32,323 nt of DNA from Prevotella sp. (GTDB taxonomy: Bacteria > Bacteroidota > Bacteroidia > Bacteroidales > Bacteroidaceae). The position numbers were made by a program, and so were the translations under genes. Shown one piece after another: positions 1 to 32,323 of this stretch. The stretch's first letter is position 1. Every line of letters starts with the position of its first letter. Location: positions 1 to 32,323 of the forward strand of contig JAGAYI010000060.1 of NCBI GenBank assembly GCA_017940545.1, written 5' to 3'. The notes beneath the pieces were generated by a model. The model saw nothing but the letters and a program-made list of their open reading frames with translations, was not told the DNA's origin and made no database searches.

Positions 1-38
1 GGATTGCCACAATTAGGGCATGTTACTGATACTATCAT
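1..38 (-). CDS. Zinc-ribbon protein, N-terminus only (runs off the left edge)
   Basis: Only the first 12-13 codons are inside the window. Reading the minus strand from the ATG at 36-38 gives MIVSVTCPNCGNP, in which CPNCG is the first half of a typical zinc ribbon (CxxC knuckle). The start lies 14 bases after the stop of the small membrane-protein gene upstream of it on the same strand, so it is probably the last visible member of the RiPP-type operon. Nothing can be said about the rest of the protein; zinc ribbons at the N-terminus often precede membrane or regulatory domains. The call rests on one motif in a short stretch. Confidence 0.5.
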   Translation of the reverse strand, partial: MIVSVTCPNCGN

Positions 39-52
39 ACTATTCGATTTTA

Positions 53-298
53 TTAATTTGAAATTAAGCTCATCAATTTATGAAAAAGGTACTCTATACC
101 ATAACCTATCCATTTTAGCGCACTTATCGCCCAATCAAATACAGGCATTCCAGTCCACTTTTGAATAAAGTAAAGAGCAGCAAAAACTAACACCGTCAAA
201 AAAACGGCCATCACCATTTTGGGATTCTTTTCAGCTTGCTGCGAGCCATTTCTATAGCCTTGCTGAAAATCACGCCCCATGTCACCTAATACTCCCAT
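53..298 (-). CDS. Small membrane protein of unknown function
   Basis: This 81-residue protein has a polar, Gly/Gln-rich N-terminus (about residues 1-27) followed by a strong hydrophobic segment at about residues 28-45 (MVMAVFLTVLVFAALYFI). A second amphipathic to hydrophobic stretch lies at about 54-75. It is therefore probably an inner-membrane protein with one or two helices. It is closely spaced with the amidohydrolase gene upstream (4 bases) and the zinc-ribbon start downstream. I do not recognise the family. Its place behind a radical SAM maturase makes a role in export of, or immunity to, a modified peptide possible, but no transport or protease motif is visible and this is only inferred from position. 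Confidence 0.65.
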   Translation of the reverse strand: MGVLGDMGRDFQQGYRNGSQQAEKNPKMVMAVFLTVLVFAALYFIQKWTGMPVFDWAISALKWIGYGIEYLFHKLMSLISN

Positions 299-302
299 AA
301 TC

Positions 303-1043
303 TTATATATTTCTAAATAATTTCAAGTAATTCTTACACAATATCTTCTCAGAAACACGAAAAGGAATTATGTCCGCAATGTTTTTTATCTGCTTATGAT
401 ACCATTCTTCATCATTTTCAAGTTCAGAAAACCAACGATTAATTGGGAAGTCACTACCAAAAAGGATTCTATCTTCGTTTGTTTCAGATACGTTAGCTTT
501 TATCTTTTCTATTGAAAGAAATGCCGTATCAATCCACACATTATCATATTTGTTAAGCAGATAAAACGCTTCACTTGAAGGACGTGCATGGCATAGAACA
601 AATATTTGCTGTTTGTATCTACTAACAATACTCTCAAATCTCAAAGCATGAGAGGAATCAATGCCACCAGTATGAATTAATAATGGCTTTTTCATTTCAC
701 CTATAACAGCACAAACATCTTCTAAGTCATTATCTGAGAAGAAAACTGCTTCTGGATGGATTTTGAATGCGCTAAATGGATATTTGACATTATAATGACC
801 CTCTTTTAACCTTTTTAATACGGCAAGATTCAAGTACAATGCTATCTGAAAACCGCACTTCAATCCTTCAGAATAAAGCACTTCATACAGCCCTAAATCA
901 TCTTCTCCACCTACACAAGCTGTGGGCATAATCAGCCCACCCTTCACTTCGTATTGACAGACAAATTCTTTAACCCCTTTAGGATAAACAATTTCTGTGT
1001 CCGACAATACCCCTACATGCAAGTGTGAATCATAAACATTCAT
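303..1043 (-). CDS. Amidohydrolase-family TIM-barrel metal hydrolase in RiPP operon
   Basis: The 246-residue product has the metal-site pattern of the amidohydrolase_2/TatD-like superfamily. DSHLHVG near the N-terminus supplies the HxH pair (H7 and H9). KIHPE, LIHTGG and LCHARP supply further Lys/His ligands, and FGSDFP near the C-terminus supplies the Asp. These enzymes hydrolyse amide, ester or related bonds in the cytoplasm; the substrate cannot be read from sequence. I chose the Met at 1041-1043 rather than the upstream ATG at 1079, because the upstream one lies inside the radical SAM gene and adds 12 non-conserved residues. The chosen start follows the radical SAM stop by 4 bases, so the two genes are almost certainly co-translated. 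In this context it may tailor or trim the modified peptide (inference). Confidence 0.8.
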   Translation of the reverse strand: MNVYDSHLHVGVLSDTEIVYPKGVKEFVCQYEVKGGLIMPTACVGGEDDLGLYEVLYSEGLKCGFQIALYLNLAVLKRLKEGHYNVKYPFSAFKIHPEAVFFSDNDLEDVCAVIGEMKKPLLIHTGGIDSSHALRFESIVSRYKQQIFVLCHARPSSEAFYLLNKYDNVWIDTAFLSIEKIKANVSETNEDRILFGSDFPINRWFSELENDEEWYHKQIKNIADIIPFRVSEKILCKNYLKLFRNI

Positions 1044-1047
1044 ATTG

Positions 1048-2514
1048 CTATGACTTATTCTTTGTCCAGTAGTCCTCAACTATTTTTTTATTCAAGAAAG
1101 CCACATCGCAAAAATGTTTATTAAGTTTGAACATATCGCCATTGCTTTCGTTATAGTTTCTCACCAAGCATCTAGAACAATAATCTTGTGCTTCACACTC
1201 TAAGCATTGTGGAAAATCCCCTTGTGTTACGCCACGAATAGTTTTTAGTTTATCTGAGTTGTCCCAAATGTCTTTCAAACTCTGTTTATATACGTTACCT
1301 ACAACCATATCTTGCCATCCTGCGCATGGATAAACATCACCATTCTCTGCTATACAGCAGTCATTAATTCCTGCTCCACAAAGAGGAAGTTTCACAAAAT
1401 TGTCATAGTTCGCATACATCATACTAGAGAACGATGCCATTTCAGATATAGCTTTTCTGTAATCAGCATTGTTCTCAATAATATCGCTTATAACCTCTCC
1501 ACTTTCTTCAACGGACAATCTATTAGCCAAATTATTTGTGTCTAAATCTGCCTGTGCCATCATTATCACGTCCACATTTACTTTACATCTTATAGACTGA
1601 GCATATCTCAGCACCTCCTTATAGCCCTTATAATTGACTTTCATCATAGGGCACGATATAACAATTGGAACATCTGCTTTTACTAATTTCTCAATCGCTG
1701 CTTTAGTCTTATCGAACGACCCTTTTACTGTAGTGATAAGGTCATGTACAGAAGCGTCCATACTATATAAAGACACCTGCACTGTTGAAACATTATATTC
1801 CTTTAAGAATGGAATCTGATAATCACGTAGAGCAACCAAATTACTGAGTATCGTTATCATCATGTCTTTCTCTCGGCAATACTTCATAATTGGTATAATG
1901 TCCTTATGCAAGAACACTTCACCACCAGACAATGTTACCTGTAAACCTCCATTATCGGCAAATTCGTCAATGATACTCTTTACCTTCTCAAAAGGCATGT
2001 CAGCACCACTATTCTTCTTAGCATTAGGTATATAACAGTGAATACAACGCTCATTACAGCGGCTTGTCAGTTCAAACTGAATACCATTAAGACGTGGTTG
2101 TCGAAGCGTGGCTTCTAACATCATATTTTGGGTGTTTTCATCTAATACGTCCTTAGAGTGTTGAGTAAAGTCATTGACCATTGTCTTCGGATTTTCCATA
2201 TCATAAGAAAAATCCAAGTCTTTCGCATCCAACTCTTCCGTTGTTTCTCCAATCACCAAAAACTTTGTTTGAACAAGTTCTTCTACAAAGGACAGAAACT
2301 CTGCTTTCAAAGCTTCATGTGTCACACTATTGCCATATAGCACTTGAAGCCTTTCTATAATACTATCTACTGACTGAGGAACACGTGAAATTTCATGGAG
2401 AAAATCTGCACCTGTCTCATTATAGATTCTGTCAAATCTTGTTAGCTGATTTGATATATAGCCTTTCCCAAAATATGACCTAATAAAGGTATTCTTACTT
2501 TGTCTTACTAACAT
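1048..2514 (-). CDS. Radical SAM/SPASM peptide maturase with N-terminal PqqD-like region
   Basis: This 488-residue protein carries the radical SAM [4Fe-4S] motif CxxxCxxC as CNERCIHC (C153, C157, C160), preceded by FELTSR. The C-terminal third is a SPASM domain for auxiliary Fe-S clusters: LCGAGINDCC, then GDVYPC, then CLECEAQDYCSRC and a last HFC. SPASM enzymes install thioether or C-C crosslinks in peptides. The first ~90 residues have the size and pattern of a PqqD-like RiPP recognition element, which binds the precursor's leader. No in-frame start exists upstream of 2514 because TAA lies five codons before it. A GGAGGGGG stretch lies about 17 bases upstream. A 41-aa Cys-containing ORF ends 57 bases before it. 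Maturase of that peptide is the best call; the exact bond chemistry is unknown. Confidence 0.88.
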   Translation of the reverse strand: MLVRQSKNTFIRSYFGKGYISNQLTRFDRIYNETGADFLHEISRVPQSVDSIIERLQVLYGNSVTHEALKAEFLSFVEELVQTKFLVIGETTEELDAKDLDFSYDMENPKTMVNDFTQHSKDVLDENTQNMMLEATLRQPRLNGIQFELTSRCNERCIHCYIPNAKKNSGADMPFEKVKSIIDEFADNGGLQVTLSGGEVFLHKDIIPIMKYCREKDMMITILSNLVALRDYQIPFLKEYNVSTVQVSLYSMDASVHDLITTVKGSFDKTKAAIEKLVKADVPIVISCPMMKVNYKGYKEVLRYAQSIRCKVNVDVIMMAQADLDTNNLANRLSVEESGEVISDIIENNADYRKAISEMASFSSMMYANYDNFVKLPLCGAGINDCCIAENGDVYPCAGWQDMVVGNVYKQSLKDIWDNSDKLKTIRGVTQGDFPQCLECEAQDYCSRCLVRNYNESNGDMFKLNKHFCDVAFLNKKIVEDYWTKNKS

Positions 2515-2571
2515 AATTGCTGATAATTAATCCCCCTCCACCACTCTTAACGTAGAGCTTACGCTTCAACA

Positions 2572-2697
2572 TTAGTCACGCAGCATACAAGAATGCCAGC
2601 ATCCTCTTGCGCCTGGAGTGCTTTCTGGGCAACCTGCAGCATAAGAACCTGCAGGATTGTTCACTGCTTCGAGCTTTACACTTTTGAACTGTTTCAT
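2572..2697 (-). CDS. Candidate RiPP precursor peptide, 41 aa, three cysteines
   Basis: I found this short ORF by reading the minus strand between the maturase and the 89-aa protein. It starts MKQFKSVKLEAVNNPAGSY, a Lys-rich, leader-like N-terminus of about 19 residues. It continues AAGCPESTPG then ARGCWHSCMLRD and stops at TAA. The cysteines are at positions 23, 33 and 37, giving the pattern C-x9-C-x3-C with a Trp after the middle Cys. Size, a leader/core split near the GSYAAG stretch and direct adjacency to a SPASM maturase with a PqqD-like domain are what is expected of a RiPP substrate. The core could receive thioether (sactipeptide/ranthipeptide-like) or C-C links. I cannot assign it to a named precursor family. 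It could still be a non-substrate small protein. Confidence 0.72.
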   Translation of the reverse strand: MKQFKSVKLEAVNNPAGSYAAGCPESTPGARGCWHSCMLRD

Positions 2698-2783
2698 AAT
2701 GTCAAAATTTAAAATACATGCCTACTCTTTGAAGGATTTTCGGCTTACTCCTTTTACTAAAATATTACTATTCCCTTATAAAA

Positions 2784-3053
2784 TCAAGGATTACATAATA
2801 GATTATCTATTCTCTTCTGAATCTGATCTTTTTCTTCATTATTAATTATTGCAGGAGGTGGAACCGCTTCTTTTATTTGGTCACCGATTCCATCAGAAGA
2901 CAAATCTGGTGTTACTTCTAAGGTATTTCCGCCTAATGGAACTGGAATAACATCATCCGTACTATGAATGCCTGTGAAGTCCTCAATTTTACGTTCAATT
3001 GGTGCTTTAGATGCAGAAACATAAGACACTGCGTTTTCAGTTTTTTTAGCCAT
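2784..3053 (-). CDS. Hypothetical acidic protein at the head of the RiPP operon, 89 aa
   Basis: The protein starts MAKKTENAVSYVSASK and is followed by an acidic, Pro/Gly-containing stretch (VIPVPLGGNTLEV, KEAVPPP) and a C-terminal KDQIQKRIDNLL helix ending CNP. There is no signal peptide or membrane segment. A GTG at 3084-3086 would add 11 residues, but the ATG at 3051-3053 is preferred because it follows AAGAAGT and begins a typical MAKK N-terminus. It lies first after a good -7 box at 3145-3152 and about 86 bases before the precursor candidate. I recognise no family. It could be a second leader-type substrate, a partner of the maturase, or unrelated. Confidence 0.6.
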   Translation of the reverse strand: MAKKTENAVSYVSASKAPIERKIEDFTGIHSTDDVIPVPLGGNTLEVTPDLSSDGIGDQIKEAVPPPAIINNEEKDQIQKRIDNLLCNP

Positions 3054-3144
3054 ACTTCTTATTATTGATTGTTTATTACATACCACAACAAGGAAGGTGT
3101 GAGCCTCTCAGTCTATCCTACCGAAGGCTCTGGTAAAACCCGTA

Positions 3145-3152
3145 CAAAGATA
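3145..3152 (-). promoter_or_regulatory. Bacteroidetes -7 box (TATCTTTG) for the RiPP operon
   Basis: On the minus strand the sequence reads TATCTTTG, a perfect match to the TAnnTTTG -7 element. No clear TTTG is seen 19-21 bases upstream. Transcription would start near 3138 and give an untranslated leader of about 85 bases before the 89-aa gene. That leader contains a 6-bp stem, GAGCCT at 3125-3130 pairing with AGGCTC at 3101-3106. Confidence 0.5.
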
Positions 3153-3196
3153 AAAGAAACAGCCCACACCCTTGGAGGATATACTGGATGTGAGCC
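3153..3196 (-). terminator. Possible intrinsic terminator just upstream of the RiPP promoter
   Basis: Read on the minus strand, GGCTCACATCC (3186-3196) can pair over 11 positions, three of them G-U, with GGGTGTGGGCT (3161-3171) around a 14-base loop. GTTTCTTTTA follows. G-U pairs favour the minus strand over the plus strand. It would end any transcript from the box at 3343-3350 and insulate the RiPP operon. Confidence 0.4.
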
Positions 3197-3399
3197 AATG
3201 ATGGCTACACAAGGAATAATCCAACCAAGGAGGGAACGTGTTCACAATCACCTGTTGTACGGTTAAGTTTACCAGACTTTTCGGTACAGATGAAAGCTAA
3301 ACGCTTCCTACTATGTTCGCCGCCCATTACTGAACGACGTAGCAAAGATAAGAAATATTTAGCAAACTACGCTCAATGTGGGCTGCATTTTTACATTTT

Positions 3400-3693
3400 T
3401 TATCTCAGCGTCTGAATCTGGACGGTACCGCCCTTGGACATGAAGCGCATCTGGGGACCCTTGTAGTTCTTGGGATAGGCCACGCAAATGTCGCCTGTAC
3501 CCTCCCAAATCTCGACGCCACCATTGAGGCCTGTCTGCCTGAGGTCACCATCATACCAAATCATCACTCCACCATGATTGAGGCAGTTTGAGGGTTGAGA
3601 ACCTTGGAAATAGGCTGTGCCGTAAGTCCAGTCGGCCATTGCGGTCAACAACATGCCACAGAACACGAACAGAATCATTAATCTTTTCATCAT
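3400..3693 (-). CDS. Small secreted protein of unknown function
   Basis: The 97-residue product begins MMKRLMILFVFCGMLLTAMA, a clear Sec signal peptide with likely cleavage after AMA (position 20). The mature part is about 77 residues, rich in Gly, Trp and Tyr (ADWTYGTAYFQG, GGVMIWYDGD, GGVEIWEGTGD), which suggests a small beta-rich domain with internal similarity between the two GGVxIW segments. Two Cys (in SNCLNHGG and DICVAYP) could form a disulfide. A TACCTTCG box (3731-3738, minus) upstream resembles a -7 element. I do not recognise a family. It sits downstream of the kinase operon on the same strand but has its own likely promoter. Confidence 0.65.
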   Translation of the reverse strand: MMKRLMILFVFCGMLLTAMADWTYGTAYFQGSQPSNCLNHGGVMIWYDGDLRQTGLNGGVEIWEGTGDICVAYPKNYKGPQMRFMSKGGTVQIQTLR

Positions 3694-3824
3694 CGCTTTA
3701 CTTTTTAATTATTAGACATTTATTTGGCTGCGAAGGTAAGGAAAGAAAATGAGAAATGGAAGAAACACGACGACCATTTCTTCCATTTCACAAAGATTAT
3801 AGGATACAGTATAGCCGTCGAGTC

Positions 3825-5108
3825 CTACGGCAGTTTGTTTCCATTGACGAATGCACGATGCTCCAGACGGTCCTTATATTTCCGGGTGTAGGTACTGACC
3901 GGATTCATAGGACTCTCATACAAAGGGCAGAACCATTCGTCGGCCTTGATTCGCGCTAATGTCCTGCTCAGTATTTCCTGATAACGCGTCATATAGGAAT
4001 GGTGCGTAGGGTACTTCTGGAAGTTGGCAGTATCGTCAAGAAAAGCATTCGCCTCACTATAATATTTGTCAAGTTGCTGTTTATAACGAGAAAACTCGTC
4101 TGTAGTTGCTATGTGCAAATGTGGCTGACCAAGAAATGCTTTCTCTTCCTCGGAAAGGTCACTCTTTATGGGAGATTGTTTCGCCTGGATTTTTTGCTGT
4201 TCCTTGTCTGCAACAGCCACTTTGCTTTCACGCTGCTCAGCCGGCTGCACGATTTCTTTTACCAAGACTGTTTCTGGCTGTTCACTATTACTTTCCTGTT
4301 GAGGTTCTGCAATTCCGGCTGAAGGCTGATTTCGGTTTATCCAGAAGTAGAAACCGAGGGTCAGCACAAGAGCAAGTATCACTAAAGGCACCAATAATCT
4401 ATGTCGCCTTTTTGGAAACAAAGCATTCTGCAAGTCTTCAATAGTCTGATAGCGGTCTTCAGGACTTTCGGCTGTGCAGCGGGCTATCACCTTATTATAT
4501 ATATGGTGATGAGGCCGTTTTTCGAGTATCTTTCCGATGGCATAGATGTCCGTACGCTCATCGACGGCTCCGCCCGACAACTGTTCTGGAGCGGCAAAAC
4601 CATTGGTACGTCCTTGTGTGTCAACAAAAGTGTCAGTATAGCAACAGCCGAGGTCTATCAGCTTGACATCGCTGTTGATGCGGGTCAGCATGATGTTATC
4701 GGGTTTCAGGTCGAGATGGAGCACTTGGTGGCTGTGCAGACAGGCTACGGCATCCAACAACTGACAAAGGAACTTCTCGGTATTCTTTTTACTCTCAAAA
4801 TAGTCGGGATGACGGGATAGCCGCTGGCTGAGTGTTTCACCGTCAACATACTCCATCAGTATGCCGTCATCGGAAAGGGAGAGGTAACGGACGATGTTGG
4901 GGTGCTCCAGACGATAGCCCGTTTCAAACTCCTTGCGAAAGGCCTCCTGATATCGGATATCGCCAGCATACTGAGGCTTCAACCGTTTCAGGAAGTGCAG
5001 TTTTCCATAGAGCTTTACACGGTAAGTGTCGCAAGTGGCCCCATTGGTGTCAACGGGTTCCATTCCCTCAAAACGAGGCTGTGCTTCTGAGAATTGTGAC
5101 GAGTCCAT
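3825..5108 (-). CDS. Transmembrane Ser/Thr protein kinase (eukaryotic-like)
   Basis: The 427-residue protein has a cytoplasmic kinase domain at about residues 20-230. FLKRLK supplies the ATP-site Lys (K41) and EFETGYRLEHPNIVRY the helix-C Glu. HLDLKPDNI is the catalytic loop (D133, N138), LIDLG the metal site (D152), and FAAPEQ the APE-like motif, followed by DIYAIGKIL. A single membrane helix (about 238-256, LLVPLVILALVLTLGFYFW) leads to a ~170-residue outer segment rich in Glu, Gln and Lys. The Arg of the HRD motif is Leu and DFG is DLG, so it is a non-RD kinase. The glycine-rich loop is poorly conserved. It lies third in an operon after a lipoprotein and an HTH-like protein, which suggests an envelope signalling module. 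Confidence 0.88.
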   Translation of the reverse strand: MDSSQFSEAQPRFEGMEPVDTNGATCDTYRVKLYGKLHFLKRLKPQYAGDIRYQEAFRKEFETGYRLEHPNIVRYLSLSDDGILMEYVDGETLSQRLSRHPDYFESKKNTEKFLCQLLDAVACLHSHQVLHLDLKPDNIMLTRINSDVKLIDLGCCYTDTFVDTQGRTNGFAAPEQLSGGAVDERTDIYAIGKILEKRPHHHIYNKVIARCTAESPEDRYQTIEDLQNALFPKRRHRLLVPLVILALVLTLGFYFWINRNQPSAGIAEPQQESNSEQPETVLVKEIVQPAEQRESKVAVADKEQQKIQAKQSPIKSDLSEEEKAFLGQPHLHIATTDEFSRYKQQLDKYYSEANAFLDDTANFQKYPTHHSYMTRYQEILSRTLARIKADEWFCPLYESPMNPVSTYTRKYKDRLEHRAFVNGNKLP

Positions 5109-5155
5109 ATAAGTGAAAAGTGAAGAGTGAAAAGTGATGAGTGAAAAGTGGAGAG
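5109..5155 (+). repeat. Short A/G-rich tandem repeat between kinase and HTH genes
   Basis: The 47-base spacer is made of imperfect copies of a GTGAAAAGTGA-like unit (AAGTGAAAAGTG, AAGAGTGAAAAGTG, ATGAGTGAAAAGTG). It has no coding potential. Spacers of this degenerate kind recur at other gene junctions in the window (near 18440 and 26065), which suggests a tolerated class of junction repeat. Confidence 0.7.
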
Positions 5156-5707
5156 TCAGACAAGCCTAATGGAGGAGAGTCCTGACACGCGGCCGGCCGT
5201 AAACTGTCCGAGCGACTCACCATTGCGCCACACTTGGACAACCAACAACGGATGATGAAGCACGAAGTTCAGAATCTCCACTTCGTCGTCGGCCTGCAGT
5301 TTACTGTTCTGGCTCTGTTCCACCTTGTAGCGGTTATTCCCGAGATACCTCAACGTCACGACACGGTCGGGCAGATAGGCGATTTCCACCACCTTGCCAA
5401 CCTGCAAGTCTGCCGAGCGGACCTCATCGTCAGAGCTGTTGAAATCAGAGTTTCCCTGGTCTTCTATCTTCGCCAGTTCTTCCCAATGGGCATAGCCTAA
5501 GTAGCGTGCAATTGCGTCGAGCGTCGATACATGGGGTGTACGCTCATCCTGAGCAAAACCCAGCAATCGTTTCAACGTAGTGGCTCCAATGCGGACTCCC
5601 GTCTTGCCCTGAATGTCAAGTGACAGCAGTTCACAGTCAGAAGGTAGGTGCAAGTCGTTAGCCGACTTCCGCTTCAGTAGTTCTATGACATGAAATGGTA
5701 ACTTCAT
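5156..5707 (-). CDS. Helix-turn-helix-like protein with C-terminal beta domain
   Basis: This 183-residue protein has in its first half a stretch, GVRIGATTLKRLLGFAQDER then STLDAIARYLGYAHWEEL (about residues 36-80), that looks like an XRE/Cro-type helical bundle. Similar stretches occur in several Bacteroidetes proteins. The second half (about 95-180) is beta-rich, with KVVEIAYLPDRVVTLRYLGN and a C-terminal segment, and may be a ligand or oligomerisation domain. I prefer the Met at 5705-5707 because its ATGA overlaps the stop of the lipoprotein gene, a translational-coupling arrangement. An ATG two codons earlier is also possible. It sits between the lipoprotein and the kinase, so it may be their regulator or a kinase substrate. 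No close family is recognised. Confidence 0.65.
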   Translation of the reverse strand: MKLPFHVIELLKRKSANDLHLPSDCELLSLDIQGKTGVRIGATTLKRLLGFAQDERTPHVSTLDAIARYLGYAHWEELAKIEDQGNSDFNSSDDEVRSADLQVGKVVEIAYLPDRVVTLRYLGNNRYKVEQSQNSKLQADDEVEILNFVLHHPLLVVQVWRNGESLGQFTAGRVSGLSSIRLV

Positions 5708-6087
5708 ATCCACTGCTCCGGTGTGCTGTCTTCCGGGAATCCCATGATGCTCTTGATGATGCCCATCAGTTCAGTACCTACACCTAAGATGCGGTCAAGC
5801 AGTCCCTGTTTGGCTCCCTGCACCATATATCTGGCACACTGGCCTTCCAGTTCACCGATACGAGCTTTCTCAGCACTCGTATAGTCCTGCTCGTGCTTGG
5901 CAATCTTCTTACGTATCTCCACAAACTTCTCGCCAGCCTGCTGCCACTCGTCAGCACCATACCTGGCACTATGGTCACGCAGTTCATACGAGAAATCTTC
6001 CAACTGACTGATGGCATGCTGCTTCGTGGAGCACGAAGCCAGCACCAGGCCCATCACGCCGACTATCATCAAATTCCGAATCTTCAT
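5704..6087 (-). CDS. Small lipoprotein, first gene of the kinase operon
   Basis: The 127-residue product begins MKIRNLMIVGVMGLVLASCS. LASC is a lipobox, so it should be lipid-anchored after cleavage before the Cys at residue 17. The mature part is mostly helical and charged (FSYELRDHSARYGADEW, FVEIRKKIAKHEQDY, KARIGELEGQCARYM) and resembles a short helical hairpin. The end, LMGIIKSIMGFPED, is more hydrophobic. I used the Met at 6085-6087 since it begins a standard signal peptide; a Met three codons upstream is less likely. A full Bacteroidetes promoter lies just upstream. It overlaps the HTH-like gene by 4 bases. Function unknown; it could be the envelope sensor for the kinase. Confidence 0.75.
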   Translation of the reverse strand: MKIRNLMIVGVMGLVLASCSTKQHAISQLEDFSYELRDHSARYGADEWQQAGEKFVEIRKKIAKHEQDYTSAEKARIGELEGQCARYMVQGAKQGLLDRILGVGTELMGIIKSIMGFPEDSTPEQWI

Positions 6088-6117
6088 TGCTTGCAAAAGT
6101 TATGTCATTCTATGTCG

Positions 6118-6149
6118 CAAAGATACGAACAAGCGAGCAGAAAACCAAA
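6118..6149 (-). promoter_or_regulatory. Promoter of the lipoprotein-HTH-kinase operon
   Basis: On the minus strand TTTG (6146-6149), a 20-base spacer and TATCTTTG (6118-6125) match the Bacteroidetes vegetative promoter. The leader before the ATG at 6087 would be about 25 bases. Confidence 0.75.
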
Positions 6150-6191
6150 TTTTTTTTGAGTTTTCTGCAAAGGGAATAGGGAGAGAGGTAC

Positions 6192-6243
6192 GGGGAAGCA
6201 GGGAGTTTCTGCCGGGGAAAGGGGGAGTTTCTGCCGGGGAAAC
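6192..6243 (+). repeat. 22-bp GC-rich tandem repeat, two full copies and a partial
   Basis: Units at 6192-6213 and 6214-6235 both follow GGGGAARSRGGGAGTTTCTGCC in pattern, and a third begins at 6236. The same 22-bp unit, with the central TTT replaced by AAA, forms an array at 22225-22307. No protein-coding sense is seen. Confidence 0.8.
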
Positions 6244-6268
6244 CAGAACCTCGCGGGCGGCAAAAACA

Positions 6269-6312
6269 TTTTGGGCGCCCGTCCCAATAGTTTTGGTCGG
6301 GCGCCCAAATAT
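6269..6312 (-). terminator. Perfect 12-bp inverted repeat after guaA, likely terminator
   Basis: TTTGGGCGCCCG (6270-6281) and its exact complement CGGGCGCCCAAA (6298-6309) enclose a 16-base loop. On the minus strand the stem is followed by ATGTTTTTG, so it can act as the intrinsic terminator of the murU-guaA transcript. A related TTTGGTCGGGCG unit repeats once more up to about 6330, so the hairpin is itself part of a short tandem array of about 22-bp period. Confidence 0.6.
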
Positions 6313-6359
6313 CTTTGGTCGGGCGTGCAAATCCTTATAGGTATGTTTTCATCGTGATT

Positions 6360-7973
6360 CTATTCCCACTCGATGGTTGCGGGTGGCTTGGACGAGATGT
6401 CGTAGCAGACGCGGTTGACGCCACGCACCTTGTTGATAATCTCGTTGCTGACCTTGGCCATGAAGTCGTAGGGCAGATGGGCCCAGTCGGCCGTCATCGC
6501 GTCGGTCGAGGTAACGGCACGCAGGGCCACGGGGTGCTCGTAGGTACGCTCGTCGCCCATGACGCCAACGCTGCGGACGGTGCTCAGCAGGATGGCTCCC
6601 GCCTGCCATACCTTGTCATAGAGGCTGATGCCGTCGATGTCCGTATATTCGCGGAGGCCACGGATGTAGATGTCGTCAGCATCCTGCAGGATACGTACTT
6701 TTTCACGCGTGATGTCTCCCAATATGCGTACAGCCAAGCCCGGCCCTGGGAACGGGTGACGCGAAATCAGGTGTTCGGGCATTCCTAACTGACGACCCAC
6801 GCGGCGCACCTCGTCCTTGAAGAGCCACTTCAAGGGTTCACACAGCTGCAGGTTCATCTCCTTGGGCAGTCCGCCGACGTTATGGTGGCTCTTGATGACC
6901 TTGCCCGTGATGTTGAGCGACTCGATGCGGTCGGGATAGATGGTGCCCTGTGCCAGCCAGCGGGCATCGGTAATCTTCTTGGCCTCGGCATTGAACACTT
7001 CGACGAAGTCGCGGCCGATAATCTTGCGCTTCTGCTCGGGGTCGGTAACACCTTCCAGGTCAGCAAAGAACTTTTCTGAGGCATCTACGCCAATGACGTT
7101 CAGTCCCAGGCCCTGATAGTCGTCCATGACCTGCCGGAACTCGTTCTTGCGCAGCATGCCGTGGTCAACAAAGATACATGTCAGTCGCTGACCGATGGCA
7201 CGGTTGAGCAACACTGCTGCCACACTCGAGTCCACACCTCCCGACAGGCCGAGTATCACACGGTCGTCGCCCAACTGCTGTTTCAGCTCGGCTACCGTAG
7301 TATCTACGAAGCTTGCGGCACTCCAATTCTGTTTTGAGCCGCAGATATCGACGACAAAGTTGTGGAGCAGCTGTCTGCCTTGCATGGTGTGAAACACCTC
7401 CGGATGGAACTGGACGGCGAAGACGGGAGCATTGAGTGAAATAGGCGACGGAGCGTCGGGAATGGAATTGGCCACCGCTGTACCGGAAGGGCACCAGAAG
7501 GCGGCATTCTGCACATCTTTTGTAGAACCGATGACCTTGAAGCCGTCGGGAATGGCGGTGATGGTGTCACCATGCGACATCCATACCTGCGAACCCTTCT
7601 CGAAACCCTTGAAGAGGGGATTCTCCAGGTCGATGGTCTCCAAGTGGGCACGACCGTACTCGCGCGAGTCAGCTTTCTCCACCTTGCCGCCAAGGGTGTG
7701 CGAAATGAACTGCGCACCATAGCAGATGCCCAGTACGGGCAAGCGGCCTACGAACTGCGACAGATCGACCTTAAAAGCCTCCGGGTCGTGTACTGAATAG
7801 GGCGAACCAGAGAGAATGACTCCTATGATGGAGCCTGATTGCAAATCTGCCTCAACCGTGTGAAACTTGTTGTAAGGCAGAATCTCGCAGAAAGTGTCGA
7901 GTTCGCGGACGCGGCGACCAATCAGCTGAGTGGTCTGCGAACCGAAATCGAGGATAATGATTTTCTGTTGCAT
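6360..7973 (-). CDS. guaA: GMP synthase (glutamine-hydrolysing)
   Basis: GuaA converts XMP, ATP and glutamine to GMP, the last step of guanine nucleotide synthesis. The 537-residue product starts [20 protein letters not shown]. The N-terminal class I glutamine amidotransferase has GICYGAQ (nucleophile Cys near residue 84) and the His-Glu pair in FAVQFHPEV. The ATP pyrophosphatase domain has the PP-loop [10 protein letters not shown]. The C-terminal dimerisation domain ends [10 protein letters not shown], the canonical GuaA tail. I chose the Met at 7971-7973; the open frame extends 15 codons upstream into the end of the neighbouring murU-like gene. The gap to that gene is 4 bases, so the two are co-transcribed. 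Length is usual for the family. Confidence 0.97.
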
Positions 7974-7977
7974 ATAT

Positions 7978-8718
7978 TTATATGATTTTAATAAATTCTT
8001 CTGCTTGGTCCAGAGCATCGAGCTTGCCTACGTCGAGCACCTGCAGGTCGTCCTTGATGCATCCGTAAATACGGGAGCGGTGACAGGTGGAGAGGTAGAA
8101 GTCGATGATGCTGAACTTATCGGGGAAACGCTCCATGAGCGGAAACAGCCGGGGCGAGAAGCTATGGATGCCGCTGAAGGCAAAGGCGTTAAGTGAGGAG
8201 TGGTTTCCCTGCCGCAGCCACGGATAGGGGCTCTTCACCTCTCCCGTCTCAACATTGGTCCATCCCATCAGCCGCATGCTGTTGTCGAACAGCAGGTAGC
8301 GCTTGGTCTTACGCCGGCTGACTAACAGCACGGCATCCTCGTCGGGCTCGTGTTGACGGGCGAACCACCCATAGTCAACATTGTCAAGGATATCGACGTT
8401 ATGAATAAGTATGGGTGCATCGTCGTCGAACAGCGGTGCAGCCTTCTTCAGTCCGCCGCCCGTGTCGAGCAGTTGGCTGCTTTCATCGCTGATGCGCACG
8501 ATGGGGGCATAGTCTTGCTGAGCCACATGGTCAACAATCTGCTGTGCGAAATGATGGACATTGACCACAAAGCGACCGTACCCCTGCGACTGTAATTTGC
8601 GGATGTTACGGTCAAGCAGCGGCACTCCGCCCACCGGAACCAGTGCCTTGGGCATGGTGTCGGTCAGGGGCTTCAGTCTTGTGCCTAACCCTGCAGCCAG
8701 TATCATTGCTTGTTTCAT
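7978..8718 (-). CDS. Sugar-1-phosphate nucleotidyltransferase, MurU-like
   Basis: The 246-residue protein begins [20 protein letters not shown], the nucleotide-binding signature of the NTP-transferase family. [24 protein letters not shown] and HNVDILDN follow, the last being the metal-binding region. The short length without an acyltransferase repeat and the TGGG segment resemble MurU, which makes UDP-MurNAc from MurNAc-1-phosphate in peptidoglycan recycling. The presence of an AmgK-like kinase gene 0.6 kb away supports that over a generic sugar role. I used the Met at 8716-8718, since translation from the earlier Met at 8748 adds a hydrophobic, non-family stretch. A promoter -7 box ends five bases before this ATG. 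It is co-transcribed with guaA. Confidence 0.8.
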
Positions 8719-8723
8719 GGCTA

Positions 8724-8754
8724 CAAAATTACAAATAAAAGAGAACAAAGCAAA
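8724..8754 (-). promoter_or_regulatory. Promoter of murU-guaA, nearly leaderless
   Basis: On the minus strand TTTG (8751-8754), a 19-base spacer and TAATTTTG (8724-8731) fit the Bacteroidetes promoter. The ATG follows after only TAGCC, so the transcript probably starts at or next to the start codon. Confidence 0.6.
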
Positions 8755-8771
8755 ATTATATTAAGCAAAAT

Positions 8772-8802
8772 TTTGTCATTGCGGAAATTATCATTACCTT
8801 TG
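8772..8802 (+). promoter_or_regulatory. Promoter of the outer-membrane barrel gene
   Basis: TTTG (8772-8775), 19 bases and TACCTTTG (8795-8802) form a full-consensus Bacteroidetes promoter, 26 bases before the ATG at 8828. Confidence 0.8.
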
Positions 8803-8827
8803 CAAAACGTTTTTAAATCAAGTTAAG

Positions 8828-9295
8828 ATGAAAAAAGTATTTTTAGCATTCGCCTTGGCACTCATCAGCATGGGGGCTATGGCACAAAGTAAGGGAGACA
8901 TTGCCGCTGGCGTGAAGCTTCTTTATGGTACAGAGGTTAAGAACATTGGTGCCGGTGCACGCTTCCAGTACATGCTGACCGACAATCTGCGCGGTGAGGG
9001 CAGTTTCGACTATTTCTTTGAGAAGCATGACGTGAACATGTGGAACATCAATGCAAACGTGCACTACCTCTGCCCCATAGCCGAGAGCACCAAGGTGTAT
9101 CCGCTGCTCGGCGTGGGTATTGCCAATGCCTATACCGATATGGTTCACAACTCCATCCACTTCTGCATGAATCTGGGTGCCGGCATTCAGCAGGACTTGG
9201 CCACCGACCTGGCCATCGACTTTGAGGCCAAGTACCAGTTTATTACTCACCACAGCCAGTTCGTGGCCGCCATCGGCGTGATTTATAAATTCTAA
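8828..9295 (+). CDS. Outer-membrane beta-barrel protein (small porin-like)
   Basis: The 155-residue product has a signal peptide, MKKVFLAFALALISMGAMA, cleaved before QSKGD. It then shows alternating short beta strands with aromatic ends (AAGVKLLYG, AGARFQYML, GSFDYFFEK, NINANVHYL, YPLLGVGIANAY, CMNLGAGIQQDL, IDFEAKYQF) and ends VAAIGVIYKF. A C-terminal Phe is typical of barrel insertion signals. The size fits an eight-stranded OmpA/OmpX-like barrel. It is a single-gene unit with its own promoter, divergent from murU and convergent with the amgK-rapZ fusion gene (11 bases between the ends). Specific function is unknown. Confidence 0.82.
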   Translation: MKKVFLAFALALISMGAMAQSKGDIAAGVKLLYGTEVKNIGAGARFQYMLTDNLRGEGSFDYFFEKHDVNMWNINANVHYLCPIAESTKVYPLLGVGIANAYTDMVHNSIHFCMNLGAGIQQDLATDLAIDFEAKYQFITHHSQFVAAIGVIYKF

Positions 9296-9306
9296 GAGAC
9301 ACTACT

Positions 9307-10869
9307 TTATTTCGTGGCCGGCAGCACCTGACTGATGTGCTGCTCCCGATGACAGATACGCACCTCTATGCCAAACTTGGCATGGAGGTGTTCTGCTAAA
9401 TGCTGGGCAGAATAGACAGAGCGATGCTGTCCGCCCGTGCAGCCGAACGAAAACATCAGACTGGTGAAGCCTCGCTGAATGTAACGGCGCACATGGGCGT
9501 CAGCCAGTTTATAGACACTATCCAGGAAGGTCAGTATCTCGCCATCGTCCTCCAGGAATCGGATGACCGGCTCGTCAAGTCCCGTCAACTGCTTATAGGG
9601 TTCGTAACGGCCGGGGTTGTGCGTGGAGCGGCAGTCGAACACATAGCCGCCGCCATTGCCACTCTCGTCGTCAGGGATGCCCTTGCGGTAGGAAAAGCTG
9701 AACACCTTGACCACCAGCGGTCCCTGGGCATCGTACTTGGAGAACGTGGCCGGTCCGTCCTGCGGGTGCGGATGATAGGGATTTCTTTCCGTTACCTTAA
9801 AGCCATCAGCACGGCTACCGGTAACATTGAGCAACTGGAACTGAGGCAGCTCCGTCAGTTGCTGCAACAGGGACACCAGGTATGGATAGGGGAATTTACT
9901 TACCTGCAGCAACTCGCGCAGGTTCTGCATGGCTGGCGGTATGGAATCAATGAAATGACGCTTTCGCTCAAAATAGCCCCGGAAACCGTAAGCTCCCAAC
10001 ACCTGCAAAGTGCGGAACAGCACAAAGAGCGACAGGCGTGCCACAAAGTGGTGAGGTGTAGGAACCTCGGTATAGTTTTTCAGTTCATTATAGTACTCAT
10101 ACACCAGTTCGCGACGCAACTTGTAAGGATAGCGGGCACTGGCCTGCCACAGGAACGAGGCCAAGTCATAGTAGAACGGTCCCTTGCGACCTCCCTGAAA
10201 ATCAATAAAATAGGGATTGAGTACCGGTTGCTGCGAATTAGGCGACGGCTCTTCCACCAGCATAATGTTACGAGCCTGGAAGTCACGGTAGAGGAAAGCC
10301 TCACAGGGTTCACTCGTCAGGTCTTTCGCCAGCAAACGGAAGTCGGCTTCCAGCTTCAGCTCGTGGAAGTCCAGCTCGGTAGCTTTCAGGAAACAATACT
10401 TGAAATAGTTGAGGTCGAAGAGTACGCTGTCAATATCGAACTCTGCCTGCGGATAACATTGAGTGAAGTCCAGCTCGCGGGCTCCCCTCATCTGGATATT
10501 AGGCAATTGGCGGATGGTGCGTCTCAGCAGTTCCTGCTCCTTCAACGTATATCGGCCGCCTGCCTCACGGCCACCGCGGATAGCATCGAAGAGCGACACG
10601 CTGCCAAGGTCGGTCTGCAGATAGCGAAGCTCGTCATTGCTCACGGCCAACAGCTGCGGCACAGGTAACTGGCGCTTGACGAAATGACGGCAGAGATAGA
10701 CAAAGGCATGATTCTCGTCGCGGCTGGTGCCGATAACACCAATCACACTTTTCCCGGCGCCATCAGTCAGTCGGTAATAGGACCGGTTGCTGCCCGCCCC
10801 CGGCAGTTTTTCTATGGAAGCAGGCTCTGCCCCACTCCATGACCTGTATAACTCAGTCAGCTGTTTCAT
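9307..10869 (-). CDS. Fusion of AmgK-like sugar kinase and RapZ C-terminal domain
   Basis: This 520-residue protein joins two domains. Residues ~1-330 are an APH-type phosphotransferase: GAGSNRSYYRL near the nucleotide site, YRDFQARNIML as the catalytic loop (as in AmgK, with RD rather than HGD) and FIDFQGGRKGPFYYDLASFLW as the metal site. Residues ~390-515 match the C-terminal half of RapZ: YVFDCRSTHNPGRYE, QLTGLDEPVIRFL and FGCTGGQHRSVYSAQHL. AmgK phosphorylates MurNAc/GlcNAc at the anomeric position; RapZ's C-terminal domain senses glucosamine-6-phosphate in E. coli. I chose the Met at 10867-10869; the frame extends upstream into the preceding small gene, which it overlaps by 17 bases. The RapZ N-terminal ATPase is absent. 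Confidence 0.88.
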   Translation of the reverse strand: MKQLTELYRSWSGAEPASIEKLPGAGSNRSYYRLTDGAGKSVIGVIGTSRDENHAFVYLCRHFVKRQLPVPQLLAVSNDELRYLQTDLGSVSLFDAIRGGREAGGRYTLKEQELLRRTIRQLPNIQMRGARELDFTQCYPQAEFDIDSVLFDLNYFKYCFLKATELDFHELKLEADFRLLAKDLTSEPCEAFLYRDFQARNIMLVEEPSPNSQQPVLNPYFIDFQGGRKGPFYYDLASFLWQASARYPYKLRRELVYEYYNELKNYTEVPTPHHFVARLSLFVLFRTLQVLGAYGFRGYFERKRHFIDSIPPAMQNLRELLQVSKFPYPYLVSLLQQLTELPQFQLLNVTGSRADGFKVTERNPYHPHPQDGPATFSKYDAQGPLVVKVFSFSYRKGIPDDESGNGGGYVFDCRSTHNPGRYEPYKQLTGLDEPVIRFLEDDGEILTFLDSVYKLADAHVRRYIQRGFTSLMFSFGCTGGQHRSVYSAQHLAEHLHAKFGIEVRICHREQHISQVLPATK

Positions 10870-11041
10870 CGTCGTGGTTCTCCTCTTTCTCTTCAAACTT
10901 ACTGACCAGCACATGTTCGGCCAGCACCAACAGGATGACAATGCCCAGCGTCATGAGGTAGCTTTTCGTCAGCCAAAACAATCCTACAATAGCTACCGCT
11001 ATCATGAGAATCTCTATCAATATCCACTTTTGCAGTTTCAT
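10853..11041 (-). CDS. Small two-helix membrane protein before amgK-rapZ
   Basis: The 62-residue product MKLQKWILIEILMIAVAIVG then LFWLTKSYLMTLGIVILLVL has two adjacent hydrophobic helices (about residues 5-24 and 28-46) and an acidic tail, KFEEKEENHDDETAD. It is therefore probably an inner-membrane hairpin. The Met at 11039-11041 follows a promoter by only five bases; the longer frame up to 11131 would cross a terminator and is unlikely. Its end overlaps the start of the kinase-RapZ gene by 17 bases, so the two are translationally coupled. No family is recognised. Confidence 0.65.
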   Translation of the reverse strand: MKLQKWILIEILMIAVAIVGLFWLTKSYLMTLGIVILLVLAEHVLVSKFEEKEENHDDETAD

Positions 11042-11046
11042 GCCCG

Positions 11047-11078
11047 CGAAGGTAGCAATTTTCCGTGAAACGACCAAA
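11047..11078 (-). promoter_or_regulatory. Promoter of the small membrane protein-amgK-rapZ operon
   Basis: On the minus strand TTTG (11075-11078), 20 bases and TACCTTCG (11047-11054, one base off TAnnTTTG) are followed after CGGGC by the ATG at 11041. As at murU, the transcript would be leaderless or nearly so. Confidence 0.55.
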
Positions 11079-11084
11079 TAAATA

Positions 11085-11228
11085 GAAAAAAAAGAACCGA
11101 GTGTCTCACGACATCCGGTTTCTAAAAACAAACTACTTAAAAACTAATCTACTAAAACAAATCAAAATTCTTTTCTCCTTTCACTCTATAATCATATTCA
11201 TGTCTGGTCTTCACTAAGTGTCTGAATG
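11085..11228 (-). ncRNA. Candidate small RNA, about 140 nt
   Basis: A perfect promoter (11235-11265) predicts a minus-strand start near 11228. About 110 bases later a hairpin forms: AACCGGATGTC (11110-11120) pairs with GACACTCGGTT (11095-11105), with one G-U and one mismatch and a GTGA loop. It is followed by CTTTTTTTTC, a strong U-tract. No ORF of note lies between. This arrangement is that of an independent small RNA. Alternatively it is a leader with an attenuator for the downstream membrane-protein gene, although that gene has its own promoter box. Confidence 0.5.
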
Positions 11229-11234
11229 ACAATG

Positions 11235-11265
11235 CAAAGATAAAGACTTTGGAAATTAATTCAAA
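11235..11265 (-). promoter_or_regulatory. Full-consensus promoter upstream of the candidate sRNA
   Basis: On the minus strand TTTG (11262-11265), a 19-base spacer and TATCTTTG (11235-11242) match the Bacteroidetes consensus exactly. The nearest start codon of a real gene on this strand is almost 190 bases downstream, beyond a terminator. Confidence 0.7.
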
Positions 11266-11304
11266 ACATTTCCATGCAAAAATGAATATTTATTGATTTA
11301 TGTC

Positions 11305-11342
11305 AAAGCGGGGAACTGTTTTCGCTAACAATTCCCCGCTTT
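11305..11342 (-). terminator. Hairpin after groEL, bidirectional terminator
   Basis: AAAGCGGGGAA (11305-11315) pairs perfectly with TTCCCCGCTTT (11332-11342). It begins about 50 bases after the groEL stop. T-rich sequence follows on both strands (TTTTTG on plus, TTTGACAT on minus). Confidence 0.75.
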
Positions 11343-11393
11343 TTGTCAAGTTGAGATTACAATTTCGTTTACATATTGCAATCAGTCAGTATT

Positions 11394-13046
<1,653 letters not shown>

Positions 13047-13054
13047 TTACCTTT

Positions 13055-13327
13055 TTACTTTTCAATGACAGCCAACACGTCAGACTGACGCATCATCAAA
13101 TACTTCTCGCCCTCAAACTCCAGTTCTGTGCCAGAGTATTTGCCATAGAGCACTTCGTCGCCGGCCTTGAGCACCATCTCTTCGTCCTTGGTGCCATTGC
13201 CTGTGGCTATAATCTTACCATGAAGTGGTTTCTCCTTGGCGGTGTCGGGAATAATGATTCCACCGACTTTTTCTTCTGCAGGTGCCGGCAATACCAGCAC
13301 GCGGTCTGCTAATGGTTTGATGTTCAT
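13055..13327 (-). CDS. groES: Co-chaperonin GroES (Hsp10)
   Basis: GroES is the heptameric lid of the GroEL cage. The 90-residue product begins [20 protein letters not shown], contains [13 protein letters not shown] (the mobile loop region that binds GroEL) and [13 protein letters not shown], and ends [14 protein letters not shown]. It is first in the groES-groEL operon. No CIRCE element is visible upstream; instead a dyad with a sigma-54-like element lies 67-107 bases upstream. Confidence 0.98.
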
Positions 13328-13393
13328 AATACTTAATATTTAATTGTTTGACTTTAATTTAAATATGTTGTTCAAGTGTTTCTGCCCATGTTC

Positions 13394-13434
13394 TGCCAAA
13401 ACCGTGCCAGTTTAACGGAACTGACACTTTGGCA
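13394..13434 (-). promoter_or_regulatory. Sigma-54-like -24/-12 element inside a dyad, groES promoter region
   Basis: On the minus strand 13394-13409 reads TGGCACG-GTTT-TGGCA. This fits the sigma-54 pattern TGGCACG-N4-TTGC with one mismatch (G for T) and with the GG and GC pairs at the right spacing. Transcription would start near 13383, about 55 bases before groES. The same bases belong to a nested inverted repeat: TGCCAAA (13394-13400) with TTTGGCA (13428-13434), and GTGCCAGTT (13404-13412) with AACTGACAC (13419-13427, one mismatch). No TAnnTTTG box is seen in the leader. Confidence 0.5.
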
Positions 13435-13528
13435 CACGTAACCGCCGAAATGTAAAAATAACGTCAGACCGGGATATGATACCCACCAGGATACTTACAT
13501 TCGAAAGTAAAAATAAATCGGCAATTAT

Positions 13529-13559
13529 TTTGTACTTTACTCACTTATTCGTATCTTTG
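13529..13559 (+). promoter_or_regulatory. Promoter of the sppA-lpxK-punA-thiL operon
   Basis: TTTG (13529-13532), 19 bases and TATCTTTG (13552-13559) are a consensus Bacteroidetes promoter, 27 bases before the sppA ATG. The spacer end, CTCACTTATTCG, is identical to that of the btuB promoter at 23788. Confidence 0.8.
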
Positions 13560-13586
13560 CAACGTATTCACAACTATAAAATAAAC

Positions 13587-15374
13587 ATGAAAGATTTTTT
13601 GAAGTACACCTTCGCCACTGTTACAGGCATCATTATCTTTGCATTAGTGGTTGGCATGATTTGCGTTATTTCGCTCGTCGGCATGGCAGCGTCAAGTAGC
13701 GCAACAGTAAACGTCAAGGACAATTCCGTCTTTGTGATGAAACTAAACGGCCTGGTTAATGAACGGGCAAATGAGGACATGGGCATGATCAGCATGTTTG
13801 CAGGCAACGACATCAACGTGCTCGGGCTGGATGACATTCTGGCATCAGTCGGGAAGGCTAAAGAGAACGATGAGATAAAAGGCATTTATATCGAGGCCGG
13901 TGCCGTGGAGTTCGATTCGTATGCTACTGCGCAGGCGCTCCGCGACGCTCTGGCAGACTTCAAGAAGAGCGGCAAGTGGATTGTAGCCTACGGCGACGAA
14001 TACATGCAGATGAGCTACTGGCTGGCCTCTGTTGCCGACGAGGTGTATCTGAGCCCATTAGGGATGCTTGACTTCAAGGGTCTTGGCCGTAAGGCTGAAT
14101 ACGATACGGGCCTGTTGGATAAAATCGGTGTGAAGTATCAGGCTGTACGTGTCGGTAAATATAAGAGCTACGTGGAGTCGCGAACCCGCAAAGACATGAG
14201 TCCCGAAGACCGAGAGCAGCGCCTTGCTTACATGCAGGGAGTATGGAACCGCATGCTGAAGGATATTTCAGAAAGCCGCAAGGTCAGCGCAGAGGCCCTG
14301 AACCAGCTGGCCAACGACAGCATCGTGGCTTTTGCCGACCCGCAGGACTACATCAAGGCCAAACTGGTGGACAAGCTGATTTATCCTGACGAGCTGAAGA
14401 CTATCATCAAGAAGAAGCTGGCCATTGACGACGACAAGGACATTCCGCAGATGATGCTCAGCGAGATGACGAGCGTAAAGAGCACGAAGAAAGACGACGG
14501 CGAAAAGATTGCCATCTACTATGCCGTCGGCGAGATTAACGATACCGACCTGAGCAGCTTTACTGGCAGCGAGAGCATTGTGGGGAACACCATGAGCGAG
14601 GACCTGAACAAGCTGGCTGACGATGAAGACGTGAAAGCGGTGGTCATCCGTGTCAACTCTCCCGGTGGCAGCGCTGTTGCTTCCGAGAAGATATGGCGTG
14701 CCGTAAAACAGCTCAAGGCCAAGAAACCCGTTGTAGTGTCTATGGGCGGTGTGGCAGCATCAGGAGGATACATGATCAGTGCCGGTGCTGACTACATCTT
14801 CGCTGAGCCTACCACGATTACCGGTTCCATTGGTATCTTCGGCCTGATTCCGAACTTCAACGGACTTCTTACTGACAAGTTGGGCATTACGTTCGACGAT
14901 GTCACAACCAACACCTATACCAACTACATGGAAAATCTCGTACTGTCGAAGGAGAACAGCAAGGAACTTCAATTCATGCAAAGTTATGTTGACCGTGGCT
15001 ACGACAAATTCCTGACCATTGTTGCCGACGGACGCAAGATGAAGAAGGAACAGGTGAACGAGATAGCACAGGGCCGCGTATGGCTGGCTACCGACGCACT
15101 GCCCATCAAACTTGTTGACAAGCTGGGCTCTCTTGACGACGCCGTCAAGAAGGCTGCCGAACTGGCTAAGCTGGACGATTACTATACAGCGACCTACCCA
15201 GCCAAGTCTAACTGGTTTGACACACTGATGGAACAGGAGAAAAAAGGTTCATACCTTGATGCCGAACTGCGCAACATTCTTGGCGACCACTACAACGAAT
15301 GGGTCTTCCTGCGCACCATCAACAAGCGGAACAAGCTGCAGGCACGTCTGCCTTTCTCCACAAGGGTGAAATAA
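13587..15374 (+). CDS. sppA: Signal peptide peptidase SppA, long (protease IV) form
   Basis: SppA is a membrane-bound serine protease that degrades cleaved signal peptides. The 595-residue protein has an N-terminal membrane helix (about residues 8-32, TVTGIIIFALVVGMICVISL). Two S49 protease domains follow. The general-base Lys lies in VGKYKSYVE (K193) and the nucleophile Ser in GVAASGGYMIS (S392). RVNSPGGS is the conserved loop of the second domain. The start is the ATG at 13587, which follows the promoter by 27 bases; the open frame before it is not translated sequence. It is the first gene of a four-gene operon. The catalytic pair split over two domains is as in E. coli protease IV. Confidence 0.95.
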   Translation: MKDFLKYTFATVTGIIIFALVVGMICVISLVGMAASSSATVNVKDNSVFVMKLNGLVNERANEDMGMISMFAGNDINVLGLDDILASVGKAKENDEIKGIYIEAGAVEFDSYATAQALRDALADFKKSGKWIVAYGDEYMQMSYWLASVADEVYLSPLGMLDFKGLGRKAEYDTGLLDKIGVKYQAVRVGKYKSYVESRTRKDMSPEDREQRLAYMQGVWNRMLKDISESRKVSAEALNQLANDSIVAFADPQDYIKAKLVDKLIYPDELKTIIKKKLAIDDDKDIPQMMLSEMTSVKSTKKDDGEKIAIYYAVGEINDTDLSSFTGSESIVGNTMSEDLNKLADDEDVKAVVIRVNSPGGSAVASEKIWRAVKQLKAKKPVVVSMGGVAASGGYMISAGADYIFAEPTTITGSIGIFGLIPNFNGLLTDKLGITFDDVTTNTYTNYMENLVLSKENSKELQFMQSYVDRGYDKFLTIVADGRKMKKEQVNEIAQGRVWLATDALPIKLVDKLGSLDDAVKKAAELAKLDDYYTATYPAKSNWFDTLMEQEKKGSYLDAELRNILGDHYNEWVFLRTINKRNKLQARLPFSTRVK

Positions 15375-15422
15375 GGAAAGCAGGCAATTCCTCTCATGCG
15401 CGCGTAGATAAATAAGGTATAG

Positions 15423-16586
15423 ATGGAAGGCGACTTCATCAAGATCAACGAATGGCTGCTACCCCTGAGCTGGCTTTACGGCTTAGGGGTGAAGCTGCGC
15501 AACATGCTCTTTGACGTCGGCATATTGAAAAGTCGCAGCTTCGACGTCCCGGTCATCTCCGTCGGCAACATCACCGTCGGGGGGACCGGCAAGACGCCAC
15601 ACGTAGAATACTTGATAGAACTGCTGCACAAGAAATTCCAAGTAGCCATGCTCAGCCGCGGCTATAAGCGGAAGAGCAAGGGCTATCTGGTAGCCAGCAA
15701 GGACTCGACGGTTCATGACATTGGTGACGAGCCCTACCAGATGAAGCAGAAATACCCCAAGATTACCGTTGCTGTTGACAAGAAACGCTGTCACGGCATA
15801 GAAAAGCTGACGGACGACGACCCCGAGCTGGACGTCGTTCTGCTTGACGATGCCTTCCAGCATCGCTACGTCAAGCCCGGCATCAACATCCTGTTAGTTG
15901 ATTACCACCGGCTCATCATTTACGACAAGCTGCTGCCCGCCGGACGACTGCGTGAACCGCTGTCAGGAAAGAACCGCGCCGACATCGTCATCGTCACCAA
16001 ATGTCCCAAGGACATGAAACCGATGGAATATCGTGTCATCACCAAGGCCATGGACCTGTTCCCTTACCAGAACCTCTATTTCACCACCATTGCATACAGC
16101 CGGCTGAGACCTCTCTTTCGGGGAGCAAAGGACATTCAGGACCTGCAAAGCTTCAACGTGCTGCTGTTGACAGGTATTGCATCACCGAAACAGATTATGC
16201 ACGACTTGCAACCTGAGACCAAGAGCATTACCCCACTGACCTTCAGCGACCACCATCTGTTCAGCAGGAAAGACATTCTGCGCATTAACAACACCTATGC
16301 CAGCCTGCCTTCGCCAAAGCTGATTATCACGACCGAGAAGGATGCCACACGACTGCTGTCGGTGGAAGGCCTGAGCGAGGAGGCAAGAAACAGCATCTAC
16401 GTGCTCCCCATTACCATCAAGTTTGTCCAGGAGGAGCAAGAAAATATGTTTAACGAAAATATTATTGGCTATGTACGAAAAAATTCAAGAAACAGCATCC
16501 TGGTTAAAGCAAAGGATGACCACAAGTCCAAAGACGGCAATCGTTCTGGGAACCGGCCTCGGGCAATTAGCTTCAGAAATAACTGA
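15423..16586 (+). CDS. lpxK: Tetraacyldisaccharide 4'-kinase LpxK (lipid A synthesis)
   Basis: LpxK phosphorylates the 4' position of the lipid A disaccharide at the inner membrane. The 387-residue protein has INEWLLPLSWLYGLGVKLRN near the N-terminus, SVGNITVGGTGKTPH (P-loop near residues 52-58), MLSRGYKRKSKGY, LLDDAFQHRYVKP and TFSDHHLFSRKD, all characteristic. It follows sppA by 48 bases. Its last 38 codons (from 16471) overlap the start of the purine nucleoside phosphorylase gene in another frame. The tail, IIGYVRKNSRNSILVKAKDD, still looks protein-like past the overlap start, so I read this as a real overlap rather than a frameshift error. Confidence 0.95.
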   Translation: MEGDFIKINEWLLPLSWLYGLGVKLRNMLFDVGILKSRSFDVPVISVGNITVGGTGKTPHVEYLIELLHKKFQVAMLSRGYKRKSKGYLVASKDSTVHDIGDEPYQMKQKYPKITVAVDKKRCHGIEKLTDDDPELDVVLLDDAFQHRYVKPGINILLVDYHRLIIYDKLLPAGRLREPLSGKNRADIVIVTKCPKDMKPMEYRVITKAMDLFPYQNLYFTTIAYSRLRPLFRGAKDIQDLQSFNVLLLTGIASPKQIMHDLQPETKSITPLTFSDHHLFSRKDILRINNTYASLPSPKLIITTEKDATRLLSVEGLSEEARNSIYVLPITIKFVQEEQENMFNENIIGYVRKNSRNSILVKAKDDHKSKDGNRSGNRPRAISFRNN

Positions 16587-17343
16587 CAAGTTGGAAATTC
16601 CCTATTCAGACATTCCCAACTTTCCTGTATCAACCGTAGAAGGTCACAGCGGCAAGCTGATTTTCGGCAAGCTGGGCGGTGTGGATATTCTGGCCATGCA
16701 GGGTCGCTTCCACTTCTATGAAGGCTACTCCATGAAGGAAGTAACGTTCCCCGTCCGCGTGATGTACGAACTGGGCATTAAGACCCTCTTTGTCAGCAAT
16801 GCTGCGGGTGGCATGAACCCCCAGTTCAAGATTGGCGACCTGATGATTATTACCGACCACATCAATATGTTCCCTGAGCACCCGCTGCGCGGCAAGAACT
16901 TCCCCACAGGCCCCCGTTTCCCCGACATGCACGAGACGTACGACCTGAGTCTCGTCCGGGAGGCAGCAGACATAGCACGCGAAAAGGGCATCCGCATCAC
17001 CTATGGTGTCTATGTCGGCGTTCAGGGGCCCACCTTCGAAACTCCTGCCGAGTACAAAATGTATCGTCTGTTAGGCGGTGATGCCGTGGGCATGAGCACC
17101 GTACCCGAAGTCATCGTGGCCCACCACTGCGGCATCAAGACGTTTGGCATCAGCGTCATTACAGACCTGGGCGGCTTCGACGCTCCCGTGGAAGTCAGCC
17201 ACGAAGAGGTGCAGGAGGCTGCCAACAAGGCACAGCCGCTGATGACAGCCATTATGCGCGAAATGATTATGCGCGCAGAGAAATTCGAAGGTAAAAAGAA
17301 AGAAAAATTTAACACAGATCACCCCACTGAAGGATGGAAATAG
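16471..17343 (+). CDS. punA: Purine nucleoside phosphorylase (trimeric type)
   Basis: This enzyme cleaves inosine and guanosine with phosphate to give the base and ribose-1-phosphate. The 290-residue protein begins MYEKIQETASWLKQ and has AIVLGTGLGQLA, STVEGHSGKLIFG, GRFHFYEGY, VSNAAGGMNP, GPTFETPAEYKM and GMSTVPEVIVA, the hallmark segments of the PNP/MTAP family. I chose the Met at 16471; the longer frame from 16423 lies inside lpxK and adds non-family residues. The gene overlaps lpxK by 116 bases at its start and thiL by 10 bases at its end, so all three are probably translationally linked. Confidence 0.95.
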   Translation: MYEKIQETASWLKQRMTTSPKTAIVLGTGLGQLASEITDKLEIPYSDIPNFPVSTVEGHSGKLIFGKLGGVDILAMQGRFHFYEGYSMKEVTFPVRVMYELGIKTLFVSNAAGGMNPQFKIGDLMIITDHINMFPEHPLRGKNFPTGPRFPDMHETYDLSLVREAADIAREKGIRITYGVYVGVQGPTFETPAEYKMYRLLGGDAVGMSTVPEVIVAHHCGIKTFGISVITDLGGFDAPVEVSHEEVQEAANKAQPLMTAIMREMIMRAEKFEGKKKEKFNTDHPTEGWK

Positions 17344-18437
17344 CAAAACTGGGAGAATTTGGCTTGATAGACCGTCTGACCAAAGAGCTCAAGCCACAAA
17401 ACGAATCAACAAAGTACGGCGTAGGCGACGACTGCGCCGTACTTCACTATCCCGACAAGGAAGTTCTCGTCACCACCGACATGCTCATGGAGGGTGTACA
17501 CTTCGACCTGACCTACATAGACCTGCAGCACTTAGGCTACAAGTCGGCCATGGTTAACATCAGCGACATCTTCGCCATGAACGGCACGCCACGTCAGATG
17601 ACTGTCAGCATGGCGCTGAGCAAGCGTTTCACCGTAGAGGACATGGAACTGTTCTATAGCGGACTGCGCATGGCATGCGATAAATGGGGCATCGACATCG
17701 TCGGAGGCGACACCACCTCATCATATACCGGGCTTGCCATCAGCATCACCTGCATCGGTGAGGCTGCCAAGGAAGACATTGTCTATCGCAACGGGGCAAA
17801 GGAGACCGACCTCATCTGCGTCAGCGGAGACCTGGGGGCAGCCTACATGGGCCTGCAGCTCTTAGAGCGTGAGAAGGCCGTTTACTACAGTCAGGTGGAT
17901 GAGCTGCAGAAAAAAATGGCCGAGGCAAAGGCCAAGGGTGACAACGAAAGACTTACAGCACTCAACGCCCAGCTCTCAACCATCGAACGGCCAGACTTTG
18001 CCGGAAAGGAATACCTTCTGCAACGCCAGCTGAAGACGGAGGCCCGCGGCGACATTATCCGCAAGTTACGAGAGGCAGGCATCCACCCCACGGCCATGAT
18101 GGACATCAGTGACGGACTGAGCAGCGAGCTGATGCACATCTGCAAACAGTCGGGCGTGGGTTGTCGGGTGTTCGAGAAAAACATTCCCATTGACTACCAG
18201 ACAGCAGTCATGGCAGAAGAGCTGAACATGAACGTTACGACGTGTGCCCTGAATGGCGGCGAGGACTACGAACTGCTGTTCACCGTACCCATTGGCGACC
18301 ACGAGAAGATTGAGGCTCTTGAAGATGTGCACCTCATCGGACACATTACGCGCCCAGAACTCGGCCACATGCTCGTAACCCGCGACGACCAGGAGTTTGA
18401 ACTCAAGGCACAAGGATGGAACCCTTTGAGGAGTTAG
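17334..18437 (+). CDS. thiL: Thiamine-monophosphate kinase
   Basis: ThiL phosphorylates thiamine monophosphate to the cofactor thiamine diphosphate. The 367-residue protein has LGEFGLIDRL, YGVGDDCAVL, LVTTDMLMEGVHFDL, MVNISDIFAMNG, DIVGGDTTSS, MMDISDGLSSEL and LNGGEDYELLFT, which cover the metal and ATP sites of the family. A Lys/Glu-rich helical stretch (about residues 182-220, VDELQKKMAEAKAKGDNERL) looks like an insertion relative to the usual ThiL core. It overlaps punA by 10 bases and is the last gene of the operon. The next bases are a short tandem repeat rather than a clear terminator. Confidence 0.96.
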   Translation: MEIAKLGEFGLIDRLTKELKPQNESTKYGVGDDCAVLHYPDKEVLVTTDMLMEGVHFDLTYIDLQHLGYKSAMVNISDIFAMNGTPRQMTVSMALSKRFTVEDMELFYSGLRMACDKWGIDIVGGDTTSSYTGLAISITCIGEAAKEDIVYRNGAKETDLICVSGDLGAAYMGLQLLEREKAVYYSQVDELQKKMAEAKAKGDNERLTALNAQLSTIERPDFAGKEYLLQRQLKTEARGDIIRKLREAGIHPTAMMDISDGLSSELMHICKQSGVGCRVFEKNIPIDYQTAVMAEELNMNVTTCALNGGEDYELLFTVPIGDHEKIEALEDVHLIGHITRPELGHMLVTRDDQEFELKAQGWNPLRS

Positions 18438-18473
18438 GAATTAGGAGTTAGGAGTTAGGAGTTAGGAATGGGG
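18436..18473 (+). repeat. GGAGTTA tandem repeat after thiL
   Basis: The 38 bases after the thiL stop are four to five copies of a 7-8-base unit of the type TTAGGAGT (TTAGGAATTAGGAGTTAGGAGTTAGG...). A weak stem, GCCC-AGAA-GGGC followed by TTGTTTGTT, lies at about 18482-18502 and could end the operon. There is no coding content. Confidence 0.65.
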
Positions 18474-18563
18474 AATGAGTTGCCCAGAAGGGCTTGTTTG
18501 TTAAAAAACATTAAGCAGAAGCAAATTTCTCATTCCTCCTTTCTCATTTCTAATTTTTCTTTA

Positions 18564-18571
18564 TACCTTTG
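18564..18571 (+). promoter_or_regulatory. -7 box for tRNA-Phe
   Basis: TACCTTTG matches TAnnTTTG and lies 32 bases before the tRNA. The -33 position carries only a T-rich stretch (TTCT). Confidence 0.55.
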
Positions 18572-18602
18572 CACCCGCAAACGAAAGGAATGCAACCAAA
18601 AT

Positions 18603-18675
18603 GGTGCCTTAGCTCAGTTGGTAGAGCATCGGACTGAAAATCCGTGTGTCCCCGGTTCGATTCCTGGAGGTACCA
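18603..18675 (+). tRNA. tRNA-Phe (anticodon GAA)
   Basis: The 73-base sequence folds as a tRNA. The acceptor stem is GGTGCCT/AGGTACC with one G-U pair; the D-arm is GCTC-AGTTGGTA-GAGC; the anticodon loop is CTGAAAA, giving GAA; the T-arm is CCCGG-TTCGATT-CCTGG, with one C-T mismatch in the stem. CCA is not encoded. A long reading frame that runs through it toward the pantothenate kinase is not real coding sequence in this part. Confidence 0.95.
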
Positions 18676-18689
18676 CTCCTCCTTTCATT

Positions 18690-18727
18690 GCCCCGGTATT
18701 CCGTGATGGAGCCGGGGTTTCTTTTTA
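18690..18727 (+). terminator. Terminator after tRNA-Phe
   Basis: CCCCGG (18691-18696) pairs with CCGGGG (18712-18717) and is followed by TTTCTTTTT. It lies 15 bases after the tRNA and ends about 17 bases before the pantothenate kinase start. Confidence 0.75.
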
Positions 18728-18743
18728 TACTAAAACCGTTATT

Positions 18744-19577
18744 ATGGGAATCATTATTGGCATTGACGTCGGTATCAGCACGACAAAGATTGTAGGACTG
18801 AAAAACGGAAAGGTTATTTCGCCTATTCGCATTTCAGCCGCAGACCCTATCACCTCACTTTACGGAGCATTTGGCAAATACCTGCACGACAACGGTATTG
18901 ACCTGAAGGATGTGGAACAGGTCATGCTTACCGGTGTTGGTGCAGCCTACATTGAAGGCGACGTCTATGGACTGCCGACGGCACATACCGACGAGTTTGT
19001 GGCCGACGGTCTGGGCGCCCGCTTTGAGTCGGGGCTGCAGAAAGCCATCGTAGTCTCAATGGGTACGGGCACCAGTTTCGTGCAGTGCGACTGTCACGGC
19101 ATCCGCCACATTGGCGGCATCGGCATTGGCGGCGGTACGCTGCAAGGGCTCAGCCGCGTCATGCTGAACACGAACAACATCAAGCAGGTAGCATCGATGG
19201 CCATGCAGGGTGACATCAGCCACATCAACCTGCTCATCGGCGACATTACCAACCACCCTCTGCCCGGTCTGCCCATGAATGCCACGGCTTCACTTTTCAG
19301 CCGTGCACAGTACGACGCTCCGAAAGAGGACATTGCTCTGGGCATCATCGTCATGGTGCTGCAAAGCATTGGCTCGGCCAGCGTATTGTCGGCCCTGAAT
19401 ACTGACATCAAAGACTTTGTGCTGATAGGCAATCTGACGCTGCTGCCACAATGCAAGGAAGTGTTTCCCCTGTTAGAAAAGCTCTACAAGGTTCACTACC
19501 ATATTCCCAAATATGCTGAATTCTGTACGGCCATTGGTGCGGCCCTGAGCTACGAGAAGCAACAGCACTCAGCGTAG
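18744..19577 (+). CDS. coaW: Type II pantothenate kinase-like protein
   Basis: Type II pantothenate kinases phosphorylate pantothenate, the first step of coenzyme A synthesis. The 277-residue protein starts MGIIIGIDVGISTTKIVGLK, an ASKHA-fold phosphate loop. VMLTGVGAAYIEGD, VSMGTGTSFVQCD and GGIGIGGGTLQGLSRVML follow, as in the bacterial type II (Fumble-like) enzymes, and FVLIGNLTLLPQC lies near the end. The start is the ATG at 18744, just after the tRNA terminator; the same frame is open far upstream, through the tRNA. The last codons overlap the convergent HD-domain gene by 9 bases. A related BadF-type ATPase is the alternative. Confidence 0.85.
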   Translation: MGIIIGIDVGISTTKIVGLKNGKVISPIRISAADPITSLYGAFGKYLHDNGIDLKDVEQVMLTGVGAAYIEGDVYGLPTAHTDEFVADGLGARFESGLQKAIVVSMGTGTSFVQCDCHGIRHIGGIGIGGGTLQGLSRVMLNTNNIKQVASMAMQGDISHINLLIGDITNHPLPGLPMNATASLFSRAQYDAPKEDIALGIIVMVLQSIGSASVLSALNTDIKDFVLIGNLTLLPQCKEVFPLLEKLYKVHYHIPKYAEFCTAIGAALSYEKQQHSA

Positions 19578-20216
19578 CCCGTCACGCTCCTGACGTTCCA
19601 AGTCGTCTATCAGGCATTCCGCCAGCGCTTCTATCAGTTCCGTAGGGACCTTGAAGCGCTGGTCGTCGCTATGCGGGTCTATCGACGCTAAGAAGTGTGG
19701 CAGTTCGGCACGATAGACCTTGCGCATGCGGTCGCTCTTTCCCAAATCATTCGAACAGGAGTATTTGATGTTGGCAAAGCGGTCACAAAGCTTCACAAAC
19801 GGAGCGTATGGTGTCGTGCGTATTCCCCGGTAATACTTCTCCCCTGCCCTTTCCTCGCGGTTACGTCCCTTATCGTTAGTCAGTGCATAGGCAATTTCAG
19901 TACCCATAATGGCTTGTTCCTCAGTAAGCATCTGCCGGGCTACATTCATCAGGTCGTTATACGTCAGGCGTGCATCCTCGATACTGTCGTGGTAATAGCC
20001 GCCGAAGAACAGTGGCAGCACGTCAGCCTCCCGGGCGCACACCAAGTGGCCAAAGTCCCGGATGTTCTGCACCACCATGTCCAAATGGTACCCGTAAGGA
20101 TGTATGCCGCCATACGTCTGGTTCACGCTGGCATGCAGCTCGTGTGCCGACTGTCTTATCTGTGCTATCTGGTCAGCATATTTCTTCTGCAAAGCCAAAA
20201 ACTCGTTCTTCTCCAT
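19569..20216 (-). CDS. HD-domain phosphohydrolase-like protein
   Basis: The 215-residue protein begins MEKNEFLALQKKYADQIAQI. It has an HD-type motif, GGYYHDSIEDARLTYNDL (about residues 78-95), as in the hydrolase domain of ppGpp/nucleotide hydrolases of the SpoT type. It also has FVKLCDRFANIKYS, similar to the conserved KxxDRxxN segment of that family. These enzymes hydrolyse nucleotide phosphate bonds in the cytoplasm, and an alarmone-like substrate is plausible. I used the Met at 20214-20216, because the upstream Met gives seven extra residues that would lie at the promoter. It is convergent with the pantothenate kinase gene. The exact substrate cannot be read. Confidence 0.75.
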   Translation of the reverse strand: MEKNEFLALQKKYADQIAQIRQSAHELHASVNQTYGGIHPYGYHLDMVVQNIRDFGHLVCAREADVLPLFFGGYYHDSIEDARLTYNDLMNVARQMLTEEQAIMGTEIAYALTNDKGRNREERAGEKYYRGIRTTPYAPFVKLCDRFANIKYSCSNDLGKSDRMRKVYRAELPHFLASIDPHSDDQRFKVPTELIEALAECLIDDLERQERDGLR

Positions 20217-20234
20217 AATTAACAATATTGCCTG

Positions 20235-20242
20235 CAAAGATA
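20235..20242 (-). promoter_or_regulatory. -7 box for the HD-domain gene
   Basis: TATCTTTG on the minus strand, 18 bases before the ATG, with TTGC at the -33 position. The hairpin of the neighbouring terminator lies within the spacer region. Confidence 0.6.
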
Positions 20243-20249
20243 ATAAAAA

Positions 20250-20274
20250 ACGGCAGAGTATGCAACTCTGCCGT
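20250..20274 (-). terminator. Terminator of the LamG-domain gene
   Basis: ACGGCAGAGT (20250-20259) pairs perfectly with ACTCTGCCGT (20265-20274) around a 5-base loop and is followed on the minus strand by TTTTTTATT. It begins 27 bases after the stop codon of the gene at 20302-22017. Confidence 0.85.
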
Positions 20275-20301
20275 CATTTTTATTTTCAGACGGTCCGTTT
20301 T

Positions 20302-22017
20302 TTACCTCACCACCATCTTCTTACCGTTCTTAATCACGATGCCCTTGAAGCCGGCAACTACGCGACGACCAGCGAGGTCAAACATCGGGGCGTTCACATC
20401 GTCCTTGGCTATTATAGCTGCGCTGATGCCATCGGTAACAGGCTTGGCATCGACAATGGCCTTAATCTCTTCCGGAGTCATTGCCTTGTTCTTCAGCAGG
20501 AACTGTGCAAACTTAAATCCAGGATCGTTGTCACCCCAGGCCCAAGCCTGGTTACCGCCGAGGCAGATATACTTCAGCTCGCTGCCATTCGTGAACAGGC
20601 CCTGCTGAACATTACCATCTCCTTCACCGGACAGGTTCCACTCATTCTTGACCACGCCATCGAAATACACTTTCGCATTATTGTTTTCCAATACAACAGT
20701 ATAGTAGTGCCAGTCTTTGTCGGCAAGCCAGTCATTATCATTGGTAACAGTTCCCGCATCAACAATTTTGTTGTATAACGTATTAACACCTGCTACATTC
20801 TGCGCATCTACATAATCGCAGTAGCCGGCGCAGTTTACCTGAATAACACCACGATACTGACAACCAAACATAGGCCAGGTATTTGTACCTTCAGGTGCAG
20901 CACCGTATGCCATGAAGAGTGGAGCCCAAGCATAAGCAGCTGATTCGCCAGCATCCTCAGCACTTACCCAAAAACCAACGGAGAGTGCCTTGGAAATAGC
21001 AGAGTGGGACAGCAGACCGTCTGGCAGCAACAGATAGTTGGAACGAGGCGCGCTGCTGGCAACATTCTTGAATATGGTGCCAAATGTATCATCGTCAACA
21101 AACGAGCCGCTACCAACAATCGTCAGGTCAGTCTGCTCGCTGGCAGTAAAGTTGTTGGTATATGTAAAGTCTTCAGCAGCAGGTTGGGGTTTAGAATCCA
21201 CAATAGCCTTGATGTCGGCTTGCGTCATCGCCATGTTCTGAATACGAAGTTGGGCAAACTTGAAGGGAGCGTCGTTGTCACTCCAGTTCCAAGCCTGGTT
21301 ACCGCCGAGACAAATGTATTTATAGTTTCCACCGTAAGTGAAGAAACCACTTAATACTTGTCCTTCGGTTACGCCATCTACGTTCCATTCATTCTTGACT
21401 TCTCCATCAAGATACATCTTGACATTTGTCTCTGTCAACACAAGGGTGAAATAATGCCAGCCCTGATCTTCCAACCAATTTCCACCATTGATGAAGTCCG
21501 CATTTGTGGCTTCAAAGGAATTGGAATTATAGATGGTGTTTTTGCCTGCCACGTTCAGGTTGCCACCGAAATCACACCATCCACCATTATTGACTTGTAG
21601 GGTACCACGACTTTGTACAATAAACATAGGGAAGTTTTCATCATTACCAGTCTTCCCTGCAGCAGCGTTATCGGCAGGCGACAAACCGTAAGCAGAGAAA
21701 AGAGGTGCATAGGTGTATTGATCAGGAGTAAATCCTTCTGCACTTACCCAAAAACCTATTGTAAGAGCCTTGGAATCTACAGAATGAGCGAGTACATCTT
21801 CTGGCAGCAACAGATAGTTTGTGCGGAGAGCAGTACCTACATTCTGGAAGACCGTTCCGAACGTAGCGTCCTCTACGAAGGTGCCTGCACCGACGACCGT
21901 TGCGTCATTAGCTTTGGTCAAATCGTTCGTGTAAACGTACTCCTGTGCCGAAGCAACATTACTTAACATTACCCATCCCATCAGGACGAGAATGGCTTTG
22001 CGTAAATTTTTCATCAT
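20302..22017 (-). CDS. Secreted protein with two tandem LamG-like domains
   Basis: The 571-residue protein has a signal peptide cleaved near ASA-QEY (residue 24). Two copies of a concanavalin A/LamG-like domain of about 250 residues follow (about 27-277 and 284-533). Shared segments are FVEDATFGTVFQNV / FVDDDTFGTIFKNV, ALTIGFWVSAE / ALSVGFWVSAE, DQGWHYFTLVL / DKDWHYYTVVL and YKYICLGGNQAWNW / LKYICLGGNQAWAW. Such domains usually bind glycans or proteins. The tail, MFDLAGRRVVAGFKGIVIKN, resembles the C-terminal tails of Prevotella exported proteins, possibly for type IX secretion. It is a single-gene unit with its own promoter and terminator. Ligand unknown. Confidence 0.85.
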   Translation of the reverse strand: MMKNLRKAILVLMGWVMLSNVASAQEYVYTNDLTKANDATVVGAGTFVEDATFGTVFQNVGTALRTNYLLLPEDVLAHSVDSKALTIGFWVSAEGFTPDQYTYAPLFSAYGLSPADNAAAGKTGNDENFPMFIVQSRGTLQVNNGGWCDFGGNLNVAGKNTIYNSNSFEATNADFINGGNWLEDQGWHYFTLVLTETNVKMYLDGEVKNEWNVDGVTEGQVLSGFFTYGGNYKYICLGGNQAWNWSDNDAPFKFAQLRIQNMAMTQADIKAIVDSKPQPAAEDFTYTNNFTASEQTDLTIVGSGSFVDDDTFGTIFKNVASSAPRSNYLLLPDGLLSHSAISKALSVGFWVSAEDAGESAAYAWAPLFMAYGAAPEGTNTWPMFGCQYRGVIQVNCAGYCDYVDAQNVAGVNTLYNKIVDAGTVTNDNDWLADKDWHYYTVVLENNNAKVYFDGVVKNEWNLSGEGDGNVQQGLFTNGSELKYICLGGNQAWAWGDNDPGFKFAQFLLKNKAMTPEEIKAIVDAKPVTDGISAAIIAKDDVNAPMFDLAGRRVVAGFKGIVIKNGKKMVVR

Positions 22018-22090
22018 AAGTTATTGTTTTAAGTTATTAGTTAATAGAAAATAGAGTCAGTGTAATGTACATTGAGTAGTATCTTGGGTG

Positions 22091-22122
22091 CAAAGATAAT
22101 AAATGTATTGCAAACACCCAAA
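22091..22122 (-). promoter_or_regulatory. Promoter of the LamG-domain gene
   Basis: On the minus strand TTTG (22119-22122), 20 bases and TATCTTTG (22091-22098) match the Bacteroidetes promoter, about 75 bases before the ATG at 22017. Confidence 0.75.
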
Positions 22123-22224
22123 TAAATTCCCGACTTTTTTCTTTTTCTTTGCATTTTCCGCATTGAGTCGCACGGTGTTTGCAATCCACAGGAAGGACGG
22201 CTGAAAGACAAGGCATGGCAAACC

Positions 22225-22307
22225 GGGAGAAACTGCCGGGGAAACAGGGAGAAACTGCCGGGGAAACAGGGAGAAACTACCGGGGAAACAGGGAGAAACT
22301 GCCGGGG
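22225..22307 (+). repeat. 22-bp tandem repeat, nearly four copies
   Basis: Units start at 22225, 22247, 22269 and 22291, each with the pattern GGGAGAAACTRCCGGGGAAA plus CA. The third has A for G in the centre and the fourth is cut after CCGGGG. Closely related units, with TTT in place of the central AAA, lie at 6192-6243. Confidence 0.9.
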
Positions 22308-22320
22308 TCTCTGGGTTTCA

Positions 22321-22397
22321 GCGGCCGCTGAAAGTAAGAGCACCGCCCGCTGAAAGTATGAGCAGCGGGCGGTGAAAGTAATAGCAGCGGACGCTGA
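22321..22397 (+). repeat. GCTGAAAGTAAGAGC repeat with an 11-bp hairpin
   Basis: Three to four copies of a 21-23-base unit containing GTGAAAGTA or CTGAAAGTA and AGCAGCGG. CACCGCCCGCT (22341-22351) and AGCGGGCGGTG (22364-22374) form a perfect 11-bp inverted repeat around a 12-base loop. No T-run follows on either strand, so it is not a typical terminator. Confidence 0.8.
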
Positions 22398-22417
22398 AGC
22401 CCTATGGTTTACTGACT

Positions 22418-22507
22418 TTTCTGAATAATCGGAGTATTCTGAATAATCAGAGTAATCGGAGTATTCTGAATAATCAGAGTAATCAGAGTAATCGGAGTAA
22501 TCAGAGA
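22418..22507 (+). repeat. 9-bp AATCRGAGT array
   Basis: At least seven copies of AATCAGAGT or AATCGGAGT, interrupted twice by ATTCTGAAT. The array ends about 145 bases before the alarmone synthetase start. Such an array can change copy number by slippage. Confidence 0.85.
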
Positions 22508-22651
22508 CTATGTATGTGCAAAGTTACGAAAAAGTAATGACAATGCCAAACGGAGAAAGAAAAAAAAGTGCTAATTTTGAATCTTTTTTGGTCAAAAGTC
22601 AATGGTTTACTAAAAAAAATAGTAATTTTGTACGCCGTAAAGCAAAAGAGC

Positions 22652-23764
22652 ATGAACTACGAGTTAGACCCCCACGGAGAAGACCTGCTGCAGCAGTACC
22701 GCGACAACCTTCCCGCCTTCAAGCGTATAGAACAGCTGGCCAGCAAGCATTTAGAGCAAGCGCTGAAGCAGCAGAACCTCTACGTGACCACCGTTGAGCA
22801 CCGCATCAAGAGTGAGAAGTCGCTGGCCGGCAAGCTGGAACTGAAGGGAGCCAAATACAGCAGCATTAACGACATTACCGACATTCTCGGCATGCGCATC
22901 ATTGTCTTCTATACCGACGACGTTGACAAGGTGGCCGCCATTGTGAAAAGCACCTTCGACGTTGACTGGAACGAATCGGTTGACAAGCGCAAGCAGTACG
23001 ACTTCCGCAGCTTCGGCTACAGCTCGCTGCACTACATCTGCCGGTTGCCAAAGACCATTGTTGACGACGCGGAGATGCCCCAGCTGAACGAGTTCCGCTT
23101 TGAAATACAGATGCGCACCACGCTGCAGCACGTCTGGTCAACCATCGAGCACGACACCGGCTACAAGGGCGACATCAAGATTCCTGACGAATACAAGCGT
23201 CAGCTCAGCCGTCTGGCGGGCCTGCTGGAACTGGCTGACGACGAGTTCAGCCGGTTGCGTACAACCATGACAAGCTACCGTCGGCAAATGCTGTCGCTCG
23301 TGGCTTCGGGTAAGCTCGACGAGGTACTGCTCAGTCCGGAGAGCTTCCGTAATTATTTGGAGACCAATCCGTTTGACCGTCTTAATAAACGTATTGCTGC
23401 AGTCAATCAAGCCGAAATATACCCCACCCCGCTGCTGCCGTTTGCCAGAATTTTCGACAAGTTGGAGTTCACTACTCTTGGCGACGTTGACAGGCTGATT
23501 AAGCAATGTTCTGACGATGCCTACCTTCTGGCGGTGTCGCAGTTGGCACTTACCGACCTCGACATCATGGCAGAGTCGGTTGCCCCCACCAACCTGTGCA
23601 TCGTCCATATTCTGAAGAACGGCGGCGACGTGAAGGATCTGACCAGGTTCTACGACCTGCTGAACGGCGAGAAGAGCAACAACGCCGAACTGGCTGCCAG
23701 CATATTTGAGAGGGCCGGCAAAATGCCATTCATGCAAAGAGAAAAAGTGTCATCACATCCTTAA
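22652..23764 (+). CDS. Small (p)ppGpp synthetase (RelA/SpoT synthetase domain only)
   Basis: The 370-residue protein begins MNYELDPHGEDLLQQYRDNL and has a RelA/SpoT-type synthetase domain at about residues 25-200. It shows IKSEKSLAGKLELKG, INDITDILGMRIIVFY, FGYSSLHYIC and FEIQMRTTLQHVWSTIEHD, the last being the substrate-selecting ExQxRT motif. There is no HD hydrolase domain and no TGS/ACT tail, so it belongs with small alarmone synthetases that make (p)ppGpp from ATP and GDP/GTP. The C-terminal 150 residues are helical and of unknown role. The ATG at 22652 is preferred to an upstream one in the same frame that would put the -7-like box TAATTTTG (22623-22630) inside the gene. Confidence 0.88.
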   Translation: MNYELDPHGEDLLQQYRDNLPAFKRIEQLASKHLEQALKQQNLYVTTVEHRIKSEKSLAGKLELKGAKYSSINDITDILGMRIIVFYTDDVDKVAAIVKSTFDVDWNESVDKRKQYDFRSFGYSSLHYICRLPKTIVDDAEMPQLNEFRFEIQMRTTLQHVWSTIEHDTGYKGDIKIPDEYKRQLSRLAGLLELADDEFSRLRTTMTSYRRQMLSLVASGKLDEVLLSPESFRNYLETNPFDRLNKRIAAVNQAEIYPTPLLPFARIFDKLEFTTLGDVDRLIKQCSDDAYLLAVSQLALTDLDIMAESVAPTNLCIVHILKNGGDVKDLTRFYDLLNGEKSNNAELAASIFERAGKMPFMQREKVSSHP

Positions 23765-23787
23765 AAACAAAAAAATTCATCTTTTGT

Positions 23788-23818
23788 TTTGTATTGTTCT
23801 CACTTATTCGTACCTTTG
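23788..23818 (+). promoter_or_regulatory. Promoter of the B12 locus
   Basis: TTTG (23788-23791), 19 bases and TACCTTTG (23811-23818) place the transcript start at about 23824, immediately before the riboswitch. The upstream part also contains an A/T dyad, AAAACAAAA/TTTTGTTTT. Confidence 0.8.
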
Positions 23819-23823
23819 CAGCG

Positions 23824-24000
23824 TCAATTGGTTCACACACGACATGTGATGAAAAAGGGAAACAGGTGCAAGTCCTGTACTGTCCCGCAGCTGTGAGCCG
23901 CCTTTACAGGGTGTAAACACAAGAGCCACTGTCCTACTGACGGGAAGGCGTTTATGCCAGGCGGCGAGTCAGAAGACCTGCCGTTGACGAGTGGTCACGA
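23824..24000 (+). promoter_or_regulatory. Cobalamin riboswitch 1
   Basis: The conserved adenosylcobalamin-aptamer pieces appear in order: GGGAAACAGGTG at 23858-23869, CAAGTCCTGTACTGTCCCGC, GCCACTGTCCTACTGACGGG, and the B12 box GAGTCAGAAGACCTGCCG at 23966-23983. It lies directly after the promoter and 50-70 bases before btuB. B12 binding is expected to shut off translation or transcription of the downstream uptake genes; the platform hairpin was not resolved. Confidence 0.95.
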
Positions 24001-24049
24001 CGTTTCGAGGAAAGACGCGTGATGAACAAGAGCAAGTATCAGGAAAGTT

Positions 24050-26056
24050 ATGAAACGACTCACCGTATTAGCACTCCTGTGCTTTATGGTACTGTGTGTT
24101 TACCCGCAAGGTGGCACGCCCGGCTCGCTGGACAGCATCCAGCAGGTCGGCGAGGTCATTGTGTGGGCCAAGCCGACCTACCGTGAGGTCATTCCCAGCC
24201 ACGTCATGAAGGGCGAGCAGTTAGAGCGCCTCAGCACCCACTCCATAACCGACGCGCTGCGTTACTTTGCCGGCGTACAACTGAAGGACTACGGCGGCGT
24301 GGGTGGCATCAAGACCATCAACATCCGCTCCATGGGTTCCAGCCACCTGGGCATCTTCTACGACGGCATACAGTTAGGCAACGCCCAGAACGGACAGATA
24401 GATTTGGGGCAGTTCTCACTGGACAATGTCGAGGAAATCTCGCTCTATAACGGTCAGAAGAGTGCCATCTTCCAGCCTGCAAGCGAGTTCGGCAATGCCG
24501 GAGCCGTTTACATACGCACCCGTCGTCCCCGTTTCGCTGAGGGCGAGAACCACCACCTGAGGTTCAAAGTGAAGTACGGCTCAAGCGACCTGATACGTCT
24601 CTCCGCCTTGTGGGAGCAGAAGCTGTCGCAAACCGTCAGCAGCAGCGTCGGTGCAGAGTTCCTCAACAGTAGCGGCAAGTACAAGTTCCGCTACACGCGC
24701 TACCGGGCCGACGGCACGCTGGCCTACGACACCACGGCCGCCCGCCAGAACGGTGACATCTGGGCCCTGCGTGCCGAGGGTAACCTGTATGGCATATTCA
24801 ACCAGGGCAGCTGGAACGCCAAGGCCTACACCTACCACTCCGAGCGCGGCATCCCGGGAGCCATTGTCAACAACGTGTGGCGGCGCGGCGAGCGGCAGGC
24901 CGACCACAACACCTTCCTACAGGCATCGCTCATGAAGAGCTTTGGCACGCGCTACACCACTCGCATGCTGGCCAAATATGCCTACTACCAGACGCACTAC
25001 GTGAACCGCGACCCCAACACCATGCTTGTAGATAACACCTACCGCCAGCAGGAACTGTTCTTCTCCACCTCACATGTCTATGAGCTGATGGACGGCTGGA
25101 GCCTCTCAGCAGCCTACGACTTCAAGTGGAACAAGCTGAATGCCGACATGCGCCAGTTTGCCTATCCGCACCGCTACGCCAACATGCTCTCCGTAGCCAC
25201 TGCCTACAACCAGCCATGGCTCAACATACAGGGTTCCATACTGGCCACCTTTGTGAAAGACCATACCCGCACGCTCAGCAGCCAGCCCCACACCACGGCA
25301 CTCACGCCGGCCTTGTTTGTCAACGTGTTTCCCTTCGGCGGCCGCAGCTTTTCACTACGTGCCTACGCCAAGCGCAGCTTCCGCATGCCCACCTTCAACG
25401 ACCTATATTATACCGACATGGGCAACGCCCTGCTGGAACCGGAAACGGCCTTGCAATATAACGTTGGTTTCGTGTTTGAGAAAGACTGGCAGCAGGGCCT
25501 GCTCCGCCACTTCCGCTGGCAGACCGATGCCTACTACAACAGCGTTCACGACAAGATAGTGGCCTACCCCAAGGGGCAGCAGTTCCGCTGGACCATGCTC
25601 AACCTGGGCAAGGTACACATCAAGGGTGTTGACGTAGAGACAGAGGCCGCCGTCGCTCCCGTCAAAGACCTGCTGCTCTCGGTGCGGCTGCAATACACCT
25701 ATCAGGATGCCCGCGACGTGACCAACCCTTCCGACACCTACTACCGCCACCAGATTCCCTACATTCCATGGCACAGCGGCTCCGCCATTCTCGGACTCAG
25801 CTACCGCCAGTGGGACGTGAACTACAGTTTCATCTATGCCGGAAAGCGCTACAACCAGCAGGAGAACATTGCCTACAACTACATGCCGGCATGGTACACG
25901 AGCGACCTCTCGGCAGGCTACAGACTGCGACTGGGGAATTACGGATTACGCGTGATGGCAGAGGTAAATAACCTGCTGGACCAGCAGTACGACGTCATAC
26001 TGAACTACCCCATGCCGGGACGTAACTTCGCGGTTACGCTGACGATGGAGATGTGA
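24050..26056 (+). CDS. btuB: TonB-dependent outer-membrane vitamin B12 receptor
   Basis: The 668-residue protein has a signal peptide, MKRLTVLALLCFMVLCVYPQ. A TonB-box-like EVIVWAK follows, then a plug domain (about residues 35-150; ITDALRYFAGVQLKDYGGVGGIKTINIRS, LGIFYDGIQLGNAQNGQIDL). A 22-strand-type barrel rich in aromatic residues ends RNFAVTLTMEM. The length is that of BtuB-like receptors. The cobalamin riboswitch immediately upstream and the BtuG-like and BtuH-like lipoproteins downstream identify the substrate as B12 or a related corrinoid. The start at 24050 follows AGGAAAGTT. A run of short repeats separates it from the next gene. Confidence 0.93.
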   Translation: MKRLTVLALLCFMVLCVYPQGGTPGSLDSIQQVGEVIVWAKPTYREVIPSHVMKGEQLERLSTHSITDALRYFAGVQLKDYGGVGGIKTINIRSMGSSHLGIFYDGIQLGNAQNGQIDLGQFSLDNVEEISLYNGQKSAIFQPASEFGNAGAVYIRTRRPRFAEGENHHLRFKVKYGSSDLIRLSALWEQKLSQTVSSSVGAEFLNSSGKYKFRYTRYRADGTLAYDTTAARQNGDIWALRAEGNLYGIFNQGSWNAKAYTYHSERGIPGAIVNNVWRRGERQADHNTFLQASLMKSFGTRYTTRMLAKYAYYQTHYVNRDPNTMLVDNTYRQQELFFSTSHVYELMDGWSLSAAYDFKWNKLNADMRQFAYPHRYANMLSVATAYNQPWLNIQGSILATFVKDHTRTLSSQPHTTALTPALFVNVFPFGGRSFSLRAYAKRSFRMPTFNDLYYTDMGNALLEPETALQYNVGFVFEKDWQQGLLRHFRWQTDAYYNSVHDKIVAYPKGQQFRWTMLNLGKVHIKGVDVETEAAVAPVKDLLLSVRLQYTYQDARDVTNPSDTYYRHQIPYIPWHSGSAILGLSYRQWDVNYSFIYAGKRYNQQENIAYNYMPAWYTSDLSAGYRLRLGNYGLRVMAEVNNLLDQQYDVILNYPMPGRNFAVTLTMEM

Positions 26057-26174
26057 GATTGGTTAGCGGTTAGAGGTTAGCGGTTAGCGAAAATTGTAAA
26101 ATTAATGAAATTGAAAAATAAATTGTACATTGTAAATTGTTAAATTGTAAATTGAAAAGGGAGTGTAAATTTGA
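26057..26174 (+). repeat. Short tandem repeats between btuB and the btuG-like gene
   Basis: The spacer has copies of GGTTAGCG or GGTTAGAG (26066-26093) and an A/T-rich part with repeated AAATTGTA (about 26105-26155). There is no coding sense and no obvious promoter or terminator, so the btuB transcript probably reads through. Confidence 0.6.
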
Positions 26175-28193
26175 ATGATAAATAGAAAGTTCACAGCTTT
26201 AGTGCTAACGTTAGTGGTAGCGTTGACGTTCAGCAGCTGTCGCGAAGACCACCTGATTGTCTATGCCGAAGACACGGACACCGGCAAGGAGGCCGTAACG
26301 GGCGGCGACATCGTCGGAATGTACGTGCTCAACGAGGGCAACATGGGCAGCAACAAGTGTACCCTGGACTTCCTCGACCTGTCTGGCCAGTCACCCACCG
26401 TCCATTACCACCGCAACATCTATAGCGAACGGAACCCGTCGGTAGTAAAGGAGTTGGGCGACGTGGGCAACGATATTCAGATATATGGCTCACGCATGTG
26501 GATGGTCATCAACTGCTCCGACAAGGTGGAGGTGGTGCGTGCCGACAACTGCCAGCGCATCGGTCAGGTCAACATACCCAACTGCCGCAATGTGGTGTTC
26601 CACGACCGCTATGCCTACGTCAGTTCCTACGTGGGGCCCGTCGATTTGCAGGCAGAGGCACAGATAGGCATGGTCTATCAGGTAGATACGCTTTCGCTGG
26701 AGATTGTCAATACGGTGCAGGTAGGCTACCAGCCTGAGGAGATGGCCATCGTCGGCGACAGGCTCTACGTAGCCAACAGCGGCGGATACATTGCCCCCGT
26801 CTATGACCACACGGTGAGCGTCGTGAACCTGAACACCTTCCGGGAGGAAAGAAAAATTGACGTGGGCGTCAACCTGCACCGCTGCCGCGCCGACAAGTAC
26901 GGTCAGCTGTGGGTATCGTCACGCGGCAACTATGACGGACAAGGTGCCCGTCTCTACTGGCTTGAGCGCGACGCCCAAGGCACCATGCAGGTGGGGGGCT
27001 CACTGCCGCATGCCGTCAGCGACCTGTGCATCGTGGGCGACTCGCTCTATTTCTACGGCACAGAGTGGAACCAGACGGAACAGCGCAACACGGTGAGTTT
27101 CGGCATCGTCAACGTACGCACCCACCAACTGGTGACCGACCGCCTAACCGCTGCTCCCGAAGCCGCCGCCATGCGCATGCCCTACGGCATCATCGTGAAC
27201 CCCCGCGACCGCGACTTCTACCTGATGGATGCCAAGAACTACGTGTCGAGCGGAGAACTGCTGCACTTCTTCTCTGACGGTACGTTTGACTGGAAGGTCA
27301 CTACGGGCGACATTCCGGCACACGCCGTCTTCGTCACGTCGTCAGCCATCAACCCCCAACCCTTACCCACCGACCCTCAAAACTCAAACACCATCCTGGC
27401 CGTCGATGAATACGTGCCGGCACCCGGACAGTTTGTCAACACCCTGCCTGAAGCCACTCCCAGCGACACCCGGGAGAGCATGCTCCGCAAGTGTACCGAG
27501 CGGCTCGCTGACGGGGCAGGCGGCATGGTGACACTCGGTGGCTGGGGAGGCTACCTGACCTTCCACTTCCACCGCCCGGTGGCGAACGTTGAGGGGCAAC
27601 TCGACTTTGCCGTATGGGGCAATGCGTTCAACGGCAATGCGGAACCCGGCATCGTGATGGTGAGCACAGACACCAATGGCAACGGCCACCCTGACGACCC
27701 CTGGTATGAACTGAAAGGCAGTGAATACGGGCGTGCCACCCACGACTATCAGGCTACTTACACCTACCAGCCCATGCAGCCCATTCCCTGGACCGACAAC
27801 CAAGGCGGCACCGGCATCGTTCCGCGCAACACATTCCACCAGCAGGAATACTTTCCCCTGTGGCTGACTGACGAGGGACAGCTGACGTTTCATGGCTCAC
27901 GCCTGCCCGACAATGCCACGCAGAGCAACGACAGCTATATTCTGTCGGCATTTGACTACGGATATGCCGACAACCACCCCAACAGTAACCGCGAGGGGTG
28001 CTCCTTCGACATCGGTTGGGCCATCGACGACAAAGGCAACAGCGTGCGTCTGACACACATCGATTTTGTCCGCGTCTATAACGGCATCAACCAGGTGTGT
28101 GGCAGCATAGGCGAGACATCTACTGAGGTGTCAGGAGCTGAAGACCTGCACCCCAACCATACAATTGACAGTAATTCAGCATTATACAAATAA
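26175..28193 (+). CDS. btuG: BtuG-like propeller lipoprotein with an extra C-terminal domain
   Basis: The 672-residue protein has a lipoprotein signal, MINRKFTALVLTLVVALTF then SSC (lipid on Cys22), followed by an acidic stretch that fits surface export. Residues ~45-400 are a YncE-type seven-bladed beta-propeller (YVLNEGNMGSNKCTLDFLD, VGYQPEEMAIVGDRLYVANS, GVNLHRCRADKYGQLWVSS), the BtuG fold that binds B12 on BtuB. Residues ~407-660 form a second domain starting AVDEYVPAPGQFVNTLPEA with a calcium-loop-like DTNGNGHPDD and NHPNSNREGCSFDIGWA. That domain has a separate copy as the gene at 28977. BtuG identity comes from fold and context. The ATG at 26175 begins a normal signal. Confidence 0.82.
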   Translation: MINRKFTALVLTLVVALTFSSCREDHLIVYAEDTDTGKEAVTGGDIVGMYVLNEGNMGSNKCTLDFLDLSGQSPTVHYHRNIYSERNPSVVKELGDVGNDIQIYGSRMWMVINCSDKVEVVRADNCQRIGQVNIPNCRNVVFHDRYAYVSSYVGPVDLQAEAQIGMVYQVDTLSLEIVNTVQVGYQPEEMAIVGDRLYVANSGGYIAPVYDHTVSVVNLNTFREERKIDVGVNLHRCRADKYGQLWVSSRGNYDGQGARLYWLERDAQGTMQVGGSLPHAVSDLCIVGDSLYFYGTEWNQTEQRNTVSFGIVNVRTHQLVTDRLTAAPEAAAMRMPYGIIVNPRDRDFYLMDAKNYVSSGELLHFFSDGTFDWKVTTGDIPAHAVFVTSSAINPQPLPTDPQNSNTILAVDEYVPAPGQFVNTLPEATPSDTRESMLRKCTERLADGAGGMVTLGGWGGYLTFHFHRPVANVEGQLDFAVWGNAFNGNAEPGIVMVSTDTNGNGHPDDPWYELKGSEYGRATHDYQATYTYQPMQPIPWTDNQGGTGIVPRNTFHQQEYFPLWLTDEGQLTFHGSRLPDNATQSNDSYILSAFDYGYADNHPNSNREGCSFDIGWAIDDKGNSVRLTHIDFVRVYNGINQVCGSIGETSTEVSGAEDLHPNHTIDSNSALYK

Positions 28194-28209
28194 ACAACAA
28201 ACAAAAAAA

Positions 28210-28968
28210 ATGAAAACGAAAAAGTATTATTTCGGAATGATGGCTATGGCTTTAGCCTTTACATTCACAGCTTGCAGCAGTGATGACGACGAGAAAACCG
28301 TTGACAAGACGAAAATCGTCACATTCGAGAACCAGACACTCAACAGCGCCAACTTCTGGTGCGGCGAGAAGAACGACAAGGGCGTTGACAACGGCTGGGG
28401 CGGCATGACCTACCCCTGCACCTACACCGAGAACTTCGCCACCTTCAACACCACTTACGGCGAGAGCTACTGGACGGGCTACGCCATCTCTGCCCGCACG
28501 CAGACCAGTTTCACACAGGGCAGCGACCCCACACCTACCGGCATGCCCGACCAGTTTAACAACATCACCGGCAAGGCCCACTCGGGCAGCAAGTTCGGCA
28601 TCGTCCAGACCTTCGGCGAGAGCATCGACATGATTGGTGCCGGCGGCGTGAAGCTCAAGGGCTTCTGGTACACCAACAGCGCTTACACCGTAGCCATCAT
28701 CAAGAACGGCAACGAATATGCCAAGAAGTTCGAAGCGTCTGACTGGCTCACCTGCACCGTGACCGGCCAGCAGGCCGACGGCACCACGAAGACCGTTGAC
28801 CTGAAGCTTGCCGAGAATGGCGACTACGTCAAGGAGTGGCGCTATGCCGACCTGAGCTCGTTGGGCAGGGTAACCAAGCTGACCTTCGTCTTCACAGGTT
28901 CTGACAGCGGCGACTACGGTCTGAACACCCCCGCCTATCTCTGCATCGACGACATGGAGTGTGAATAA
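28210..28968 (+). CDS. btuH: DUF4465 surface lipoprotein, BtuH-like
   Basis: The 252-residue product begins MKTKKYYFGMMAMALAFTFT and has the lipobox FTAC (Cys22), then SSDDDEK, an acidic surface-export signal. The mature protein has the DUF4465 pattern: ENQTLNSANFWCGEK, GWGGMTYPCTYTENFATFNT, SYWTGYAISART, SGSKFGIVQ and LKGFWYTNSAYTVA, ending LNTPAYLCIDDMEC. DUF4465 proteins of the BtuH group bind B12 at the cell surface in Bacteroides. I chose the ATG at 28210; the frame extends into the previous gene. It follows that gene by 16 bases and precedes the next by 8, consistent with one transcript under riboswitch 1. Confidence 0.8.
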   Translation: MKTKKYYFGMMAMALAFTFTACSSDDDEKTVDKTKIVTFENQTLNSANFWCGEKNDKGVDNGWGGMTYPCTYTENFATFNTTYGESYWTGYAISARTQTSFTQGSDPTPTGMPDQFNNITGKAHSGSKFGIVQTFGESIDMIGAGGVKLKGFWYTNSAYTVAIIKNGNEYAKKFEASDWLTCTVTGQQADGTTKTVDLKLAENGDYVKEWRYADLSSLGRVTKLTFVFTGSDSGDYGLNTPAYLCIDDMECE

Positions 28969-28976
28969 GAAACTTT

Positions 28977-29966
28977 ATGAAACAGCGAAACATTCTTTTC
29001 TCATGGGCCTTGCTCACGGCCGTGCTTTCTCCGGCGCAGTCCAAGTATATTCAGGCAGTTGACGAATATGTCCCGGCACCCGGGCAGTTCGTCAACACCC
29101 TGCCTGAGGCTACGACGAGCGACACCCCCGCCAGCATGGCCCAGAAATGCACCGAGGCCATAGCCAACGACAATGGCGGCATGATTACCCTCGGGGCGTG
29201 GGGCGGCTACGTGACGTTCCACTTCGACCACCCTGTGACGAATGTTGCCGGCGAGCGTGACTTCGCCGTGTGGGGCAATGCCTTTTCCAACAACGCCGAG
29301 CCTGCCATTGTCATGGTCAGCTGCGACGACAACCACAACGGCAAGCCCGACGACGAGTGGTACGAACTGCGCGGCTCTGAGTACGACAACCCCCAGACCC
29401 TGCACCACTATGAGCTGACCTACGTCTTCGATGCCCTGAACGACGTGCAGTGGACCGACAACCAGGGGGGCTCCGGCAGCGTGCGGCGCAATAAATTCCA
29501 TCAGCAGGAATACTTCCCGCTGTGGCTCGCTACCCAAGGCACGCTGACCTTCAGCGGCTGCCGTCTGCCTGACAATGCCGTGAAGAATGGAAACTCGTTC
29601 CTGCTGCCTGCCTACGACTTCGGGTATGCCGACAACCATCCCAACAGCAACCGCGATGGCTGTTCCATGGACATTGGCTGGGCCGTCGATGCCGACGGTA
29701 ACCCGGTAACCCTTGACCACGCCGACTTCATTCGCTGCTACAACGCCATGAATCAGGTGTGCGGCACCATTGGCGAAACATCCACGGAAATCATGGGAGC
29801 AGAAGACCTGCACCCCGATGCCACTGGCATCAGCCCTGTCACCTCATCATCCGACACTCAACCCTCAAGCTATTACAGTCTTGACGGACGCAAACTGTCT
29901 GGTCCACAGCAGGGCGTGAACATCGTCAGGATGAAGAACGGCACCGTCCGTAAAGTGAAAATGTAA
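28977..29966 (+). CDS. Secreted stand-alone paralogue of the BtuG-like C-terminal domain
   Basis: The 329-residue protein has a non-lipoprotein signal peptide (MKQRNILFSWALLTAVLSPA) and then a ~250-residue domain. By eye this is clearly homologous, over its whole length and at roughly 60% identity, to residues 407-660 of the protein at 26175. Shared segments are AVDEYVPAPGQFVNTLPEAT, DFAVWGNAF, WTDNQGG, QQEYFPLWL and YADNHPNSNR. The metal-loop-like segment is DDNHNGKPDDEWYE. It ends with a T9SS-like tail, YYSLDGRKLSGPQQGVNIVR. It is eight bases after btuH. A B12-related binding or scaffolding role is inferred from context; the family's biochemical function is not known to me. Confidence 0.8.
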   Translation: MKQRNILFSWALLTAVLSPAQSKYIQAVDEYVPAPGQFVNTLPEATTSDTPASMAQKCTEAIANDNGGMITLGAWGGYVTFHFDHPVTNVAGERDFAVWGNAFSNNAEPAIVMVSCDDNHNGKPDDEWYELRGSEYDNPQTLHHYELTYVFDALNDVQWTDNQGGSGSVRRNKFHQQEYFPLWLATQGTLTFSGCRLPDNAVKNGNSFLLPAYDFGYADNHPNSNRDGCSMDIGWAVDADGNPVTLDHADFIRCYNAMNQVCGTIGETSTEIMGAEDLHPDATGISPVTSSSDTQPSSYYSLDGRKLSGPQQGVNIVRMKNGTVRKVKM

Positions 29967-29970
29967 CACA

Positions 29971-30140
29971 TCAATTGGTTCACTCTTAGCGAGTGATTAA
30001 AAGGGAAACAGGTGAGAATCCTGTACTGTCCCGCAGCTGTAAGCCTCCCTTATGGGGTGCAAACACATGAAAGCCACTGTCCTACCTGACGGGAAGGCGT
30101 TTGCACCAGGAGGCGAGTCAGAAGACCTGCCGTTGAGATG
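29971..30140 (+). promoter_or_regulatory. Cobalamin riboswitch 2
   Basis: The same aptamer pieces as at 23824 recur in order: GGGAAACAGGTG at 30003-30014, ATCCTGTACTGTCCCGC, GCCACTGTCCTACCTGACGG and the B12 box GAGTCAGAAGACCTGCCG at 30115-30132. It begins a few bases after the stop of the preceding gene and controls the large gene at 30222. No separate promoter was found between them, so it may act inside the read-through transcript. Confidence 0.93.
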
Positions 30141-30221
30141 ACGAATACCCAGAGGCTACGAGGAAGGCCCTTGGTAACACAAAGCTCCGTGAAGCATGTA
30201 TTTTTCTAAAACATTATGATT

Positions 30222-32323
30222 ATGAAACAACAAACATTCAGACGACAACTGTGGCTACAGCTTCTGATGCTGCTCATCCCCTTAGGGGCATGGGCACAGA
30301 CAACAAGGGAAGAAAAGCAACTACAGTTTGGAAAGCAAGTGATAACCGTCGCAAGCGACGAGGTTATCACGTTTAAGGACCCCAAAGTCGATACTGACTA
30401 TACGGGGCAAACGAGTGAGAACGCCCAGTCGCTCACCGTTTTCCAGCCTAAAGAGGCTGGCATGTCCGTGCAAATCACCTTTGAGTCGATGAACATGGGC
30501 GGAGGCGGCAACTACTATTCGTTTGCCAACGTGTATAGTGGAGACCCCGATGCCGACAACACATTCTCATGGGCTACGCAGACAACCGAGGTGCCCACAT
30601 CATTTTCAGAGAGCAATCTGCCTTCGGGTAACATCCTCCGTGCATATCCAAATGAAAAAGGAAAGACATATACCAACGAGACCTATACCTCGGCAGCTGC
30701 CGACGGCTCACTGTCTGTGGGTTTCGCCTATCGCTATGCTTACAGCTGCACAGGTTGGGTGGCCAAAGTCAAGGTGGTGAAACTGGAGAACATGACCATT
30801 ACAGGTGCTGGAAGCAACTACGACGGTATCGGTGGTACGCTTACCACCAAGCAGAACGTAGCCCTTGCCAATGCCTTTGTAACGGCTACGGGTGTGATGA
30901 ACCCTGACAACGTAACGGGTATCTACTTCACCATGACCAAGAACGAGGGTGTGGTCAGCCCCACGGCCCTGAAACTCTATAAAGGCGACAAACAGGTGCC
31001 GGCAACGGTCGAAGCCGATGGCGACAACTACAAGTTCGTGCTCAACGAGGCACCTGCCGACGGTACTACAACGTTCACCATCAAGGGCGACTTCCTCGGC
31101 ACGGCCGCCGTGGGTGCCAAAGTGCAGGTAGATATAACGAAGCTCACCACCGTGGGTCAGCCCAATGGTGTGAGCCCCTTCACGGCTGGCACATCCGTCG
31201 TGATTACCAACCCCGCGCTGGTGCTGATGAGCAGCACGCCGCAGACCGTCACCGTGGGCGAGACGCCCCTGCAGTTCTACGACGAGGGTGGCAAGCAGGG
31301 CGGCATCGTCTCCAAGACCAACGGTCAGGTGACGTTCCTCCCGGGTGTGGAAGGAAAGAAGGTGATGGTTGACTTCACCAAGAACGAAATCTGGCACGGC
31401 ACGCTAAACAACCAAGAGCTGCGCATCTACAACGGCACGGAAGTAAACGAGGCCAACCGCATCAAGACCTTACAAAAGGGTGAGACGGGCATTGTTCGTT
31501 CCACTGCCGAAGACGGTTCGCTGACCGTAGTGCTCTTCAGCAATGCCGGTAACGATGTGGCAGCCAATGGTTTCGAGGCCACCGTCAGTCTCTTCACCCC
31601 GCAGGCTATGGACTTCAACGGCATGACCACCACTGCTGCCTCTACTGAAACCGTGGCCGCCGGCGATGCCGACCAGGACATGCTGACCATCAACGTCAAG
31701 ACCCTGAACACCGAGCCCGCCATGCAGGTGACGAAGATGGTCTTCAGCGCCGGCGAGACAGCAGCCCTCGTCAGCAAGGCTTCGCTCTACTTTGGCACCG
31801 TAAAGGTTGGTGAGACCGTCGTCGAAGGTACAGCCTTCGACATCACCCTCACCACGCCGCAGGCTTTGGTTGAGGGCGACAACCTATTCACCTTGAAATA
31901 CACCATCAGCGACGAGGCCCTGAACGACAAGACGGTGAGCGCCCTGCTCACCAGCGTCACCGCACTGGTGAACAATGCCGAGAAAACGGAGACCATTACA
32001 GCCGAGGCAGTGACACGCACGGTGAAGAACATCGCCATATCGCATGCCGACCAGGGTTCGGTCACCAAGACGGTGAACGGTTCCATAGCCTTCGAGACGA
32101 AAACCACCAGCGAATACTCTACCCGCTACGAATATGGTACCGATACCCGTACCAACATCTTCATCCCGAAGCACGAGGGCAAGATCTGCCAGATTGACTT
32201 CTCTGCCTTCGATGTCTATTATTCCAGCAGCAGCTATGGCTCAAAGGCCAAGTTTGCCATCTATGCCGGACAGGGGACTACTGGCGAACTGCTTTGGGAG
32301 CTCAACGACGCTTCACTGCAGAA
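30222..32323 (+). CDS. Large secreted protein under B12 riboswitch 2 (3' end outside window)
   Basis: About 700 codons are open to the right edge. The start MKQQTFRRQLWLQLLMLLIP then LGAWAQ is a signal peptide; an ATG two codons earlier is an alternative. The N-terminal ~165 residues form a beta-sandwich of CUB-like pattern (IYNGTE/VYSGD-type segments, TAEDGSLTV/AAADGSLSV). A second such copy lies at about 350-460. Between and after them are segments like those N-terminal to BNR/sialidase repeats (VNPDNVTGIYFTMTKNEG, LVEGDNLFTLKYTISDEA). It is probably a surface or exported adhesin-like protein linked to B12 uptake through the riboswitch. Specific function is unknown. Confidence 0.75.
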   Translation, partial: MKQQTFRRQLWLQLLMLLIPLGAWAQTTREEKQLQFGKQVITVASDEVITFKDPKVDTDYTGQTSENAQSLTVFQPKEAGMSVQITFESMNMGGGGNYYSFANVYSGDPDADNTFSWATQTTEVPTSFSESNLPSGNILRAYPNEKGKTYTNETYTSAAADGSLSVGFAYRYAYSCTGWVAKVKVVKLENMTITGAGSNYDGIGGTLTTKQNVALANAFVTATGVMNPDNVTGIYFTMTKNEGVVSPTALKLYKGDKQVPATVEADGDNYKFVLNEAPADGTTTFTIKGDFLGTAAVGAKVQVDITKLTTVGQPNGVSPFTAGTSVVITNPALVLMSSTPQTVTVGETPLQFYDEGGKQGGIVSKTNGQVTFLPGVEGKKVMVDFTKNEIWHGTLNNQELRIYNGTEVNEANRIKTLQKGETGIVRSTAEDGSLTVVLFSNAGNDVAANGFEATVSLFTPQAMDFNGMTTTAASTETVAAGDADQDMLTINVKTLNTEPAMQVTKMVFSAGETAALVSKASLYFGTVKVGETVVEGTAFDITLTTPQALVEGDNLFTLKYTISDEALNDKTVSALLTSVTALVNNAEKTETITAEAVTRTVKNIAISHADQGSVTKTVNGSIAFETKTTSEYSTRYEYGTDTRTNIFIPKHEGKICQIDFSAFDVYYSSSSYGSKAKFAIYAGQGTTGELLWELNDASLQ

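Follow-up and report, generated by a model that had tools for sequence, protein, structure and literature searches.

A contig of a gut Prevotella genome carries, at one end, an operon that makes a RiPP with a probability of about 80%, and the family to which it belongs has no name in the libraries and papers searched. The window, a stretch of 32,323 nucleotides, is the entire contig (C25) of an incomplete MAG (70.5%), and all the operon genes lie on its minus strand. A precursor peptide of 41 aa with three Cys (MKQFKSVKLEAVNNPAGSYAAGCPESTPGARGCWHSCMLRD, 2572..2697) is followed by a peptide maturase of 488 aa with radical SAM, SPASM and predicted RRE domains (1048..2514) and by an Amidohydro_2-type metal-dependent TIM barrel of 246 aa, a divergent member of its kind (303..1043, with the ATG at 1043). 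A DUF805b RNA element (RF02914; 2719..2753, minus strand) is found 21 nt before the precursor ATG. What the analysis establishes is conservation, co-occurrence, gene content, RNA covariation and predicted folds; from this we infer cross-linking of the peptide, a further step by the amidohydrolase, and control of the precursor by the RNA.

Three more genes were included by the initial annotation, which described a RiPP-type operon of six genes on a single strand with spacings mostly below 90 nt. The gene set, the order and the spacing are as claimed, with intergenic gaps of 86, 57, 4, 4 and 14 nt, and the precursor, maturase and amidohydrolase core is upheld. The six genes do not form a unit. 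An 89-aa protein (2784..3053, minus strand) is placed in the operon by position only, and neither it nor the small membrane protein of 81 aa (53..298, minus strand) has relatives at the other loci or among 59 further genomes of the genus; both are orphans. The possible zinc-ribbon protein (MIVSVTCPNCGN, 1..38, minus strand) is a stub of 12 codons ahead of the contig end, and since the window is the whole contig, this gene is not assessable. The conserved unit is therefore smaller than six genes: among the genes compared, only the precursor, the maturase and the amidohydrolase are conserved. Short hydrophobic ORFs are present in several other loci, with no sequence similarity to the 81-aa protein.

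The precursor is one of 24 related peptides, encoded at 22 loci, that share a common layout: a leader of approximately MKxYxKPxxxAKNxP, a near-invariant GSYAAGC, a hypervariable linker, and a C-terminal CxxC. The linker ranges from 8 to 24 residues, and its sequence varies even between near-identical operons. The window peptide ends in CxxxC, and the other 23 have CxxC; this ending, the RNA element and the kinase pair described below were not mentioned in the initial annotation. Because the motif GS[YF][AV]AGC is confined to 25 of the 6594 ORFs examined, 24 of which adjoin 22 maturases (the 25th is a duplicate record, L035), the pairing of peptide and maturase is not a matter of chance. No NCBIfam or Pfam family matched the precursor at E values up to 1.

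The window maturase matches Radical_SAM (4.9e-24) and SPASM (2.3e-10) of Pfam and carries CxxxCxxC at residues 153–160. All three features recur in 18 of the 19 family members scanned, the 19th being a fragment of 95 residues. A PqqD-like N-terminus had also been proposed. Pfam finds PqqD in 16 of 19 members, the best at 4.3e-09, and gives no PqqD match in the window maturase itself. An AlphaFold model of the whole protein (pLDDT 85) has PDB matches to CteB, SuiB and SkfB; its N-terminus is predicted to be strand-rich, followed by three helices, and the alignment to SuiB starts at residue 2. The putative RRE of the window copy is thus assigned through homology and the model only. The maturase falls short of the NCBIfam equivalog cut-offs for AlbA (90 of 850 bits), SkfB (68 of 300), StsB (82 of 625) and PapB (65 of 340), and its position in the maturase tree, next to a long branch, is weakly supported (59/73). 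Maturases without a neighboring Cys peptide had been named in advance as evidence against the proposal. The precursor adjoins 22 of the 23 maturases of the clade, and in the 23rd (L011) the contig ends inside the maturase gene. The proposal of a precursor, an RRE/SPASM maturase and an amidohydrolase for a tailored peptide outside the named classes thus survived both this and the search for PqqD/RRE similarity. In such a pathway the leader, through a YxxP/V-type motif, would dock on the N-terminal RRE of the maturase. The radical SAM-SPASM enzyme would then cross-link the core, most likely via Cys as thioethers, so that GSYAAGC and the C-terminal CxxC could anchor a ring with the hypervariable loop between them. 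A Cys thioether to an alpha carbon would mark the product as a sactipeptide, one to a beta or gamma carbon as a ranthipeptide.

The family, referred to as type A, is rare and patchy. It was found in 7 of 388 genomes of the genus (9 matches, of which G100 and G1007 are other types) and in 2 of 393 genomes of the order, the window's own included. With the precursor profile, the window alone matched among the candidates scored across the phylum (395 genomes). A sister family, without the amidohydrolase and without the RNA, resides on conjugative plasmids, in Gram-negative hosts that are distant. Near copies of its plasmid cassette occur in E. coli plasmid records, and none was found in E. coli complete genomes. 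An origin of the window copy from mobile elements was considered and rejected: four pattern matches in viral contigs included no relatives, matches to phages were partial (26 records, none covering 80%), and those to plasmids were to the sister family or weak (331 records, 7 covering 80%).

The RNA element of the window scores 49.9 bits against the RF02914 gathering score of 35.6, and it is the single match in the incomplete window genome among the 150 scored of 756 first-look candidates. At the Rfam score the RNA is present in 13 of 22 loci, and with a model built in this analysis in 18 of 22; these are the same 18 loci that have the amidohydrolase. RF02914 as printed by cmscan contains helix 1 only. 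Compensatory base changes across relatives occur in both helix 1 and a second, crossing helix, slid controls fail, and the changes support a putative H-type pseudoknot. The pseudoknot would set precursor translation. Alternatively, the 35-nt element could be a DNA operator, being short and strongly conserved in sequence, with a possible DNA-binding companion gene close by. Nevertheless, compensatory changes in two helices and a distance to the precursor start codon kept within 19–27 nt are not what an operator calls for, and we consider that reading highly improbable. In a second rSAM type (L045) and an ATP-grasp type (L078), too, the RNA stands about 20 nt ahead of a precursor or a candidate for one. 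It is found before non-RiPP genes as well.

The window amidohydrolase matches Amidohydro_2 (PF04909) with an E value of 6.3e-08 and 33.1 bits, against a curated cut-off of 26.4. All 15 aligned amidohydrolases keep its metal ligands (HxH, KxH, H, H, D) unchanged. The gene is present in 18 of the 20 loci that are readable downstream; the two loci without it, L009 and L010, form one clade and also have no RNA. The enzyme may act on the modified core by bond hydrolysis or trimming; decarboxylation is a less likely activity, and destruction of the product for self-protection is another candidate. In the last case the amidohydrolase would protect the producer by destroying or disarming the finished peptide, and must change along with the core. 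Two operons, L008 and L015, diverge chiefly in the core of the peptide and the central part of the amidohydrolase, and are 95.5% alike elsewhere. The window is likewise an outlier in both, with its CxxxC end and an amidohydrolase 23–29% identical to the others of the family (it is also the copy with no Pfam PqqD match of its own), and no other conserved candidate immunity gene was seen among the genes compared. However, the same pattern would be expected of a core-binding tailoring enzyme, and the metal ligands, invariant as they are, say nothing of the substrate. Nor is the pattern robust. A partial Mantel test over 15 loci had given p 0.011 for coupling of core and amidohydrolase; over 18 loci the partial r is 0.215 with p 0.03, which becomes 0.05 when L008 is left out, 0.12 when L044 is left out with it, and 0.22 when the window is omitted. 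The signal thus comes from a single swapped pair plus one outlier, and a statistical coupling is not claimed. With the maturase controlled for, leader similarity also tracks the amidohydrolase (r 0.31, p 0.002), which counts against a clean split of leader with maturase and core with amidohydrolase. Self-protection is in our judgment a doubtful explanation, roughly one chance in a few.

Upstream on the minus strand lie a Ser/Thr protein kinase of 427 aa (3825..5108; Pkinase 1.8e-25) with one hydrophobic segment by inspection, and its companion of 185 aa with a TLKRLxG motif (5156..5713), labeled an HTH protein by inspection and without a Pfam match above cut-off. A secreted-looking protein of 97 aa (3400..3693, minus strand) adjoins the kinase; in L088 an ORF resembling it by eye is likewise next to the kinase. 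Of 19 loci, 11 have the pair upstream, among them all three that came to light once the pattern had been noticed, and the operon may commonly be cargo of a kinase-plus-companion island. A modified peptide might stay inside the cell, unsecreted, and cooperate with the kinase within a signaling or anti-phage island. Counting L045 and the window itself, 12 loci have a kinase homologue upstream of the maturase and on its strand. A simple motif scan found no ABC-type exporter motif in the flanks of 20 loci, save one false match, and PADLOC reports a PD-T4-6-type similarity of the kinase. Against this, the kinase is absent in 8 of 19 loci, the PADLOC matches are of the generic kinase-domain kind, and the companion, present in 55 of 100 genus genomes, is far commoner than the operon; we hold the intracellular role to be unlikely. 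PADLOC matches to pVip were read as similarity of the radical-SAM core, and viperin was set aside. That no exporter was recognized nearby would also suit a peptide from which a small cofactor is made, like PQQ or mycofactocin, rather than a bioactive peptide. The near-invariant GSYAAGC, the RRE-SPASM enzyme and the TIM-barrel enzyme in the operon agree with this, yet a Cys-rich end behind a linker so variable in length and sequence does not, nor does the scattered occurrence of the family; a cofactor is quite improbable.

We propose tentatively, and at somewhat less than even odds, that DUF805b serves as common translational control for a Bacteroidales conflict-island regulon, headed by the kinase and companion, into which modified peptides of unrelated chemistry are inserted. 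Here the amidohydrolase would be the dedicated partner of the hypervariable core and would be swapped with it.

Our analysis gives an orphan structured RNA family concrete, testable target genes. It also describes a RiPP family with a fixed leader and a naturally hypervariable core, of which L008 and L015 may be a natural swap experiment pointing to the amidohydrolase segment that may read the core. In addition, it brings to light a sister family whose conjugative plasmids belong to distant Gram-negative hosts. Taken together, the fixed leader, the highly variable end, the partner enzyme and the folded RNA ahead of the gene make a new, testable peptide family.

CteB, SuiB, SkfB and AlbA share with the window maturase the order of RRE, radical SAM and SPASM and an adjacent short precursor. 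To our knowledge, the leader and core described here are unlike those of known RRE-radical SAM-SPASM systems. No paper was found on GSYAAGC or YAAGC with radical SAM, on three sister cores, on the combination with an amidohydrolase, or on "DUF805 RNA", in a search of mostly open-access literature. Radical SAM-modified precursors with GG leaders and PCAT exporters are described in a report on RiPPs of Bacteroidales, the same order as the window (PMC10352776); unlike those, all 24 precursors here are without a double-Gly leader. The simple motif scan of the flanks of 20 loci gave, for the ABC-type motif, the one false match. The FtsH-ternary system also pairs a radical SAM enzyme with a peptide (PMC7159879), and was set aside as no such genes were noticed here. 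An amidohydrolase in a RiPP operon has a parallel in PurAH of bottromycin (PMC10885120); the enzyme here is of the Amidohydro_2 type (PF04909) and is likened to it by operon context, and no YcaO gene was noticed. PurAH and BotAH are characterized by dinuclear zinc and by hydrolysis of the follower peptide. YxxP is given as the RRE recognition motif of lasso peptides (PMC12710340). Y4..P7 is found in some type-A leaders and in the listed leaders of the sister family, whereas in most type-A leaders V or A replaces the P, and the window has F4..V7.

The six genes that the initial annotation had read as a RiPP-type operon, namely those of an 89-aa protein, a 41-aa three-Cys peptide, a maturase, an amidohydrolase, a membrane protein and a zinc-ribbon protein, were found at the positions claimed, all on the minus strand with gaps of at most 86 nt. 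The window is one entire contig of a MAG with a completeness of 70.5%, and therefore the putative zinc-ribbon gene is only 12 codons long. Radical SAM and SPASM domains (maturase, 1048..2514) and Amidohydro_2 (amidohydrolase, 303..1043) were called with Pfam, and NCBIfam gave sub-threshold relatives only. The precursor of the window (2572..2697) matched no family in Pfam or NCBIfam at E up to 1, nor did five of its relatives in NCBIfam at E up to 10.

Elsewhere in the window, a gene identified as guaA by inspection is found upstream of the operon at 6360-8018; guaA also lies shortly before the maturase in locus L011, and a shared insertion place is possible. Two cobalamin riboswitches are present, one (23811-23999) preceding a TonB-receptor-like gene (24050-26056) and the other (29958-30148) placed after two alike surface-protein-like genes. 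The mechanical ORF at 18468-19577 overlaps tRNA-Phe (18603-18676), and its true start is probably further in.

A genome scan yielded 15 loci, and further loci came from searches of the genus, phylum and order. Loci whose precursor contains GS[YF][AV]AGC were defined as type A, giving 22 loci with 24 precursors, the duplicate record L035 being counted together with L013. The clade has one further maturase, the 23rd, in L011, which is cut by the contig end with no precursor visible and was excluded from later counts. Type A is rare. Matches occurred in 5 of 200 genomes of a first genus draw, including G100, which carries a third type, and in 9 of 388 of a larger draw overlapping the first, comprising seven type A, G100 and one sister-family genome (G1007). 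Two of 395 phylum genomes matched, our own and one sister. In the order, 7 of 393 did so; besides our own genome, these were five sisters and one type A, G650, whose record is that of L013. Outside Bacteroidota, a Hydrogenedentota contig (L016:1930-3320) holds a type-A precursor and a maturase fragment.

The leader is similar across type-A precursors (MKxYKKxxxxAKNxPxGSYAAGC), and 8 to 24 residues separate the Cys of GSYAAGC from the C-terminal Cys pair. This pair is CxxC in 23 of 24 peptides, where the next residue is E (18 peptides), D (4) or Q (1); the exception is the window precursor, which has CxxxC (GCWHSCMLRD). The precursors of L004, L105 and L106 contain an additional Cys. Some leaders contain YxxP, a motif known from lasso peptides, where it serves in recognition by the RRE (PMC12710340). 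In L105, the precursor and the usual maturase are separated by a second, different rSAM maturase with CxxxCxxC intact (7283-8596).

The Rfam element DUF805b (RF02914) lies before the window precursor at 2719-2753 (minus strand, 49.9 bits). It is the sole match in the incomplete genome, where 150 of 756 first-look candidates were scored, and none was found in 14 control genomes. At gathering score, 14 of 24 precursors, from 13 of 22 loci, have the element immediately ahead of them, and these 13 loci contain 20 such matches altogether. Our own model, built from 19 elements (18 of type A and one from the third-type locus L045), finds the element ahead of 20 of the 24 precursors, which belong to 18 loci, a count that is not independent since largely the same sequences built the model; the L006 and L013 elements are weak (E 0.006). 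The GGC of the element is 19-27 nt from the precursor ATG. The 18 RNA-bearing loci are the loci with the amidohydrolase. L009 and L010 lack both and form one clade, so they count as one event; the RNA is also missing from L016 and L017, whose downstream regions are unreadable.

Helix 1, drawn by Rfam, pairs positions 1-4 with 18-22, and helix 2 (GCC/GGC) pairs 10-12 with 34-36; the two cross and hence form an H-type pseudoknot. Covariation was scored on 36 matches, 32 of them distinct. The alignment was fitted to helix 1 only, and therefore helix 2 is the fairer test; it has 96.9% standard pairs, with changes on both sides in each of its three pairs. The whole structure scored 0.326 against 0.146 +/- 0.020 for shuffled alignments (0 of 500 shuffles) and 0.022-0.113 for slid controls, and covariation was similar on 19 sequences aligned without structure. 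The number of further pair types was not above that of shuffles (215/500). RNAalifold recovered helix 2 unprompted and did not recover helix 1.

The element also precedes other genes. It lies at gathering score in 5 of 11 scanned kinase regions without a type-A maturase (L077, L078, L080, L089, L093); these and the other copies in type-A loci are 14-26 nt from the next genes, and one copy in L005 has its next ATG 48 nt away. In L078 (11107-12426), a kinase-pair region, the gene behind it encodes a 79-aa candidate precursor, and an ATP-grasp peptide maturase comes next (TIGR04187, 2.2e-59, 201 of 350 bits, below the cut-off). In L045 (8794-8996), the third-type rSAM precursor (MKEYSAPQALTTLVKENKSLLGKAIASGDMVCCSKC) lies behind two tandem DUF805b-like elements, one reaching Rfam's score. 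Other genes preceded by the element include those of TM2 and CD225 membrane proteins and of a PDDEXK_4 protein, as well as lipoprotein-like genes.

A Ser/Thr kinase (Pkinase 1.8e-25; 3825..5108 in the window) and a 185-aa companion (5156..5713) are encoded within 5 kb upstream of the maturase. When only loci with 4.7 kb or more of upstream sequence are counted (L004, L008 and L016 are too short), the pair is present in 11 of 19 type-A loci (the window, L005, L006, L007, L015, L041, L043, L044, L104, L105, L106) and absent upstream in eight (L003, L009, L010, L012, L013, L014, L017, L042). L045, of the third type, also has it, and the kinase is on the maturase strand in 12 of 12 loci. Three type-A loci came to light only once this association had been seen, and all three show it. 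With one or a few copies in about 3 Mb, we estimate chance placement within 5 kb upstream at below 1% per locus. The companion occurs in 55 of 100 genus genomes (E up to 1e-8), and a kinase was called in 15 of 20 regions around companion copies away from a type-A maturase (in two pieces in L076), which makes the pair a more widespread module. A different kind of rSAM/SPASM gene lies near the pair in L087 (3600-5156, then an M42 peptidase) and L090 (12359-13969).

Close versions of the sister family occur in Bacteroidales and one more distant phylum member. A full-length relative with 35-37% identity is found in seven plasmid records (five E. coli, one Salmonella, one Photobacterium). The three plasmids examined (L031, E. 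coli; L032, Photobacterium; L033, Salmonella) were typed conjugative and carry, across three host genera, a two-gene cassette of the maturase and, 76-78 nt upstream, an identical 38-aa Pro/Arg/Cys precursor (MSYSKPTVLAKSSTYMAQCRPNSKPSGRPCNPPGPSGR). Before the precursor lies an annotated recombinase gene in two plasmids and a recombinase-like ORF in the third. Seven sister-family loci had no DUF805b at gathering score, and the three plasmid loci no element at E up to 1 with our own model.

A possible natural swap bears on the amidohydrolase. The maturases of L008 and L015 share 97% protein identity, and their DNA is 95.5% identical over 4955 compared positions outside two blocks, within which identity is 60% and 58%; identity also drops, to 80%, in a short stretch between genes (L008 2219-2338). 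L015 carries a second precursor. Block one extends from the core of the precursor into the small gene that follows it, and block two covers the middle of the amidohydrolase (residues 45-154, 45/108 identical, versus 41/44 before and 90/96 after). K95, H97 and H128 (L008 numbering) with the intervening loops fall in block two, and the remaining ligands in the constant flanks. This pattern suggests that the amidohydrolase may read the precursor core. Tested across 18 loci, this coupling proves weak and dependent on the window and L008, and is therefore only a lead. Leader similarity tracks maturase similarity (r 0.43, p 0.0001), and no such relation holds for core similarity (p 0.20). This split is blurred, because leader similarity also tracks the amidohydrolase once the maturase is accounted for (r 0.31, p 0.002).

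Judging from the families, leader docking would be followed by cross-linking, likeliest as a Cys thioether, and then by the amidohydrolase step. No exporter motif was recognised in the available flanks of 20 loci, one match, the kinase of L015, being false. Two features are unusual and merit testing, namely the pseudoknot RNA ahead of the precursor and an amidohydrolase that apparently follows the core. The operon itself is a new family of a known kind, the RRE-rSAM RiPPs.
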